Origin: Bacteroidia bacterium
Lineage (GTDB): Bacteria; Bacteroidota; Bacteroidia; Cytophagales; Cyclobacteriaceae
Direction: 5' to 3'
Assembly (NCBI GenBank): GCA_030425425.1
Contig: JAUIAO010000004.1
Location: forward strand, 124,001 to 188,000
Length of the DNA stretch: 64,000 nt
Shown here: piece after piece, positions 1 to 64,000 of the stretch
Numbering within the stretch: the first letter of the stretch is position 1
Layout: each line of letters opens with the position of its first letter
Position numbers and translations under genes: made by a program
The notes under the pieces: model-generated
Told to the model about the DNA's origin: nothing
What the model saw: the letters and a program-made list of their open reading frames with translations, nothing else
Databases searched by the model: none

Positions 1-178
1 GAAGAGAACTTTCGATTTCGATCATTCTCTCATTAGCAATGAAATAGGCATTATAGTGGGCAGTTATATTATTATAACTTGCCCCTACAGGTCCAGTACC
101 TAATTTACATCCCTGTGAAAAAAGGATGAAGATGAACAAATAAATGATGAGATTAGTGCGCACAATTGATTTTTGCAA
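1..178 (-). CDS. porW: PorW/SprE-like T9SS lipoprotein, N-terminal part
   Basis: Only the first ~59 codons lie in the window; the gene runs off the left edge. The peptide has a hydrophobic signal segment ending in FSQGC, which fits a lipobox, followed by YNIITAHYNAYFIANE. That motif is typical of the mature start of PorW/SprE, the TPR lipoprotein of the type IX secretion and gliding machinery. The start is uncertain: TTG at 178 or GTG at 163. It diverges from the M23 peptidase-bactofilin-atp block, an arrangement I recall from other Bacteroidota. The family call rests on a short stretch and on context. Confidence 0.6.
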   Translation of the reverse strand, partial: MQKSIVRTNLIIYLFIFILFSQGCKLGTGPVGASYNNITAHYNAYFIANERMIEIESSL

Positions 179-202
179 ATTAACGATTATCTCAAAACAA
201 TC

Positions 203-237
203 TTGTAAAGATAAACGAGTGGGGTTCAATAAATTTG
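203..237 (+). promoter_or_regulatory. Candidate Bacteroidota promoter for the M23-bactofilin-atp block
   Basis: TAAATTTG at 230-237 matches the Bacteroidota -7 consensus TAnnTTTG. A TTG at 203-205 could serve as the -33 element, though the 24-bp gap is at the long end of the usual range. It lies 25 bp before the TTG start of the peptidase gene. Motif match only. Confidence 0.35.
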
Positions 238-262
238 AGGTTGAAAATTAAATAGTTTCATT

Positions 263-1129
263 TTGGCACCAAAAAAGACTTTATATAATTGGCTAACAAA
301 TCGATATCTTCTCATTATTCGTAATGAAGAAAATTTTGCGGAGAAGAAAACGATTATTTTTAATTATGCAAGGCTTATTCTACTACTAACACTGGCGTTT
401 GTGGTAACCTTATTACTCTCAGTATATATTGTTACTGTTGTGCTTGAAGAATGGCTGGATCCAAGGTATGCTATGATCCAATCGAATAAACAACTAGTAG
501 ATCTAACGATGAAGATCGATTCGATGGAATACGAAATGAGTCTCAAAGATCAATACGTCAACAATATTAGAAGGATAATTGGAGGAGATGTAGATGCTAT
601 AGAGGAACTATCGAATGCTGATATTACTGATGAAAGTGGCAACTATGAAGTAGCATATCAGGAGTCTATCATGCCTATAGACTCACAATTCAGGGCTGAG
701 TTTGAAAATCAGGATTTGGATGTTCTTACTTACGAATCAAACAGAACACAGGAATTTCGGGAATTGTACTTGTTTGCTCCAATTGAGGGGTTGATAAGTG
801 ATGGTTATGATCCAAAGAACGACCATTTCGGAGTTGATCTGGTGGCTAACGAAAATGAACCTGTAAAAAGTACAGCAGATGGTGTGGTGATTTTTTCTAG
901 CTGGACGCTGGATGGGGGCTATGTCATTGGTATACAGCATCGTGGCAACCTCATATCAGTATATAAACACAATTCGGAAATATTGAAAAACGTTGGTAGT
1001 TTTGTAAGTGCAGGAGAGGTGATTTCTATCATTGGTAATACAGGGGAGCTTACTTCTGGGCCACATTTACATTTCGAACTGTGGCACAATGGTAGTTCGG
1101 TGAACCCACAAGAACTCATTGCGTTTTAA
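263..1129 (+). CDS. M23 family metallopeptidase (LytM-type), membrane-anchored
   Basis: 288 residues from a TTG start. Residues ~30-60 form one transmembrane helix, residues ~70-170 a probable periplasmic stalk, and the C-terminal ~110 residues an M23/LytM domain. The zinc ligands are intact: the HxxxD motif in DHFGVDL and the HLHFE motif near the C-terminus. M23 enzymes cleave peptide crosslinks in peptidoglycan, so a cell-envelope remodelling role is expected. The bactofilin gene follows after 24 bp; M23-bactofilin pairs are a known arrangement linked to cell-shape control, where bactofilin positions the hydrolase. The two are probably co-transcribed. Confidence 0.88.
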   Translation: MAPKKTLYNWLTNRYLLIIRNEENFAEKKTIIFNYARLILLLTLAFVVTLLLSVYIVTVVLEEWLDPRYAMIQSNKQLVDLTMKIDSMEYEMSLKDQYVNNIRRIIGGDVDAIEELSNADITDESGNYEVAYQESIMPIDSQFRAEFENQDLDVLTYESNRTQEFRELYLFAPIEGLISDGYDPKNDHFGVDLVANENEPVKSTADGVVIFSSWTLDGGYVIGIQHRGNLISVYKHNSEILKNVGSFVSAGEVISIIGNTGELTSGPHLHFELWHNGSSVNPQELIAF

Positions 1130-1153
1130 AAGAGTATATAAATAGCATTAATA

Positions 1154-1570
1154 ATGTTCAATAAACAGGATCAGAAGGTGGCAGACGAAATGACAAATTC
1201 CAATAACATCATTGGAAAAGGAACAATTCTAGAAGGAAGTGTTGAGACTTTTGGAAACATCAGAATCGAAGGTAAAGTAATTGGAAATATCAAGACTAAG
1301 TCTAAGGTTGCTCTTGGTCAATCATCTCAAGTAGAGGGAAGTATTCTTGCTCAGAATGCAGAGGTAGCCGGACATGTGGTAGGTACAGTAGAGATTACAG
1401 ACGTGCTAGTTCTAAAGCCTACAGCCGTCATTGAAGGTGACATTATTACTAATAAGTTGATTGTTGAATCTGGAGCGGTATTTAATGGTGGATGTAAGAT
1501 GGGTGGAAAATCCAAAGAAATAAAAATTGGAAAATCAGAAGAAAAAACCTTACTCAAAGCCCAATCCTGA
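1154..1570 (+). CDS. Bactofilin (polymer-forming cytoskeletal protein)
   Basis: 138 residues with the bactofilin beta-helix pattern of short repeats from residue ~20 to ~110 (IGKGTILEGSVETFGNIRIEG, later VVGTVEITDVLVLKP and AVIEGDIITNKLIVESGAVF). Flanking tails are short and charged, with a Lys-rich C-terminus. Bactofilins polymerise without nucleotides into filaments that scaffold envelope enzymes. It follows an M23 peptidase gene, its usual partner, and its last 44 bp overlap the downstream AtpZ-like gene in another frame, which ties cytoskeleton and ATP synthase genes into one transcription unit. Confidence 0.92.
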   Translation: MFNKQDQKVADEMTNSNNIIGKGTILEGSVETFGNIRIEGKVIGNIKTKSKVALGQSSQVEGSILAQNAEVAGHVVGTVEITDVLVLKPTAVIEGDIITNKLIVESGAVFNGGCKMGGKSKEIKIGKSEEKTLLKAQS

Positions 1571-1769
1571 TAAAGAATCAGGATTAAATTCCTACGCAAA
1601 ACTTACTGGACTAACTTTCGAAGTTCTTGCTCTCAACTTGCTTATTATAGGAGCAGGATACTATTTAAATCTGTGGCTAGGGTTCAAATTTCCCTGGGTG
1701 CTTTTGATTTTCATTTTTCTGGCAGTAGGTGCTACCATCTTCTATCTGTTAAAAAGGCTCAATAATTGA
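1527..1769 (+). CDS. AtpZ/AtpI-like small membrane protein
   Basis: 80 residues with two hydrophobic helices (about residues 28-50 and 53-72) behind a Lys/Pro/Ser-rich N-terminus, ending in LLKRLNN. This is the size and topology of AtpZ/AtpI proteins at the head of atp operons, which have been linked to c-ring assembly or Mg2+/Ca2+ transport. The only workable start is a TTG inside the bactofilin gene (44-bp overlap); no ATG lies before the conserved SYAKLTGL segment. Translational coupling to bactofilin is likely. Confidence 0.72.
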   Translation: MENQKKKPYSKPNPDKESGLNSYAKLTGLTFEVLALNLLIIGAGYYLNLWLGFKFPWVLLIFIFLAVGATIFYLLKRLNN

Positions 1770-2134
1770 TCAAACAAATTCTCGTAAGTTTTGGCTTTTC
1801 TGCCGTTTTGTTGTTGATATTTCATTTGATAAACGAGCCGATTCTCAATGGTTGGCTGCATGTTTATTTCCCGATTTTGGTGTATTTCTTTTTTTTCCAG
1901 TCCGTTATGGTGATCTGGTTAGGAGATCTGGCAAGGAAAGATAACTGGCAAAGTGCCACACCAATCATGACTGGTCTGGCCATTCGATTTTTATTGACAT
2001 TGTTAGGGGCAACAGTGCTGATTGTTTCAAAACCTGCCGAAATTAAGAGTTTGTTACTGCAGTATATCCTCCTTTACTTCGGATTTTTAATCTTTGAATT
2101 ATTTGCTGTATTGCCTAACTTGCGGCGGAATTGA
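1766..2134 (+). CDS. Four-helix membrane protein of the atp operon
   Basis: 122 residues, almost entirely hydrophobic, with about four transmembrane helices. It starts at TTG inside a TTGA junction that overlaps the AtpZ-like stop by 4 bp, and its own stop sits in another TTGA junction at atpB. Position suggests an AtpI-like role in ATP synthase assembly, but I recognise no specific family motif; function is inferred from context alone. Confidence 0.65.
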   Translation: MIKQILVSFGFSAVLLLIFHLINEPILNGWLHVYFPILVYFFFFQSVMVIWLGDLARKDNWQSATPIMTGLAIRFLLTLLGATVLIVSKPAEIKSLLLQYILLYFGFLIFELFAVLPNLRRN

Positions 2135-2151
2135 GGAGACAAACAACTGTA

Positions 2152-3198
2152 ATGAAAAAAAACCAAGAAGCAGGCTCTTTTAAAGCACTGATTTTCAGTG
2201 GATTTTTCCTGATCTTATTTTTAGCATCTACTATGCCTGTATTGGCATCTGGAGGTCATGAGGAAGAGGGTGAAAAATTCAATCCAAGTGAATTAATCAA
2301 TCACCACATTAGCGATGCCCACTCTTGGGAAATCACTCATGGAGTAGTGATTCATTTGCCAGTGATAGTTTATTCAGAAGAGCATGGTCTTGATGTGTTT
2401 TCTTCATCAAATTTTTATAATGAAAATCATGAAGTAGTTCCTTATAAAGATTACATTCTGGAGCATGAGCATATTCACATGGCCAATGGTCATCATGTAT
2501 TTGATATTTCGTTGACGAAAAATGTACTCTTCCTACTGATCAACTCTGTAATATTATTATTGGTATTTTTCTCTGTGGCAAGAGGTTATAAAAGGAACGC
2601 TGGTAGTGCACCTCGAGGTATTCAGTCATTCTTTGAGCCGATTATACTTTATGTTCGAGACGAGATAGTTAAGCCAAACATTGGTCCGAAATACGAAAGG
2701 TACCTCCCTTTCTTACTCACATTATTTTTCTTTATCTGGTTCGGAAACTTGCTGGGTTTATTGCCTGGAGCTGCGAACCTAACAGGGAACATCGCTGTGA
2801 CTTTGACTTTAGCTACAATAGTTTTGGTGATTACACTCTTTTCAGGAAACAAGGTTTATTGGTCACATATATTTGATCCATTGGGCCCGGGTATGCCATG
2901 GCTAGCGAAGATTCCTTTGTATATCATTCTCTGGCCTATAGAACTAATTGGTATTTTGACTAAGCCATTTTCGTTGACAATACGACTTTTTGCCAACATC
3001 ACGGCAGGACACATAATTATCTTAAGTATCATAAGTTTGACTTTCATAGCACAATCTATCATGGTTGGAATTGGAGCGACCTTGTTCGCAACAGTGATGA
3101 ACATGTTGGAGTTGTTCGTGGCGATATTGCAGGCTTATGTATTTACGCTGCTTGCTTCCATGTATTTTGGACAAGCAGTAGAGGAACACCATCATTAA
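2152..3198 (+). CDS. atpB: ATP synthase F0 subunit a
   Basis: 348 residues from ATG 2152; a TTG at 2131 in frame would add seven residues. ATG is preferred because it gives a normal signal peptide (hydrophobic, ending near VLASGG). A His/Glu-rich periplasmic extension of ~90 residues follows, as is common in Bacteroidota. The membrane domain has the subunit-a hallmarks: KPFSLTIRLFANITAGH, with the essential arginine of the proton half-channels, and a C-terminal LQAYVFTLLASMYFGQAV. It ends in EEHHH. It forms the stator channel beside the c-ring in the inner membrane. Confidence 0.95.
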   Translation: MKKNQEAGSFKALIFSGFFLILFLASTMPVLASGGHEEEGEKFNPSELINHHISDAHSWEITHGVVIHLPVIVYSEEHGLDVFSSSNFYNENHEVVPYKDYILEHEHIHMANGHHVFDISLTKNVLFLLINSVILLLVFFSVARGYKRNAGSAPRGIQSFFEPIILYVRDEIVKPNIGPKYERYLPFLLTLFFFIWFGNLLGLLPGAANLTGNIAVTLTLATIVLVITLFSGNKVYWSHIFDPLGPGMPWLAKIPLYIILWPIELIGILTKPFSLTIRLFANITAGHIIILSIISLTFIAQSIMVGIGATLFATVMNMLELFVAILQAYVFTLLASMYFGQAVEEHHH

Positions 3199-3222
3199 AT
3201 AAAATTTTGTTAAACCATATAA

Positions 3223-3435
<213 letters not shown>

Positions 3436-3446
3436 TTCTATTATTC

Positions 3447-3482
3447 ACCTGACCTTGGATGCATTAGGCGTCAAGGTCAGGT
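3447..3482 (+). promoter_or_regulatory. Hairpin between atpE and atpF
   Basis: ACCTGACCTTG at 3447-3457 pairs perfectly with CAAGGTCAGGT at 3472-3482 around a 14-nt loop. The following bases (ATTATTTATT) are not a clean U-tract, so it is better read as a processing, stabilising or attenuating hairpin than as a full terminator. It separates subunit c, needed in many copies, from subunit b, needed in two. Confidence 0.65.
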
Positions 3483-3512
3483 ATTATTTATTAAAATCAT
3501 TACTTAAAAAAT

Positions 3513-4001
3513 ATGGTTACTCCAGAAATTGGATTGATTATTTGGCAATTAATTGTATTCCTTGTAGTATTTGGAATACTTGCTGGTTTCGTTTGGAAGC
3601 CTATTATGGGTGCATTGAAAGCCAGAGAAGACCAAATAGAGGATGCTCTACAGGCTGCTGAAAATGCAAAGGCTGAAATGGAGCAGATAAAATCAGATAA
3701 TGAATATCTACTACAAGAGGCAAGGGCTGAGAGAGATCAGATGCTTAAAGATGCTTCCGAAGTAGCTAATCAAATCAAAGAATCAGCTCAAAATGAAACT
3801 GCTGGAATTGCCGACAAAATGATTGCTGATGCAAAGGCAACAATAGAGGCAGAAAAGAAAGCTGCTTTGGCAGAAGTGAAAAATCTCGTAGCTGAACTTT
3901 CTCTTGATATCGCTGAAAAGGTGATTAGGGAGAAACTTTCTGATGATAAGTCACAGAAAGAATTGATTGACAAGTTTTTGAAGGAAGTAAAGGTAAACTA
4001 G
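3513..4001 (+). CDS. atpF: ATP synthase F0 subunit b
   Basis: 162 residues. An N-terminal helix (TPEIGLIIWQLIVFLVVFGILAGF; residues ~3-26) anchors it in the membrane, and a long charged Ala/Glu/Lys-rich helix (residues ~35-160) forms the peripheral stalk. Length and organisation are normal for subunit b. It is followed by atpH after one base, and the downstream order H-A-G is conventional. It links subunit a to F1 through subunit delta. Confidence 0.95.
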   Translation: MVTPEIGLIIWQLIVFLVVFGILAGFVWKPIMGALKAREDQIEDALQAAENAKAEMEQIKSDNEYLLQEARAERDQMLKDASEVANQIKESAQNETAGIADKMIADAKATIEAEKKAALAEVKNLVAELSLDIAEKVIREKLSDDKSQKELIDKFLKEVKVN

Positions 4002-4002
4002 T

Positions 4003-4548
4003 ATGTCGATTTCCAGAATTGCGATAAGATACTCGAAACCTTTGCTTGACCTAGCTGAAGATCAAAAAGTATTGGATGCTGTGAAGTCTGATATGGACAA
4101 CTTCAATAGTCTTTGTAAATCAAATAAGGATTTCGTATTGATGTTAAAGAGTCCGATCATTCCGCATCTAAGGAAAGCAGAAATTCTTAAAAAAATCTTT
4201 GCAGAAAAGGTAAATGCTTTGACTTCAACCTTTATGGAGATCGTAGCTCGTAAAAATCGAGAGCAATATCTGCCGGAAATCGCAGAAGAATTCATCGCTC
4301 TTTACAATACGAAGATGGGTTATCAAGAAGCTACGGTGACTACCACTATCTCGTTAGATAAGGAAATGAAGGCATCATTTGAGAAACTTGTTTCTGATAT
4401 CACTGGCAAAAAACCTTTGTTGACAGAAAGAGTAAATCCTGATTTGATCGGTGGTTATGTGTTGAAGTTAGCCGATAAGCAAATAGACGAGAGTGTCAGT
4501 GGTCATCTGAATGACTTAAAATTGAAATTTCAAAAAGAATCGAATTAA
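4003..4548 (+). CDS. atpH: ATP synthase F1 subunit delta
   Basis: 181 residues. The N-terminal helical bundle starts MSISRIAIRYSKPLLDLA and the C-terminal part carries the family pattern NPDLIGGYVLKLADKQIDESV. Delta sits on top of F1 and binds the end of subunit b. It begins directly after atpF, and atpA follows after 34 bp. Confidence 0.95.
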   Translation: MSISRIAIRYSKPLLDLAEDQKVLDAVKSDMDNFNSLCKSNKDFVLMLKSPIIPHLRKAEILKKIFAEKVNALTSTFMEIVARKNREQYLPEIAEEFIALYNTKMGYQEATVTTTISLDKEMKASFEKLVSDITGKKPLLTERVNPDLIGGYVLKLADKQIDESVSGHLNDLKLKFQKESN

Positions 4549-4582
4549 TATAACCGCCTGAAAAGGCAAAAATGATAATACT

Positions 4583-6160
4583 ATGGCAGATGTTCGTCCT
4601 GATGAAGTATCAGCGATACTTAGAGAACAGCTTTCGAATTCAAAAACTCAAGCTGAATTAGAAGAAGTTGGTACCGTACTTCAGGTAGGAGACGGTGTAG
4701 CTAGAATTTATGGTTTGACCAATGCCCAGGCGGGAGAATTGTTAGAATTCGAAAACGGCTTGAATGGTATGGTTTTGAACCTTGAAGAAGATAACGTTGG
4801 AGCTGTACTATTAGGTGAATCTAGTCACGTAAAGGAAGGAGATACAGTAAAGAGAACTGGTAGAATCGCGTCTATCAAAGTTGGTGATGGAATGAGTGGA
4901 AGAGTGGTAGATACTCTAGGCCAGCCAATCGATGGAATGGGGCCAATCGAAGGTGAGCTTTATGAGATGCCTTTGGAGAGAAAAGCTCCAGGTGTAATTT
5001 ACAGAGAGCCAGTATCTGAGCCACTTCAAACAGGTATCAAGGCAATAGACTCTATGATTCCAATCGGAAGAGGACAAAGAGAGCTCGTGATTGGAGACCG
5101 TCAGACAGGTAAGACTGCTGTGGTAATCGATACCATTATTAATCAAAAAGAATTTTATGATAGAGGCGAGACCGTTTACTGTATCTATGTAGCAGTTGGT
5201 CAGAAAGCTTCAACTGTTGCAGGTATCAAAGCCTCATTGGAAAAAGCTGGAGCAATGGCTTATACAACTATTGTTTCTGCTGCTGCATCTGATCCTGCTC
5301 CAATGCAATTCTTTGCACCGTTTGCTGGTGCAGCAATTGGCGAATACTTCAGAGATACAGGTCGACCTGCGTTAGTAGTATATGATGACCTTTCTAAACA
5401 GGCAGTATCATATCGTGAAGTTTCTTTGCTTCTTAGAAGACCTCCGGGACGTGAAGCTTACCCAGGTGATGTATTCTATCTTCACTCAAGACTTTTAGAA
5501 AGAGCTGCTAAGATTATCAACAATGATGAGATTGCTGCTCAAATGAATGATCAGCCAGATTCATTAAAAGGAAAAGTAAAAGGTGGTGGATCATTGACTG
5601 CCCTTCCAATCATTGAAACACAAGCTGGTGACGTTTCTGCGTATATTCCTACAAACGTGATCTCTATTACAGATGGTCAGATCTTTCTGGAAACGAACTT
5701 GTTCAACTCAGGTATTCGCCCAGCGATCAACGTAGGTATTTCTGTATCACGAGTAGGAGGTGCCGCACAGATCAAATCAATGAAAAAGGTTTCTGGTACA
5801 TTGAAACTCGATCAGGCACAGTTCCGTGAATTGGAAGCATTTGCAAAGTTTGGTTCTGACCTTGATGCATCAACCAAAAGAACAATTGATAGAGGTAGAA
5901 GAAATCAGGAAATTTTGAAGCAACCACAATTCTCACCAAGCCCGGTAGAGGAGCAGGTTGCAATCATTTATGCTTCTACTAAAGGATTCCTGGATAAGGT
6001 TCCAGAAAATAAGGTTAAGGATTTTGAGAACGAGTTTATTACAGTATTGAACAGCTCACATAGAGAAGTACTTGATACTTTGAAAGCTGGTAAATTAGAA
6101 GAATCAGTGACCAGTAAGCTTGCGGAAGTAGCTAAAGATTTGGCTAGCAGATATCAATAA
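4583..6160 (+). CDS. atpA: ATP synthase F1 subunit alpha
   Basis: 525 residues, full length. The Walker A motif GDRQTGKT is at residues 171-178, and the alpha signature is seen around [17 protein letters not shown]. It forms the non-catalytic nucleotide-binding part of the F1 hexamer. atpG follows after 15 bp. No atpD or atpC follows, so the catalytic beta and epsilon genes must lie elsewhere in the genome, as is usual in Bacteroidota. Confidence 0.98.
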
Positions 6161-6175
6161 GAAATACTACGGTAA

Positions 6176-7066
6176 ATGGCGAACCTTAAAGAAGTAAAAG
6201 GAAGAATACAATCGGTAACTTCTACTCAGCAGATCACCAAAGCAATGAAAATGGTGGCGGCTGCTAAGCTGAGAAGGGCTCAAGACCGGATCATTCAGAT
6301 GCGTCCATACTCGCAGAAATTATCAGCGATTATTCAAAATGTTTCTGCAGGTGTGGATAGTAGTAAAATTTCTAATCCATACGCTGAAGAGCGCGAGGTA
6401 AATAAGGTATTATTGGTTGTTGTGACCTCTGACAGGGGATTGTGTGGAGCTTTCAACTCTAATATTATGAAAGCCACCAAAAAACATATCGCTGAGAAAT
6501 ATGCCGATGTGGAAACTCAAGGAGGGCTTACTATTTTGCCAGTAGGAAAGAAGGCATACGAACATTTCGCAAAGAGGGGTTATAATGTAATTGATACATA
6601 CGCGCATTTATTTCACGATCTTGACTTTGCTCATGTAATGGAAGCAGCTGAATTTGCTATGACAGGGTTTGTGAATGGTGATTTTGATCAGGTTGATTTG
6701 ATTTACAATGAGTTTAAAAATGTTGCAACTCAGATTCTAAATACAGAACAATTCTTACCTATCGTACAAAGCGAAACGGAAGAGGAAGTGCCAGAGGAGA
6801 ATGACTACATTTACGAGCCTAGTCAGAAATTCATATTCTCTGAGATCATTCCTAAGTCTTTGAAAATTCAGTTTTACAAAGCATTGTTAGAGTCCAATGC
6901 CTCTGAGCAAGGAGCGCGAATGACTGCAATGGATCAGGCTACTGATAACGCTGGTGAATTGTTGAAAGAGTTGAGATTAACTTATAACAGAACTCGTCAG
7001 GCGGCTATTACCAAGGAAATTCTGGAAATTGTAGGTGGAGCAGAAGCTCTTGCACAAGGAAGTTAA
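6176..7066 (+). CDS. atpG: ATP synthase F1 subunit gamma
   Basis: 296 residues. The N-terminal coiled coil (ANLKEVKGRIQSVTSTQQITKAMKMVAAAKLRRAQ) and the C-terminal ESNASEQGARMTAMDQATDNAGELL...LTYNRTRQAAITKEI region are the two halves of the rotor shaft. SDRGLCGAFN in the central domain is also characteristic. It ends the atp cluster; a UbiA-like gene follows after 12 bp and may be read through. Confidence 0.97.
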   Translation: MANLKEVKGRIQSVTSTQQITKAMKMVAAAKLRRAQDRIIQMRPYSQKLSAIIQNVSAGVDSSKISNPYAEEREVNKVLLVVVTSDRGLCGAFNSNIMKATKKHIAEKYADVETQGGLTILPVGKKAYEHFAKRGYNVIDTYAHLFHDLDFAHVMEAAEFAMTGFVNGDFDQVDLIYNEFKNVATQILNTEQFLPIVQSETEEEVPEENDYIYEPSQKFIFSEIIPKSLKIQFYKALLESNASEQGARMTAMDQATDNAGELLKELRLTYNRTRQAAITKEILEIVGGAEALAQGS

Positions 7067-7078
7067 TATACTGATCTG

Positions 7079-7885
7079 GTGATTGATCAGGTCTATAAAT
7101 ATTTAAGATGGCTTTCAGTCGATATCGTACTGGGAGCCATTTTCTTTTTGGTGTATTTGGGAAAATACTTTCAGGTTGAAATTTCGATCCCAACCTATGT
7201 CGCACTGGCTAGTGCGATTTGGCTCATCTACACAGCTGATCACCTCTTCGACGCCCATAAAACGAATAACCCAAGCACGAAAAGACATGCTTTTCATAAA
7301 AAACATTTCAAGAAGTTGATTCTTGTTGGTGGTCTCGTTATGATTTTGGCTTTGATCAATCTGTGGTTTTTGGAAGTTCAAATAATTAGAAATGGAGCGA
7401 TTTTATCCGCAATTTCTGTGGCTTATTTGATGCTGGTTTATTTTGTGAAGCGTCTTTGGGTAAAGGAAATTTTGGTAGCGATCGTATATGCTACAGGAAT
7501 TTTCTTAGCTCCAATTTCGAAGGTTGGATTAGATGTTCAGAGTGCAATTTTGATGTTGCAACTGGCTGGAATTGCATTTCTGAATTTATTGGTTTTTTCT
7601 AAGATGGATATCGAATCAGATGCACAGGATGGTTTCAATTCTATTGCATTGAAGTTAGGAGCTCAAAAAAGTGATTTCCTCATTTTGGGAATTGTTCTAC
7701 TACTATTTACTTCATTCATAAGTTTTGCATATTTATATGAAGTAACGATTCAGCTTTTGTTCGCATTGATGACGGGGATACTTTTCCTGATAAATATAAA
7801 ACCAGCTTACTTTTCAGTCAATGAACGATTTAGAATAGTAGGAGACGGAATTTTTTACCTGCCAGCTTTATTCTTGCTGTTTTGA
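7079..7885 (+). CDS. UbiA-like prenyltransferase family membrane protein
   Basis: 268 residues with about seven to nine transmembrane helices. Two Asp-rich sites at family-like positions, TADHLFDA (residues ~51-58) and KMDIESDAQDG (~178-188), match the paired DxxxD motifs by which UbiA enzymes bind prenyl diphosphate through Mg2+. The start is GTG, 12 bp after atpG. Its stop shares a TTGA junction with the next gene, a methyltransferase, suggesting that the two act on the same prenylated lipid or quinone-like product. The acceptor substrate cannot be told from sequence. Confidence 0.7.
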   Translation: MIDQVYKYLRWLSVDIVLGAIFFLVYLGKYFQVEISIPTYVALASAIWLIYTADHLFDAHKTNNPSTKRHAFHKKHFKKLILVGGLVMILALINLWFLEVQIIRNGAILSAISVAYLMLVYFVKRLWVKEILVAIVYATGIFLAPISKVGLDVQSAILMLQLAGIAFLNLLVFSKMDIESDAQDGFNSIALKLGAQKSDFLILGIVLLLFTSFISFAYLYEVTIQLLFALMTGILFLINIKPAYFSVNERFRIVGDGIFYLPALFLLF

Positions 7886-8475
7886 GCTTTGATCGGGTGG
7901 CTCATATTTATGATGGATTAGCCAGGTTGGTTTTTGGTAAATCTTGGCAAAAAGTTCAAAATTCACCCTTTCATTATATTCAAGAATCTGATCAGAATAT
8001 TCTGATTGCTGGGGGAGGTTCAGGCAAGCTGTTGTCCGGGTTAGATGATAAGAAGATAACTTATATAGAGCTGTCTTCTGAGATGATTAAGAAGGCAAAG
8101 AGCATACAAACCACATCTATTGTAAATTTCATTGAAGCTGACTTTTTGAATTGGGAAAGTAATGAGCGGTTTGATGTGATTATTTTTCCATTTTTTCTGG
8201 ATTGTTTTCTTGAATCTGATTTGAAGAAAGTGCTTCAAAAAACTACATCCATGGTTGGCCGAAATGGGAAGTTGATTGTTACAGATTTTCAAAAGGCTAG
8301 TCCTTTGAAATATTGGCTGGTGAGGTTGATGTATGGTTTTTTTCGTTTCACTACAGGACTGAAGGTCAATCGACTGTTAGATCTGCGAACTCAATTGAAA
8401 ACTGTTGGATTCAAAGAACAGGAATTGAAGGATTTTTATGGAGGGTGGATATTTTGCAGCGAATATAAAATTTGA
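7882..8475 (+). CDS. Class I SAM-dependent methyltransferase
   Basis: 197 residues with a Rossmann methyltransferase pattern: motif I ILIAGGGSGKLL, an acidic strand end YIELSSEMI, then DVIIFPFFLDCF and GRNGKLIVTDF. Starts at TTG in a 4-bp TTGA overlap with the UbiA-like gene, so the two are probably translationally coupled. Ends 5 bp from the convergent gene at 8481. Substrate unknown; a lipid or quinone-type acceptor is inferred from the partner. Confidence 0.75.
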   Translation: MSFDRVAHIYDGLARLVFGKSWQKVQNSPFHYIQESDQNILIAGGGSGKLLSGLDDKKITYIELSSEMIKKAKSIQTTSIVNFIEADFLNWESNERFDVIIFPFFLDCFLESDLKKVLQKTTSMVGRNGKLIVTDFQKASPLKYWLVRLMYGFFRFTTGLKVNRLLDLRTQLKTVGFKEQELKDFYGGWIFCSEYKI

Positions 8476-8480
8476 AAAAT

Positions 8481-9662
8481 CTAAGCATAGCGGCAAAGCG
8501 TCAATCTCGCTTTATTTTTTTCATCCCTGTATCCAATCAAAAACCAATCTCCACCATCTTTGAGTTTGAATTTCTTCTTCAATTCTTCCGGTTTCATAGG
8601 ATAATTCTTGGTGATTACATTGGCCTTACCATCAGATAGTAGCTGAGAAATATCTTTTTTAGAGCAATCAGGATTTACTACTTCAAACACTCGGCCAGGA
8701 AAGTTTTTAATCAATTTATCTGAAGTATAAAGATGTGTATTGACTGCTAATTTTTTGAGTTTGTACTTCCGCGCAATTGTTTTAAAAGCACCAGCTTTTA
8801 GAATTGAAGCGTTCGGATCGTAGAGGTAATTGCCGATAGTGCTAAACTCCACAGTCTCGTCCTTCTCCTCATCTAGCAGAAAGCTCAACTTAGGCTGATC
8901 TGTCTCCAGATTGGCACAGGTAATTTCTGGTTCCTTTGATTTATCGAATTCCAAAAGAAATAAGACTTCCTTTACTTCATTTTTTACTGAAACGACATGC
9001 ACTTCTGTGACATATTTCAATTGCTGAATTCCTAATGAAATATCAATCATTGGGGCCGCTTTCACTAAAACTGACTCAGCTTTTTGCTCGAATAGAGGAA
9101 GTAGTTCGATGAGATTTGGAGAACAGTTTTGGAAATGAAATACCTGCTTTTTGTTTTCATCTCGTCTGGCCGGATCTATAAAAAAATGTGCTTTGGTTTC
9201 TAATTCGGCCAATACTTCTTCAGCGTTCCAATTGATGGTTTCGATGTTTTTTCCAAGCTGTTTAGCATTGAACTCAAATACGTCACAAAGCCAATCATAC
9301 TGCTCCACATAGGTGGTTTGATTGAAATTTTCCGAAAGAGCTAAAGTGTCGATTCCCATTCCTCCTGTTAAGTCAATCAGGTGATTACCAGAAAGAAATT
9401 GTTTTTTATATGCAGCTGTGCTTCGAGAGGAACATTGCTCCAAAGATAGCGGTGGCGGCATGATCAAATTTTGATTTGCAAACCATTCTGGAAGCTTTGA
9501 TTTAGCCTTTCGTCGGCTAATGATTTGATCTACAATGTGCGAGATGTGTTCTTTGAACTGAGCTGGAGGATTGAGAAGGATCTGGCTGGTGTCTGCAAAT
9601 AGGTTATCAACGATAAATTGATTCGTTTGCTTTTCCTGAAGTAATAGAAGCAGATCATTCAT
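8481..9662 (-). CDS. Class I methyltransferase with THUMP-like C-terminal domain
   Basis: 393 residues. An N-terminal helical segment leads into a Rossmann core with DLTGGMGIDT (residues ~98-107) and FIDPARRDENKK (the DPxR-type motif IV region). The C-terminal ~100 residues resemble the THUMP-like domain of this Bacteroidota family and contain VITKNYPMKPEELKKKFKLKDGG. RNA methylation is inferred from the THUMP-like part. It is a single gene, convergent with the upstream methyltransferase. Confidence 0.78.
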   Translation of the reverse strand: MNDLLLLLQEKQTNQFIVDNLFADTSQILLNPPAQFKEHISHIVDQIISRRKAKSKLPEWFANQNLIMPPPLSLEQCSSRSTAAYKKQFLSGNHLIDLTGGMGIDTLALSENFNQTTYVEQYDWLCDVFEFNAKQLGKNIETINWNAEEVLAELETKAHFFIDPARRDENKKQVFHFQNCSPNLIELLPLFEQKAESVLVKAAPMIDISLGIQQLKYVTEVHVVSVKNEVKEVLFLLEFDKSKEPEITCANLETDQPKLSFLLDEEKDETVEFSTIGNYLYDPNASILKAGAFKTIARKYKLKKLAVNTHLYTSDKLIKNFPGRVFEVVNPDCSKKDISQLLSDGKANVITKNYPMKPEELKKKFKLKDGGDWFLIGYRDEKNKARLTLCRYA

Positions 9663-9762
9663 TGGGTAAAATTACAGGATACACAGAGTATAGATAATAT
9701 TCTTTTTGAGACTATCAGCATATTATTTTATGTGAAACAATGTCGATCATATTAACAATAAT

Positions 9763-9819
9763 ATTTACAATTATGAAACAAATAAATTTATACATTCGTA
9801 TATGATTTACAATTATGAA
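9763..9819 (+). promoter_or_regulatory. Direct-repeat and palindrome operator candidate for the PadR gene
   Basis: The 15-mer ATTTACAATTATGAA occurs at 9763-9777 and again at 9805-9819, 42 bp apart (about four helical turns). Between them lies TATACATTCGTATA, an inverted repeat with 5-bp arms. The block ends 6 bp before the PadR start codon, so it probably holds the promoter and an autoregulatory PadR site. Confidence 0.45.
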
Positions 9820-9825
9820 TGAAAT

Positions 9826-10164
9826 ATGAACAATGAAGTGTATCAACTAGGAGAGCTGGAAGAACTGATCCTGATGATTGTGGCAATATTGCAAGATCAG
9901 GCTTATGGAGTGCGAGTAATGGATGAGATTGAGAGTCAGACCGGACGAAAAGTAAACATTAGTGGAGTGCACACAACTCTGGATCGATTGGAGAAAAAGA
10001 ATCTCTTAAGCTCTGAAATGGGAGGAGCCAATGCAGAAAGAGGCGGCCGGAGAAAGCGCATATTCTCGATAACCGCCCAAGGTGGAAAAGCGCTTCAATT
10101 TGTTCATGATACTCGTAATCAGCTATATAACCAGATTCCCAAAGCCATATTTAGTTTCGGATGA
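9826..10164 (+). CDS. PadR-family transcriptional regulator
   Basis: 112 residues with the PadR winged-helix layout: LGELEELILMIVAILQDQAYGVRVMDEIE, then the recognition region VHTTLDRLEKKNLL and the wing RGGRRKRIFSITAQG. PadR proteins are usually small-ligand-responsive repressors of adjacent transporter genes. Its stop overlaps the permease start by 4 bp, so it is expected to control that gene. Confidence 0.9.
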   Translation: MNNEVYQLGELEELILMIVAILQDQAYGVRVMDEIESQTGRKVNISGVHTTLDRLEKKNLLSSEMGGANAERGGRRKRIFSITAQGGKALQFVHDTRNQLYNQIPKAIFSFG

Positions 10165-12770
10165 GTGATCATAAAAGTATTCCGAAATGGGCACTTTCAT
10201 TCCTTCGATTCTATTGTAAAAATGATTTGTTGGAGCAAATAGAGGGCGACCTTTTTGAGCTCTATGATAGAGAGCCTGATCCTAAAAAAGCGAGAAGGAT
10301 TTTTACGTGGAATGTCATCCGGTTTTGCAGATGGAGATATATCAAAGGACTTGAAGATTTTAAACTTTACAGATTGGCCATGATCAAGAATTATTTAAAG
10401 ATTGCCTTCAGAACATTAATTCGTCAAAAGTCATATGCCGGTATCAACATCGTTGGATTAGCCATTGGGCTTGCCTCTTGTTTGTTGATTACCATGTATA
10501 TCGTAAACGAGTATAGTTATGATCGGTCGATCAAAAATGTGGATCGTATCTATCGTGTGGCTAATGGTGTAAGTGGAAGGTGGACTCCTATGCCGCTGGC
10601 TAGTACGCTGACCAATGAATATCCACAAATAGAAGCTAGCACACGAATCAGAGGATTATATGAGAGCCTGATCAAATATGGAGATAAAAAGCTGGTTCAA
10701 AAAGGTGGGGCTTGGGCGGATAGTTCGGTATTTCAAGTTTTCGAAGCTGAATTTCTGGAAGGTAGCCCCGCACATGCTCTTAGCGCTCCTGATTACATTG
10801 TTTTGACTCAATCGCTTGCAAAGAAACTCTTCCCAGATCAGTCTGCTATGAATGAGCGAATAGAAGTGGACGGAGTGAATTTTCAAGTTTCTGCCATTGT
10901 CAAAGATCCTGTGAAACCAACTCACTTTCCTTACACATTCATAGGAGCTTCATTGTTGGACGAAAGTTATGGTTACAATTGGACAGGAAATAACTTCTGG
11001 ACCTATGCCAAGGTGCGATCTGGTGTTACCAAAGATGAAATAGATCATTATCTAAGAGCAGTTTACGAAAAGTATGTTGGGCCGGCTGTTATAGCTTATA
11101 CCGGACATGATTCCTTCGAAGAGCTAAGTGCTGAGTATCCTGACAGAAAATTTGCTTTCACAGCGATTCCCATAGAGAAGATCCATTTACATTATTCTCA
11201 TATGTCCATGGATCAACCGGGGAGTTACAGAAATGTGGTGATTTTTACCATTATAGCCCTTTTCATACTATTGATTGCTTGTATCAATTATGTAAATATG
11301 GCAACTGCCAGATCCTCTTTACGTTCCAAAGAAGTGGGTATTCGGAAGGCCATGGGTTCTGTAAAGAGCATTTTAATCTGGCAGTTTTTAGTAGAGTCAT
11401 TGGTAATCACCTTCCTGGCCGTGTTGATTGCCGTAGTAATTGCAGCAACATCTATTAGTTTTTTCAACCAGTTGACCGGTAGAGCATTCTCAATTGCCGA
11501 CCTATTTTCAATGCCCAGTATTCTGGCAGTTTTTGGATTATTATTAACAGTAGGCCTTCTGGCTGGGACTTATCCGGCCTATGTGATTTCATCCTTTTCT
11601 CCTGTGCGTGCTCTCAGGGGACAACTCGGCAAGCCTGGGAAAAGCAGCCTTCGAAGTGGTCTTATGGCTTTTCAGTTTGCCATTTCGATCTTTTTAGTAG
11701 CTGTGACACTTATCATCTTTCGACAGGTGAAATATATGCAGCAGCAAGATTTGGGCATCAGTATCGATGAGGTACTGGTTTTGCAGAACGGCATGGAGCT
11801 GGGAGACAATTATGATGTGTTTCGCAATCAGCTGAAGCAGCTACCAGAAGTGACAGAAGTAGGAAAAGCCAGCCAACTACCTTTTCATGGATTGCCGGAT
11901 TATACCTATCGATATGGGGACAAGCAGTCAATTTCTCCATACAACACCTTTATGTCTCCAGAAATGTTTGATGTCCTGGGTTTGGAATTGGAGTCTGGAA
12001 GGTTGTTTCAAAACAACCGAGCGATGGATACCGCATCTGTTGTGATCAACGAAGCGATGGCAAAGTCATTAGGTTTTGATGATCCAATTGGTCAAAAGGT
12101 AAGTAGAGGAGATGGTTTGGATTTTACCATCATTGGAGTAATCAAAGATTTTAATTTCACTTCGCTGAGAAGAAATATTGAGCCTTTGATCATTCGCTAT
12201 GGAGCCCCAACAATGGAAATAGGTGCGTATCATCAGTCTTTTATCGCTATACGTTTAAATACTTCTGATATTCAAAGTTCTATGGATCGTATCGATAAAT
12301 ATTGGAGCAAACATGTGGCAGATTATCCACTGGACGCTACGTTTTTAAGCGACTCTTTTCAGCGCCATTTTGATTCAGAATTAAAATTTGGCAAGGTCTT
12401 TACCACTTTTTCTGTACTAGCCATTTTTATTGCGTTTTTGGGACTATTCTCTCTCACCACTTTTGTTTTGCAGAGAAAGCATAAGGAGATAGCGGTGAGA
12501 AAAGTGCTAGGTTCTACAGTTTCGTCTATACTTCGTATGATACTGAAGGAATTTGCTGTTCTGGTTTTAATAGGCGGTGTTATAGGAGGATCAGCAGCCT
12601 TTTATTGGTTAAATGATTGGCTGAATGATTACAGTTATAGAATAGCTGTCAGCTGGTATTTATTGATCATTCCGATTTTACTAATTATGATTTTGACGAT
12701 GATCGTTGTGGTTTTAAAGTCTTACAAGGTAGCAGTGAGCAATCCGGCACTTGCATTGAAAGAGGAATAG
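10161..12770 (+). CDS. FtsX/MacB-type ABC permease with cytoplasmic prefix domain
   Basis: 869 residues. Residues ~1-75 form a soluble permease prefix (IPKWALSFLRFYCKNDLLEQIEGDLFELYDR). Two FtsX repeats follow, each with a MacB periplasmic core: the first starts near ARTLIRQKSYAGINIVGLAIG, with helices around residues 360-490, and the second lies in the last ~130 residues. RSKEVGIRKAMGSVKS and HKEIAVRKVLGSTVSS are the paired cytoplasmic loop motifs. The family exports antimicrobials or lipids with a separate ATPase; no ATPase gene is adjacent. It overlaps a PadR gene, a very common Bacteroidota pairing. Confidence 0.88.
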   Translation: MSDHKSIPKWALSFLRFYCKNDLLEQIEGDLFELYDREPDPKKARRIFTWNVIRFCRWRYIKGLEDFKLYRLAMIKNYLKIAFRTLIRQKSYAGINIVGLAIGLASCLLITMYIVNEYSYDRSIKNVDRIYRVANGVSGRWTPMPLASTLTNEYPQIEASTRIRGLYESLIKYGDKKLVQKGGAWADSSVFQVFEAEFLEGSPAHALSAPDYIVLTQSLAKKLFPDQSAMNERIEVDGVNFQVSAIVKDPVKPTHFPYTFIGASLLDESYGYNWTGNNFWTYAKVRSGVTKDEIDHYLRAVYEKYVGPAVIAYTGHDSFEELSAEYPDRKFAFTAIPIEKIHLHYSHMSMDQPGSYRNVVIFTIIALFILLIACINYVNMATARSSLRSKEVGIRKAMGSVKSILIWQFLVESLVITFLAVLIAVVIAATSISFFNQLTGRAFSIADLFSMPSILAVFGLLLTVGLLAGTYPAYVISSFSPVRALRGQLGKPGKSSLRSGLMAFQFAISIFLVAVTLIIFRQVKYMQQQDLGISIDEVLVLQNGMELGDNYDVFRNQLKQLPEVTEVGKASQLPFHGLPDYTYRYGDKQSISPYNTFMSPEMFDVLGLELESGRLFQNNRAMDTASVVINEAMAKSLGFDDPIGQKVSRGDGLDFTIIGVIKDFNFTSLRRNIEPLIIRYGAPTMEIGAYHQSFIAIRLNTSDIQSSMDRIDKYWSKHVADYPLDATFLSDSFQRHFDSELKFGKVFTTFSVLAIFIAFLGLFSLTTFVLQRKHKEIAVRKVLGSTVSSILRMILKEFAVLVLIGGVIGGSAAFYWLNDWLNDYSYRIAVSWYLLIIPILLIMILTMIVVVLKSYKVAVSNPALALKEE

Positions 12771-12831
12771 CAGTTTTTTTAAGATTTCGACTGCCCTCCG
12801 AGCTTTTTCTTATGTTTTCGTTTATCCCTAA

Positions 12832-13113
12832 ACTTTAGAGAACACCCGTGAAAATATTTTCCTGGATCACATCAAGCCTTCTTATGGCGATCTTCAGCTG
12901 GGAATTTTACTTCAGCGAATGGGTGAAGCTGAAGAAGCGAAAGTTTACTTCCAGAGCACATTTGATTACTTATTTGCAAAAGCAAAGTTTCAAAAAGAAC
13001 GAGGGAAATCACTAGATAGAAACGATCAAATGATTCTTCAGGAGTCGGCTCGGTTGCTAAATGATCCAGATGTTATGGAGAAGATGAGGAGATTGATACA
13101 GGGTAGGAGTTGA
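12832..13113 (+). pseudogene. Remnant of a TPR-type protein, 5' end missing
   Basis: The frame is open for 94 codons after a stop at 12829-12831 but has no ATG until 12919. The peptide (FLDHIKPSYGDLQLGILLQRMGEAEEAKVYFQ as two adjoining pieces, then a charged helical tail ending IQGRS) looks like the C-terminal end of a TPR protein. The coding character upstream of the only ATG suggests a truncated gene rather than a real 64-residue ORF. It marks the edge of the accessory zone after the permease. Confidence 0.45.
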
Positions 13114-13298
13114 ATTGAATAATTTCTAATGGTTTAAACCTTAATCACGTTAATTGCAGAAATAGAATTATGAGATTATATTGAGGATGTAAATGTTTTT
13201 GGAAGGACAAATTCAATAAGTTTATCACTCTTTTGGGTTTTGGTTTCTGAGAATGCATACTAAAATGAAATTGATGATCAATAATGTCTTTCTGCTAA

Positions 13299-13841
13299 AT
13301 GGAAGAATACAGTTTAAATCAGACTTTAGATAATCTAAAAGGGCCTACTTTAGAGCAGATTGTATTCCACAATCAATGGGCGGCTGTTGCTTTTGACAGA
13401 TTTCATTTGAACTCTCAATCTTCTATAAAGTTTATCTTAGATGGTGTTGAGAAACTTGTGAATCTTAAATGGGATTCAAAATTTTCAAAATCGGCAATGA
13501 AGGAAGATGTTGATATGGCTAATCATGGAGGTGTTGCAATGGCATGGTTTGTAATGTCTGTTATTTTAGATTACTCATATGTTGAACAAACTGAAATAGG
13601 AGATGGGGTTGATTATCGTTTCAGAAAGACAGAACCATCAGACGATGAATTAAACTTTCTGGATGACTACCATTATGTTGAAATTTCAGGGGTATTACAA
13701 GAGAAATCAACGAATACTCTTGAGCGAAGAGTAAAAGATAAACACAGACAGATAAAAAGGGGTGCAAAAAGAGATTTGTCTTCTTCAGTAATTGTTACTC
13801 TTTTTGAAGAACCAAAAACAATAAAGGAAATTCACAATTGA
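13299..13841 (+). CDS. Uncharacterised protein, first gene of a two-gene operon; possible nuclease-like fold
   Basis: 180 residues, no signal peptide. The N-terminal half is helical (FHNQWAAVAFDRFHL at ~24-37, NHGGVAMAWFVMSVIL at 75-90). The C-terminal half has GVDYRF (103-108), HYVEISG (125-131), RVKDKHRQ (144-151) and strand SVIVTLFEEP (163-172). A strand-D, strand-E, Lys-rich-helix order recalls PD-(D/E)xK nuclease folds, but the expected E-x-K reads E-I-S, so nuclease activity is only a guess. It overlaps the next gene by 4 bp (TTGA). The pair is visibly AT-rich relative to its neighbours and lies in an accessory zone next to a TA module. Confidence 0.7.
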   Translation: MEEYSLNQTLDNLKGPTLEQIVFHNQWAAVAFDRFHLNSQSSIKFILDGVEKLVNLKWDSKFSKSAMKEDVDMANHGGVAMAWFVMSVILDYSYVEQTEIGDGVDYRFRKTEPSDDELNFLDDYHYVEISGVLQEKSTNTLERRVKDKHRQIKRGAKRDLSSSVIVTLFEEPKTIKEIHN

Positions 13842-15166
13842 AACCAAAAGTTGTTCATAATGAAGCTATGGAATTTTCCTTCAAAGCTAAAAAGGCGTTT
13901 GAAGAGGGAAAGAATATGGACGCTTTAGAATATTATTACAAAGCCGCAGAATTGGAGAGTCAGGTGGCTGAGTTTTACTTCGATAAACCAGATTTGGAAC
14001 CAACTAGAAGTGTAGTAATAAGAAGTGCTGCATTTTTGAATTTAAAGGCGGGTCGAATAGAAATAGCAAAAAAATTTATATTCTTTGGTTTATTACACTG
14101 TTCCGATGAAATAATAAAGAGTCAGCTAAATAATGCATTAGAACTTGCAGTTTCTTTGAAATACAAATCTTCAGAAAACGCATCCAAAGAACTTACCTAT
14201 TTGACTGTACTTAGACAAAGAAGTGTTCATTATTCACTTGAACCATCAATTCCTGAATTTGGTGATTCAGTAAGTCTAGAAATGATTAAGGAATTTGCAG
14301 AATCCTATTTAAAATCACTTAAGGCTTTTGCACTTTCAAAGTACCGCAGACTTGGTGACTATACCAAAGACACAGAAGAGTATGTGAAAAATGAAATCTC
14401 CAAAATTATAAACCCTGTTGTTACTAATAGTGCATACGGTAGTTTCAAGTTCTCTGTGGCAAATGATTATTTGGCCCGATCGAATGAGTCGAAGGAAATT
14501 TTAAATTTAAAGGCAAATATTGTTTCATCCTATCATAGGGAAATTTTTGTTAACCCTTTAGAAGATGAGGATATAGAGGAAATCAAAGAAGAGTATTCTG
14601 AATCAGAGGTGAATGAAATTTTTAAACCGTTAACTAAAATTAAATCTAATAAAGCACCTTATAAAATTGGTTATTACGATAATGAAAATTTTAATAAGAT
14701 GTATAGTGCAAGGATTGTAAATCGACAAAGAAGAAAGTTAATAACCATTCAAAGAGCTACTCAAGAAGATATTGGACAACTTGAAAGCCTAATTGTTCAT
14801 AAAAGAAGTTCAGAATTTGGTAAAACAAAATCAAAAACGCTTATCAAGAAAGAGTTGAAATCTTATGAATTTGATATTGATACAAATGAGATAAGTAGCT
14901 CAGATAATGGTTCAATAATTTTATCCGAGTACATTGTTATTAATGTTCATTTTGATTCGGAAAATGGGTTTAAATTTTACTTTGATGACTTGGATATTGA
15001 ATATTTTGATGTAGAGTTTGAAAGAGGTTTGAAAGACTTTAATAATATGTTTTATCATAAAATCATAGAGTTGGGAAGAAAAGAATTTAAGTCTGAAGCG
15101 GAAGAGATAAATTGGTCTTATATAAAAACACTAATAGGAAATGTTGACAAATTGATCAACCAATAA
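13838..15166 (+). CDS. Uncharacterised protein, second gene of the operon; helical N-terminus
   Basis: 442 residues from a TTG start in a TTGA junction with the upstream gene. Residues ~8-100 form helical pairs like TPR or MIT units (AKKAFEEGKNMDALEYYYKAAELE; EPTRSVVIRSAAFLNLKAG at 54-72). The middle (~125-270) is a charged helical region, and the C-terminal ~150 residues are strand-rich and acidic without a motif I recognise. No membrane segment or signal. AT-rich like its partner. A rho-independent-type hairpin at 15289-15311 ends the unit. Function unknown; tight coupling implies that the two proteins work together. Confidence 0.7.
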   Translation: MKPKVVHNEAMEFSFKAKKAFEEGKNMDALEYYYKAAELESQVAEFYFDKPDLEPTRSVVIRSAAFLNLKAGRIEIAKKFIFFGLLHCSDEIIKSQLNNALELAVSLKYKSSENASKELTYLTVLRQRSVHYSLEPSIPEFGDSVSLEMIKEFAESYLKSLKAFALSKYRRLGDYTKDTEEYVKNEISKIINPVVTNSAYGSFKFSVANDYLARSNESKEILNLKANIVSSYHREIFVNPLEDEDIEEIKEEYSESEVNEIFKPLTKIKSNKAPYKIGYYDNENFNKMYSARIVNRQRRKLITIQRATQEDIGQLESLIVHKRSSEFGKTKSKTLIKKELKSYEFDIDTNEISSSDNGSIILSEYIVINVHFDSENGFKFYFDDLDIEYFDVEFERGLKDFNNMFYHKIIELGRKEFKSEAEEINWSYIKTLIGNVDKLINQ

Positions 15167-15288
15167 TGTTCTCTTTAATATACTAAAACCTATTTTTTTG
15201 TGAATTCATCATTCCTGTTTTAGGAAGTAAGCGACTAGTCTGTAGTTGATAAATACCGGAATTTCTATTCTATAGTCACTCTGACTGA

Positions 15289-15311
15289 AAAGAGGAGTCT
15301 TTCGCCTCTTT
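15289..15311 (+). terminator. Terminator-like hairpin after the two-gene operon
   Basis: AAAGAGG (15289-15295) pairs with CCTCTTT (15305-15311) around a 9-nt loop. The stem ends in TTT and AACTTT follows. It lies about 120 bp after the stop of the second gene. Confidence 0.5.
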
Positions 15312-15339
15312 AACTTTACTACATTCCGAATGATTAAAC

Positions 15340-15445
15340 GATCAAAAGGTGAACTGTGAGACCGAAATGGCCATGTGCGTAGGCAGGCTCACAGCACCGC
15401 GAGGGGGATGAGTGAGTTGGGTTGTGCGGCTGGAAGTGAGGCCAC
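15340..15445. other. GC-rich structured patch of unknown nature
   Basis: Part of the 336-bp gene-free stretch 15167-15502. It is clearly richer in G and C than the flanks. CTGTGAG (15354-15360) and CTCACAG (15388-15394) form a perfect 7-bp stem, and a second G-rich part follows. No ORF, tRNA or IS end is recognisable. It may be a structured RNA or the scar of a lost element. The rest of the stretch holds the operon terminator and the asd-copy terminator. Confidence 0.35.
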
Positions 15446-15448
15446 AAA

Positions 15449-15480
15449 TAAAAACGGCTCACCAAATTGGCAAGCCGTCA
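15449..15480 (-). terminator. Intrinsic terminator after the partial asd copy
   Basis: On the minus strand ACGGCT...AGCCGT is followed by TTTTTAT: a 6-bp GC-rich stem (15454-15459 with 15473-15478) and a U-tract. It differs from the terminator after the complete asd. Confidence 0.7.
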
Positions 15481-15502
15481 TCATTATTATAACTATCGGA
15501 TT

Positions 15503-16132
15503 CTAATAAACCAGATTGTTTTCCTTCAAAAGTTCAGCAATCTGAACCGTGTTAGTAGCAGCGCCTTTTCTCAAGTTGTCAGACACGATCCATAGGTTCA
15601 ACGTGTTTGGCTGAGACTCATCTCGTCTGATTCTACCCACGAAAGTGTCGTCCTTTTTGTGAGCATTCATCGGCATAGGATAGATGTTGTTTTTCGGATC
15701 ATCTTCCAGCACCAAGCCCGGGCTATTCGCCAAAATGTCTTTTACTTCCTGCACGTCAAAATCTTTTTCGAACTCAATGTTCACAGACTCTGAGTGACCG
15801 CCCATCGTAGGGATACGCACGCAGGTAGCAGTCACCGCCACACTATCATCACCGAGGATTTTCTTGGTTTCGTTCACCATTTTCATCTCCTCTTTGGTGT
15901 AGTCATTGTCCAGGAACACATCGATATGAGGGAGCACGTTCATGTCGATTTTGTATGGATATGCCATCTCACCATCGATACCAGCCCGCTCATTCATTAT
16001 CTGACCAACCGCCTTTTTGCCCGATCCGGTTACTGACTGATAAGTGGAAACAACCACTCGTTTGATCGTATATTTTTTGTGCAATGGAGCCAATGCCAGC
16101 ACCATCTGGATAGTGGAGCAGTTCGGGTTGGC
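15503..16132 (-). pseudogene. Partial duplicate of asd (3' two thirds)
   Basis: This stretch aligns without gaps to residues 122-330 of the intact asd at 17051-18043; similarity stops abruptly at 16132/17680. The encoded protein differs at about 10 of 200 positions (for example KKAVGQIM against KKAVDQMM, and the last ten residues), and base differences cluster at the 3' end. The frame is still open and the catalytic Cys codon is kept, but there is no start codon or NADP-binding N-terminus, so it cannot make a working enzyme. It lies on the far side of the PIN/DUF6364 module from asd, like an attachment-site duplication. Confidence 0.9.
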
Positions 16133-16187
16133 CGTTTTTATAGTTAAAAAAGCAATGGGTTGAGTCTTACAGTTTTCAATGCAAATT

Positions 16188-16607
16188 TTACCCTTCGCTC
16201 ATATGCTTTGCCAGGTATTCTGAAGGGGTCATTACTGCTAATTCACTTGCTTTATAATCTTTGGTGTTTCGGGTAATGATGATTTCATGACCCGCATTTG
16301 TGGCGCAAAAATTTTGGACGGCATCCTCGAAATCGTTGAAAATAGAGTTTGAAGCACTAGAAATTTCCGTCTGACCTACATTCTCAATCGCAACAAGTTG
16401 CAACAGTTTTTTTACTTGACTTCTAGCCTTTGATTGGTTTTCTATTTTCCCGATGATATAATTAATACTGGTGATAGTAATAGGAGAGGCACATAGCTGG
16501 ACATTGGATGCTCTGGAAATAGTGATGACTTGTGCAATATCATCAGCAAAAGGTGCGCGATCCATTAATAAATCTAGCAGTACATCTGAATCCAGGTACA
16601 ATTTCAT
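16188..16607 (-). CDS. PIN-domain toxin (VapC-like RNase)
   Basis: 139 residues. PIN acidic residues are visible: Asp in LYLDSDVLLD at the N-terminus, the DFEDAVQ motif near residue 92, and ITRNTKDYK near 110-118. PIN toxins cleave RNA, often tRNA or rRNA, using Mg2+ held by these acids. It lies 84 bp downstream of a DUF6364 antitoxin gene, the usual order for this module type. The whole module sits between intact asd and a partial asd copy. No truncation is seen. Confidence 0.87.
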   Translation of the reverse strand: MKLYLDSDVLLDLLMDRAPFADDIAQVITISRASNVQLCASPITITSINYIIGKIENQSKARSQVKKLLQLVAIENVGQTEISSASNSIFNDFEDAVQNFCATNAGHEIIITRNTKDYKASELAVMTPSEYLAKHMSEG

Positions 16608-16691
16608 TTGTTAAATTTTGAGTAAAGGATTGGTTTCTACAATATCTAAACATACTTGAGAAAGTCCAGATTTGCTCAGGTCATGCTTGTT

Positions 16692-16949
16692 TCATTTTAG
16701 ATACTTTTCGAGCAAGGCATCTTTCAGCAAATCATCATATGAAGTGAAATCAGTAGGTAATTTAACTGAACCTCTGAGTTCGTTTACCAAATCGTCAGTA
16801 TCAGTAATTTTGTCATTTTTCTTTTTGCCAGATAGGGATTTCAAATACTCCTCAACAACCCGTGATAAACTTTTGCCTTGTTTCTTTGCATAGTCCTTAG
16901 CTTCTGCTATTACAGTTTCATTTACAGATAAAGTCAATTTTGTATTCAT
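16692..16949 (-). CDS. DUF6364-type antitoxin (ribbon-helix-helix)
   Basis: 85 residues. The N-terminus KLTLSVNETVIAEAKDYAKKQGKSLSRVVEEYLKSL has the ribbon-helix-helix pattern of a strand then two helices, and the Lys/Asp-rich C-terminus would wrap the PIN toxin. Such antitoxins bind their own promoter as dimers; two TACGTA hexamers overlap and precede the start codon (16949-16968). It is transcribed before the toxin on the minus strand. Confidence 0.85.
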   Translation of the reverse strand: MNTKLTLSVNETVIAEAKDYAKKQGKSLSRVVEEYLKSLSGKKKNDKITDTDDLVNELRGSVKLPTDFTSYDDLLKDALLEKYLK

Positions 16950-16968
16950 ACGTATAAATATTTACGTA
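16949..16968 (-). promoter_or_regulatory. Candidate operator of the PIN/DUF6364 module
   Basis: Two palindromic TACGTA hexamers (16949-16954 and 16963-16968) are spaced 14 bp centre to centre, immediately at the antitoxin start. Ribbon-helix-helix antitoxins typically bind such paired short sites. Motif inference only. Confidence 0.45.
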
Positions 16969-16993
16969 AAACTAAATATCAATTTGCAGAAAC

Positions 16994-17026
16994 AAAAAAG
17001 CGACCAACAGTTTCCCGCAGGTCGTT
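16994..17026 (-). terminator. Intrinsic terminator after asd
   Basis: On the minus strand ACGACC...GGTCGCT followed by TTTTTG, with the stem between 17001-17005 and 17020-17024. It closes asd about 25 bp after the stop codon. Confidence 0.7.
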
Positions 17027-17050
17027 TCATAAATTATTTATATCAACCGA

Positions 17051-18043
17051 TTAGTATACCAAACTATTCTCGATCATAAACTCAGCAATCTGAACCGTGT
17101 TGGTCGCGGCACCTTTTCTCAGGTTGTCTGACACGATCCAAAGGTTCAACGTGTTTGGCTGAGACTCATCTCGTCTGATTCTACCCACGAAAGTGTCGTC
17201 CTTTTTGTGAGCATTCATCGGCATAGGATAGATGTTGTTTTTCGGATCATCTTCCAACACCAAGCCCGGGCTATTCGCCAAAATGTCTTTCACCTCAGCA
17301 ACATCAAAGTCTTCTGCAAACTCAATATTCACAGACTCTGAGTGACCACCCATCGTTGGGATACGCACGCAGGTAGCAGTCACCGCCACACTATCATCAC
17401 CTAAGATTTTCTTGGTTTCGTTCACCATTTTCATTTCCTCTTTGGTGTAATCATTGTCCAGGAACACATCGATATGAGGGAGTACGTTCATGTCGATTAT
17501 GTATGGATATGCCATCTCACCATCGATACCAGCACGCTCATTCATCATTTGATCAACCGCTTTTTTGCCCGATCCGGTTACTGACTGATAGGTGGAAACT
17601 ACCACTCTTTTGATCGTATATTTTTTGTGCAATGGAGCCAATGCCAGCACCATCTGGATGGTGGAGCAGTTCGGGTTGGCAATGATTCTGTCATCAATTC
17701 TGAGTGCGTCACCATTTACCTCTGGCACAACCAGTTTTTTGGTCGGATCCATTCTCCAGGCAGACGAATTGTCGATGACCACTGTGCCTGCTTCAGCAAA
17801 TTTCGGTGCCCACTCCAATGAAGTACCACCACCAGCAGAGAACAATGCGATATCCGGCTTTTGGTTGACAGCATCCTGTAGGCCGATCACCTTGTAGGTT
17901 TTGCCCTTGAATGTCATTTCCTTACCCACAGAGCGCTCTGAAGCGACTAACAACAACTCATCGAACTGGAAATTTCTCTCCTCAATGACCTCTAACATTT
18001 CATGGCCTACCAAACCAGTAGCACCTACTACCGCAATCTTCAT
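17051..18043 (-). CDS. asd: Aspartate-semialdehyde dehydrogenase
   Basis: 330 residues, full length. NADP-binding GATGLVGHEM at residues 7-16; catalytic Cys126 in ANPNCSTIQ; MGGHSESVNIEF carries the conserved His region. It reduces aspartyl phosphate to aspartate semialdehyde for lysine/diaminopimelate, threonine and methionine synthesis in the cytoplasm. It is the intact member of a duplicated pair; residues 122-330 are repeated at 15503-16132 behind the TA module. If the cassette was integrated, the 3' part of this gene came with it. Confidence 0.96.
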   Translation of the reverse strand: MKIAVVGATGLVGHEMLEVIEERNFQFDELLLVASERSVGKEMTFKGKTYKVIGLQDAVNQKPDIALFSAGGGTSLEWAPKFAEAGTVVIDNSSAWRMDPTKKLVVPEVNGDALRIDDRIIANPNCSTIQMVLALAPLHKKYTIKRVVVSTYQSVTGSGKKAVDQMMNERAGIDGEMAYPYIIDMNVLPHIDVFLDNDYTKEEMKMVNETKKILGDDSVAVTATCVRIPTMGGHSESVNIEFAEDFDVAEVKDILANSPGLVLEDDPKNNIYPMPMNAHKKDDTFVGRIRRDESQPNTLNLWIVSDNLRKGAATNTVQIAEFMIENSLVY

Positions 18044-18169
18044 AATGATTTTATATTAAGTATGATTTATACAGGTTATTAATTACCTATTTTTATCACC
18101 AATCATCCGTTATGTTCTGGAAATGACCAGTATAACAATGTTTGGTTTTGAACGGCGAATTTAATATTG

Positions 18170-21100
18170 ATGCAATTAAAAATCACTTTTTTCGGAATTA
18201 TCCTTGGTTTGACGAGCATTTTGTTTGGTCAGGTAAAAGATGATTTTACAGATGGGGACTTTACAAATGATTTTATATGGTCAGGCGACATGACCAATTT
18301 CATTGTGAATGCCAGTGATCAACTGGAACTGAGCGCTCCGGCTGAGACAGATGAGTCCTATTTGGCTGTTGCCAATTCTCTGATGGAGTCCACGACCTGG
18401 GAGTTTTATGTCGAAATGGATTTCAATCCTTCCAGTAGCAATCAGCTGTTTGTTTATCTGGTCTCTGATCAGGAGAATCTTGAGGGTGACCTCAATGGAT
18501 ATTTGGTGAGAATGGGGAATACAGATGATGAAATAAGTCTTTACAGACAATCGGGAACTCAGATGGTGGAGATCATCGATGGAGAAGATGACCTATTGGA
18601 TGTTGATCCGGTGACTGTGAGGATAAAAGTAACAAGAGATGCTACCGGAAACTGGGAATTGCTTAGAGGTGCGACTGGCGGCACCAATTATGTATCAGAA
18701 GGCACAGTCAGCGATGTGACCTTCACAAGTACCGACTATTTTGGATTTCGTTGTGACTATACTTCCACTCGATCCGATAAGTTTAGAATGGATGATGTGA
18801 TGATCTACAAACCACTGGAATTGTTGTCTGCTGAGGTAACTAGTGCATCAGAAATAGTACTTGATTTCGATCAGTGGGTAGCTGCGGATGAAGTGACAAA
18901 GGTGTCTAACTATACAATTACCGATCAGAATGATGCTGAAGTTTCCATTGTTTCTGCCGGAAAAGATGAAGCTGATCTGAGTAAAATCAACCTTGCCATC
19001 AATCCTCTAGGTACAGGAAACTATAATCTTGTTATCAACAATCTTCAGGACTCTATTGCAGGACTATCATCAGAACTCACCATTAGTTTTGCTTACACTG
19101 CCCTGGAACTGACTGAGTTATTGACCCTTTCGGCAACAGAAATACAGTTGGTTTTTAATGATGATTTGGACCAAACCCCAACGGAAATGGTTGGGAATTA
19201 CTCTATTGACAATGGAATAGGAGTGCCAGCGAGTGCTGTTTTGAGTAGCGCCAACAAGGTCGATTTGACATTGTCTGCAGACCTCTCCGAAGGGATTGAT
19301 TATGATCTTTCCATTAGTGGGTTGACTAATGAAGCTGGAAATAGCTCTTTTACGGGAACCAGCAATTTTTCCTTTGTGATTCCCTTGGTGATCGATACTG
19401 TAGAGGTGTTGAGCAAGAATGAATTACTGGTTCGGTTTAATAAAGAACTGGATCAAACTTCATCAGAGCTTTCAAGTAATTATTCTGTCAACAATTCAAT
19501 TGATGAGGCAATTGAAGCTACACTTCAGGCAGATTCCAAGTCTGTGAAGGTCACGTTTGATGCGGATTTTCAGGATACAGATTACGAACTTTCGATCATC
19601 AATGTGACAGATGAAAATGACCATGTCATTTCCACTACTGGGAGCAAATATTCTTTTAGCTATCTGCCTCTTGTGGTCAATAGCGTAGTTCAAAATGGTG
19701 ATTTGGGCATTTTGATCACTTTCAATCAAGCTCTGGGTGTTTCAGCAGCTGAGCTGGTTTCCAACTATGAACTGGATGAAATCGGTGAGCCGGCGATTGC
19801 TGAACTAACAACAGACACTTCCGTGGTGCTGACATTTTCAGAGCTTTACAATAGTGTGTATCAGTTTACCATTTCAAACCTCAAAAATGAATCTGAAAAT
19901 GCGGAGTATGATGGACAAGAGAATGTGAGGATTGAGAAAAGTACGGCGTATCGTCACCTCATCATCAATGAAATAATGGCTGATCCTACTCCAAATCAGG
20001 GGCTGCCGGAGGCTGAGTTTGTGGAGCTATATAATCGCTCGGATTTTTCTATTAACCTGCAAAATTTCCTGCTCAATGATGAGCCGCTTGCAGATTATAC
20101 ACTTGATGCTGGCGACTATGTGTTGCTGACGGATGATTCGAATGCTTCCAGTTTCGGATTGACCAATGTGATTTCAATTGCCAGTTTCGATGCGCTTTCC
20201 AATTCCAGTGATTTTGTCGTATTGAAAGACAATTTTGGGAATACCATCGATAGCCTGACCTACTTTGTCAGCTGGTATCAGGATGCTGTAAAAGACGATG
20301 GAGGTTACACACTGGAATTGATCGACCCGATCAAGGATTGCTATGCCCCGGCAAATTGGATAGCTGCCACAGCTGCAAATGGTGGGACTCCCGGTGCAAT
20401 TAACAGTGTGTTCAATGATCAGGACGATCAGGCCCCGGAAGTTATAGAAATTGAAGTGGAAGGGGATCGGCAAGTCACCATTATTTTTTCGGAAGCGCTG
20501 GACACTGCTACAGTTACAGCTACCGATTTTGTGATAGGAGATTACATAGTGGGTTCATTCCAATCTAATTCATTGACCGCCTTTCAAATTACTCTTACGG
20601 AAGATTTGGAGTCTGAGCGATATCATGAATTGGTAGTTTCAGCCGTAAGTGACTGTAGAGGAAATGAGCTGACCTCCCAGACGGTAAGCTTTTATCATGA
20701 CACTAAACCGCCATCTTTCGTGTATCTCGATTTAGTGTCGAGCACAGAAATTGCACTGGTTTTTTCCGAGCCACTCAAAGAAAGCATCGCGGAGGATGAA
20801 GACAATTTCGTAATTTCAGCTAATCCGACCTATCGAGCTACTTTGCAGGATTCAGCTCTAAACCGCATCCAGGTTCGATTTGAGAATGAGTTTCTTAATG
20901 AATCTACTTACGAAATCTCCATTTCGGGAATAGCAGATACGCTGGGCAATGCCATTTCTTCCATACAGCAGACATTCACCTTTCAGAGTGATATTGATAC
21001 CGGATATGTGCTTACACCCAACATTTTGGTGCTGAAATTTAGCAACCCACCTACCAAAAGCTCAGGAACCAGACTCGAGAATTACTATTATGACGATACT

Positions 21101-24100
21101 GAGATGAATCCCGTTCAGGTAGCGCAGGATACGGAAAATGATCATTTATGTCGATTGGCTTTCGCGGAAAATTTTGGTGAGAATAAGGATCTGGAATTAT
21201 ACATCTCCAACCTCGAAACGGAAGATGGTAAGAGGTTGCAGACCCCTGTTTTCACTTTTCAGTATGATACTCGTCAGGCCAATTTGGAAGATATCAAAGT
21301 GAAAAATGATTCTCAGATTGTGGTCACATGGAACGAATTGATGGATGTGCTGAGTGCCATCAAATCAGCAGATTATACCCTCGAAACTGGTGAGCAGCCA
21401 AAGAAAGTCGAGAGTCTGAACTCGGTGGATTTTCTACTCACTTTTGCTGCCAAATTTGAAACAGAGCAGGTTAAAACCCTTTCTGCAAAAGGACAAAAAG
21501 ATGTTGCCGGTGTGGAGGTGACTACCACAAGAAAAATGGAGTTTGTCTATGATCCATTACCTCCACGAATTGAAAAGGTCACTCAAATGAGTCCGACCAA
21601 AATAGCAGTAAAATATTCCGAACCAGTACAGTTTTATGCGTCTACCCGATTGAATAATTATTCATTGGATGGTGTGGCTCCAAGCCAGGTATGGCTCCAA
21701 GGGCCGGATAATGAGCAGGTGACTTTAACTTTTGGGGCGATTCCCGAAACGAGTGATGCCGAACTTATTGTCAGAGGCATATATGATTTACGAGGAAACG
21801 GAACCAGCGCAGATACACTTACTATCAACAATCAGAATCCGGTAATAGCACAAGTAAAAGCGACCAATGATAGTACTTTGGAAGTTTCTTTTAGCCATGA
21901 AATGTCTGATGAGACATTCGATGCGGCAGCATATATTCTTTCTGGCAAAACCCTGAAGCAAGTCTCAAAGAAAGATCCCTTCACTGCTTTGATGACTATT
22001 GAAGAGACATTTGAAAACGGAGATTCCGTGAGCATCTCGCCTGTCACTATTCAGGGGAGCAATAGGTTTGATTTGCTGACAGATTCCATAGGCTTTGTCT
22101 TCAATAATTATTTGATGCAATCCTCCATCATCAACAACCGCACTGTCAGGCTGAGTTTCGATACTGAGTTTTCAGACATCACTTCCGGCCAGTTTCAGAT
22201 CGATGGATACGAAGTGATTTTCGCAGCTATTGACAATGAAGAGACAGGAACGATCAGACTGACCCTGAATGATACTGTTCCTGAGAATGAGCCATTTGAT
22301 CTCCATTGGTCTGGGTTGGCTGATCGATATGATCGTGACATTCCGGATTACACCATTTCAATTCAGATTGATACTCAGCACCCTGTTTTGAGAGAAATCA
22401 CCAGCGACTTTTTCGGAAAAATCAACCTCATCTTTTCTGAGCCGATGGATGAAGCGTCAGTGACTTCTATTGGCAACTATGCCTTATCGGGAATTGGAAC
22501 TCCGAGCTCTGTGGTGATGCTTTCAGATACTTCTGTTGTGTTGGATTTTCAGGATCAATTAGCAGAAGGATCCGAATATCAATTGACGATCCAGCCCGTT
22601 TCGGATGCCAGCAGCAATTACTCTGAGGAAATTGAGACAAACTTCACCTATGCTCCACCTGCACTACCGGACTATGGGGAGATCATCATCACAGAAATCA
22701 TGGCTGATCCTGCCCCTGCCATTGGTTTGCCTGAGGTAGAATATCTGGAATTGTTTAATAATTCAACAGAGGAATTTAACCTGGTCGGTTTGACACTTAA
22801 TGGGAAAACGATTGGAAGTTATGTACTGGAATCGGGTGCTTATGTTCTTTTGATTGACGATGGAAATGCCTCAAAGTTTGCTGTTAAAAACATTATAGAG
22901 ATGGATATTCCTTCTCTGTCCAATTCTGGAATGGCCATCGGTATTGCCAACATTCGAGGTGTCCTTATCGATGAGGTAACATATAATGCGGGCTGGTACA
23001 AAAACACAGACAAAGATGACGGTGGGTATAGTTTGGAGCTGATCAATCCGAATGGAGCATGTAACCCATCGATCAATTGGATTGCTTCTAATTCTACAAC
23101 TGGAGGCACGCCGGGAGCGCAAAACTCAGTTTACAGCATCGAGCCAGATACAGATAGACCTATGATTGCATCTTTCGAGACGATTAGCTCTGATAGTTTG
23201 AACATCGTTTTTAGTGAGGCGATGGATTCAATAAGTCTTGTCAATTGCCAGATCGCTGGAGTTTCGATTGACAATAGAATCGTTTCTGGTCATTTGACCA
23301 ATGAACTTACCCTCAATCTAACTGCGTCATTGACTCAAGGTAAATTGGTGGAAATCATTGTTTCAGGTGCGCAAGATTGTTCGGGAAACGAGATGGATGC
23401 AGAGACTTTTGAGATTGGTTTTGGTAGAGCTCCATCATTCAATGAATTACTGATTACGGAAATCATGGCCGATCCTGAACCAGTTGCTGGATTACCTAAT
23501 AGCGAATACCTCGAAATCTACAATGATTCAGAAGATTTGATCTCTTTGAAAGACTTGAAGCTTAGAGATAACACCAGTGAAACCGGCCTTCCTTCTGTGA
23601 ATGTCAAACCACAGGAATATCTGCTTTTAGTACCGACATCCTCCGTAGGCTATTTTGAAATCACCAACAAAACGGGAGTCTCCAGCTGGCCATCACTCAA
23701 TAATTCTGGTGAAAATATTACCATTTCTAATGATGATGAGTTGATTTTTGAAATCACCTATGAGGATGATTGGCATTCTGATGATGACAAGAAAGATGGT
23801 GGCTTTAGTCTGGAAATGAAAGACCTGACAAATCCTTGCGGTGGATCTCTGAACTGGGGAAGTAGTGAGGCAATTGAAGGAGGAACTCCCGGATTTGCTA
23901 ATTCTAACGCAGCGAGTATTCCAGATAATTTTGGTCCAAATCTGATGGAAGCGTATTTGGAATCGCAAGAAACCTTTATCCTGATCTTTGATGAAACATT
24001 GAGTCCTGAGGTCATTAAGTCTATTGCAGTAACTGTAGATCCAATGCTGTCTATTTCAAAAGTAGAATTCGGAGAAGATAGGAGTATTTTGGAATTGGCA

Positions 24101-25048
24101 CTGAGCTCGGCTCCAGAGGTGAATCAGCCATATTCGGTCATCGTGGAGAATGTATATGATTGCAACGGGAATATCATTCGTGGCAATCAACAAACTTTCG
24201 TTCGGCATGATGACGTTCAGGTGGGAGATGTAGTGATCAATGAAGTATTATTCAATCCGTATTCTGGAGGTGTCGATTTTGTAGAGCTCTACAATCTGTC
24301 GGATAAGTATTTTCAACTTCAAGGTTGGGAAATTGCGAGGTTCGTAGAAGAGTTTTTAGATGCTAAAATCATCGACCAGAGATTTACTCTGACACCTGGT
24401 GGATTTGTGGCAATCACTACCGATACCTCAATTGTGAAAAGTCAATATCCACATTCTTATAACCTCATGGAAGTAGATGCACTACCATCTATGCCAAATG
24501 ATGAGGGAACAGTTGTCCTGCTAGACTCATTAGGAAATGTACTGGATGAATTCAGTTACTCCGAAGATTACCATGTCAATCTGCTGGAAGATGTAGATGG
24601 GGTTTCACTGGAGCGCATCGATGCGACTCAGCCCACTCAGGATGAGAACAACTGGACTTCAGCAAGCTCAGCTACTGGTTTTGCCAGTCCTGGATTTGCG
24701 AATTCTCAGACTTACGAAGTGCCAGCAGCCACCGGAACTGTTTCCATAGAGCCGAAAGTATTTGTGCCGGGTAGTACCAACCCTTCTTTTCAATCATTTA
24801 CGACTATCAACTATGAGCTCAGCAAAACCGGGCAGTTTGCCAATATCACGGTGTATAATCAGCTGGGACAGCCGGTAGTGGAGCTGGCCAGAGGAGAGTC
24901 TCTCAATACTTCTGGGTTTATCAGATGGGACGGACAATCGGCCTCTGGCAACCGCGTCAGAATGGGATATTACGTGGTAGTCTTTGAGCTATATGATGGA
25001 TCGGGAAATCAGCAAGTGCTGAAGGAAACTGTGGTGGTGGGTAGGTAA
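18170..25048 (+). CDS. Giant secreted protein with Ig-like repeats and four lamin-tail domains
   Basis: 2292 residues from ATG 18170 (TTG at 18167 is in frame). The signal peptide is MQLKITFFGIILGLTSILFG. An N-terminal lectin/glucanase-like jelly-roll region covers ~25-210. Many ~90-residue Big_5/Ig-like units follow (recurring LSATEIQLVF-like strands and LSISGLT-type ends). Lamin-tail domains lie at about 598-748, 1503-1659, 1758-1914 and 2019-2183; the first three begin with xIxEIMADPxP and the fourth with VINEVLFNP. Residues ~2190-2292 form a FlgD-like Ig/T9SS sorting-type end (YNQLGQPVVELA...GYYVVVFELYD). A surface or extracellular adhesin exported by T9SS is inferred. Confidence 0.85.
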   Translation: MQLKITFFGIILGLTSILFGQVKDDFTDGDFTNDFIWSGDMTNFIVNASDQLELSAPAETDESYLAVANSLMESTTWEFYVEMDFNPSSSNQLFVYLVSDQENLEGDLNGYLVRMGNTDDEISLYRQSGTQMVEIIDGEDDLLDVDPVTVRIKVTRDATGNWELLRGATGGTNYVSEGTVSDVTFTSTDYFGFRCDYTSTRSDKFRMDDVMIYKPLELLSAEVTSASEIVLDFDQWVAADEVTKVSNYTITDQNDAEVSIVSAGKDEADLSKINLAINPLGTGNYNLVINNLQDSIAGLSSELTISFAYTALELTELLTLSATEIQLVFNDDLDQTPTEMVGNYSIDNGIGVPASAVLSSANKVDLTLSADLSEGIDYDLSISGLTNEAGNSSFTGTSNFSFVIPLVIDTVEVLSKNELLVRFNKELDQTSSELSSNYSVNNSIDEAIEATLQADSKSVKVTFDADFQDTDYELSIINVTDENDHVISTTGSKYSFSYLPLVVNSVVQNGDLGILITFNQALGVSAAELVSNYELDEIGEPAIAELTTDTSVVLTFSELYNSVYQFTISNLKNESENAEYDGQENVRIEKSTAYRHLIINEIMADPTPNQGLPEAEFVELYNRSDFSINLQNFLLNDEPLADYTLDAGDYVLLTDDSNASSFGLTNVISIASFDALSNSSDFVVLKDNFGNTIDSLTYFVSWYQDAVKDDGGYTLELIDPIKDCYAPANWIAATAANGGTPGAINSVFNDQDDQAPEVIEIEVEGDRQVTIIFSEALDTATVTATDFVIGDYIVGSFQSNSLTAFQITLTEDLESERYHELVVSAVSDCRGNELTSQTVSFYHDTKPPSFVYLDLVSSTEIALVFSEPLKESIAEDEDNFVISANPTYRATLQDSALNRIQVRFENEFLNESTYEISISGIADTLGNAISSIQQTFTFQSDIDTGYVLTPNILVLKFSNPPTKSSGTRLENYYYDDTEMNPVQVAQDTENDHLCRLAFAENFGENKDLELYISNLETEDGKRLQTPVFTFQYDTRQANLEDIKVKNDSQIVVTWNELMDVLSAIKSADYTLETGEQPKKVESLNSVDFLLTFAAKFETEQVKTLSAKGQKDVAGVEVTTTRKMEFVYDPLPPRIEKVTQMSPTKIAVKYSEPVQFYASTRLNNYSLDGVAPSQVWLQGPDNEQVTLTFGAIPETSDAELIVRGIYDLRGNGTSADTLTINNQNPVIAQVKATNDSTLEVSFSHEMSDETFDAAAYILSGKTLKQVSKKDPFTALMTIEETFENGDSVSISPVTIQGSNRFDLLTDSIGFVFNNYLMQSSIINNRTVRLSFDTEFSDITSGQFQIDGYEVIFAAIDNEETGTIRLTLNDTVPENEPFDLHWSGLADRYDRDIPDYTISIQIDTQHPVLREITSDFFGKINLIFSEPMDEASVTSIGNYALSGIGTPSSVVMLSDTSVVLDFQDQLAEGSEYQLTIQPVSDASSNYSEEIETNFTYAPPALPDYGEIIITEIMADPAPAIGLPEVEYLELFNNSTEEFNLVGLTLNGKTIGSYVLESGAYVLLIDDGNASKFAVKNIIEMDIPSLSNSGMAIGIANIRGVLIDEVTYNAGWYKNTDKDDGGYSLELINPNGACNPSINWIASNSTTGGTPGAQNSVYSIEPDTDRPMIASFETISSDSLNIVFSEAMDSISLVNCQIAGVSIDNRIVSGHLTNELTLNLTASLTQGKLVEIIVSGAQDCSGNEMDAETFEIGFGRAPSFNELLITEIMADPEPVAGLPNSEYLEIYNDSEDLISLKDLKLRDNTSETGLPSVNVKPQEYLLLVPTSSVGYFEITNKTGVSSWPSLNNSGENITISNDDELIFEITYEDDWHSDDDKKDGGFSLEMKDLTNPCGGSLNWGSSEAIEGGTPGFANSNAASIPDNFGPNLMEAYLESQETFILIFDETLSPEVIKSIAVTVDPMLSISKVEFGEDRSILELALSSAPEVNQPYSVIVENVYDCNGNIIRGNQQTFVRHDDVQVGDVVINEVLFNPYSGGVDFVELYNLSDKYFQLQGWEIARFVEEFLDAKIIDQRFTLTPGGFVAITTDTSIVKSQYPHSYNLMEVDALPSMPNDEGTVVLLDSLGNVLDEFSYSEDYHVNLLEDVDGVSLERIDATQPTQDENNWTSASSATGFASPGFANSQTYEVPAATGTVSIEPKVFVPGSTNPSFQSFTTINYELSKTGQFANITVYNQLGQPVVELARGESLNTSGFIRWDGQSASGNRVRMGYYVVVFELYDGSGNQQVLKETVVVGR

Positions 25049-25103
25049 AATTTGAATCCCAATACAATCTTTATTATTATTCACCTAGATTAATCTTCCT
25101 GAA

Positions 25104-25760
25104 ATGAAACAATCAATCAATTGGACAGAGCATCTACTCAATTTCGCTGCGGTGATTCTTGGTGTTTTATTGGCTTTTCAGATTAGCAATATGGCAGAGA
25201 ATAGAAAGGCTCAAACAGAACTCAAAATCATTTATCGTTCTCTTATCGAAGAACTGGATAACCACAATGAAGTTTATCGAGACTTTCAGATCCCCTTCCA
25301 GAAAGCCCAGATAGCCAATATTGATACGGTGATAGAAGCCATTGCAAGTGGGCAACCTGATGAAGTGTTGGGGCAAATGAGCGTTGATTTTAGCATAAAT
25401 AATTATTTTCCGACTAGCTCTACTTATATCTCAGCTGTTTCTTCCGGTAAATTGGGTTTGATTGCAGATCTGAAGCTCAAAGATGACCTAATCACGTATT
25501 ACGATATTCTTGCGAAGGAAGCCGAGTTAAGGGGGAGTTCACAGCGAGATTTTCTTGCAACCCGTATCGTAGAGTGGATGATTAAGAATACTGATTATTT
25601 AGATCTAGATATCAGAGTTTTTGCCAAAGATCGTGAAGCAGTTAACAGTTTATTGGTCTATCAAGGACTGACTAAAAATAAGGTAAGGCAATATGAAAAG
25701 CTGATTGACAAAGGAGAAGAACTGAGGAGTAAGCTTCAGGAAGCGTTGAATGACATGTGA
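25104..25760 (+). CDS. Small membrane-anchored protein, DUF6090-like
   Basis: 218 residues: a short basic N-terminus, one transmembrane helix (about residues 12-28, LLNFAAVILGVLLAFQI) followed by SNMAENRKAQTELK, then a helical soluble domain. The helix-then-N/E/K-rich arrangement resembles DUF6090-type proteins common in Bacteroidota, whose function is unknown. No catalytic motif seen. Confidence 0.6.
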   Translation: MKQSINWTEHLLNFAAVILGVLLAFQISNMAENRKAQTELKIIYRSLIEELDNHNEVYRDFQIPFQKAQIANIDTVIEAIASGQPDEVLGQMSVDFSINNYFPTSSTYISAVSSGKLGLIADLKLKDDLITYYDILAKEAELRGSSQRDFLATRIVEWMIKNTDYLDLDIRVFAKDREAVNSLLVYQGLTKNKVRQYEKLIDKGEELRSKLQEALNDM

Positions 25761-25935
25761 TTTTACAGCATTATCCATTCAAATTTTACTGTGTCAATTT
25801 TCGAGTGAAAATTGTCTAATTGGTTCAATCAGAAAATTTTAAACACTATTTTACTTTTTGGAAAAACAAGGCATTAGAGTGTATGAAGTAACTCGTATGA
25901 CTTGAATTCCAGCTATCAGACTTTAAAAACCAACT

Positions 25936-27879
25936 TTGGAAGATTTTATAGCTACATACAAAGATATCCTGATTGTTACCCTTGGGTTTCTGATCATTGC
26001 TGTTGCTTCATTTCAGGTGGCGAAAAAGTTCCAATGGGTGCAGTTGCCATTGATCACTGGTTTGATCTTCACCGGTATTTTGGCAGGACCTCATTTACTG
26101 GATTTGGTACATACAGAGGCAAAGGAACACTTGCAGTTTATCAATGAGATTGCTTTAGCGTTTATTGCTTTCGCGGCTGGATCTGAGTTGTATTTGCGTG
26201 AGTTGAGAAGCCGATTCAAAAGTATTAAGTGGAATACCTTTGGTCAGCTCGTCGTAACGTTTGTTGCTGGTTCGATGCTGGTATATTTTGCGGCTGATTA
26301 CATTCCTTACATGGCCGGATTAGGCACCAAAGCTAAAATCGCCATTTCCACCATTACGGCAGCTATTTTCGTAGCACGCTCTCCTGCATCGGCCATCGCC
26401 GTAATCAATGAACTCAGGGCAAAAGGTCCGTTCGTGCAGACGGTCATGGGAGTCACGGTTGTCAAGGACTTTCTGGTCATTGTGCTGTTCTCGGTATGCA
26501 TGGCACTGGCTGAAACCATGATTTCAGGTGAGCAGTTCAATTTTTACAGTGTCCTTTTTATCTTACTCGATCTGGGACTCTCCTTCGTGATAGGCTTTTA
26601 TGTATATGGATGGATCATGAAAGTGGTCATGTCATTTCGAATTGATCGACGTGCCAAGACCATCTTAGTTCTCTTAGTTGGATATACTGCTTACGTACTC
26701 TATCATTCCGTAAGGGAACTTAGTTTCGAAATGATCGGCCATTCCATTCATCTCGAACCATTGATGATGTGCATATTGGCCAGTTTTTATGTGACCAACT
26801 ACACGAAGTATCGTCCTGAGTTTATCCATATTCTGGATAAAATCAGCTTCTATATTTATGTGGTTTTTTTCACCCTTACTGGAGCTACACTCGCTATAGA
26901 TGTGATTGGTTCGGTGATTTGGGTGACTTTGATCTTATTTGGCATTAGAATGATCACCATGATCGTGGGTGCATACGTAGGGGGAATACTGGCTGGTGAT
27001 CCTATGAAGCAAAACCACCTTGGATGGATGCCATATGTCACGCAGGCTGGGGTTGGGTTAGGACTGGCTACAGTAGTCGCGAATGAATTTCCTGAATGGG
27101 GGGAGCAATTTGCTACGGTGATTGTTTCTGTGATTGTCATCAATCAGTTTATCGGTCCTCCATTATTCAAATATGCGATTTTCAAATTAGGAGAAAACCG
27201 AACCAGAGGCATTCCGGGTGATTATGAAGGAGTAAAAGATGCATTGATTTTTGGATATGAAAGTCAATCTGTGGCCCTCGCACGCCAGCTGACAGACAAA
27301 GGGTGGAATGTGAAGATAGCCACAAAACTAACTGAAGGAAGTCTGGAAGAGCCCGAAAGGATAGAAATGGTTTATGGCTTAAAAGAATGTAGTAAAGAAG
27401 AATTGGATAAAGCTGATGCTGAGGAGGCTGGAGTGATCGTTTGTATGCTCACTGACGATGAAAATCTAAAAATTTGCGAAACAGCTTATCAGCATTATGG
27501 CACGCGAGATTTGGTGGTACGGCTCAATCACCGTTATAATAATGCGAAGTTTTTAGAACTGGATGCTAAAGTTGTCTATCCAGATACTGCGATTGTAAGC
27601 TTGATGGATCATTTTGTGCGCTCACCACAAGCCGCATCGTTATTGCTCGGTATGGAAAAAGGGCAGGATACTTTGGATATAGAGATCACAAATACTGATA
27701 TACATGGGATCACTTTACGGGATCTGCGTCTGCCGGGAGATGTTATCATCCTCTCTGTGGTACGAGCCGGTACCACAATCATTACTCATGGTTATACCCG
27801 ATTGAGGTATAAGGATATAGTCACAGTGGTTGGGTCACCGAAGAGCATCAAGCAGGTGCAGATGCGGTTTGAGGCTTAG
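25936..27879 (+). CDS. Cation:proton antiporter with C-terminal RCK (TrkA-N/TrkA-C) domain
   Basis: 647 residues from TTG. About 12-13 transmembrane helices fill residues ~10-410; signature stretches are LITGLIFTGILAGPHLL, FIAFAAGSELYLRELR and the SPASAIAVINELRAKGPF helix. From ~430 a Rossmann-type RCK domain follows (DALIFGYESQSVALARQL) and a TrkA-C-like end (GITLRDLRLPGDVIILSVVRAG). The family exchanges Na+ or K+ for H+; RCK domains gate it by nucleotide or ion binding. Likely role: pH and cation homeostasis at the inner membrane. Single gene; specificity is not determinable. Confidence 0.87.
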   Translation: MEDFIATYKDILIVTLGFLIIAVASFQVAKKFQWVQLPLITGLIFTGILAGPHLLDLVHTEAKEHLQFINEIALAFIAFAAGSELYLRELRSRFKSIKWNTFGQLVVTFVAGSMLVYFAADYIPYMAGLGTKAKIAISTITAAIFVARSPASAIAVINELRAKGPFVQTVMGVTVVKDFLVIVLFSVCMALAETMISGEQFNFYSVLFILLDLGLSFVIGFYVYGWIMKVVMSFRIDRRAKTILVLLVGYTAYVLYHSVRELSFEMIGHSIHLEPLMMCILASFYVTNYTKYRPEFIHILDKISFYIYVVFFTLTGATLAIDVIGSVIWVTLILFGIRMITMIVGAYVGGILAGDPMKQNHLGWMPYVTQAGVGLGLATVVANEFPEWGEQFATVIVSVIVINQFIGPPLFKYAIFKLGENRTRGIPGDYEGVKDALIFGYESQSVALARQLTDKGWNVKIATKLTEGSLEEPERIEMVYGLKECSKEELDKADAEEAGVIVCMLTDDENLKICETAYQHYGTRDLVVRLNHRYNNAKFLELDAKVVYPDTAIVSLMDHFVRSPQAASLLLGMEKGQDTLDIEITNTDIHGITLRDLRLPGDVIILSVVRAGTTIITHGYTRLRYKDIVTVVGSPKSIKQVQMRFEA

Positions 27880-27996
27880 GTCAATAGGCAACTTCAATGA
27901 ATCATTTTTCAACCTTGACAAACAATCCAACATTCAGTTGATTATTGCTCTGAATAATTAGGAATTGAATTACTTTTAAATACAAAATGGTAAATT

Positions 27997-28212
27997 ATGG
28001 AAGATCGCTTTAAAGAATTCAGTCAAAAAATTGAAAGGAAAATTGTCGAAGTGAAGTCTGAAGTAAAGCATCTTGCTGAAAATGTAAGTTCATTGGGCAA
28101 ATCAATTGATGAGTTAGGGGATGAATTTGGCGATTTTGCATCATATGTTTCCGAAATGTATCATGAACATGAGTCTAGAATTTCAGCGTTGGAAAAAGCC
28201 ATTAAAAAATGA
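27997..28212 (+). CDS. Small coiled-coil protein
   Basis: 71 residues, almost wholly helical with heptad-like spacing (FSQKIERKIVEVKSEVKHLAENVSSLGKSIDELGDEFG), with acidic and lysine-rich faces. Starts at ATG after a 117-bp gap; convergent with the thioredoxin gene, with 10 bp between stops. No family recognised. Confidence 0.55.
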   Translation: MEDRFKEFSQKIERKIVEVKSEVKHLAENVSSLGKSIDELGDEFGDFASYVSEMYHEHESRISALEKAIKK

Positions 28213-28222
28213 ATCTATAGCT

Positions 28223-28543
28223 TCATGAAAACATGATCTCGTAAGGTCGCTCCAGCGCCATCTGCAATTCATCTACACTGATATTTCTGCTTTTTCTCAT
28301 AGATTCCTTCCCTTCGAAATACACGATCAGTGTTGGAACTGTGAAAATGCTCTGCTGAGAAGAAATCTCTGGAGTCTCTAGAATGTTGATGTAGATGAAC
28401 TCGATTTTTGGGAATTGCTTCTCCACCATTTCCTTCACCTTCGGTTTCAATACCGTACACACACTACACATGTCGTGAGAATAATAGGCGATTACCGCAT
28501 CGTGCTGTTGAAGGTATTCTTGAAATTCCAGATAGGTTTTCAT
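28223..28543 (-). CDS. Thioredoxin-family protein
   Basis: 106 residues with the redox motif CSVC at residues 26-29 after a strand VIAYYSHDM, and the cis-Pro loop in IFTVPTLIVYFEG. CSVC differs from the classical CGPC, so the redox potential may differ. No signal peptide, so cytoplasmic thiol exchange is inferred. It lies 9 bp behind rnr, probably in one operon with it and the exonuclease. Confidence 0.85.
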   Translation of the reverse strand: MKTYLEFQEYLQQHDAVIAYYSHDMCSVCTVLKPKVKEMVEKQFPKIEFIYINILETPEISSQQSIFTVPTLIVYFEGKESMRKSRNISVDELQMALERPYEIMFS

Positions 28544-28552
28544 TTGAAAAAC

Positions 28553-30721
28553 TTATTCCAACACTTCTACCAAATCAAGATCAATCGTCCTGCGATCAAT
28601 ATCTGTTTTCATCACTTTTACGGTCACTTTTTCTCCCAACGTAATGATTCGCTTATTGCGCTTGCCTATGATCCTGAAGTTTTTCTCATCAAACTCATAG
28701 TAATCATCTGTGAGGTCAGCCACGCGAACCATTCCTTCGCACTTGGTTTGGATGATTTCCACAAATATGCCCCATTCAGTAACCCCAGATACCAGTCCTT
28801 CAAACTCCTCACCAAGCATGGTTTCCATAAACTCAACCTGCTTGTACTTGATAGAAGCACGCTCCGCATCAGCAGCATTCTTCTCTCGCTCTGAGGAGTG
28901 CACACATTTCTTCTCTTCCGCTTCCATGTCAGCGGGTTTACCACCATTGAGATAGTGGAAAAGTAGTCTGTGTACCATTACATCCGGATATCGACGAATC
29001 GGAGAGGTAAAGTGTGTATAATGATCAAATGCCAGACCGAAATGACCGAGTGGTTCTGTTGTGTATTTTGCTTTGGCCATGGAGCGAATCGCCAATTGCT
29101 CTAGTACACCCTGTTCCGGTTTGCCTTCTATTTCATCCATTAGTTTGTTGAGGCTTTTGGATATGTTGCCCTCACTCATGGATAGTTTGTGACCGAATCG
29201 TCCAGCAAATTTTGAGAAGTTGTCAAGCTTTTCTGGATCCGGATTATCGTGAGTTCTATAGACAAATGTGTACTGTCCATTCTCACCACGTCCCCATTTG
29301 AAGATATGTGTGGCTACTTCGCGGTTGGCCAATAGCATAAATTCCTCGATCATCTTGTGAGCATCTTTTCTCACTTTCGGGATCACTGCAAGGGGTTTGC
29401 CTTTTTCGTCTAGTTGAAACTTTACTTCAGTAGTTTCGAAGTTGACCGCTCCGTTTTTGAAACGCTTGTCTTTGAGTTTATACGCAATTTCATTTAGTTG
29501 CCTGATTTCATCGGCAAAATCTCCCTCTCCTGATTCGATTCTTTCCTGAGCTTCTTCGTAAGTGAAACGTCTATCCGAATGAATGATCGTGCGTCCAAAC
29601 CAACGCTTTTTTACCTTGCCATCAGCATCCATGATGAATACAGCCGAGAAGGTCAACTTATCTTCATTTGGTCTGAGTGAACAAAGATTGTTTGAGAGCT
29701 TTTCAGGGAGCATAGGGATCGTTCTATCCACTAGATATACCGATGTTGCTCTGATCAGTGCTTCTTTTTCCAAAATGGAATTTGGGGTGACATAGTGAGA
29801 TACATCAGCAATGTGCACACCGATTTCAAAATCACCATTGTCTAAATACTCAATTGAAAGTGCATCATCAAAGTCTTTCGCGTCGAAAGGGTCAATCGTG
29901 AATGTGGTGATATTTCTAAAGTCTCGTCGCTTTTCGATTTCCTCTTGGGTGATCTCCGTAGAAATCTTCGCTGCTGCTAGTTCCACGTTTTCAGGAAACT
30001 GAAAGGGCAGTCCAAACTCCGCCATGATCGAATGGATTTCTGCTTCATTTTCACCCGCAGGACCAAGTACTGTTGTTACTTCACCCATTGGGCTACGATT
30101 TTTCGCATCATGCCATTTGGTGATTTTCACCATCACTTTGTCGTTGTGCTGAGCTTTCATCGTTTTCTCGGGATACACAAACACGTCAAAATGGATATTG
30201 CGATTGTCTGGTACCACAAACGAAAACTTGTCTGAATTTTCGATCCTTCCTACAAATTCCTCTTTCGCTCTTTCTACAAGTTCAACTACTTTGCCCTCTG
30301 GACGGAAGCCGTCATTTGCAGGCCTGGTGATCTGTACTTTTACGATATCCCGATCAATGGCAAATTTGAGATCATCCGATTTTACATAGATGTCTTCCTC
30401 AGAGCCTTCACAGATGATGTATGCAAATCGAGGATTTACATGATCTACACGGCCAATAAGTGTTTCAGCTTCTGTAGCGCTGATAAATCTACCATCAGGA
30501 GCTTTGCGAATGGAGCCTTTTCCTTCCAGACTAAAAAGAATGTCCTTGAGTGCTTCTTTCGAGCGCTTGTCTCTCAGACCAAGTTTTTTGATCAGGTCGC
30601 GATATCCGAATCGCTCACCTATATGATTACCAAAAACTCCCCTAACCCTGTCTTTTAGGTCTTTGAGGTTAGTAGATTGTTTTCGGGTTTTGAGTTTTCT
30701 GTGTTTTTTCTTTTTACTCAT
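28553..30721 (-). CDS. rnr: Ribonuclease R
   Basis: 722 residues: a basic N-terminus, a winged-helix region, cold-shock-type OB folds (~85-220), the RNB catalytic domain with IDPFDAKDFDD (Asp277, Asp283, Asp285, Asp286) and a C-terminal S1 domain (GLVSGVTEWGIFVEI). It is a processive 3'-5' exoribonuclease that degrades structured RNA and defective rRNA. It lies 8 bp downstream of a predicted 3'-5' exonuclease gene, giving a nucleic-acid turnover operon. Confidence 0.96.
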   Translation of the reverse strand: MSKKKKHRKLKTRKQSTNLKDLKDRVRGVFGNHIGERFGYRDLIKKLGLRDKRSKEALKDILFSLEGKGSIRKAPDGRFISATEAETLIGRVDHVNPRFAYIICEGSEEDIYVKSDDLKFAIDRDIVKVQITRPANDGFRPEGKVVELVERAKEEFVGRIENSDKFSFVVPDNRNIHFDVFVYPEKTMKAQHNDKVMVKITKWHDAKNRSPMGEVTTVLGPAGENEAEIHSIMAEFGLPFQFPENVELAAAKISTEITQEEIEKRRDFRNITTFTIDPFDAKDFDDALSIEYLDNGDFEIGVHIADVSHYVTPNSILEKEALIRATSVYLVDRTIPMLPEKLSNNLCSLRPNEDKLTFSAVFIMDADGKVKKRWFGRTIIHSDRRFTYEEAQERIESGEGDFADEIRQLNEIAYKLKDKRFKNGAVNFETTEVKFQLDEKGKPLAVIPKVRKDAHKMIEEFMLLANREVATHIFKWGRGENGQYTFVYRTHDNPDPEKLDNFSKFAGRFGHKLSMSEGNISKSLNKLMDEIEGKPEQGVLEQLAIRSMAKAKYTTEPLGHFGLAFDHYTHFTSPIRRYPDVMVHRLLFHYLNGGKPADMEAEEKKCVHSSEREKNAADAERASIKYKQVEFMETMLGEEFEGLVSGVTEWGIFVEIIQTKCEGMVRVADLTDDYYEFDEKNFRIIGKRNKRIITLGEKVTVKVMKTDIDRRTIDLDLVEVLE

Positions 30722-30729
30722 GTTGAGTG

Positions 30730-31452
30730 TTATAATATTTTAATGTTTTGTGGGCTGACAATTGGTAGACTATGGAGTTTCAAAAAAAGCTGTGCTGTGG
30801 CTACTACGTCCTGTTCACAGTATTTGGATATTCTTTCCAGCCCATCTTTTTCCTTGTAGTAAACCTCATTGACCATGGAGCCATCCATATCCGTTTTACT
30901 CGATGGAATTTCAAAAATGTTGGTAAGAAGGTCTAGTGAAGTGAAGTTTTTTCGATCTCCAAACTTCCACATTTCCATAGTGTCCAGGAAGTTTACTTCC
31001 CATGGTTTTTTACCGGAGTTGTCAAGAACGTAGGGAAGTCTTAGCTCATTGATCAGCATCCGCCTGCTAAGGTACGGAAAATCAAACTCCTTCCCATTGT
31101 GTGCACAAAGCCTTAACGACTCAGGGTCGAATTTGGTTTCTAAAAACTTTTTGAATTCTTCTAGAAGTGATTTTTCGTCATGATCTGAAAAAGATTTGAC
31201 TCGGATAGACAGCTCTCCGGGTTTCGGTTCGTGAAAAATCCCAACGGCTATGGTGATTACCTTACCGAATTCTGCATAGATACCAGCTCGCATTTGATAA
31301 AGCTCATCAGCAGATAAATCCTCTTCATTCCTCAGAAAACCAGCTTTTCGTTCCCAGTGTTTTTGCAGCTCGGGCTTGAGATCTGTGAAGTCTTGGGAAG
31401 AAGCTGCAGTTTCTATGTCGAGTATGAGGAGGTTTTTAAGGCGAGAATCCAT
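30730..31452 (-). CDS. Predicted 3'-5' exonuclease (DEDD, RNase H-like)
   Basis: 240 residues. The DEDD motifs are visible: LILDIETAA near the N-terminus (Asp-Glu), LCAHNGKEFDFPYLSRRM (second Asp region) and ISKYCEQDVVATAQLF (third motif). This matches the PolB-like proofreading-type exonuclease family found as stand-alone genes in Bacteroidota. It is followed by rnr after 8 bp. DNA or RNA preference is not visible. Confidence 0.85.
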   Translation of the reverse strand: MDSRLKNLLILDIETAASSQDFTDLKPELQKHWERKAGFLRNEEDLSADELYQMRAGIYAEFGKVITIAVGIFHEPKPGELSIRVKSFSDHDEKSLLEEFKKFLETKFDPESLRLCAHNGKEFDFPYLSRRMLINELRLPYVLDNSGKKPWEVNFLDTMEMWKFGDRKNFTSLDLLTNIFEIPSSKTDMDGSMVNEVYYKEKDGLERISKYCEQDVVATAQLFLKLHSLPIVSPQNIKIL

Positions 31453-31525
31453 AGTATTTTAATAAGTTATTAACCCGGAGGTAATTAAACCATACTTTAT
31501 TTTGCTGTATGCCACTGGTCATTAG

Positions 31526-31565
31526 CAGGTTGAGCCTGTGAGTTCTCCCGATAAAACTCAACCTG
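31526..31565. repeat. Inverted repeat upstream of the exonuclease gene
   Basis: CAGGTTGAG (31526-31534) and CTCAACCTG (31557-31565) are perfect 9-bp arms with a 22-bp spacer. They lie between the 130-residue gene and the exonuclease gene on the minus strand. No U-tract follows, so an operator or weak terminator are both possible. Confidence 0.4.
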
Positions 31566-31616
31566 GTTGATAGCTACAAATTAGTGAACTTGCTTGAACC
31601 TTCCTAAAAATCTCTT

Positions 31617-32009
31617 TCACTCATGAAGGACACCCTCTAATCCGAGTTCTTTTATAGGACTTAGGTTCTCTCCAATAATGGTTTCTGGTACAAAAATGTA
31701 CTTTTTGTCATACAGCTGTCCATCGATAAAAAAGCTTACCCAATATTCATTGTTGAGATGAAAAACTTGCTCATGAATCGGCTCTATGAGTGCATATTCG
31801 CCAGCTTCCAGCCTCGGAATCATGTGACGCAGAATAGAAGTTTTTTGTTCTTGACCGTCTTTTTCTCCATATCCCTTGCTGGTGACCATGAGGTTGTCAA
31901 GATCGTTTTCAGATCTGTTTAGAAGATAGACTTTCCAGTCTTCGTCACCTTCTTTTACAATAGCTACATATACATTCTCAATTTTCGGAAAACTGATATC
32001 TTTTTTCAT
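31617..32009 (-). CDS. Conserved hypothetical protein
   Basis: 130 residues, no signal or membrane segment. Starts MKKDISFPKIENVYVAIVKEGDEDWKVYLLN. Bacteroidota homologues of this type are often labelled phenylalanyl-tRNA synthetase subunit alpha, but none of the catalytic motifs of that enzyme are present and the size is far too small. Mixed alpha/beta with alternating strands; function unknown. It follows the DUF433/DUF5615 module after 75 bp. Confidence 0.7.
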   Translation of the reverse strand: MKKDISFPKIENVYVAIVKEGDEDWKVYLLNRSENDLDNLMVTSKGYGEKDGQEQKTSILRHMIPRLEAGEYALIEPIHEQVFHLNNEYWVSFFIDGQLYDKKYIFVPETIIGENLSPIKELGLEGVLHE

Positions 32010-32084
32010 AATAACGTTCGTTCAATTGACATGAACTATCAAGTGTCAATTCTTGCAAAATTAGCTTTAGAAATACTAGCAATT

Positions 32085-32438
32085 CTAATTCAATAATTCT
32101 CGAATGCGTATTTTATTGGAGGTGATGACCATAAAGTGACCTTCTAGAGAATCCACATGTGTAAGAATTGAGGATAGCACTATTTGTGGTCTGGATTTTG
32201 GTTCAATGTCAAATAATCTTACAAGGATTATTCCTTTACTTTTATCAAATTGTCTAAAGGCTAATTCTCCAAAATCCTTGTCTTCCGTAATTAGGATTTC
32301 TTCTCTCTCCGAGGCAATTCTAAGTACTTCTTTATCTTTTATACCCTGATGATTTTCGCGAATTGAATAAACAGAATAACCATGCGCCCTGAGTAGAGTG
32401 ATTGTGCTTGATTGCACACCTTCATCAGCGACGAACAT
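32085..32438 (-). CDS. DUF5615 PIN-like toxin
   Basis: 117 residues. VADEGVQSSTITLLRAHGYSV supplies the first acidic pair, LITEDKDFGEL the next, and GIILVRLFDIE the conserved strand of DUF5615/Mut7-C PIN-like proteins. It is taken as an RNase toxin because its gene follows a DUF433 gene after 3 bp, a recurrent pair. Complete and apparently intact. Confidence 0.85.
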   Translation of the reverse strand: MFVADEGVQSSTITLLRAHGYSVYSIRENHQGIKDKEVLRIASEREEILITEDKDFGELAFRQFDKSKGIILVRLFDIEPKSRPQIVLSSILTHVDSLEGHFMVITSNKIRIRELLN

Positions 32439-32441
32439 AAT

Positions 32442-32672
32442 TTATGAGGCGTTTTCGTAGGTGATTTCTCCTTGAATAAAGCGGGCCGCATATGCAAGTG
32501 CAGCGTAAATTTGCTCTTGGTTTAAGTGAGGGTATTCCTTTATTAGCTCTTCGATGCTTTCACCATAAGACATTTTTTCCAAAATCATATCAACAGGAAT
32601 TCTTGTGCCTGCAATGACTGCTTTGCCTAACATGATTTCAGGATCTGAAGTAATATGCTTTCTCCAATTCAT
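32442..32672 (-). CDS. DUF433 antitoxin
   Basis: 76 residues with the DUF433 signature SDPEIMLGKAVIAGTRIPVDMILEKMSYGESIEELIKEYPHL, split here by family into a loop and a HTH-like helix pair. It is the antitoxin and probable DNA binder of the DUF433/DUF5615 pair. Its ATG overlaps the lipB stop by 4 bp (ATGA), so it can be translated from the lipB message. Confidence 0.87.
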   Translation of the reverse strand: MNWRKHITSDPEIMLGKAVIAGTRIPVDMILEKMSYGESIEELIKEYPHLNQEQIYAALAYAARFIQGEITYENAS

Positions 32673-33391
32673 TTATGAAAATTAATCAATTCCATTTCAA
32701 AAAGCGAGGAAATATGCCCTTTGAGCTTTTCTTCTACTTTTTCTATATCTGGCTTATAACCCAATTCTTTATCCAGAGAAGTTACAGCTTTATCGTCTAT
32801 TCCACATGGTATGATGTACCCGAAGTAATTCAAATCTGCATGTACATTGAAAGCAAATCCATGCATGGTCACCCAGCGGCTGGATTTTACACCCATGGCA
32901 CAGATTTTACGTGCTTTGTCCTCATCTTCAAAATCAATCCACACACCTGTCAACCCATCAATTCTTCCTGCCGCAATTCCGTAATCTTTCAAGGTAAGAA
33001 TAATGGCTTCTTCCAGAAACCTCAGGTATTTATGAATGTCAGTGAAAAAGTTGTCTAGATCCAAAATTGGATAACCAACTATTTGGCCGGGACCATGATA
33101 AGTGATGTCTCCTCCTCTATTGATTTTGTAATACTGTGCATGCTTTTCTTTTAGGCCAGCATCATCTAAAAGCAAGTGTTCAGGTTTGCCACTTTTTCCA
33201 AGAGTATATACGTGCGGATGCTGGCAAAAAATCAAGTAATTGTCAGTAGATAACTGCTCTTCTTCCGGTAGTTTCCTGTTCGCGATCTTTCGGTCTACGG
33301 ATTTTTTGAACAAATCTTCCTGATAATCCCAGGCTTCCTGGTAATCCATCAGGCCCAAATGAATGAATTTTGTCTTTTTATTTTGAATCAA
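32669..33391 (-). CDS. lipB: Octanoyl-[acyl-carrier-protein]:protein N-octanoyltransferase
   Basis: 240 residues from TTG. The family signature RGGDITYHGPGQIVGYPI is present. The catalytic Cys lies in YIIPCGIDDKAVTSL and the Lys in CAMGVKSSRWVTMHG. LipB transfers octanoate from ACP to lipoyl domains, the first step of endogenous lipoate synthesis. The C-terminus overlaps the DUF433 antitoxin gene by 4 bp, an odd partner. Confidence 0.95.
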   Translation of the reverse strand: MIQNKKTKFIHLGLMDYQEAWDYQEDLFKKSVDRKIANRKLPEEEQLSTDNYLIFCQHPHVYTLGKSGKPEHLLLDDAGLKEKHAQYYKINRGGDITYHGPGQIVGYPILDLDNFFTDIHKYLRFLEEAIILTLKDYGIAAGRIDGLTGVWIDFEDEDKARKICAMGVKSSRWVTMHGFAFNVHADLNYFGYIIPCGIDDKAVTSLDKELGYKPDIEKVEEKLKGHISSLFEMELINFHK

Positions 33392-33469
33392 CTGGATTTA
33401 AGTTTGAATTAGTGCTTTCTTTTTCTTCCCATAAAACTGAAGTATCTTTATTCTGTCGAACCTGAGTAT

Positions 33470-33808
33470 ATGGATCAGAAAACTAAAGGCAAATATGGTG
33501 AAGATTTGGCGGTTTCGTTTCTTCAAAAGCATGGATATGAAATTCTGGAGCGAAACTATCGGCATAGGAGAGGGGAAATTGACATTATAGCACTTGAGAA
33601 AAACCTGTTGGTTTTCGTGGAGGTAAAATTGCGTAGAGATGTCGGTTATGGTCAGCCGGAGAGTTTTGTAAGTAATGCTCAACAGAGATTGGTGATAGAA
33701 ACAGCAGAAGAATACATCTTTGCAATCAATTGGCAGAAGGATATCCGTTTTGACATTATTGCCATTCATGGAGAAGAATTGGAACATATAAAAGATGCAT
33801 TTTATTAA
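33470..33808 (+). CDS. yraN: YraN/UPF0102 family protein
   Basis: 112 residues. GKYGEDLAVSFLQKHGYEILERNYRHRRGEIDIIA then VFVEVKLR gives the E-D-ExK core of a nuclease-like Holliday-junction-resolvase fold, as in all UPF0102 proteins. The biological role is not established. ATG start; its last 14 bp overlap the 5'-nucleotidase gene. Confidence 0.93.
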   Translation: MDQKTKGKYGEDLAVSFLQKHGYEILERNYRHRRGEIDIIALEKNLLVFVEVKLRRDVGYGQPESFVSNAQQRLVIETAEEYIFAINWQKDIRFDIIAIHGEELEHIKDAFY

Positions 33809-35246
33809 AGAGGTTGCCAGAACTTCACTAATTGTAATTTTGATCGTTATCTGGTCATGTAAAGATCAGTCGTCTACAAATACTGTTCAAACTGACCTTG
33901 AGCAAGTAGACTCTACGGAGCAGTTAACCATCTTTTTCGTGAATGATCAGCATGGTCAGTTACAGAATTTCGCGAAGGTCAAACATATAGTGGATCGAGC
34001 CAGAGATAGTTTGAATGTGTTGTTGGTCTGTGCCGGAGACATGTTTTCCGGAAGTCCATTTGTAGATCAGCATACCGAAAAAGGTTTCCCAATGATCGAT
34101 GTGATGAACAAGGTTGGTTTTGATGTTTCGGTGATTGGGAATCATGAGTTTGATTATGGTCAGGAGGTTCTCAGCAAAAGGATGGTGGAAGCAGAATTCC
34201 AATGGGTTTGTGCCAATGTAGATGTGAAGGAAACGGACCTTCCTCAGCCGAATTCTTATGTTACTTTAGAAGCAGGAGATCTGAAAGTGACCTTTCTGGG
34301 ACTGGTAGAAACAAATGGAAAGCCGGGTGCGGTGATTCCTGCCACACACCCTTGGCGGGTTTCTGGTTTGGAGTTCCAGCGATTCCAGAATGTTGTTAAT
34401 AATTACGAGAATTTAAAGTCATCAGAAAATTCAGATGTGTTGATTGCCCTTACACACTTGGGTTCATATTCAGACAGAGTGCTAGCCACAGATTATCCTT
34501 ATTTTGATTTGATCATCGGCGGTCACTCTCATGAGGTGATCAATGAAAGTGTGAATGATATTCCAATAGTACAGTCAGGATCATATTTGAATTACCTTGG
34601 AAAGATTGAATTGGAAATTGAAGGTCAAAATGTGATTTCTTCTAAAATTAATTTTATCAATCTGGATGGCTATAACTCTAAAGACAATGACTTGGCAGAG
34701 CTGATCAATTCTTATGAACATTCTGCACAGTTTGATGAAATAGTAGGCTATTCCACGACCTGGATGGGCAAAAATGAAGTAGGGTGTTTTTATACAACTG
34801 CGCTTATGGAATACCTCGAAACCGATTGCTCTTTTCAAAATGGAGGTGGCATTCGCTCCTCAATAGATCAGGGAGATATCACTGCTTTGGAAATTTACAA
34901 TATGGATCCATTTAATAACAGCAGTGTGATTTTTACCATGACTGTGGCGGACATCAGACGGTTTTTTGAAGAGACGGGAGCTGGTGAACACGTTTCAGGG
35001 CTCGATCTGGTACAGGAGCAAGATAGGTTGGTAGTTTATGATTTGTCTGGTAATCAACTGGATGATTCGGAGACTATTACGATAGGCATCAATGATTATA
35101 TTCCGGCTGTTTATGACGAATACTTTCCACTGGAAAAAGCAGACATCAAGGATTTTACCACAGCTGAAGCGATCATAAGCTATCTGGAGACCATTCAGGA
35201 TACGGTGGATTACGAGGGTTGCAACCGGTATTTTGATTTTCAGTAG
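33795..35246 (+). CDS. Lipoprotein metallophosphatase/5'-nucleotidase
   Basis: 483 residues. An N-terminal hydrophobic stretch ending in WSC suggests a lipoprotein. Metallophosphatase motifs: FVNDQHGQ, GDMFSGSP, GNHEFDYG and GGHSHE. The C-terminal substrate domain carries QNGGGIRSSI and IYNMDPFNN. Both halves of the UshA-type enzyme are in one polypeptide. Probable periplasmic hydrolysis of nucleotides or related phosphoesters. Starts inside yraN. Confidence 0.92.
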   Translation: MHFIKEVARTSLIVILIVIWSCKDQSSTNTVQTDLEQVDSTEQLTIFFVNDQHGQLQNFAKVKHIVDRARDSLNVLLVCAGDMFSGSPFVDQHTEKGFPMIDVMNKVGFDVSVIGNHEFDYGQEVLSKRMVEAEFQWVCANVDVKETDLPQPNSYVTLEAGDLKVTFLGLVETNGKPGAVIPATHPWRVSGLEFQRFQNVVNNYENLKSSENSDVLIALTHLGSYSDRVLATDYPYFDLIIGGHSHEVINESVNDIPIVQSGSYLNYLGKIELEIEGQNVISSKINFINLDGYNSKDNDLAELINSYEHSAQFDEIVGYSTTWMGKNEVGCFYTTALMEYLETDCSFQNGGGIRSSIDQGDITALEIYNMDPFNNSSVIFTMTVADIRRFFEETGAGEHVSGLDLVQEQDRLVVYDLSGNQLDDSETITIGINDYIPAVYDEYFPLEKADIKDFTTAEAIISYLETIQDTVDYEGCNRYFDFQ

Positions 35247-35262
35247 AATTTTTTTGTAACTT

Positions 35263-35276
35263 AATGTTATAACATT
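35263..35276 (+). promoter_or_regulatory. Perfect palindrome, candidate operator of the AbrB/Doc module
   Basis: AATGTTATAACATT is a perfect 14-bp palindrome ending 4 bp before the antitoxin ATG. AbrB/MazE-fold antitoxins repress their own operon by binding such sites, so autoregulation is likely. Confidence 0.55.
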
Positions 35277-35280
35277 CATT

Positions 35281-35508
35281 ATGATGGAAAAGTCAAAAGT
35301 TACTACAATAGGTTCATCTGTTGGGATAGTCCTGCCGAAATCAATTCAGACAAAATTGAGAGTGCAAAAAGGTGATACCATTACCTTTGTTGAAACTCCA
35401 AATGGAGTGGAAATCGCAGCTTATGATCCAGAATTTGAAGAACAGATGGAACTGGCTAGAATAGTGATGTGTGACTACAGAAATGCATTGAATGAGCTCG
35501 CCAAGTGA
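35281..35508 (+). CDS. AbrB/MazE-fold antitoxin
   Basis: 75 residues. KVTTIGSSVGIVLPKSIQTKLRVQKGDTITFVETPNG is the swapped-hairpin AbrB DNA-binding domain; the acidic tail (EFEEQMELARIVMCDYRNALNELA) would bind the Doc toxin. ATG-ATG start. Intact, whereas the downstream toxin gene carries a nonsense codon. Confidence 0.88.
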   Translation: MMEKSKVTTIGSSVGIVLPKSIQTKLRVQKGDTITFVETPNGVEIAAYDPEFEEQMELARIVMCDYRNALNELAK

Positions 35509-35887
35509 ATTTAAGTGGATTACTGATAAAGTAGTTTTGGCGATTCATGTTGAAGAAGATTCCCATTAGGGAGGACTTACGGGTATTCGAGATGAGGGTC
35601 TTCTGGAATCTGCCCTTGCCCGTCCTAAAAACCTGAAGTTTAATGAAGATGCATCTTTGGAGCGATGCGCTGCGACATACACTTATGGCATTGTGAGAAA
35701 TCATCCGTTTTTGGACGGTAATAAAAGAACCGGATTTGTTACAGGGATCACATTTTTAATGTTGAATGGGTATTATATCAATGCTTCAGAAACTGACGTT
35801 GTAATGACTATCACCAATTTAGCTGCCGGAAAAGTGACAGAAGAGGAATTGACAGAATGGATAACGGATCATTTGATTAAAATGTAA
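35492..35887 (+). pseudogene. doc: Doc/Fic-type toxin gene interrupted by an in-frame TAG
   Basis: ATG 35492 overlaps the antitoxin end by 17 bp. The frame reads MSSPSEFKWITDKVVLAIHV..., meets TAG at 35567-35569, then continues in the same frame with GGLTGIRDEGLLESALARP and the catalytic loop NHPFLDGNKRTG to a normal end at 35887. Everything expected of a Doc toxin (AMP- or phosphotransfer, Fic fold) is present except for the single stop. Likely a point mutation silencing the toxin; an internal restart at ATG 35657 would lack the N-terminal helices. Confidence 0.88.
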
Positions 35888-36022
35888 TACTCTATCTATT
35901 CAAGTTCAACCCCGTTATTCAATTGAGTTTAACCAATCTCCCTCACCAAGTTTCTCAATAGTTGTTTTGTTTACTTGATTAGTATTTAAAACTTAGCAAC
36001 AAATAAGTTTAAATCACGAATC

Positions 36023-37906
36023 ATGATCCGGAGACTCATTCTTCCAGCCTTAGTTTCAATTGTATTCTTTGACTGCACACCAAAGAAAGACATCTATCTG
36101 TTTTCCTACTTTATCAATAATGGTCAGGATGGCCTTCACCTGGCATACAGTGAAGATGGCTATCAGTGGACTGCTCTCAATGATGGCAACCCATTTCTGA
36201 AACCGGAAGCAGGGAAAGACAAACTCATGCGAGACCCATGTATCACACAAGGGCCTGATGGGACTTTTCACATGGTCTGGACGGTGAGCTGGAATGAGCG
36301 GGGTATCGGCTATGCATCCTCCAAAGATTTGATTCATTGGTCGGATCAGATGTTTATTCCAGTAATGGAACATAAAAAATTGACCAAAAATTGTTGGGCA
36401 CCGGAGATATTCTACGATGAAGCTTCTGAGCAATTCATGATTTACTGGTCATCAACTATTCCCGGAGAATTCCCAGAGACAGACAGTACCGCAGAAGCTG
36501 ATTGGAATCATCGAATATATTATACCCTTACGAAAGACTTTCAGCATTTTTCTTTGGCAAAACTGCTCTTAGATCCTGGATTCAATGTGATTGATGCTAC
36601 AATTATGAAAGAAGGTGATCAGTATGTGATGATCGTGAAGGATGAAACGAAATTCCCGGAAGCACAAAAGGATTTACACGTGCTAATCAGTAACAGCCTC
36701 ACACAATGGGCTGGAGTACCTATTTCAGAATCGATTAGCGATCACTGGGTAGAAGGTCCGACAATCACTAAAATTGACGATCAGTATGTGGTGTATTTTG
36801 ATCGATACCGAAATCATACCTATGGCGCTGTGGCTAGCACTGACCTGAGGAATTGGGAGGATATTTCTAAGAAGATTTCCTTTCCTGATGGCACTCGTCA
36901 TGGCACAGCTTTTAAAGTGACAAAAGAAGTGCTCAATCGGCTGCAGAATCCTACAGAAAGTGAGCAAGAACTTCTTGCTGAAATTCAGCCAGCACCAAAG
37001 CCACTTTATCGTGATACGATATTTGATGGAGCAGCAGACCCGGTAATTATCTGGAACCGAGATGTGAGGAAGTGGTACATGTTCTATACTAATCGCAGGG
37101 CGAATCTTGAAAGCACGAATGGAGTAGATTGGGTGCATGGTACTAAAATTGGAATAGCAGAATCATCAGATGCCAAGAACTGGAAATATATTGGCGTTTG
37201 TAACATCAACTATGGAGAGGATGATTACTCTCACTGGGCACCGGAGATCGTAGTGGAAGGGAGTACTTATCACATGTATTTGACTGTGGTGCCGGGGACA
37301 TTCTCTGATTGGAGCCATCCCAGAGATATCGTGCACTTGACAAGTGAAAATCTGCTTGATTGGGAGTATCAATCTACTTTGGAGCTGGCATCTGATAAGT
37401 GCATCGATGCTTGCGTCTTCCAAATGGAAGACGGAACATACCGGATGTATTACAACAATGAGCGAGCTGGAAAATCGATGTTTTATGCCGATAGCAAGGA
37501 TCTTTATAACTGGACGGACAGTGGCGAAAAAGTAGTTGATCAGCGTGGCGAAGGGCCGAAAGTATTTGAGTGGAAAAACAAGTATTGGATGATTACCGAT
37601 ACGTGGAGAGGCCTTGGAGTATTTTCATCGGATGACTTGATCAACTGGTCTATGCAGGAAAACAAGATCCTCGACCGTCCAGGCAAATATGCGGATGATC
37701 GCGTGATTGGTCAGCATCCAGATGTGGTGGTAAATGGAGATCGTGCTTTTATTTTCTACTTTACTCATCCAGGCAGAACAGAAAAAAACAAAGGCGTTGA
37801 CAATTATGAAACCCGAAGAAGCTCTATTCAGGTAGCAGAATTAAAATATCGGGATGGACAAATCGTTTGTGATAGGAATGCTCCGACTTATGTGGAGTTG
37901 AGGTAA
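36023..37906 (+). CDS. Double beta-propeller GH43-like glycosidase, probable lipoprotein
   Basis: 627 residues. The N-terminus ends in FFDC, a weak lipobox (Asp before Cys is unusual). Residues ~25-310 and ~335-620 each form a GH43/GH32-like five-bladed propeller with blade motifs such as KLMRDPCITQGPDGTFHMVWT, NCWAPEIFYDEASEQFMIYW, SHWAPEIVVEGSTYHMYL and ACVFQMEDGTYRMYYN. WAPE is the classic motif carrying a GH43 acid. Two propellers in one chain are not the usual GH43 layout. Probable role: hydrolysis of plant or algal polysaccharide side chains outside the inner membrane. No SusC/SusD genes are adjacent. Confidence 0.78.
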   Translation: MIRRLILPALVSIVFFDCTPKKDIYLFSYFINNGQDGLHLAYSEDGYQWTALNDGNPFLKPEAGKDKLMRDPCITQGPDGTFHMVWTVSWNERGIGYASSKDLIHWSDQMFIPVMEHKKLTKNCWAPEIFYDEASEQFMIYWSSTIPGEFPETDSTAEADWNHRIYYTLTKDFQHFSLAKLLLDPGFNVIDATIMKEGDQYVMIVKDETKFPEAQKDLHVLISNSLTQWAGVPISESISDHWVEGPTITKIDDQYVVYFDRYRNHTYGAVASTDLRNWEDISKKISFPDGTRHGTAFKVTKEVLNRLQNPTESEQELLAEIQPAPKPLYRDTIFDGAADPVIIWNRDVRKWYMFYTNRRANLESTNGVDWVHGTKIGIAESSDAKNWKYIGVCNINYGEDDYSHWAPEIVVEGSTYHMYLTVVPGTFSDWSHPRDIVHLTSENLLDWEYQSTLELASDKCIDACVFQMEDGTYRMYYNNERAGKSMFYADSKDLYNWTDSGEKVVDQRGEGPKVFEWKNKYWMITDTWRGLGVFSSDDLINWSMQENKILDRPGKYADDRVIGQHPDVVVNGDRAFIFYFTHPGRTEKNKGVDNYETRRSSIQVAELKYRDGQIVCDRNAPTYVELR

Positions 37907-37980
37907 GGCTTGAACTACTGAGAGATGAGAGAAAAGGCAGGTTTTTTGTCTGAGTTTTATGTCAGATTCATAGTAAACAA

Positions 37981-38385
37981 ATGAGTGATAATTACATTTC
38001 TATAGTTCCTGTTGAAGAGGAATATCCATACAACCAAAAGAAATCTCAAGCGATTCTTGAATGGTTTATTTCAAGAGATATTGTAAAACCCAATAAGTCT
38101 GATTGTGTCTTAGGTGCGGACTATGGTTATTCTGTTTCAAATGGAGCATCAAAAGTTGTCAAATATCCCGAAGAACTGCCTTTCGATTTGATTACAAATG
38201 GTTTGGAGATAGTCACAGAATCTCAGGTATTTGATCCGGGTGAATTTTACGAGGAAGGGCAAGAACTACCTGAATCAAATTTGGGTTTTATATTTTGGAA
38301 TTGGCCTGAATTATCAGAGGATTTCATCAATGATTTAGAATTAAGGTTAGGTATGAAGGTACATGTGATACCAGGAAGAATTTAA
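37981..38385 (+). CDS. Hypothetical protein
   Basis: 134 residues, acidic, no signal or membrane segment. NNYISIVPVEEEYPY-like start, then KSQAILEWFISRDIVKP and GFIFWNWPELSEDFINDLELRLG. The size, acidity and aromatic content resemble immunity-type or small cytosolic proteins, but no family is recognised. Flanked by a propeller lipoprotein and a SIMPL protein. Confidence 0.6.
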   Translation: MSDNYISIVPVEEEYPYNQKKSQAILEWFISRDIVKPNKSDCVLGADYGYSVSNGASKVVKYPEELPFDLITNGLEIVTESQVFDPGEFYEEGQELPESNLGFIFWNWPELSEDFINDLELRLGMKVHVIPGRI

Positions 38386-38444
38386 TTAGAATTATATACT
38401 GTCTCTGTTTACTTCTTTCTCAGGGGTTTATAAAAAATTGTCTT

Positions 38445-39137
38445 ATGAAAAACTTATTATTTCTTTTCGCTCTTATTCCTTTCACCTTATCAGCCCAGCA
38501 GGGCAATAAGAACTTTATTGATCAGAATTATATTGAAGTCACAGGAAAGGCTGAGATGGAAATTGCTCCAGACATGATCTATCTGCGCATAGTCATCGAT
38601 GAGAAGGATGAGAAGAACCGGGTGTCCATCGATCAGAAAGAAAAGCAGATGATCAGCGCCTTGAAAAAGATTGGGGTGGATGTTGAGGAGGATCTGTTGA
38701 TTAAAGATATGTCGAGCCAATTCAGAAGGTATTTGCTGTCTAAAGATGATATTTCACTGAGCAAAGAATATCAGTTGCTTGTCCATGATGGTAAAATGGC
38801 AGGAGAAGTTTTCTTAAAACTAGAGGAGATTGAGATATCCAATATCAAAATTCAAAAGCTAGACCATTCTAAAATTGAAGATTTCAGGAGACAGGTTAAG
38901 GTAGATGCTATTAAAGCGGCCAAATCAAAAGCTCAGGACCTTGCTGGTGCAGTTGATCAGGAAATCGGAAAAGCTCTGTTTATTCAGGAATTAAATAATA
39001 TTTCCAGATATGGTGAAATGAATAAAATGGCCAACTCAGTTAGTTTTTATGCAAACTCTAAGGTAAATGACACCATTCTGGATTTTGAAAAAATTATTCT
39101 GGAATATTCAATTTTATGTCGTTTTGAGCTGAAATAG
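38445..39137 (+). CDS. SIMPL-domain periplasmic protein
   Basis: 230 residues. Signal peptide MKNLLFLFALIPFTLSA, then a SIMPL (DUF541) domain: YIEVTGKAEMEIAPDMIYLRIVID at the start, repeated strand-helix units and KVDAIKAAKSKAQDLAGAVDQEIGKAL near the end, the most conserved part of the family. Function of SIMPL proteins is poorly defined; periplasmic or outer-membrane-associated. Confidence 0.85.
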   Translation: MKNLLFLFALIPFTLSAQQGNKNFIDQNYIEVTGKAEMEIAPDMIYLRIVIDEKDEKNRVSIDQKEKQMISALKKIGVDVEEDLLIKDMSSQFRRYLLSKDDISLSKEYQLLVHDGKMAGEVFLKLEEIEISNIKIQKLDHSKIEDFRRQVKVDAIKAAKSKAQDLAGAVDQEIGKALFIQELNNISRYGEMNKMANSVSFYANSKVNDTILDFEKIILEYSILCRFELK

Positions 39138-39151
39138 ACGTTTCTTAGCAT

Positions 39152-39589
39152 CTACTTCTTAAACTTCACCTTCTTCTTCAGGTACTTCACCACCTCTTCA
39201 TAATCGGTATTTTCCTTATTGGAAAGCTTGAGAATTTTCTTTTTGGTATAGAGGATTTTTACTTCCCGAAACTCACCATTTTTAGTGTTGATGGCCTCTT
39301 CATGCCAGCCCAATACATCTTTCACATTGATTTTAAGACGCATTCTGGAAACAGGGTAAAAAACCTCGATCTGATTATTGCCAAGTTTGACAACCTTCAA
39401 TGCCGCCAAAAGTTTACTCAGAATCACAAGTCCAATCACCAAAACAATCGGTGCCAGTATCAACTTGAAAAGAAAGTAAGCTTCATTGGATAGCAGACTA
39501 TTGAGTAGCACGAAAAATGACCCAAAGATCAAAATAAGGAAAACGACCAATGCGGAAATAGTATTTCGTTTGGGTTTGGAAATAATCAT
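39152..39589 (-). CDS. Two-helix membrane protein, PH-like tail
   Basis: 145 residues. Two transmembrane helices (~12-30 and ~38-62) are followed by a ~80-residue strand-rich domain (VVKLGNNQIEVFYPVSRMRLKINVKDVLGW...EFREVKILYTKKKILKLS), which resembles small bacterial PH-type membrane proteins. Lys-rich C-terminus. Convergent with the SIMPL gene. Function unknown. Confidence 0.6.
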   Translation of the reverse strand: MIISKPKRNTISALVVFLILIFGSFFVLLNSLLSNEAYFLFKLILAPIVLVIGLVILSKLLAALKVVKLGNNQIEVFYPVSRMRLKINVKDVLGWHEEAINTKNGEFREVKILYTKKKILKLSNKENTDYEEVVKYLKKKVKFKK

Positions 39590-39669
39590 AAAAGTTGATG
39601 CGCTTAAAATTTATGTCTAGTAAAAGATTTTTCGATAAGAAAGAGTGCGTTATATATACCCTTATATTT

Positions 39670-39704
39670 CCCTAAAGGGAATATTCGTACTTCGCCCTTT
39701 AGGG
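39670..39704. terminator. Hairpin upstream-intergenic, terminator-like
   Basis: CCCTAAAGGG (39670-39679) pairs with CCCTTTAGGG (39695-39704), 10 perfect bp with a 15-nt loop, between the purM 3' end and the membrane-protein gene at 39589. On the minus strand the stem ends in AAATATAAGG without a U-tract. It probably stops or processes purM transcripts. Confidence 0.45.
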
Positions 39705-39813
39705 TTGGGGTAAAATTGATGGTATGTGAAAAATCTGTTTTCAGCAGTAATCTCAGTTTAGATAAACCTACAAGTTTTTATAGTGGTATTCGTGAAGAAA
39801 CAATCATATCCGA

Positions 39814-40980
39814 TCAATAATAGTGGTACTCTCCGTTCTCAGATTTGATTACCACTTCCTTTTTGTCAGCAGCTTCTACGCGCCCAACTATCTGAGCACC
39901 TACATTGAATGATTTGGAGATGTCAATCACTGCTTGTGCATCTTCTTCACTTAGGTACAATTCGAAGCGATGACCCATATTGAATACCTGATACATTTCT
40001 TTCCAGTCGGTACCGCTTTGCTCATGAATCAGCTTGAACAAAGGAGGAACTTCGAAAAGGTTGTCCTTTATCACCTTCAGGTTCTCGATGAAATGAAGCA
40101 CTTTGGTCTGTGCGCCACCACTACAATGAACCATCCCGTGAATTTTGCCAGGTAAGTCACTCAGTACTTTTTTAATGATCGGTGCATATGTTCTGGTCGG
40201 GCTGAGTACTAGTTTCCCAGCATCCAGCGGACTGTTTTCCACAGAGTCAGTCAGTTTTTTATTCCCCGAAAAGATTAGATCAATATTAACAGATGGATCA
40301 TAAGCCTCAGGATATTTTTCCCGGTATTCGTTGTGAAATACATCATGTCTGGCACTGGTGAGTCCATTGCTGCCCATTCCTCCATTGTATTCCGATTCAT
40401 AGGTTGCCTGACCAGATGAAGACAGCCCCACTATCACATCACCGGGCTGGATGCCATCATTAGAAATCACATCAGAGCGTTTCATTCTGGCAGTTACAGT
40501 ACTGTCAACTATGATTGTTCTTACCAAATCCCCAACATCGGCCGTCTCGCCTCCAGTAGAGATGATGTCTATGCCCTCATCTCTGAGCATCTGTAACACT
40601 TCTTCCGTACCATTAATGATCGCAGCAATCACTTCACCGGGAATCAGGTTTTTATTTCGCCCAATTGTAGAAGAGAGAAGTATGTTTTCTGTACAACCTA
40701 CGCACAACAGGTCGTCAGTATTCATGATCACTGCATCCTGAGCGATACCTTTCCACACGGAGATGTCACCAGTTTCTTTCCAGTACATGTATGCCAGAGA
40801 GGATTTGGTGCCCGCTCCGTCTGCATGCATGATTGCACAGTATGCTTCGTCTTTGGTCAGTAAGTCCGGTACGATTTTGCAGAAAGCCTGCGGAAACAAA
40901 CCCTTGTCCACATTTTTGATGGCTGCATGTACTTCATCTTTAGTAGCGGAAACCCCTCTTTGTGCGTATCTGTCTGACAT
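39814..40980 (-). CDS. purM: Phosphoribosylformylglycinamidine cyclo-ligase (AIR synthase)
   Basis: 388 residues from ATG at 40980 (MSDRYAQRGVSATKDEVHAAIK); an earlier in-frame ATG at 41007 gives an unlikely FFFAKKIS lead. Motifs: HADGAGTKSSLAYMYW, DAVIMNTDDLLCVG and STGGETADVGD, and SSSGQATYESEYNGG. Closest in style to the long Bacteroidota PurM. It catalyses ATP-dependent ring closure to AIR in purine synthesis. YefM/YoeB lies just upstream in the same direction. Confidence 0.93.
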   Translation of the reverse strand: MSDRYAQRGVSATKDEVHAAIKNVDKGLFPQAFCKIVPDLLTKDEAYCAIMHADGAGTKSSLAYMYWKETGDISVWKGIAQDAVIMNTDDLLCVGCTENILLSSTIGRNKNLIPGEVIAAIINGTEEVLQMLRDEGIDIISTGGETADVGDLVRTIIVDSTVTARMKRSDVISNDGIQPGDVIVGLSSSGQATYESEYNGGMGSNGLTSARHDVFHNEYREKYPEAYDPSVNIDLIFSGNKKLTDSVENSPLDAGKLVLSPTRTYAPIIKKVLSDLPGKIHGMVHCSGGAQTKVLHFIENLKVIKDNLFEVPPLFKLIHEQSGTDWKEMYQVFNMGHRFELYLSEEDAQAVIDISKSFNVGAQIVGRVEAADKKEVVIKSENGEYHYY

Positions 40981-41046
40981 GGAAATTTTTTTCGCAAAGA
41001 AAAACAAATCGAGGGAACTAGGCTTTGGGAATTGGCTTAATAGAGA

Positions 41047-41304
41047 TTAATCATAGTGAAATCTACATTTAGCAATCAGAATGGCATCATCTGTCACCTG
41101 ATAAATGAGGCGATGTTCGCCATCTATACGACGAGACCAAAAGCCAGAATATTTGTATTTCAATGGTTCAGGTTTACCAATTCCATCAAAAGGATTTCTT
41201 TTAATATCCTTGATTAATGAGTTGATTCTTTTAAGAATTTTTTTATCCGTCTTTTGCCAATACAAGTAATCTTCCCAAGACTCATCTACGAATACCAATC
41301 TCAT
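41047..41304 (-). CDS. yoeB: YoeB-family mRNA interferase toxin
   Basis: 85 residues: VDESWEDYLYWQKTDKKILKRINSLIKDIKRNPFDGIGKPEPLKY, then GFWSRRIDGEHRLIYQV and the terminal CRFHYD, which holds the catalytic His-Tyr pair of YoeB. It cleaves mRNA in the ribosomal A site. Overlaps yefM by 4 bp. Complete and apparently functional. Confidence 0.95.
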   Translation of the reverse strand: MRLVFVDESWEDYLYWQKTDKKILKRINSLIKDIKRNPFDGIGKPEPLKYKYSGFWSRRIDGEHRLIYQVTDDAILIAKCRFHYD

Positions 41305-41555
41305 TCCTCAATCAGATCTTTTTCGAATGAACTGCCAGTCTTCAATTTTGTAATTGCCGCATCCAAACGCTGTTCGTTGATTTTTGAAGAAAGCTCATGC
41401 TGTGTGGCTGTGAGAGAATTATACTCGTTCAAAGAAATAATGACTACTCCGGTATCTTTTCCCCTGTTGATAATGAGCGTCTCAAAATTGTCCGTAACCT
41501 TATCAAGGTACTTTTTAATATTATTCCGAAAATCAGAAATAGTTGTAGTCAACAT
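41301..41555 (-). CDS. yefM: YefM/Phd-family antitoxin
   Basis: 84 residues. TTTISDFRNNIKKYLDKVTDNFETLIINRGKDTGVVIISLNEYNSL is the Phd/YefM DNA-binding fold, and the rest is the flexible toxin-binding tail. First gene of the module. Paired TGTACA operator sites lie just upstream (41570-41587). Confidence 0.94.
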   Translation of the reverse strand: MLTTTISDFRNNIKKYLDKVTDNFETLIINRGKDTGVVIISLNEYNSLTATQHELSSKINEQRLDAAITKLKTGSSFEKDLIEE

Positions 41556-41569
41556 GGGTTATATTGTTT

Positions 41570-41587
41570 TGTACATGAGAGTGTACA
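41570..41587 (-). promoter_or_regulatory. YefM operator (two TGTACA sites)
   Basis: TGTACA occurs at 41570-41575 and 41582-41587, centres 12 bp apart, inside a larger inverted repeat TTTTGTACA-N6-TGTACAAAA. YefM of Escherichia coli is known to bind paired palindromes with a TGTACA core at this spacing. The block ends 15 bp before the yefM start. Confidence 0.75.
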
Positions 41588-41739
41588 AAAATAATTGAAT
41601 TGGAACAAAATTCAATTGTCCTTCCACCAGACTTCATATTCCTCTTTTTTGCTTGTGACCTACAGACAGATTGAAAATGTTTTGTGAGCTACAAACCATA
41701 GGACATAGCTATTATAAATTAATCAAGTTTGATTCTGTA

Positions 41740-42363
41740 TCACAAAACCTTCAAATCTCCCTTCGTACTATCTGACAATTCTCGAATATCCATCGCTCTA
41801 TTGATCAATTCCTGATAGTTTTCTGGAGCATAAATGGCATTGAAAATCTCTCTTACAGATAGTTCGCTTCCCTTTTTTACCAGCTCCATTTGATTACCAG
41901 CTTTGACCAAGCCCATCTCCAAAACTCTCAAATAAACCCCCGGATGCTCCAGTGCAATGAAGTCTTTAATCACTTTCTGGTTGCCAAACCGAACACCAAG
42001 TTTGTAGCAAGGCTGACGTGGCTGGGAAACTTCTACTAATGCACTTCCGATCTGATATTGGTCTCCTATCATTATGTCACCTTCATCCAGGTTTTCTACT
42101 GTGATGTTTTCTCCAAACATGCCCCAGTTCCAGTCTAGATCTGGATACAGCTTTTTGAACTTCGGATATGCATCAGCGGAAAATAAGTAACAAGCCTTGT
42201 CTATGCCGCCGTGATATTTCCGTTCGATCACATGATCGCCTACTACATCTTCAGTGCCTAATGAGATTTCTTCAGTGGGATATTTGAAAATTCCCGTTTC
42301 TACCAGTTTTTTCCTCCACTGAATCTCACGTTTTTCTCCGATGTTGGCAGATATTATTTTCAT
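41740..42363 (-). CDS. MOSC-domain protein (YiiM-like)
   Basis: 207 residues. IERKYHGGIDKACYLFS near residue 50, GENITVENL near 90 and the conserved Cys in QPRQPCYKLGVRFG match MOSC domains, which bind sulfur carriers or molybdenum cofactor. Its ATG overlaps the phoH stop by one base (TAATG). Role inferred as sulfur or Mo-cofactor handling; no partner oxidoreductase nearby. Confidence 0.85.
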   Translation of the reverse strand: MKIISANIGEKREIQWRKKLVETGIFKYPTEEISLGTEDVVGDHVIERKYHGGIDKACYLFSADAYPKFKKLYPDLDWNWGMFGENITVENLDEGDIMIGDQYQIGSALVEVSQPRQPCYKLGVRFGNQKVIKDFIALEHPGVYLRVLEMGLVKAGNQMELVKKGSELSVREIFNAIYAPENYQELINRAMDIRELSDSTKGDLKVL

Positions 42364-43694
42364 TATAAGAGTTCGTTTGCCAGATTCGCCAGCTCTGACC
42401 GCTCACCTTTCTCCAAAGTGATATGGGCATACATTGGGTGTCCCTGAATCCTATCGATCAGATAGGATAAGCCATTACTTTGCGAATCCAGATACGGTGT
42501 GTCGATCTGGTAAACATCTCCGGTGAAGACGATTTTGGTATTCTCTCCAGCACGCGTGATGATCGTTTTGATCTCGTGTGGTGTCAGGTTTTGTGCCTCA
42601 TCCACGATGAAGAATATATTCGACAAGCTTCGTCCTCTGATATAAGCCAGTGGGGTAATCATGAGCTTCTCCTTGTTCACCATATCGGTGATGTTCTTGT
42701 ATTCTTTGTCCGTTTCCTTAAACTGGTTCTGGATGAATTTAAGGTTATCCCAAAGTGGCTCCATATAGGGATTCAGCTTGGATTTAATGTCTCCGGGCAA
42801 GTAACCAATGTCTTTATTACTTAATGGCACTATCGGGCGGGCAAGGTAAATCTGCTTGAAATCACGCCGCTGCTCCAATGCGGAGGCCAAAGCTAACAAT
42901 GTTTTACCCGTACCGGCTACTCCATTTATGGTGATAAGTTTAATATCAGGATTGAGCATGGCGTGCATAGCAAAGGTCTGCTCAGCGTTTCTCGGTTTGA
43001 TGCCAAATACTGAGGTTTTATCCACTTTCTCGATAGACTTTTCCTGCTCATTGAGGTAGGACAAGACAGAGTTTTTGTCGCTTTTCAGAATGTAATAGCT
43101 ATTGGCAATTCCTTTTTTCCTGCCAAGAATTTTTGCTCTGGAAATTCTCCCATTTTTGAATATCGTATCGATATGTTCTGAGTCCACATCTTCAAGCTCA
43201 TACTTTCCGGTGTGCAGCGTACTGACATTTTTAATTTTGCCAGTTTCATAATCCTCAGCTGGCAGATCCAGTGATTTGGCTTTGAGGCGCAGGTTGATAT
43301 CCTTACTCACCAGAATCACATGCCTTTTTGGTTCATCTTGTTTCAAAGCCAGGGCAGCATTCAGGATGCTGTGGTCATTTTTCCGTTCTCCAAAAACCTG
43401 GTGAGCGTCTATTTCGCTCTGGGTTTCCATTAGTACTTTAAACTTGCCTTTGGTTTTGCCATTCAATGGATTCCAATCCTGCAAGCTTTTTCCTTCAGCC
43501 AGTTTATCGAGCAATCGCGTAAACTCACGCGCTTCAAAATTTTTAGAATCATTTCCTTTTTTAAAAGTATCCAGCTCTTCCAGTACCGTGATTGGTATTC
43601 CTACATCGTGTTCAGCAAAATTGAGGATGGAATCGTGAGCATAAAGGATAACAGAAGTGTCTAGAACGAAGATCTTTTTGTCCTTCTTAGCCAT
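42363..43694 (-). CDS. PIN-PhoH fusion (PhoH2-type RNase/ATPase)
   Basis: 443 residues. N-terminal PIN domain (~1-150: FVLDTSVILYAHDS, VLEELDTFKKG, NDHSILNAAL, LVSKDINLRLKA) and C-terminal PhoH ATPase (~230-443) with Walker A GVAGTGKTLLA, Walker B FIVDEAQNL and FTGDVYQID. PhoH2 proteins of this architecture unwind and cleave RNA. Here it is a stand-alone gene without the small antitoxin-like PhoAT gene. Confidence 0.93.
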   Translation of the reverse strand: MAKKDKKIFVLDTSVILYAHDSILNFAEHDVGIPITVLEELDTFKKGNDSKNFEAREFTRLLDKLAEGKSLQDWNPLNGKTKGKFKVLMETQSEIDAHQVFGERKNDHSILNAALALKQDEPKRHVILVSKDINLRLKAKSLDLPAEDYETGKIKNVSTLHTGKYELEDVDSEHIDTIFKNGRISRAKILGRKKGIANSYYILKSDKNSVLSYLNEQEKSIEKVDKTSVFGIKPRNAEQTFAMHAMLNPDIKLITINGVAGTGKTLLALASALEQRRDFKQIYLARPIVPLSNKDIGYLPGDIKSKLNPYMEPLWDNLKFIQNQFKETDKEYKNITDMVNKEKLMITPLAYIRGRSLSNIFFIVDEAQNLTPHEIKTIITRAGENTKIVFTGDVYQIDTPYLDSQSNGLSYLIDRIQGHPMYAHITLEKGERSELANLANELL

Positions 43695-43805
43695 AAGCGA
43701 ATGATTACAAATTGTGGTTTATACTGTGCTACAGTAATATCTTGATTTTCAGAAGAAATTGTAAGTCACTCTCCGTTTATTTTCGAAAATTTCAAAAAAT
43801 TACCA

Positions 43806-44456
43806 TCATGAGTGGTCCACTGCCACATACCAATCTTCTCGTTCTCTAGGAATAATCTTCAGAGTATTGGCCATCACCATTTGCACCATGGTGGAGGAGG
43901 CGGCTTTATAATCCAGGCCACTAATCTCCCGAAATTCATTGACAGTCACTTTTTCATTTTCATGCAGATAGTTAAAGAGTAACTTTTCTGCATTTCCATA
44001 GCTGAAATGGGTGTCCGTTGGATTGTTGTTGTACTTGAGGATTTTGCGAATCTCCGGAGAGGCCTGAACAGACCGATCTTCTACTCGCACAAAAGCTTTT
44101 CCATAGCGATGAAACTTCCGTTCAAAAGCGTAGTATGGTTTTTTGTTACCAGCAAATATTTCATAGTGGAGCAAGGTGCGTTTTTCTGATATCCGAAAAC
44201 TATTCACCCTAAATTGAATGGCCGGTCTACAGAGTTCTTTGATGGCTTTCTGCAGCGTATGATCTTCATCTTCTGCGTACTTTACTCCAACGATCGTTTT
44301 ATCATCATCTACCCCAACAAATAAATGACCTCCGTCAGAATTGGCGAAAGCCACAATCTCCTTAATTACCTTTTCAGGGTGATTGATTTTTCGCTTGAAT
44401 TCTACCTGATCATTTTCACCTCCATTAATCAGCTTTTTGATCATTCGCAAATCCAT
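43806..44456 (-). CDS. AlbA_2/Schlafen-type ATP-binding protein
   Basis: 216 residues. GGENDQVEFKRKINHPEKVIKEIVAFANSDGGHLFVGVDDDKTIVGVKY is the AlbA_2 (Schlafen core) motif; a winged-helix-like C-terminus (VNEFREISGLDYKAASSTMVQMV) follows. The family includes RNA nucleases and regulators. It is last in a three-gene minus-strand cluster with a MoxR-like ATPase and a VWA protein, 12 bp behind the ATPase. Confidence 0.82.
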   Translation of the reverse strand: MDLRMIKKLINGGENDQVEFKRKINHPEKVIKEIVAFANSDGGHLFVGVDDDKTIVGVKYAEDEDHTLQKAIKELCRPAIQFRVNSFRISEKRTLLHYEIFAGNKKPYYAFERKFHRYGKAFVRVEDRSVQASPEIRKILKYNNNPTDTHFSYGNAEKLLFNYLHENEKVTVNEFREISGLDYKAASSTMVQMVMANTLKIIPREREDWYVAVDHS

Positions 44457-44468
44457 ACTTCATCACTT

Positions 44469-45986
44469 TTACTGTAAAAAGTCCTCATCATCAGGTCCGG
44501 GCATAGAAAACATACTGCTCAGCAGATCCTTGAACTGCATGCCTCTTTCCAGGTGATGCTTGCTGAGCATGCTAAACTCAGCCAACCCAAATAAAGCAAA
44601 TTCCATCAAAAACAACTTAAAACTTTCTTCCTGCTTGCCATGCTGATCTTTGACCAATTGCTCTAAACCAGGCACTTGTAAAAGCTCCTTCTTATAATCT
44701 TCCAGAGAATAATCATGTAGGAGATCGATCATATTGCCTTCCCCAAACCAGTCGGTAATTTCCTTGTAAGGATTCTTGTCTTGCTTATGCTTTCGGATAT
44801 ACTCAGGGTCTGGGAAATACTCTACGAACTGATTTCTAATGGCTTTTCCCACAAGGTTTTGTGCTACTATACCAGGTCCTTCCTGCTCACCTTCATAGAC
44901 AAGCTCCACTTTTCCGGTAATGGCCGGAATCACTCCGGTAAAATCAGATACGCGAGCGAAAGTAGAGTTTTCATCATTGACCAGACATCTACGCTCAGCT
45001 GAGCTAACCAGATTTTCATAAGCGGAAATAGTCAATCTGGCCGAAACCCCACTTTTTGCATCTACATATTCACTTTCACGAGCTTCGAAAGCTACTTGTT
45101 CTACCAGGTTTTTCATCAGGTCGAAAATAACCACCCGATCTTTCTGCACTGGTTCGAGTCTTGCTTCCTGTTCCGTGATTTTCTTACTAATCTCGATGGA
45201 TTTTGGATAATGGGTGATGATCTGGCTATCGATTCGGTCTTTCAGCGGAGTGACAATACTACCTCTATTGGTATAATCTTCTGGGTTTGCTGTAAAGACA
45301 AACTGCACATCCAGCGGAAGCCTGAGCTTGAATCCTCTGATCTGGATGTCGCCTTCCTGTAGGATATTGAACAGTGCTACCTGTATTCTGGCTTGCAGAT
45401 CCGGCAATTCATTGATCACAAATATTCCTCTGTGTGAACGAGGAATCAATCCATAATGCAACACCCGCTCATCAGAGTATGGGAGCTTCAAACTAGCTGC
45501 TTTGATGGGGTCTACATCACCAATCAGATCGGCGATGGTCACGTCTGGAGTGGCGAGCTTTTCGGTATACCGCTCGCTTCTGTGCATCCAGCTGATAGGG
45601 GTGCTGTCGCCATGCTCGGCAATCAGGTCTTTGGCCTGTCGTGAAAGAGGATTTAGTGGATCATCATTAAGATCCGCACTTTTTACACATGGAATGTATT
45701 CATCCAGTAAATGAGTCATCATTCTGGCAATCCTTGTTTTGGCCTGACCTCTCAATCCCAGAAAATTGATGTTGTGTTTCGATAAAATCGCCCGTTCGAT
45801 ATCCGGGATCACCGTATCTTCATATCCCCAGATACCTTCGAATACATTGACTTTTTTCTGAAGGTTGGAGATGAGATTTCTTCTAAGCTCCTCTTTGATG
45901 CTCACCGGTTCATAGCCGGTATTTTTAAGTTCTCCAAGAGTTTTGATTGTCTTGAGCTTTACTGGTGAAATATCTGAGTAGTTCAT
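44469..45986 (-). CDS. Magnesium-chelatase-like (MoxR-type) AAA+ ATPase
   Basis: 505 residues. Walker A is atypical: GLRGQAKT at residues 77-84, with Ala where Gly is usual. The Walker B region is GIFVINELPDL, followed by sensor-type FTANPEDYTNRG. The protein lacks the chelatase biosynthesis context; such MoxR-like ATPases act with VWA proteins as assembly or remodelling chaperones. Its partner VWA gene lies 9 bp upstream. Confidence 0.85.
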   Translation of the reverse strand: MNYSDISPVKLKTIKTLGELKNTGYEPVSIKEELRRNLISNLQKKVNVFEGIWGYEDTVIPDIERAILSKHNINFLGLRGQAKTRIARMMTHLLDEYIPCVKSADLNDDPLNPLSRQAKDLIAEHGDSTPISWMHRSERYTEKLATPDVTIADLIGDVDPIKAASLKLPYSDERVLHYGLIPRSHRGIFVINELPDLQARIQVALFNILQEGDIQIRGFKLRLPLDVQFVFTANPEDYTNRGSIVTPLKDRIDSQIITHYPKSIEISKKITEQEARLEPVQKDRVVIFDLMKNLVEQVAFEARESEYVDAKSGVSARLTISAYENLVSSAERRCLVNDENSTFARVSDFTGVIPAITGKVELVYEGEQEGPGIVAQNLVGKAIRNQFVEYFPDPEYIRKHKQDKNPYKEITDWFGEGNMIDLLHDYSLEDYKKELLQVPGLEQLVKDQHGKQEESFKLFLMEFALFGLAEFSMLSKHHLERGMQFKDLLSSMFSMPGPDDEDFLQ

Positions 45987-45995
45987 TGTTTCTTC

Positions 45996-47093
45996 TTATA
46001 AATTCTTGCGACGATTTCTTTTATAATCTTCAAAGATCAGGTTTCCCAACCCTTTCAGGCTACTGTAATAAGCATTGCCCTGATTCACTTCTGTGAATTC
46101 CTGTACAAATTCCTTTAAATAAGGATCTGAGGCAATCATAAAAGTGGTAATTGGGATATGCAACCTCCTGCACTGTGCGGCGAGATTGAGTGTTTTATTC
46201 AAAATCTTAGGATCCAAGCCATAAGGATTTTTGTAATATTTAATGCCTTCATTCAGACAAGTAGGCTTTCCATCCGTAATCATGAAAATCTGCTTATTCT
46301 TGTTTTTTCTCCTTCTAAGAAGATCCATTGCCAGCTCTATTCCCGCTACAGTATTCGTATGATAAGGACCTACATTCAGATAAGGCAAGTCCTTGATTTC
46401 TATCTGCCAGGCGTCATTTCCAAATACAATCACATCCAGAGTGTCTTTTGGGTATTTCCGCTTGATCAATTCTGCCAGGGCCATAGCAACTTTCTTGGCA
46501 GGAGTAATACGGTCTTCACCGTATAGAATCATCGAGTGACTGATATCAATCATCAATACCGTGGAAGTCTGGGTTTTAAACTCCCTTTCTCTGACTTCCA
46601 GATCGTTTTCTGTCAGCATGAAATTCCCAAATCCATGATTGATCTGGGCGTTGCGTATGCTTTCAGTAAAGGCAATTTGCTCTGGACTATCACCAAATTC
46701 AAATTGTCTGAAATCTGTACTCATTTCATCACCAATTCCCGTGCTGTTGGTTTTATGGTTTCCTTTTCCAGACTTTTTCAGCTTGCCAAATATTTCTTCC
46801 AATGCACTCTTTCGGATCGATTGCTCACTCTTGGCAGTGATTTTAAACTCTCCTTTTTGATTGTCATCAGTGATATAGCCCTTGGTTTTCAGATCATCTA
46901 TGAAGTCTCCAATTCCATAATCAGCCGTGCTGATTTTGTATTGGTTGTCCAGATTTGTCAGCCAACTGAGGGCCTCACTTACATCCCCAGCAGTGATGAC
47001 CATGAGCTGTAGAAAGATGTTGAGCAAATTGTCGAAAGCCGATTGCTCCGGATTTTTTTCGGGAATGAATTCAGTAAACCTGTGTCCAATCAT
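45996..47093 (-). CDS. VWA-domain protein, partner of the MoxR-like ATPase
   Basis: 365 residues. The MIDAS motif DISHS (183-187) starts the C-terminal VWA domain, which also has TDGKPTC. The N-terminal ~170 residues are helical. No signal or membrane segment, so cytoplasmic. ATPase-VWA pairs insert cofactors or remodel complexes; the target is unknown. Confidence 0.87.
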   Translation of the reverse strand: MIGHRFTEFIPEKNPEQSAFDNLLNIFLQLMVITAGDVSEALSWLTNLDNQYKISTADYGIGDFIDDLKTKGYITDDNQKGEFKITAKSEQSIRKSALEEIFGKLKKSGKGNHKTNSTGIGDEMSTDFRQFEFGDSPEQIAFTESIRNAQINHGFGNFMLTENDLEVREREFKTQTSTVLMIDISHSMILYGEDRITPAKKVAMALAELIKRKYPKDTLDVIVFGNDAWQIEIKDLPYLNVGPYHTNTVAGIELAMDLLRRRKNKNKQIFMITDGKPTCLNEGIKYYKNPYGLDPKILNKTLNLAAQCRRLHIPITTFMIASDPYLKEFVQEFTEVNQGNAYYSSLKGLGNLIFEDYKRNRRKNL

Positions 47094-47182
47094 AATAGAG
47101 TGGTTTTGAGTATTGTAAACTAAAAAGTACCAATTATGATTATTGAAACTAAGGAATAATTCGAAAAATCTTAGATTATTTC

Positions 47183-47776
47183 TTAATCGCGAGGTTTGTA
47201 AAAAATGATAATCAGGGCTATTACGGCTAGAATAATCATAAAATATATTTCCAAACGCGTGAATAACTCCATCGTGACCATACTTCTCTGACTTCTGATC
47301 AAATGTCTTTTACCTTCCTGCATTTGAATATGAGCGAGCACGTCTAGATTGCGGTTGACCTCTTCAATCACCTTTTTGTAATCTCCAATATTAGTAAAAT
47401 TGCTTTTTAGTAGGATATCTTCTTCCTTCAGCATTGACTGTAAATTTTGCCTGAATAGCCCCAATGTCTGTTCTTCTTTTTCTGTAAGTTTAGTTTGTTG
47501 GAATTTTAATAGATCATTTTTCAGTGCTTCAGTGAGCTTGTCATTGTCTGTTTTTAAAAATGCAGTGTCTTCGGTAAGAAAAGCAACTTCCTTTTTATTG
47601 ATAGTAGTAGACATATCCAAAATAATATTTTTCACTACTAACCGATCTTCATATATCCCAACAATTGATTCATTGATCGATTTGAAGATATTTCTATCAA
47701 TCATGTTTGTGGAGAAAACAATAACAAACACCACCACAATAATCAGAACCCACTTTAGCTTATCAAACAATCGCAT
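47183..47776 (-). CDS. Four-helix-bundle chemoreceptor-type sensor without signalling domain
   Basis: 197 residues. A helix at ~8-24, a ~140-residue helical periplasmic region (SINESIVGIYEDRLVVKNIILDMSTTIN) like the 4HB_MCP sensor of chemoreceptors, then a second helix (~173-192) and a six-residue tail YKPRD. No HAMP, kinase or MCP signalling part follows. It may act with a separate membrane partner. Stand-alone gene. Confidence 0.72.
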   Translation of the reverse strand: MRLFDKLKWVLIIVVVFVIVFSTNMIDRNIFKSINESIVGIYEDRLVVKNIILDMSTTINKKEVAFLTEDTAFLKTDNDKLTEALKNDLLKFQQTKLTEKEEQTLGLFRQNLQSMLKEEDILLKSNFTNIGDYKKVIEEVNRNLDVLAHIQMQEGKRHLIRSQRSMVTMELFTRLEIYFMIILAVIALIIIFYKPRD

Positions 47777-47913
47777 ATATTTCGGTTTTAGTTTATTCCA
47801 ATTTAACCCGATTCGTTTAAATGCGGATTAGCTGGATCTGGTCTTTTCAATATTTACACGGAAGTACCGAATTATAGATACTCATATTTGAGTGCCTGTG
47901 TTCCGTTTGGATA

Positions 47914-47935
47914 TAAAAAAAGCCCCTTAGGGGCC
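47914..47935 (-). terminator. Intrinsic terminator of the hydroxylase gene
   Basis: On the minus strand GGCCCCTAAGGGGC is followed by TTTTTTT: a 5-bp GC stem and a strong U-tract, directly after the stop at 47940. Confidence 0.88.
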
Positions 47936-47939
47936 AAAT

Positions 47940-48554
47940 TCAATGTTTGGGCATGGTTCGGAAAATGACATCCCAGAATGGAGAAGAAACCCCAAAGGCG
48001 TGTTCCGGGTCTTTGTAGTGATGTATACCGTGGTGCACCCAAAGTATTTTAAAGAAATTTTTCGGCGGTTTAAAAGCATGTACCATGTAATGTACTCCCA
48101 GATAGGCAGCATATCCCATGAGGACGCCCGGCAAAAAACCAAATACATAATTGTCCATGATCAGATAGAAAATGCCGAAAAAAACTACTGTCAACAACAG
48201 ACTCAATGGCGGTGGCATGGCCAAACGATCTTTGTCTTTTGGATAATCGTGATGAACTCCGTGCACCGTGTAGGCAAACTTCTCTTGTTTTTCAGTTTTT
48301 GGTTCCAAATGGAATAAAAACCTATGCATGATATACTCAATCAACGTAAACAGTAATACCCCCGAAATGAACAATAAGGGCGCAGAAATTGTATTGATAT
48401 GACCATGCTGAAATCCATAAACCAACAATCCAGCAGAAATGACGCTGAAAAGTGCCAATGGTACAGATATATGCGTCCTGGTAAGACGCTCTAAAAGTGG
48501 ATTGTTAAAGAGATGCCTTGTTCCTTTAACATGCGGTTTGTTTTTGAGTTTCAT
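47940..48554 (-). CDS. Fatty acid hydroxylase/sterol-desaturase superfamily protein
   Basis: 204 residues with four to five membrane helices and the diiron His clusters HRFLFH, HGVHHDYP, HYMVH and HHGIHHY. It resembles small fatty acid 2-hydroxylase-type enzymes that hydroxylate sphingolipid acyl chains; Bacteroidota do make sphingolipids, so this is a plausible role. Ends at a strong terminator. Confidence 0.87.
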   Translation of the reverse strand: MKLKNKPHVKGTRHLFNNPLLERLTRTHISVPLALFSVISAGLLVYGFQHGHINTISAPLLFISGVLLFTLIEYIMHRFLFHLEPKTEKQEKFAYTVHGVHHDYPKDKDRLAMPPPLSLLLTVVFFGIFYLIMDNYVFGFLPGVLMGYAAYLGVHYMVHAFKPPKNFFKILWVHHGIHHYKDPEHAFGVSSPFWDVIFRTMPKH

Positions 48555-48614
48555 TTTACTTGGCTGATTTTATTGCACACTTACGGACTAGGCGATGATA
48601 GTGTTGCGATAATA

Positions 48615-49763
48615 TTATTTGCCAATCGTGGATACGAGTTTACTGGCTTCTAAGGTTTCGGTATAATATTTTTCGTACATCGGTAAGATGTTAGAAACCT
48701 CAAACTCTTTGGCTCTGTTTAATGCTCCTTCTTTATATTTCTGTAGGTTGGCATTGTCCAGTATATGGATGGCTTTTTCGGCCATAGTTTTAGTATCTCC
48801 CACGTCGCAGACAAATCCTGATACACCATCTACATTCAACTCAGGCAAGCCACCGGCATTAGTAGAAATCACAGGCACTTCACAGGCCATTGCCTCTAAT
48901 GCTGCCAACCCAAAGCTTTCTTTCTCTGAAGTCATTAAAAACAAATCAGCAACTGAGAGCACTTCTTCTACGGCCTCCAGCTTACCCAAAAACCTCACAT
49001 CGTCACAAGTGCCACAGTTTCTGCACAGTTCTTCCATCTGATAACGCTCCGGGCCATCACCCACCAGTAACAGTTTGGAAGGAACAATTTTCCTGACACG
49101 ATTAAACACATCAAGAACATCTTGTACTCGCTTTACTTTTCGGAAGTTGGAAGTGTGGACAATGAGCTTTTCTCCGTTCGGGCAGATAGCTGTTTTGAAA
49201 TGGTCTTTTTTCTGTTTTTTGAATCTATCGATATCTACGAAGTTCGGAATGACCCTGATTTCACGGTTGATATCAAAATGATCAAGAGTATCTTGTTTCA
49301 AATCTTCTGATACTGCAGTTACTCCGTCGGAAGCATTGATAGAAAAAGTGACTACCGGCGCATAAGTGGCGTCCTTTCCCACCAGTGTGATATCTGTTCC
49401 ATGCAAAGTGGTAATCACGGGAATAGTGATGCCTTTGGTCTGCAGAATTTGCTTTGCCATGAATGCTGCTGACGCATGCGGGATGGCATAATGCACATGT
49501 AGGATGTCTAGCTTTTCGTGCTCCACCACATCTACCATTTTACTAGCCAGAGCCAGTTCATATGGTGGGTAGTCAAAAAGCGGATATGTTTTTACATTCA
49601 CTTCGTGATAATATAGAAACTCACTAAAGAAGTCGAGACGTGTAGGCTGAGAATATGTGATGAAATGCACATGGTGGCCCTCTTTTGCCAGTGCCTTGCC
49701 TAATTCTGTGGCAACAACTCCACTACCACCGTAGGTAGGATAACATACAATTCCTATTCTCAT
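48615..49763 (-). CDS. bshA: N-acetyl-alpha-D-glucosaminyl L-malate synthase
   Basis: 382 residues. GT4 glycosyltransferase with the BshA start MRIGIVCYPTYGGSGVVATELGKALA and the C-terminal EKESFGLAALEAMACEVPVISTNAGGLPEL motif. It joins GlcNAc from UDP-GlcNAc to malate, the first step of bacillithiol synthesis; bshB and bshC are not in the window. Lies 38 bp downstream of the serine hydrolase gene. Confidence 0.95.
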   Translation of the reverse strand: MRIGIVCYPTYGGSGVVATELGKALAKEGHHVHFITYSQPTRLDFFSEFLYYHEVNVKTYPLFDYPPYELALASKMVDVVEHEKLDILHVHYAIPHASAAFMAKQILQTKGITIPVITTLHGTDITLVGKDATYAPVVTFSINASDGVTAVSEDLKQDTLDHFDINREIRVIPNFVDIDRFKKQKKDHFKTAICPNGEKLIVHTSNFRKVKRVQDVLDVFNRVRKIVPSKLLLVGDGPERYQMEELCRNCGTCDDVRFLGKLEAVEEVLSVADLFLMTSEKESFGLAALEAMACEVPVISTNAGGLPELNVDGVSGFVCDVGDTKTMAEKAIHILDNANLQKYKEGALNRAKEFEVSNILPMYEKYYTETLEASKLVSTIGK

Positions 49764-49801
49764 TGTTCTGGGTAAAATATTTTCTCAATTTACGTAATGA
49801 T

Positions 49802-52147
49802 TTATTTGATCCATTTGGTGATCAATGCTTCATACACTACATCTTGCAATCTGGTACGTATATCCAGCCTGTTAAGTTTATGGTTATTTGCATTAGGGTA
49901 AATCCTGTTGGATAAAAATACGAATGTCAGATTATACAACGGATCGGCCCACACCATCGTTCCTGTAAACCCTGTATGACCAAAACTTGCTGGAGAGGAA
50001 AATGTTGAGAAATTCTTCAAACCCTCATCCAATTTATCCCAGCCAAGTGCTCTTCTGTTGTTTGGATAAAATTGCTGATTGAAATAATTAATGGTGGCTG
50101 GCAGGAGCAATTGATGACCACCATAAGAACCTCCCTGTACGAGGGTCTGCATGATCGTCAGTAATTCCCGGGCATTGCTAAATAAACCTGCATGTCCGGC
50201 CACACCGCCAAAAACGGCAGCATTGCGATCGTGCACTTCTCCCCATACCAGTTCGTCCCGAAAATAATAATCGTATTCTGTAGGTGCTATTTCGAATCTT
50301 TCAAATCCATGATCCATAGGATTAAAACATATTCTTTTCAAGCCCAAAGGCTCATAGAAATTCTTGAATAAATACTCATCCAATGTGTTCCCAGACACAA
50401 CCTGTACCAACTGGTGTAGAATCATAAACCCTATATCACTGTATCTGTACGGAGGCAATGAGTCTGAACTGATGAGATTGGAATCAATAATCCAATGATT
50501 CAGTGTGTCGAGCATTTTTGGATCTGGCCTGAGTCCGTAACTCCGGCGATCATTCTGTTCGTCTTCTCCGGTTTGGTAATAGAAGATTTCCATGTATTCA
50601 GAATTAATCATCTGCTGCCAAAAAGGCACATAAGATCTCAAGCCAGCATTATGAGAAAGCAGCGCCCTGATTGTGATTTGGTCTTTATTGGAGCCGTTGT
50701 ATTCTGCCAAATAGCTTCCAATAGGTTGATCTAAATCTATTTTACCGTCCTCATATAGTTTCATCACAGCGAGCAATGTGCCCGTAACTTTGGTTACTGA
50801 TGCTATATCATACAATGTAGATCGCTCAGATGGAATCAAGCTGTCATAAGTTAAATATCCAAATGCCTGATCTAAAACTATAGCTCCATCTACAGCCACG
50901 GCCAGCTGGCCTCCCGGAGTACTGCCTGAAGAGACCGCCTCGTTCAAAATCTCCTGAATTTCTTTTCTGGCCTGATCATCCAAACCCATCATTTCGCCTG
51001 GCGCATACCCTAAAGTTTGATAACCTACTACAGGCTCATCATCGAATTGGCTCAGATCAGGGTCTGAAACGGGAAGTCTCCCATTGATATCTGCTGCACC
51101 GAAAAGTTGCTGTGGAATGACATAATCATAAATCTCGTTTTTCTGAGAATAAACAAGAGCTGCGTCTATTGACTGGACCTGGTCGTAAATTCCATTCAAA
51201 CCTCCTATGTAGATGACTTTCTTACCAGAGAGCATTTCAGAAGAAGGTAAGTGTGATCTGCCGTCCAAAATGACAGGAGACGAGCTGTTGCTGATTTCCT
51301 GATAAGTGGTTTTTACATAGGCATATTTTCTAAGCATATTCGCAAAGGCACTATAAGGTTCATTGGTAAGTAGGCAAATCGTATCGCTTTGCATTGGGAA
51401 AATACTGTCGTCCTTTTTCAATGCCACTACAGAACCTTTATTGATAGCCACAGCTAACCTCATTGGCAATTGGTGAAGGTCTTCATTTTCTCTTTCGATT
51501 TCCGATGCGATCAGCCATTTGATCCTTTGCTCGGCGTTCTCAGAAATGTCAATTTTGTGGCTGATACGCTCCAGTTTCTTTCGAATAGTGCCTATTTCAT
51601 CTTTATCAACGATAATGTACTCATGATTGGAGATTGCAGACTCCAGCATTTTTTTTCTAGGTTTTTTTATCTGACCAAGTTCTGACGGGAGTAAGAAATA
51701 GTTGGGATTATATGACTTTAAGGACGATACCAAGAGTGCACTTCGTGAAAGCGAATCCATGACTGTTGGCAAGATGCATTGGGTGTAACCGGCATTTTTC
51801 AGAAATGACTCCAGATATTTGAAATACTCAAAAAGTAATTGTTGATTACTCAATGAGGCCAGCGTATATAGGTCCGGTAGGTTGCCGAATTTATTAGGAT
51901 CAGGGTTGAGTTGATTATCCAGCTCAGCAATATTCACCGGATCATTAGGGTTAAAAGCATTTTGAAAAGTCTGAAATGGAAATTTTTTTGCAGGTGATGG
52001 TGTAATAATTAACTGTTGTACCTTCTGAAAGGCTGTCATTTCCTGATAAATACTATCAGACTTTCTCCTGCTGAGCTCGCTTGGAGGTGCGGCTGTTAGA
52101 ATAGTAACGGAACTAAAAATGAGCAATATGGCTTTATACCAAGGCAT
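49802..52147 (-). CDS. Serine hydrolase with degenerate GH3-like N-terminal region
   Basis: 781 residues. Signal peptide MPWYKAILLIFSSVTILTA. The N-terminal ~365 residues end in AALVYSQ...PQQLFGAADINGRLPVS, the hallmark of the GH3 C-terminal domain, but the preceding part is only about half a GH3 barrel and no catalytic Asp motif is recognisable. From ~385 a class C beta-lactamase-type domain follows: SVTK (Ser450, Lys453), YSD and HTG. GH3-beta-lactamase fusions in Bacteroidota are usually ~1000 residues. Peptidoglycan-fragment processing in the periplasm is inferred. Confidence 0.83.
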   Translation of the reverse strand: MPWYKAILLIFSSVTILTAAPPSELSRRKSDSIYQEMTAFQKVQQLIITPSPAKKFPFQTFQNAFNPNDPVNIAELDNQLNPDPNKFGNLPDLYTLASLSNQQLLFEYFKYLESFLKNAGYTQCILPTVMDSLSRSALLVSSLKSYNPNYFLLPSELGQIKKPRKKMLESAISNHEYIIVDKDEIGTIRKKLERISHKIDISENAEQRIKWLIASEIERENEDLHQLPMRLAVAINKGSVVALKKDDSIFPMQSDTICLLTNEPYSAFANMLRKYAYVKTTYQEISNSSSPVILDGRSHLPSSEMLSGKKVIYIGGLNGIYDQVQSIDAALVYSQKNEIYDYVIPQQLFGAADINGRLPVSDPDLSQFDDEPVVGYQTLGYAPGEMMGLDDQARKEIQEILNEAVSSGSTPGGQLAVAVDGAIVLDQAFGYLTYDSLIPSERSTLYDIASVTKVTGTLLAVMKLYEDGKIDLDQPIGSYLAEYNGSNKDQITIRALLSHNAGLRSYVPFWQQMINSEYMEIFYYQTGEDEQNDRRSYGLRPDPKMLDTLNHWIIDSNLISSDSLPPYRYSDIGFMILHQLVQVVSGNTLDEYLFKNFYEPLGLKRICFNPMDHGFERFEIAPTEYDYYFRDELVWGEVHDRNAAVFGGVAGHAGLFSNARELLTIMQTLVQGGSYGGHQLLLPATINYFNQQFYPNNRRALGWDKLDEGLKNFSTFSSPASFGHTGFTGTMVWADPLYNLTFVFLSNRIYPNANNHKLNRLDIRTRLQDVVYEALITKWIK

Positions 52148-52251
52148 TGTTTCAAATTAAATTAACTTTGAGCAACTAGTGTGCCGCAAAGCGAAAAATA
52201 TTGATTGAAAAGGTATAAACAGGCATTCAACAACCCAATCCAAGCCAAATT

Positions 52252-52596
52252 ATGAGATTTCCGTCATTCATTAAAGTTTCCAGATACAGACGTTTTGAGA
52301 TGACTCCCCGCTACTACGATCCGGTGAAAGAAGAAATAAAAGAACGTACCGAGCGAATCAAACAAGAAATGGAAGGTCGGGAAAAAGGAGAGTATGTTCC
52401 TTCAAGAATTTCTTTTGAGCGCAAAACCTCATCTGTTCCTAACTCATCATTTTTACAGATTTTAATTGCGGCTATACTAGGTTCTCTGATTATTGGGTGG
52501 TTGTATTATGGCAATCAGGTTTTTTACGCTGTATGGTTGGTTGTCCCGGCCTATTTGTTTTTTCGTCTCAAAAAATCATCACAGAGCAGACGATAA
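52252..52596 (+). CDS. Small membrane protein upstream of mutL
   Basis: 114 residues: a basic soluble N-terminus with YYDPVKEEIKERTERIKQEM, two hydrophobic helices (~68-84 and ~88-104) and a basic tail. Its stop TAA is directly followed by the mutL ATG. It resembles small proteins often found before mutL in Bacteroidota; function unknown. Confidence 0.72.
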   Translation: MRFPSFIKVSRYRRFEMTPRYYDPVKEEIKERTERIKQEMEGREKGEYVPSRISFERKTSSVPNSSFLQILIAAILGSLIIGWLYYGNQVFYAVWLVVPAYLFFRLKKSSQSRR

Positions 52597-54429
52597 ATGG
52601 AAGATATCATCAATCTTTTACCGGATAGCATTGCCAACCAGATTGCTGCGGGGGAGGTGGTACAGCGTCCGGCTTCAGTAGTGAAAGAGCTGTTGGAAAA
52701 TAGCATTGATGCTGGCGCTACCGAAATAAAGCTCATCATCAAAGATGCAGGTAAAACCCTCATCCAGGTGACCGACAATGGTAAAGGCATGAGTCTGACA
52801 GATGCCAGAATGAGTTTCGAGCGCCATGCTACTTCCAAGATCAGAACTGCTGAAGATCTATTCAAAATCCGAACGATGGGTTTTAGAGGTGAAGCGCTTG
52901 CATCTATCGCGGCTGTGGCACAAGTAGAGTTAAAAACAAAAAGATCTCTGGACGAACTAGGGACTTTGCTCCAGATCGAAGCTTCAGATATCAAAAAACA
53001 AGAGCCTGCGGTAGCAAAGGAAGGCACTTCGATCAGTGTGAAAAACCTCTTTTATAATGTGCCGGCAAGGAGAAATTTTTTGAAGTCCAACCCTGTAGAA
53101 GTTCGTCACATCACCGATGAGTTTCATCGGGTGGCTTTGGCTAATCCAGAAATTGCTTTTACGTTTATTAATAATGACCTGGAGCAGTATGTACTGGAGG
53201 AGGGAAAACTCAGTAAGCGAATTGTGCAACTTTTTGGAAAAAATTATCAGCAGCAACTGATCCCTTGTGAGGAGGAAACACCTCATGTAAAAGTGAAAGG
53301 CTATGTGGGCAAACCCGAGTTTTCTAAGAAAACCCGAGGTGAGCAGTTTTTCTTCATCAATGGACGATATATCAAAAGTGGATATCTCAATCATGCGGTG
53401 AGTACTGCTTTTCAAGGACTTTTGAAAGATGAATATTTTCCATTTTATGTCTTGTTTGTGGAGATGGATCCCTTGCATGTTGATATCAATGTTCATCCTA
53501 CCAAAACGGAAGTGAAATTTGATGATGATCGTATGCTATATGGGGTGATCAACTCCGCTGTGAAGCAGGCTCTGGGATCATTCAATGTGACACCATCGTT
53601 GGATTTTGATACCGATGTGAATTTCGCGCAATTTACATCAGGTAGATTTACTGAAGAACGGACTAATTCCTCGAAAGACAATAATTATGCACAGTTTAAA
53701 AACATCGAAAAGCGTGATCATGCCAAGAACTGGGAATCGCTCTACGATTTTGCGAAACAGGAAGACATCATTCCGGATGAACAGATAAACGCGGAGAGTA
53801 GTGAGACGGTAGTCACCTTCAAAAGCCGAATGGATGATGAAGAACCGACCATGGAGCATGAATCCGGTGGTAAAACGTTCAGACTTCATGCAAAATATCT
53901 GATCAAACAAATGAAGTCAGGAATGACCATCATCGATGAGAAGGCGGCATTTGAGCGGATTTTGTATGAAAGATATGAAACGCGTCTTAGCAATGAAATC
54001 GGTGGATCACAAAGCAGTTTGTTTCCACAGCAAGTCTCCCTGAACCCTTCGGACTATTCGCTCGTTATGGACATCAAAGATGAAATCAGGCAGTTGGGTT
54101 TTGAGTTTGAGGAGATGGGGCAGCAAATGATAGTCATCCAAGGTGTGCCAGCCGAATTGTCCAATTGTAATGAGAAAGAAGTTTTTGAAGAGCTTTTGGA
54201 GCAGTACAAATTCAACAAAAAGGAACTTGGTTTAGGCCAAAAAGAGAACCTTTGTAGGTCCTTGGCAAAACGAACTGCTGCTATCAAATGTCGCAATTTG
54301 AATGATCAGGAAGCAGAACACCTGATCGATCAATTGTTTGCGTGCAAGCAGCCCAATTATACGCCCGATGGCCAACCTACATACAAATTGATTAGTTTAG
54401 ACAAAATTAAAAGCTGGTTTAGCACATGA
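52597..54429 (+). CDS. mutL: DNA mismatch repair protein MutL
   Basis: 610 residues. N-terminal GHKL ATPase with NQIAAGEVVQRPASVVKELLENSIDAGA, DNGKGM and GFRGEALASI; C-terminal dimerisation domain from ~425. The QxxxGxxxE-type endonuclease motif DQHAxxER is not seen; the matching position reads IIDEKAAFERILYE. It couples MutS mismatch recognition to strand processing. Starts right after the preceding stop. Confidence 0.96.
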   Translation: MEDIINLLPDSIANQIAAGEVVQRPASVVKELLENSIDAGATEIKLIIKDAGKTLIQVTDNGKGMSLTDARMSFERHATSKIRTAEDLFKIRTMGFRGEALASIAAVAQVELKTKRSLDELGTLLQIEASDIKKQEPAVAKEGTSISVKNLFYNVPARRNFLKSNPVEVRHITDEFHRVALANPEIAFTFINNDLEQYVLEEGKLSKRIVQLFGKNYQQQLIPCEEETPHVKVKGYVGKPEFSKKTRGEQFFFINGRYIKSGYLNHAVSTAFQGLLKDEYFPFYVLFVEMDPLHVDINVHPTKTEVKFDDDRMLYGVINSAVKQALGSFNVTPSLDFDTDVNFAQFTSGRFTEERTNSSKDNNYAQFKNIEKRDHAKNWESLYDFAKQEDIIPDEQINAESSETVVTFKSRMDDEEPTMEHESGGKTFRLHAKYLIKQMKSGMTIIDEKAAFERILYERYETRLSNEIGGSQSSLFPQQVSLNPSDYSLVMDIKDEIRQLGFEFEEMGQQMIVIQGVPAELSNCNEKEVFEELLEQYKFNKKELGLGQKENLCRSLAKRTAAIKCRNLNDQEAEHLIDQLFACKQPNYTPDGQPTYKLISLDKIKSWFST

Positions 54430-55223
54430 TGAGAATTACTCCAATGGTGAAAAATATCCTGATAATCAACCTGGGTATTTATCTCATTCAATCATTTTTC
54501 AACCTCCCACTCAATGATATCTTCGGGCTCAAAGTCATTTACTCTGACCAGTTTGCTCCTTATCAGTTCATTACTTATATGTGGTTGCACGGAAATTTCC
54601 GCCACATTTTGTACAACATGATGATGCTGTTTTTCATGGCACCTTTGCTGGAGCAGGTTTGGGGATCTAAGCGGTTTTTGATTTTTTATCTGGCATGCGG
54701 GATCGGTGCGGGAGTACTATATGGCACAGTAGATGCCACGGAGAAATATAGTCTCAAACAAGATACTGAGGCCTTCATCTCAAACCCGAATGCGGAAGAT
54801 TTTAGTATTTACATCGCTGAGCACACCTCTATGTTCACTCAGGAATACAGACTGAGCCTGATGGATTTCAAAGATGAATACTACGAAAACGAAAATGTGA
54901 GAGGATACAAGGAGCAGGCTGTTCAGATCGTGGATAAAATCTATGAAGTATCTACTAATTCCAGTATGATTGGTGCTTCCGGGGCGATTTATGGAATTTT
55001 AATGGCTATGTTCCTGTTGTTTCCAAACATGCAGGTGCTGCTGATGTTTATGTTTCCAGTGAAGCTCAAGTATGTTGTATTTGGGCTGACAATATTCGAA
55101 ATTTACTCAGAGTTCAATCGGGCAGCAGGAGACAATGTCGCTCATTTGGCTCACCTGAGTGGAATGTTGATTGCTTTTTTCTTGGTAAAAAAGTGGCAAA
55201 AAAATGGAAACAGGTTTTATTAA
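54426..55223 (+). CDS. Rhomboid family intramembrane serine protease
   Basis: 265 residues with about six transmembrane helices. Catalytic Ser in MIGASGAIYG, His in HLAHLSG near the end. The oxyanion region HGNFRHILYNMMML is normal. A ~60-residue insertion between helices 3 and 4 is notable. Overlaps mutL by 4 bp (ATGA) and is followed by a second rhomboid after 7 bp. Confidence 0.92.
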   Translation: MMRITPMVKNILIINLGIYLIQSFFNLPLNDIFGLKVIYSDQFAPYQFITYMWLHGNFRHILYNMMMLFFMAPLLEQVWGSKRFLIFYLACGIGAGVLYGTVDATEKYSLKQDTEAFISNPNAEDFSIYIAEHTSMFTQEYRLSLMDFKDEYYENENVRGYKEQAVQIVDKIYEVSTNSSMIGASGAIYGILMAMFLLFPNMQVLLMFMFPVKLKYVVFGLTIFEIYSEFNRAAGDNVAHLAHLSGMLIAFFLVKKWQKNGNRFY

Positions 55224-55230
55224 TTAGTCA

Positions 55231-56157
55231 ATGAATAATAGCATTTTAGACGATTTTAAAAACGCGTGGAATAAGCCTAACAATGCTCCCGCACAATTGA
55301 TCATCATCAATGTGGTGATATTTCTTTTCCTAGCCGTTATCAATGTATTTGGTACGTTGGCTGGATTAGAAGGATTTGTTCAGATTGTCAAAAATCAATT
55401 TACAATTCCTCCCACTTTTATTGAGTTCATTACCCGACCATGGACGATTATCACCTATGCTTTTGCACATAGTCTGGTTGATATTTTTCATATTTTGTTC
55501 AATATGTTGATCTTCTACTGGTTCAGTCGATTGATTCTGGAATTTCTTGGAAATAATCGTGTGATATCCCTATATGTATTGGGGGCACTGGCCGGAGGAG
55601 TTGCCTATTTGTTGGTTTATAATTTGATTCCTTTTTATCAGGAGCAAGCCCCAATGATTTCCGGGATGGTTGGTGCCAGTGCTGCAGTTTATGCTGTAGT
55701 GGTTGGTGCGGCTGTTTTCATGCCGAATTATACTTTCTTTTTGATGTTCCTGGGACCAGTAAAAATCAAATATATCGCTGCTTTTTATGTGGTACTGAGC
55801 TTCTTAGGAAGTACCGGAGGAAATGCTGGAGGAAATATCGCCCACTTGGGTGGCGCTATGATGGGTTGGCTGTTTATTTCACAATTGAAGAGCGGAACAG
55901 ATCTGGGAGCTTGGGTCATCTCATTTATCAATTGGGTGAAAAGTTTTTTTGTACCAGCATCAAAAATCAAGGTTACTCACAGAAATCCACCAAAAAACAC
56001 AAGAGCGCGGCAGACAAGATCGAGTGTCTCTTCCAATGCCTCTACCAAATCAGAGCAAGAAGAAATTGATGCGATCCTGGATAAGATTTCACAATCTGGC
56101 TATGACAGTCTGACCAAGGAAGAAAAGCAAAAACTCTTCAACGCGAGTAAGAATTAA
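55231..56157 (+). CDS. Rhomboid family intramembrane serine protease with long tail
   Basis: 308 residues. Six helices, HSLVDIFHILFNMLIFYWF, catalytic Ser in MVGASAAVYAV and His in IAHLGGAMMG. The ~70-residue cytoplasmic tail (basic, then EQEEIDAILDKISQSGYDSLTKEEKQKLFNAS) carries a putative helical docking motif. Second of a rhomboid pair with mutL; substrate unknown. Confidence 0.92.
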   Translation: MNNSILDDFKNAWNKPNNAPAQLIIINVVIFLFLAVINVFGTLAGLEGFVQIVKNQFTIPPTFIEFITRPWTIITYAFAHSLVDIFHILFNMLIFYWFSRLILEFLGNNRVISLYVLGALAGGVAYLLVYNLIPFYQEQAPMISGMVGASAAVYAVVVGAAVFMPNYTFFLMFLGPVKIKYIAAFYVVLSFLGSTGGNAGGNIAHLGGAMMGWLFISQLKSGTDLGAWVISFINWVKSFFVPASKIKVTHRNPPKNTRARQTRSSVSSNASTKSEQEEIDAILDKISQSGYDSLTKEEKQKLFNASKN

Positions 56158-56164
56158 TCTTCCA

Positions 56165-56480
56165 TTATAAACCTCACAAGAATCTCCAAACGTTCTTCTC
56201 AGGCATTTTCTGAGTGATCTTTCCCGACAAATTTTTGAGTCATACTGTTGGTAGAGATATAGGCTGCACTGATCATAATCGTATCGATTTTTTGCTGCGG
56301 GATTTAATAAAGTGCGTCCAAGGTTTCTCTTTCGTAATCGAAATACAACTTATGAGTTTCTGCATCAGGTAGGTTGGCTTCCATATAGTTAAGCGAAAGC
56401 CTACGCAATTGGATTATTCCCCAGAATAAACACCTCACTGATATCAGGAAAATAATTCAGATATTGCACGGCTTAAAACT
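56165..56480 (-). pseudogene. Degraded gene remnant
   Basis: The 329-bp gap after the rhomboid has coding-like sequence on the minus strand in pieces: QYLNYFPDISEVFILG, then after a frameshift RRLSLNYMEANLPDAETHK and ERETLDALY, then TAA, IPQQKIDTIMISAAYISTNS, then TGA. The pieces are continuous apart from two stops and one shift. No family recognised. Likely a decayed gene. Confidence 0.4.
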
Positions 56481-56486
56481 TAATTT

Positions 56487-57650
56487 ATGCACCGGAACGT
56501 TTGGATATTGACAATTGCACAGGCGCTCATGACATCCATGAACAGCCTCAATGTTTTTGTGGGAGGATTGATCGGGCAGCAGATTGCACCGTCGGAGAAA
56601 CTAGCCACACTTCCGATTGCCAGTGCTATTGTAGGCACAGCTCTTTTCACCGTTCCAGTCACCATGATCATGAAAAAGATCGGTCGTAAAGCGACGTTCA
56701 TGGCTGTGGCGCTTTATGCGGCTGTAGTTGCTTTGCTTGCTGCTTATTCCGTTTATCAAAGTCATTTTTATCTGTTTTGTTTAAGCACTTTTCTGTTAGG
56801 GTTTAGCAATGCTACTTTACTACAATACCGCTTTGCAGCGATGGAGAGTGTCCATCCCGACTGGCTGTCTCGTGCCGCTTCTTTCGTTTTGATTGGAGGA
56901 ATTGCCTCGGCTTTCATTGGTCCGGAAGTGGCTGTCTGGGGTAAAGACTTATTGGAGGTGCCATTCGCTGGTTCTTATCTAACCTTGGTCGGATTAAATA
57001 TCGGTGGCTTGCTGTTACTGCTCTTTTACAAGAATACCCTGATCAATACTAGTGAAAATGACGATCCACAGCGAACCCTTGTGGAAATCATTCGTCAGCC
57101 CGTTTTCTGGACGGCTGTACTTGGGGCTACAGTGGGCTACGCTGTAATGACCTTCATCATGACCGCTACTCCCGTGAGTATGCACGTGATGGATGGCCAT
57201 TCGCTGGAGCATACCAAATGGGTGATCCAAAGCCACATTGTAGCAATGTACCTTCCCTCTGTGATCACCGGCTGGCTGATCAAAAAACTCGGCATTTTCC
57301 GATTGATGATTGCAGGGCTTATCATCTATATTGGTTGCCTGATCTTCGCACTTTCAGGGCATGCAATACACCAATATTTTATCGCTTTGGTGCTGCTCGG
57401 TGTAGGCTGGAATTTCTTATTTGTAGGTGGTACGGCGCTCTTGCCGCAGGCCTATCGCAATGCAGAACGCTTCAAAGTACAAGGCCTCAACGAGCTGATC
57501 ATTTTCTCTACTCAGGCCATAGCTTCACTATCTTCTGGGTGGATTGTATTCACCTTGGGCTGGGAAATGATGCTACTCACCACTATTCCCGTGATCGGAC
57601 TTCAGTTTGTGATGCTGTGGATTTGGAAAAGGTCTTCAACCTCAATGTGA
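56487..57650 (+). CDS. Major facilitator superfamily transporter
   Basis: 387 residues with 12 transmembrane helices, GRKATF after helix 2 and the standard two-bundle layout. No signal beyond the first helix. It starts MHRNVWILTIAQALMTS. Substrate not determinable; the compact size suggests small-molecule efflux. Confidence 0.86.
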   Translation: MHRNVWILTIAQALMTSMNSLNVFVGGLIGQQIAPSEKLATLPIASAIVGTALFTVPVTMIMKKIGRKATFMAVALYAAVVALLAAYSVYQSHFYLFCLSTFLLGFSNATLLQYRFAAMESVHPDWLSRAASFVLIGGIASAFIGPEVAVWGKDLLEVPFAGSYLTLVGLNIGGLLLLLFYKNTLINTSENDDPQRTLVEIIRQPVFWTAVLGATVGYAVMTFIMTATPVSMHVMDGHSLEHTKWVIQSHIVAMYLPSVITGWLIKKLGIFRLMIAGLIIYIGCLIFALSGHAIHQYFIALVLLGVGWNFLFVGGTALLPQAYRNAERFKVQGLNELIIFSTQAIASLSSGWIVFTLGWEMMLLTTIPVIGLQFVMLWIWKRSSTSM

Positions 57651-57849
57651 ATCCTCCAAAACAGTTTTAAAAAAGATGACGGTCTTTTTCTAAGCCCTTT
57701 TTTGATATAAGAATAGACCTCAAAACAGATCGAAAAGTAGGGCCTTTCACCCACTTCTATGACTTTCTTCACGTTGTTTGTAGAGAAGGTGTGATGGGAT
57801 GATATTGATTCAATAACTTTATATATTCAACATTTTTATCTCACTAACC

Positions 57850-59233
57850 ATGAAATATTTTTTCGTTATTGTTTTTGTCTTAACACTATTTTCTTGTCTT
57901 AACACTATTTTCTTGTCAACGAACTAGCAAAAGCGTTGAATCTAAAAAATCTGATTCAATAGAAACGAAAGAAGAGCTTTTTGTTGACTCTGTTCTACTA
58001 GAACCGGTCGTGAAAACTGAGCAACCAAAACATGATGAAATAATTGGTGAAGGACTTATTCAAGAAGACTCAGAGGGAGCTACAGTTTTTATTGATAAGG
58101 TTCACCAATTTGAAACAGGTGAAATATACGTTTGGGTGGGTTTAAAGGAAGGGTACGATTGGCATGCTCTTGATACCATAAAGACATATGCTGATTCTGT
58201 TGTTTATCAGGGTGACGAAACCAAAAGAACACGGTTTCCATTAGATGAGGCTCAAAAATATTTGAATCTTGATCTACTAAACGGGATTATAATATTCAAC
58301 TATCAGCATGAGAATTTGGGAAAATCCAGATTAAAAAGAGTTGAATTTTTTGAAGATGTTCTCGGTGAACAATTTGTAGCGGTTTTAGAACCAGCACAAA
58401 AATTGCAAGGAGAGCTATTCTATGGAATTAATGGAATCAATCAGTTTGTTGATAGTTTCAATTCTGAAATTCTTAATTCTCCCACAATAAAAGATTCTAT
58501 CAAAAATCACATTAAAAGGGCTTCACTATATGATTGGAGTTTACAAAGTGTGCTGGTGGAACCCTATCAAAACATTTATACTTTTTATTCATTTATCGCA
58601 GATGGTGATATAGAGAAGTCATTTTTAGTTGAAACCAATTCTGTCTATGGCAATCGAATAATGTCAGAAATTACCAATGATTATAGTATTAGAAATATTA
58701 TTCCTGTGCCTGTTCAAATTAACAAGAAACCCATTCTATTGCTTTGGGTTGGTCCGACTGAAACAGATATTGAGTGGTACACTCCAGCCGTTTTTAACGG
58801 GATAAAATATGAAATCATTAATACTCGAATTTTTGAATTACAAGATTATCTGAGGTTTAGTACAAATGAGAATGACTCTATCCAGTGCAAAGGAGAAATC
58901 TTGTTACAGGTACAAAACCACATGGAGAATTTAGATTCATCTAGAATTCATCAATTTCTTAGAACATTCGATGTTGAATGTGATAATAATGCTGAGTATA
59001 CAGAATGGAGTAATGAATTGCTATTCGAAATCTTGAATAAATATCCAAAATTTCTGATAAGTGTATTAGATGAGCGGGATATAAATTCTGCCGTCATTGT
59101 AAGAGAATTGGAGTCTCCAGTCAATGATAAATACCGTCCAGAGGATTTGGTGTCAAAGGTTGATTCTCTGCCCGTTTCAACAATTCGAGATGCGGTTTTA
59201 TGTGCTCTTATAATTGCTGAAAACAATTATTAA
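57850..59233 (+). pseudogene. Lipoprotein gene frameshifted by a 19-bp tandem duplication
   Basis: ATG 57850 begins MKYFFVIVFVLTLFSC, a lipoprotein signal, then runs into a TAG after a 19-bp duplication (57875-57893 repeated at 57894-57912). Deleting one copy restores a single frame through SCQRTSKSVESKKSDSIETK into the long downstream frame, which stays open to 59233. As sequenced, only a leaderless protein from GTG 58010 (407 residues) could be made. The body is acidic with Trp/Tyr-rich repeats and no recognised domain. Slippage at the repeat could switch the gene on or off. Confidence 0.8.
57875..57917. repeat. 19-bp tandem repeat, 2.3 copies
   Basis: Two perfect adjacent copies of a 19-bp unit (57875-57893, 57894-57912) plus a five-base partial third. 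19 is not a multiple of three, so each copy gained or lost shifts the lipoprotein frame at the signal peptide. Confidence 0.92.
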
Positions 59234-59289
59234 GAGTTCTTGAATCATTCGTCAATGCGAAAATTTAGGGCATAAGTGGGAAAGAAATA

Positions 59290-59307
59290 TAGTATGCATG
59301 CATACTA
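59290..59307. repeat. 18-bp perfect palindrome
   Basis: TAGTATGCATGCATACTA is self-complementary over 18 bp. It lies in the 561-bp gene-free stretch 59234-59794, 56 bp after the lipoprotein stop, near a sequence (AAAATTTAGGGCATAA at 59262-59277) almost repeated before the second pseudo-tRNA unit. Operator or recombination site; not assignable. Confidence 0.55.
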
Positions 59308-59404
59308 AATTCATCGCTTTTATTATGTTTGTGAATGAGGAGGCAAAACTGCTGAGTTCCCTCAGAAGTAAAATGAAGTTAAAAATCCAAACGTACGGAA
59401 GCAA

Positions 59405-59435
59405 CAACACCTGCCTTGAAAAAGGCAGGGTTTCT
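59405..59435. terminator. Hairpin in the gene-free stretch before tRNA-Phe
   Basis: CCTGCCTT and AAGGCAGG form an 8-bp stem (about 59410-59430) followed by GTTTCTG. Terminator-like in either direction; no gene owner is clear. Confidence 0.4.
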
Positions 59436-59537
59436 GTATCCCTGCCGGGGAGAATGACTGATCTGTTTGGACAGAAAAATGTCCCTTCATCGGTCAACTT
59501 CACCTTTTTGAAAAATCAGGTAATCAAGATTGAAGCT

Positions 59538-59645
59538 AAAAAACACAAAGCTTTTTCTAGTTCAGGCTTTACAAGTGCTGATGGGTTAGATCGCATCGAC
59601 GGAACGACCGACTCATGGGTTTTCAGTATTTCAGAAAAATTAGGG
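59538..59645 (-). repeat. Degenerate copy of tRNA-Phe 3' half plus terminator (unit 1)
   Basis: On the minus strand CTGAAAACCCATGAGTCGGT recalls the anticodon loop to variable region of the intact tRNA-Phe, followed by a decayed T-arm and CATCAGCACTTG, and a weakened terminator with AAAGCTTTGTG. The 5' half is missing. More diverged than unit 2. Confidence 0.65.
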
Positions 59646-59760
59646 CATAAAAAAACCCAAGCTTTTTCAAACTTGGGTTTTGGTGGTGCTGATGGATTCG
59701 ATCGGACCGACGTTTCGGCCACTGACACACGGATTTTCAAACTCCAAAAAAATATTGAGC
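59646..59760 (-). repeat. Degenerate copy of tRNA-Phe 3' half plus terminator (unit 2)
   Basis: On the minus strand TTTGAAAATCCGTGTGTCAG matches the anticodon arm of tRNA-Phe, then a decayed T-arm, CATCAGCACCACCA (acceptor end with CCA) and the stem AACCCAAG...CTTGGGTT with T7. The 5' half is missing. Together with unit 1 it forms a ~113-bp tandem series ending at the real tRNA. Confidence 0.8.
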
Positions 59761-59762
59761 AT

Positions 59763-59794
59763 AAAAAAACCCGAACTTTTTCAAGATCGGGTTT
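59763..59794 (-). terminator. tRNA-Phe terminator
   Basis: On the minus strand AACCCGA and TTCGGGTT form a stem followed by TTTTT, starting directly after the tRNA CCA end. Confidence 0.85.
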
Positions 59795-59870
59795 TGGTGG
59801 TGCTGAGTGGATTCGAACCACCGACTCACGGATTTTCAGTCCGATGCTCTACCAACTGAGCTACAGCACC
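59795..59870 (-). tRNA. tRNA-Phe (GAA)
   Basis: 76 nt with encoded CCA. The minus strand starts GGTGCTGTAGCTCAGTTGGT, has an anticodon arm CGGACTGAAAATCCG with anticodon GAA, T-loop GGTTCGAATCC and acceptor CAGCACC plus A and CCA. All four stems pair. Two degenerate 3'-half copies follow downstream. Confidence 0.97.
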
Positions 59871-59955
59871 GATTAAGGAGGTGCAAAACTAGAAATTCTT
59901 TTGAATCGAGCAAAAAATATTTAATAAATAATAAACTGACATTAACCTAAAAACT

Positions 59956-61281
59956 ATGATTGCACAATTAGCCTTTCTGGTAGTCCTCGGAATCTTCGGA
60001 TTCCTGATCTTCAGAAGAATCCAAAGAATCAAACAAAACATCCATCTTGGGAAGTCTCAGGAGATCAATGATCGAAAAGATGAGCGGTTGAAAACAATGC
60101 TTCTCGTAGCCTTTGGACAGAAGAAAATGTTTAAGAGATTGCTACCTGCATTTTTTCACTTCCTGATTTATGCAGGTTTTATCCTCATCAATATCGAAGT
60201 TCTGGAAATCGTATTGGATGGCCTTTTGGGAACTCACAGATTATTTGCTCCATTTCTCGGGAGTTTCTACACTGTCCTGATTTCGTTTTTCGAGATCCTT
60301 GCTGTTCTGGTAATCCTTGCCTGTGTGGTTTTTCTGATTCGTAGAAATATTTTCAAACTGGACAGGTTCCACAAAATAGAAATGAAAGGCTGGCCTACTT
60401 TGGATGCCAATTTGATTCTTGTCATTGAAACTGTTTTGATGTTGGCGATTCTGTCGATGAATGCGGCTGATCAGGTGCTTCAAACTCACGGAGCGGAGCA
60501 CTACACTCAAACTGGCAGTTTTCTCATTAGTGGATTCATGGTACCAATGTTTGAAAACATGTCCACATCGTCACTGCTCATTCTTGAGAGATCAGCCTGG
60601 TGGTTTCACATTGTAGGCATATTCGCTTTCGCTTTGTATGTTACTTACTCCAAGCATCTGCATATTTTCCTGGCTTTTCCGAATACTTATTACAGCCGAT
60701 TGGAGCCTAAGGGAAAAATGGGTAACATGCCGGAAATCACCAATGAAGTGAAGCTAATGCTCGGCATGCCTGCCGATGATTCTGTGGCTCCACCAGTTGA
60801 AGGGATGAAGTTTGGTGCTAAAGACATCAACGACCTTACCTGGAAAAACCTGATGGACGCTTACTCCTGTACGGAATGTGGCCGGTGTACTTCCGAATGT
60901 CCGGCGAATCAGACAGGTAAAAAACTTTCTCCAAGAAAAATCATGATGGACACTCGCGACCGAATGGAAGAAGTGGGTGATTCTCTGGCCAAGGGAGGAA
61001 AAGGTTTGGAAGATGGCAAGTCGTTACTAGGTGACTATGTGACCAAAGAGGAAATTAACGCTTGTACTAGCTGCAATGCTTGTGTAGAGGCTTGTCCTGT
61101 GAATATTAGTCCATTAGAGATTATTCTGCAGATGCGCAGATATGTAGCCATGGAAGAGTCTGGCTCGCCACAGTCGTGGAATATGATGTTTCAGAACGTG
61201 GAGACCAATTTTGCGCCATGGAAGTTTGCCCCGACAGATCGGTTCAATTGGGCAGATGAATTGAAATCGCCCAACGCATGA
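59956..61281 (+). CDS. Membrane-bound Fe-S oxidoreductase subunit
   Basis: 441 residues. About five transmembrane helices (1-260; NarI/HdrE-like region) precede a soluble domain with two 4Fe-4S motifs: CTECGRCTSECP near 300 and CTSCNACVEACP near 370. With the next gene it forms an HdrDE-type or GlpC-type electron-transfer unit, likely passing electrons between quinones and a soluble donor. Common pair in Bacteroidota; the physiological donor is unknown. Confidence 0.88.
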   Translation: MIAQLAFLVVLGIFGFLIFRRIQRIKQNIHLGKSQEINDRKDERLKTMLLVAFGQKKMFKRLLPAFFHFLIYAGFILINIEVLEIVLDGLLGTHRLFAPFLGSFYTVLISFFEILAVLVILACVVFLIRRNIFKLDRFHKIEMKGWPTLDANLILVIETVLMLAILSMNAADQVLQTHGAEHYTQTGSFLISGFMVPMFENMSTSSLLILERSAWWFHIVGIFAFALYVTYSKHLHIFLAFPNTYYSRLEPKGKMGNMPEITNEVKLMLGMPADDSVAPPVEGMKFGAKDINDLTWKNLMDAYSCTECGRCTSECPANQTGKKLSPRKIMMDTRDRMEEVGDSLAKGGKGLEDGKSLLGDYVTKEEINACTSCNACVEACPVNISPLEIILQMRRYVAMEESGSPQSWNMMFQNVETNFAPWKFAPTDRFNWADELKSPNA

Positions 61282-61328
61282 TGCCAACCGCTTAACTCAT
61301 TAACCAATAACTTATTAACTAGTATCCA

Positions 61329-62129
61329 ATGACTAACGATAATATACAAATCCCAACAGTGGCCGAAATGGCTGCCAAAGGTGAAGCACCAGAAATACTT
61401 TTTTGGGTTGGGTGCGCAGGATCTTTCGATGATCGATATAAGGCTGTGACCAAAGCTTTTGTACAAATTTTAAATAATGTAGGAATCAAATTTGCTGTAT
61501 TGGGCCCGGAAGAAACCTGTACTGGTGATCCAGCCCGTCGGGCAGGAAATGAATTCCTTTACCAGATGCAGGCGATGGCCAATATTCAGGTTTTGGATGG
61601 CTATGGCATCACTAAAATTGTGACTGCTTGTCCGCATTGTTTCAATACTCTGAAAAATGAGTATCCAGAATTGGGAGGAAACTACGAAGTGATTCACCAC
61701 TCTGAATTGCTCCAGCAGCTCATCAACGACGGGAAGGTAGGCCTGAAAGAAGGCGGCACTTTCAAAGGCAGAAAAATCACTTATCACGATTCGTGTTTCC
61801 TTGGTAGAGCCAACAATGTGTATGAAGCTCCAAGAAAAGTTTTGGAAGTATTGGATGCAGAGTTGGTAGAAATGAAGCGCTGCAAAACCAATGGCCTGTG
61901 CTGTGGAGCTGGCGGAGCTCAGATGTTTAAAGATGCAGAGCCGGGTAAAAAAGAAATAAATGTAGAGCGAACCGAAGAAGCATTGGGAACCGGAGCAGAT
62001 ACCATCGCTGTAGGATGTCCATTCTGCATGACTATGATGGCTGATGGAGTGAAAAACAAGGAAAAAGAAGCGGATGTAAAAGTTAAAGATTTGGCAGAAC
62101 TAATCGCCGAGGCAGAGGGTTTGTTATAG
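61329..62129 (+). CDS. CCG-domain Fe-S oxidoreductase subunit (HdrB/GlpC-like)
   Basis: 266 residues. Two cysteine-rich CCG-type modules: WVGCAGSFDDR...TACPHCFNTL (first) and DSCFLGRANNVYE...LCCGAGGAQMF, then GCPFCMTMM. The motifs fit heterodisulfide-reductase-type or lactate-oxidase-type Fe-S subunits. The last 47 bp with the stop, plus one base, recur perfectly at 62713-62760 behind a two-gene cassette. Confidence 0.9.
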   Translation: MTNDNIQIPTVAEMAAKGEAPEILFWVGCAGSFDDRYKAVTKAFVQILNNVGIKFAVLGPEETCTGDPARRAGNEFLYQMQAMANIQVLDGYGITKIVTACPHCFNTLKNEYPELGGNYEVIHHSELLQQLINDGKVGLKEGGTFKGRKITYHDSCFLGRANNVYEAPRKVLEVLDAELVEMKRCKTNGLCCGAGGAQMFKDAEPGKKEINVERTEEALGTGADTIAVGCPFCMTMMADGVKNKEKEADVKVKDLAELIAEAEGLL

Positions 62130-62130
62130 T
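62083..62130 (+). repeat. 48-bp direct repeat, copy 1 (end of the Fe-S gene)
   Basis: Perfect 48-bp match to 62713-62760, covering the last codons and TAG stop of the Fe-S gene. It flanks the DUF2442/DUF4160 cassette on the gene side; the two copies are 630 bp apart. Confidence 0.97.
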
Positions 62131-62134
62131 CTAT

Positions 62135-62172
62135 AAAATGGGACAGGATGAATCAAAGTTCTGTCCCATTTT
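62135..62172. terminator. Bidirectional hairpin between Fe-S gene and DUF2442
   Basis: AAAATGGGACAG (62135-62146) and CTGTCCCATTTT (62161-62172) form a perfect 12-bp stem with a 14-nt loop. The arms supply A and T runs on both strands, so it can end transcription from either side. The right arm lies inside the DUF2442 gene's last codons. Confidence 0.8.
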
Positions 62173-62389
62173 CATATAAAAACTCCGGATCGAGATCTGC
62201 TTCATTATCCCATGCTATCGTATCAAAGCTAACCTTGACGGAATTGAATAAGTCTGGATCTTTTAACTCACGAAAAATGCCTGTTTCAAGATATGGCATC
62301 ATATCAAAAATTTTCTTCACTCCATTTTCAAAAGTCAGGAGTAATTGATAATCAGGGCGTGTTTCTACGTCTTTTACAGCTAGGTACAT
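62153..62389 (-). CDS. DUF2442 protein, second gene of the cassette
   Basis: 78 residues: YLAVKDVETRPDYQLLLTFENGVKKIFDMMPYLETGIFRELKDPDLFNSVKVSFDTIAWDNEADLDPEFLYENG, the DUF2442 pattern ending in the conserved W-x-x-x-x-D-L-x-P-E-x-L. Often paired with DUF4160; a TA-like role is suspected for such pairs but not established. Four bp after DUF4160. Confidence 0.88.
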   Translation of the reverse strand: MYLAVKDVETRPDYQLLLTFENGVKKIFDMMPYLETGIFRELKDPDLFNSVKVSFDTIAWDNEADLDPEFLYENGTEL

Positions 62390-62393
62390 AATA

Positions 62394-62660
62394 TCATTTT
62401 AACGGATCAATTTTAAAAGGTTTTTCACCATTTTGGCAGAGTTCCCAATCTGCTATCAATTCTTCTTTATGGATTTCTATCCAAGCTTCAACCATTTTGG
62501 TTTGTTTTCTTGGAAACTCTCCAACCAGCAACTCTCCACTTTCAATCCCAAAAGTAGCCGTGAAATCTTGGTAGTAGACATGAATATGAGGCGGGTTATG
62601 CTCTTTGGGACCAAAGTACATTCTGATGATAATCCCGAAAAACATTGATATCGTAGGCAT
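62394..62660 (-). CDS. DUF4160 protein, first gene of the cassette
   Basis: 88 residues from ATG 62660 (MPTISMFFGIIIRMYFGPKEHNPPHIHVYY); the longer MLKCCQ lead is unlikely. EHNPPHIHVYY and RKQTKMVEAWIEIHKEELIADWELCQNG are diagnostic of DUF4160. It lies inside a 630-bp insertion flanked by 48-bp direct repeats, so this pair was probably acquired recently. Confidence 0.9.
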   Translation of the reverse strand: MPTISMFFGIIIRMYFGPKEHNPPHIHVYYQDFTATFGIESGELLVGEFPRKQTKMVEAWIEIHKEELIADWELCQNGEKPFKIDPLK

Positions 62661-62712
62661 TTGACAACATTTTAACATTCAAAAAGTAGTGGAAAAATAA
62701 TAAGAAAATAAC

Positions 62713-62760
62713 TTAAAGATTTGGCAGAACTAATCGCCGAGGCAGAGGGTTTGTTATAGT
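62713..62760 (+). repeat. 48-bp direct repeat, copy 2 (far side of cassette)
   Basis: Perfect copy of the 3' end of the Fe-S gene, now detached from it and lying upstream of the 163-residue gene at 62789. Marks the right boundary of the inserted cassette. Confidence 0.97.
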
Positions 62761-62788
62761 TAACAAACAAGATTGCTAAATTTGACTT

Positions 62789-63280
62789 ATGATAACATCA
62801 ATTGTAGAAATGCCGGATCAGGCGAAAGTTTGGGTTTATCAGGCCAATAGACCTTTTTCTGACTCTGAAAGAATCCTTATAGAAAAAAACCTTGAAGCGT
62901 TTTGTGGACAGTGGGCTGCTCATGGGAAGCAGCTCACCAGCACATACAGCATCGAAAAAAATCAATTCATCATCCTTGCAGTTGATGAGTCTGGTCATCA
63001 GGCAAGCGGATGCAGCATAGACTCATCTGTACATTTTATCCAGCAAATAGAGCAAGCAACTGGTCTCAGTTTGCTAGACAAATCTCAAGTGGCTTTTGAA
63101 ACAGAAGAAGGGATTATTATCAAACCTTTCAATAAACTGAAAGAAGCTGTCACCACTGGTGAGATTAAACCAGACACGATAGTTTTCAACAATGCAATAC
63201 AAAATGCAGCAGAATGGAAAAGTAGCTGGGCAATTCCGGCTAATCAGTCATGGCTTAAGCGTTTTTTCTCAGTGAATTAA
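62789..63280 (+). CDS. Conserved protein often labelled ABC transporter ATPase
   Basis: 163 residues. No Walker A or signature motif, so the common label is misleading. ANRPFSDSERILIEKNLEAFCGQWAAHGKQLTSTY and IIILAVDESGHQASGCSIDSSVHFIQQIE form the conserved core of this Bacteroidota family, which follows the Fe-S pair in related genomes. The 48-bp repeat and cassette now separate it from them. Function unknown. Confidence 0.75.
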   Translation: MITSIVEMPDQAKVWVYQANRPFSDSERILIEKNLEAFCGQWAAHGKQLTSTYSIEKNQFIILAVDESGHQASGCSIDSSVHFIQQIEQATGLSLLDKSQVAFETEEGIIIKPFNKLKEAVTTGEIKPDTIVFNNAIQNAAEWKSSWAIPANQSWLKRFFSVN

Positions 63281-63425
63281 ATTTTCTATTTATTCAAAAC
63301 CCGCGGTAGTAAGTAGTGGTTTAATCAGTTGATATTGTCTCTCTTGATAGGGTGTAATATTTAATTCCCGAATTATTCGGGTTATCTTACTTTTCCATTT
63401 GGGGAATGAATATTTGATAGATAGC

Positions 63426-64000
63426 ATGAAGCAATTAGTTCCTGTTTCGTTGATTTTGCTCCTTCTTACTTCTTGTGCCGATAAAGTCGCGCAAAAGAGT
63501 TTTGACAAAGGAGAGTTCAATCGTGTCATAGAGGTTTACAAGGGTAAAGTATCAGATGATAATGCTGAGGCTAATTTCTTATTAGCTGAAGCATACAGAA
63601 AAAGCAATCGGCTGGAAGAAGCCTCTCCATATTACAATAAGGCTAAAAAAGCTGGATTGAAAGACCCAAGTCTCGACTATTACCTTGCTCAATCTCTGAA
63701 ATCCATCAAGCTCTATGATCAGGCTAAAGAGGTACTTCAAAAGTATGTTGCCAAGCCAGGAGGAGATCAAAAGTTCAAAGAGTTGGCACGGCGTGAATTG
63801 GATAATCTTGAAAACATTAATGAGTTAAAAAGTCAGACCAACTACTACCGCGTTAAAAACCTGGAAGAGCTCAATACCAAGTTTGCCGAGTATGCACCTG
63901 TTTATCTTGGTGGATATTTGTACTTCACATCAAATCGTGATAGTGAGCGCATCTACTTTGCTACGGGAACACCTTTTACGGATTTGTATCGTGTAAGAAC
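63426..64000 (+). CDS. PorE-like T9SS lipoprotein with TPR and WD40-like repeats, 5' part
   Basis: 191 codons before the window ends; not closed. Lipoprotein signal MKQLVPVSLILLLLTSC; TPR units from ~20 to ~125 (FDKGEFNRVIEVYKGKV, NFLLAEAYRKSNRLEEA); then PVYLGGYLYFTSNRDSERIYFATG, the first blade of a PD40-type propeller. PorE, an outer-membrane OmpA-family lipoprotein of the type IX system, has this N-terminal order; the OmpA part would lie beyond the window. Confidence 0.75.
   Translation, partial: MKQLVPVSLILLLLTSCADKVAQKSFDKGEFNRVIEVYKGKVSDDNAEANFLLAEAYRKSNRLEEASPYYNKAKKAGLKDPSLDYYLAQSLKSIKLYDQAKEVLQKYVAKPGGDQKFKELARRELDNLENINELKSQTNYYRVKNLEELNTKFAEYAPVYLGGYLYFTSNRDSERIYFATGTPFTDLYRVR

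Follow-up and report, generated by a model that had tools for sequence, protein, structure and literature searches.

Comparison with related genomes supports a lineage-specific insertion of a putative toxin-antitoxin module behind a gene for an Fe-S protein, with duplication of the 3′ end of that host gene. We consider it probable that this DhiTA-like module was inserted 3′ of the Fe-S gene, with a 48-bp target duplication, by break repair that used no dedicated recombinase. The window, meaning the whole 64,000-nucleotide stretch of DNA that was analysed, carries the following features at this locus.

61329..62129, + strand: host gene, intact, encoding an Fe-S (cysteine-rich CCG domain) protein of 266 aa (open reading frame; Pfam CCG, 105 bits)
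62083..62130, + strand: copy 1 of the repeat, the host gene 3′ end with stop codon plus one base (repeat comparison)
62131..62712, no strand: inserted segment, 582 bp (orthologous site without the segment in 5/5 congeners)
62135..62172, no strand: hairpin, overlapping the 3′ end of the DUF2442 gene (RNA fold −21.1 kcal/mol, z −5.97)
62153..62389, − strand: DUF2442 gene, DhiA-like putative antitoxin, 78 aa (Pfam PF10387, 54.4 bits, cut-off 23.9)
62394..62660, − strand: DUF4160 gene, DhiT-like putative toxin, 88 aa from an MPT start (Pfam PF13711, 87.8 bits, cut-off 23)
62713..62760, + strand: copy 2 of the repeat, a gene-end remnant (repeat comparison)
62749..62768, no strand: palindrome GTTTGTTA-TAGT-TAACAAAC, spanning the right edge of copy 2 (congener alignment)
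62789..63280, + strand: ancestral downstream neighbour gene, 163 aa (homologous DNA directly 3′ of the Fe-S gene in 5/5 congeners)

The two copies of the repeat (TTAAAGATTTGG...TTATAGT in both) are identical at 48/48 positions and lie 630 bp apart, start to start. Copy 1 is made up of the final 47 nt of the Fe-S gene and one further base. A preliminary description of this DNA had reported a perfect repeat of this kind, enclosing 582 bp with only two small genes and a hairpin. The coordinates and the identity were confirmed, and the two genes and the hairpin were found as claimed. By length, the repeat ranks third among exact direct repeats of at least 18 bp in the 64-kb window. All remaining exact repeats of at least 25 bp lie within a tandem duplication at 15.5–17.7 kb (15534-17680; spacing 1548 bp, exact repeats of at most 115 bp). 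Chance gave no exact repeat longer than 15 bp when the 4-kb region was simulated 200 times with a first-order Markov model. Elsewhere in the window, the 3′ half of a tRNA-Phe gene (59795-59870, − strand) and the terminator after it recur behind the gene as two degenerate tandem copies, at about 59645-59740 and at 59540-59627. Both are cargo-free, the copy at 59540-59627 is much decayed, and an open reading frame that runs across them (59298-59876) is probably spurious.

The insertion site is empty in all five congeners, which are other species and not strains. In each, a homologue of the gene at 62789, whose product matched no Pfam family, comes immediately after the Fe-S gene, and a DUF4160 search at E 1e-5 gave no match in any of them. 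When the window flanks are joined and compared with each congener, the two are colinear with a single repeat copy. The preliminary description expected an empty site to run from the Fe-S stop codon straight into the sequence at 62761. The empty sites and the adjacent neighbour gene agree with this in 5/5 congeners, but the joined flanks do not equal the congener sequence exactly. The window carries a further 17 nucleotides (62753-62769) at the right-hand border of copy 2 that all five lack. The palindrome, with arms of 8 bp, lies mostly inside this stretch; the DNA fold of the region gives a z of −2.05, and 10/200 shuffles fold equally well. The 17-nt palindromic stretch may predate the insertion or may be its scar. 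The motif AGTTAA is present at both edges of the repeat unit in the joined site. There is no difference between the two window copies, but every congener departs from them at 6-9/40 positions; the lineage's own gene is therefore the most likely source of the second copy. Of the earlier reading as a recent 3′-end-targeted insertion, the lineage-specific insertion with gene-end duplication stands, and targeting of the 3′ end is unproven.

Judged from their protein sequences, the inserted genes would form a DhiTA-like type II toxin-antitoxin module with a putative toxin and a putative antitoxin. The DUF4160 gene lies directly upstream of the DUF2442 gene on the same strand with a 4-nt gap, and both products score above the Pfam cut-offs. 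The DUF4160 reading frame is open to 62678. This listed start is probably six codons early, since two close homologues begin at MPT in the alignment. Against the NCBIfam model toxin_DhiT the window protein scores 84.8 bits, below the cut-off of 100, and it is therefore termed DhiT-like, related but no equivalog. DUF4160 precedes DUF2442 in 171/208 DUF4160 hits (duplicates included); 30 have no detected partner and seven show the reverse order. The hairpin at 62135-62172 is likely a bidirectional terminator that would end transcription from both sides.

DUF4160 and DUF2442 are described in passages of two reports as an experimentally supported toxin-antitoxin pair, with DUF4160 toxicity relieved by DUF2442 in relatives (PMC8198452, PMC12724237). 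According to the first, dhiT overexpression retards the growth of Dickeya dadantii and E. coli, and the DhiTA complex reduces the activity of its own promoter (PMC8198452). According to the second, the PEM pair of Thermus plasmids increased plasmid persistence; introduction of a plasmid succeeded when the first gene was missing but not when the second was (PMC12724237). The window pair resembles DhiTA of Dickeya dadantii (PMC8198452) and PEM of Thermus plasmids (PMC12724237), as these passages present them, in its domain pair, its gene order from toxin to antitoxin and its similar size. It differs from DhiTA in that its DUF4160 protein falls below the NCBIfam DhiT cut-off. These passages of both reports give no account of how the module inserts (PMC8198452, PMC12724237).

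We turn to other DUF4160 units. The sample comprised 80 loci from named genomes together with loci of the same taxonomic order, where DUF4160 occurs in 98/390 genomes. It held 170 distinct units, of which 166 were kept and four dropped for short flanks. A unit was scored as flanked if a direct repeat common to the 500-bp flanks outside it reached a blastn score of at least 28. Such a repeat was found at 18/166 units including the window (17/165 without it), compared with 8/544 control positions at the same loci (Fisher p 5e-7), 2/274 large-gene controls (p 1e-6) and 16/351 other small genes, the latter from 10 loci (p 0.012); the p values come out too low, since each of several related loci enters the count by itself. 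Two earlier tests gave exact repeats of at least 16 bp at 12/80 loci versus 24/637 random positions and, by local alignment, repeats at 14/78 loci including the window versus 4/138 controls, all four from one locus. The three dinB loci (L212, L216, L222) are probably one event, as are the three FAD-oxidoreductase loci (L196, L197, L199), at which no DUF2442 partner was detected. The 18 units thus represent about 14 independent cases.

At seven of these roughly 14 cases the repeat is a copy of the 3′ part of the adjacent gene. The hosts are the Fe-S gene of the window, hisD (L211), a class-III aminotransferase gene (L077), an HGSNAT-like gene (L080), dinB, a PALP enzyme gene (L219) and a FAD oxidoreductase gene. 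The preliminary description had proposed a search for pairs bounded by the 3′ ends of other genes, and DUF4160 units of this kind do occur at unrelated genes. Beside the 48 bp of the window, the repeats in the other gene-end cases are 28 to 245 bp long and some have diverged; the hisD repeat is 44 bp (44/44 identical) and the aminotransferase repeat 28 bp. A copy of a PhoH gene end (L118, 26 bp) falls just under the threshold. The hisD locus provides a second pair of occupied and empty sites: genome G267 is occupied, and its congener G135 is colinear with a single copy. The host genes of the repeat-flanked units are mutually unrelated.

The other seven cases are mixed. Three lie in repeat-rich or array-like regions (L041, L134, L075), one is a probable promoter copy (L110), one is a gene 5′ end by eye (L167) and two have no clear type (L239, L104). 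Repeats resembling promoter regions occur at L110, L082 and L095. At L134 and L075 the DUF4160 pair sits between repeats that by eye resemble integron-type or other array repeats, and the module may also travel as array cargo.

Most units have no scored repeat: 148/166 are below the threshold. A second pair in the genome of the window (C86) has no flanking repeat; of the two closest relatives, one is without a repeat (L040) and one is inside a repeat-rich region (L041). Cassettes without repeats had been named in advance as evidence against the insertion reading. They are common, the C86 pair included, which argues against the repeats being an obligatory part of the cassette; it does not argue against the event in the window.

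Loci of other toxin families behave alike. For HicA and ParE the flanks were taken 850 bp from the toxin match within the same order, and 1/50 HicA and 1/70 ParE loci were dropped for short flanks. Flanking repeats were found at 5/49 HicA and 5/69 ParE loci. By the same 850-bp test DUF4160 gave 20/160, not different from the combined 10/118 (p 0.33), and the pattern is therefore not specific to DUF4160. Two loci have a clear gene-end copy: at L365 a HicA pair separates the 3′ end of a DNA polymerase I gene from a 152-bp copy of 91% identity, and at L345 a ParE pair separates that of a HipA_C gene from a 44-bp copy of 95% identity. The remaining matches among the ten include a tandem toxin-antitoxin duplication (L289), terminator-like repeats (L269, L286) and others without a clear type; L257 and L348 fall in one region. 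The excess among other small genes (16/351) suggests that the pattern is not specific to toxin-antitoxin pairs either. Four small open reading frames of the control set are flanked by direct repeats of 71–120 bp (L074, 982-1371; L077, 8961-9425; L079, 6441-6831; L085, 4035-4328) and may be further insertions of a like kind.

A different aspect of the pattern is seen at dinB in genus g55. The dinB locus was used as a query over 60 genomes and the fetched loci were aligned. G319 (L408) has four occurrences of the dinB 3′ end and G437 (L409) has three, while G390 (L410) and G331 (L388) have one extra copy each. The cargo between the copies differs: DUF4221 proteins, small proteins that belong to no Pfam family and a toxin-antitoxin remnant. 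The extra copies end near the stop codon and begin at 39-40, 101-113, 130 or 143 of the 211-nt query. In four species the copy adjoining the toxin-antitoxin pair begins at 39-40, and because this start is identical the insertion beside that pair is probably common to the four. Two copies in L408 begin at 113 and are preceded by nearly identical stretches of 40 nt; with start and preceding sequence alike, they may reflect one event followed by duplication. In a dinB tree of low resolution (150 bp) the distal copies fall inside the genus, and the distal copy of L216 is closest to the intact gene of another species. In L408 and L388 a hairpin lies directly 3′ of the intact dinB by eye, like that in the window. 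Nothing argues more strongly for a targeted mechanism than this repeated use of the dinB end, which is unlike what blind insertion predicts. Recombination among existing copies could also have built the dinB arrays.

The insert, with two genes and a hairpin, is not carried by a known mobile element as far as the insert and the 10 proteins scanned from 46-61 kb of the window go. No recombinase or transposase domain was found in either, which bears out the preliminary description's remark that no recombinase was seen. No recombinase domain was found among eight scanned proteins of the dinB arrays, five of which are without a Pfam family. The target ends show no common core by eye. Known carriers were also considered. 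By eye, against the attC consensus, the insert has no attC-like site and its hairpin at 62135-62172 is unlike attC; array-type repeats such as those beside the pair at L134 and L075 were not seen here, and an integron cassette appears less likely on this view. A transposon was rejected, as no short terminal inverted repeats were noted by eye and the insert has no transposase. A phage origin was set aside too, with only distant DUF4160 relatives in six phage records (all <60% identity). DUF4160 matches occur in 32 plasmid records, with DNA similarity of 60-80% at best, in three of them; plasmid carriage is a possible source of the module. No Ku match was found in the genome of the window or in seven other searched genomes with such insertions or arrays. 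Altogether no Ku match was found in 10/14 searched genomes (G000, G002, G135, G234, G267, G272, G319, G349, G358, G437), and the four with matches are all congeners of the window. Ku-dependent end joining is therefore unsupported and, being unnecessary as well, is not favoured.

Unrelated hosts, no visible core, no recombinase among the scanned proteins and no Ku match together lead us to favour a break-and-copy process that is independent of sequence. A break would form at the target. Repair of the replication or fill-in type would then capture the module without a dedicated recombinase, and would copy the stretch between two strand breaks so that the target is directly duplicated. Template switching during replication and fill-in of a staggered break are candidate processes. 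Insertions would be retained when duplication keeps the host gene complete, and perhaps also since a toxin-antitoxin pair punishes its own loss. Under break repair, the bias toward gene ends would be a matter of selection, with insertions that disrupt the gene being lost. The appearance of 3′-end targeting may thus be survivorship, with the dinB hot spot arguing for targeting; the promoter-like repeats (L110, L082, L095), the 5′-end repeat (L167) and the unrelated hosts disfavour targeting, which stays unproven. Both flanks could also have arisen in two steps. The repeat, the empty sites, the likeness of the copies and the recurrence are direct observations within this reading, and it is the break repair that we infer.

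A tyrosine-type recombinase acting in trans is the first alternative. It would insert a small circle, and the 48 bp would be an attachment site that brings a replacement gene end. A duplicated 3′ end beside a restored host gene is the classical architecture of integration at tRNA genes and gene ends, and serial accretion at the dinB end (four copies in L408, three in L409) with few start positions fits it. We nevertheless regard it as unlikely, given target ends with no common sequence by eye, one DUF4160 family at many unrelated targets, and the absence of a recombinase from the insert, the 10 window proteins and the eight dinB-array proteins. Furthermore, at L077 and L345 the sequence after the repeat diverges between the copies ahead of the stop codon. 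The intact gene there seems to take its final codons from the insert, with no empty site for comparison, so that the inserts seem to replace and not restore the gene end. This is as expected of blind duplication; a purpose-built replacement end would not need insert-derived codons. Homologous recombination, in which a circle already joining the module to a piece of the gene end integrates by a single crossover to leave two copies, predicts exactly the observed structure. Repeats of about 26-245 bp are long enough for it, and the distal dinB copies of g55 with L216 make spread of an existing module at the same gene plausible. It requires, however, a source with the module and the very same gene end already joined. 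The window copies are identical and unlike the congeners, so only a different strain of this species could have served as the source, and that shifts the question elsewhere. We think such a crossover a poor prospect as the origin, and a weaker one than the recombinase.

A sequence of two steps, with a short tandem duplication of the gene end first and insertion of the module at the unit junction later, seems improbable to us. AGTTAA at both unit edges is what slippage predicts, and the cargo-free degenerate copies behind tRNA-Phe, about 2 kb away, show tandem 3′-end duplication nearby. But the module would have to land exactly at the junction, and to do so independently again at hisD, dinB and other genes. 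An assembly artefact or a chance repeat is scarcely credible. The genome is a draft in 121 contigs and the locus lies about 4 kb from a contig end, yet it is inside one contig of 190,416 bases, the simulated chance repeats stop at 15 bp, and the pattern recurs in many independent assemblies. On a wider scale, a possibility to which we give a low probability is that a general process of cassette insertion, driven by some enzyme or by repair during replication, operates in Bacteroidota (and others). It would repeatedly add small cargo, such as toxin-antitoxin pairs, behind genes with a fresh 3′-end copy each time, and arrays would grow at hot spots such as dinB.

Two known kinds of insertion invite comparison with the favoured break repair. 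Elements with tyrosine recombinases integrate into the 3′ ends of tRNA or other genes and restore the host gene. The present cases share with them the duplicated 3′ end, the intact host gene and, in the dinB arrays, serial accretion. They differ in having no recombinase in the scanned proteins, no common core seen and a variable repeat length, and in an insert that at times seems to supply a new stop codon.

For restriction-modification genes, Nobusato et al. in 2000 and Furuta et al. in 2010 reportedly described insertion with long target duplication. According to a passage of another paper, such insertion was described for restriction-modification genes in Helicobacter pylori (PMC1643837). 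By the cited passages, the likeness lies in a small addiction-type unit without a known mobile element, set between long direct copies of the target (PMC3031569, PMC1643837), and in detection by comparison of related genomes, which in our case too gives occupied and empty alleles (Fe-S, hisD). The duplication is also long and variable, of the order of 100 bp there and 48 bp here. The cargo here is a toxin-antitoxin pair of about 0.5 kb and no restriction-modification unit, which makes this a variant and no member in the narrow sense. The hosts are mainly Bacteroidota, with about 14 independent DUF4160 cases and dinB arrays of mixed cargo, a further difference from the restriction-modification insertions. 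A passage of a 2009 review states, citing Nobusato, that restriction-modification and toxin-antitoxin systems share addiction and apparent mobility (PMC2654758). No report of long target duplication at toxin-antitoxin modules was found in the open-access literature searched. A known arrangement, insertion with long target duplication, is now seen with a different addiction module.

The finding bears on how chromosomal toxin-antitoxin modules come to enter genomes when no mobile element is visible. Recent events are marked by the repeats, the target gene survives in them, and the two copies amount to a built-in path for excision. The dinB arrays offer a natural series of successive events within one genus. 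Should toxin-antitoxin modules insert in the manner of restriction-modification genes, with long duplications of the target, both kinds of addiction module would spread by a common route. The similar arrangements at other genes suggest that this is a recurrent entry route for such gene pairs.
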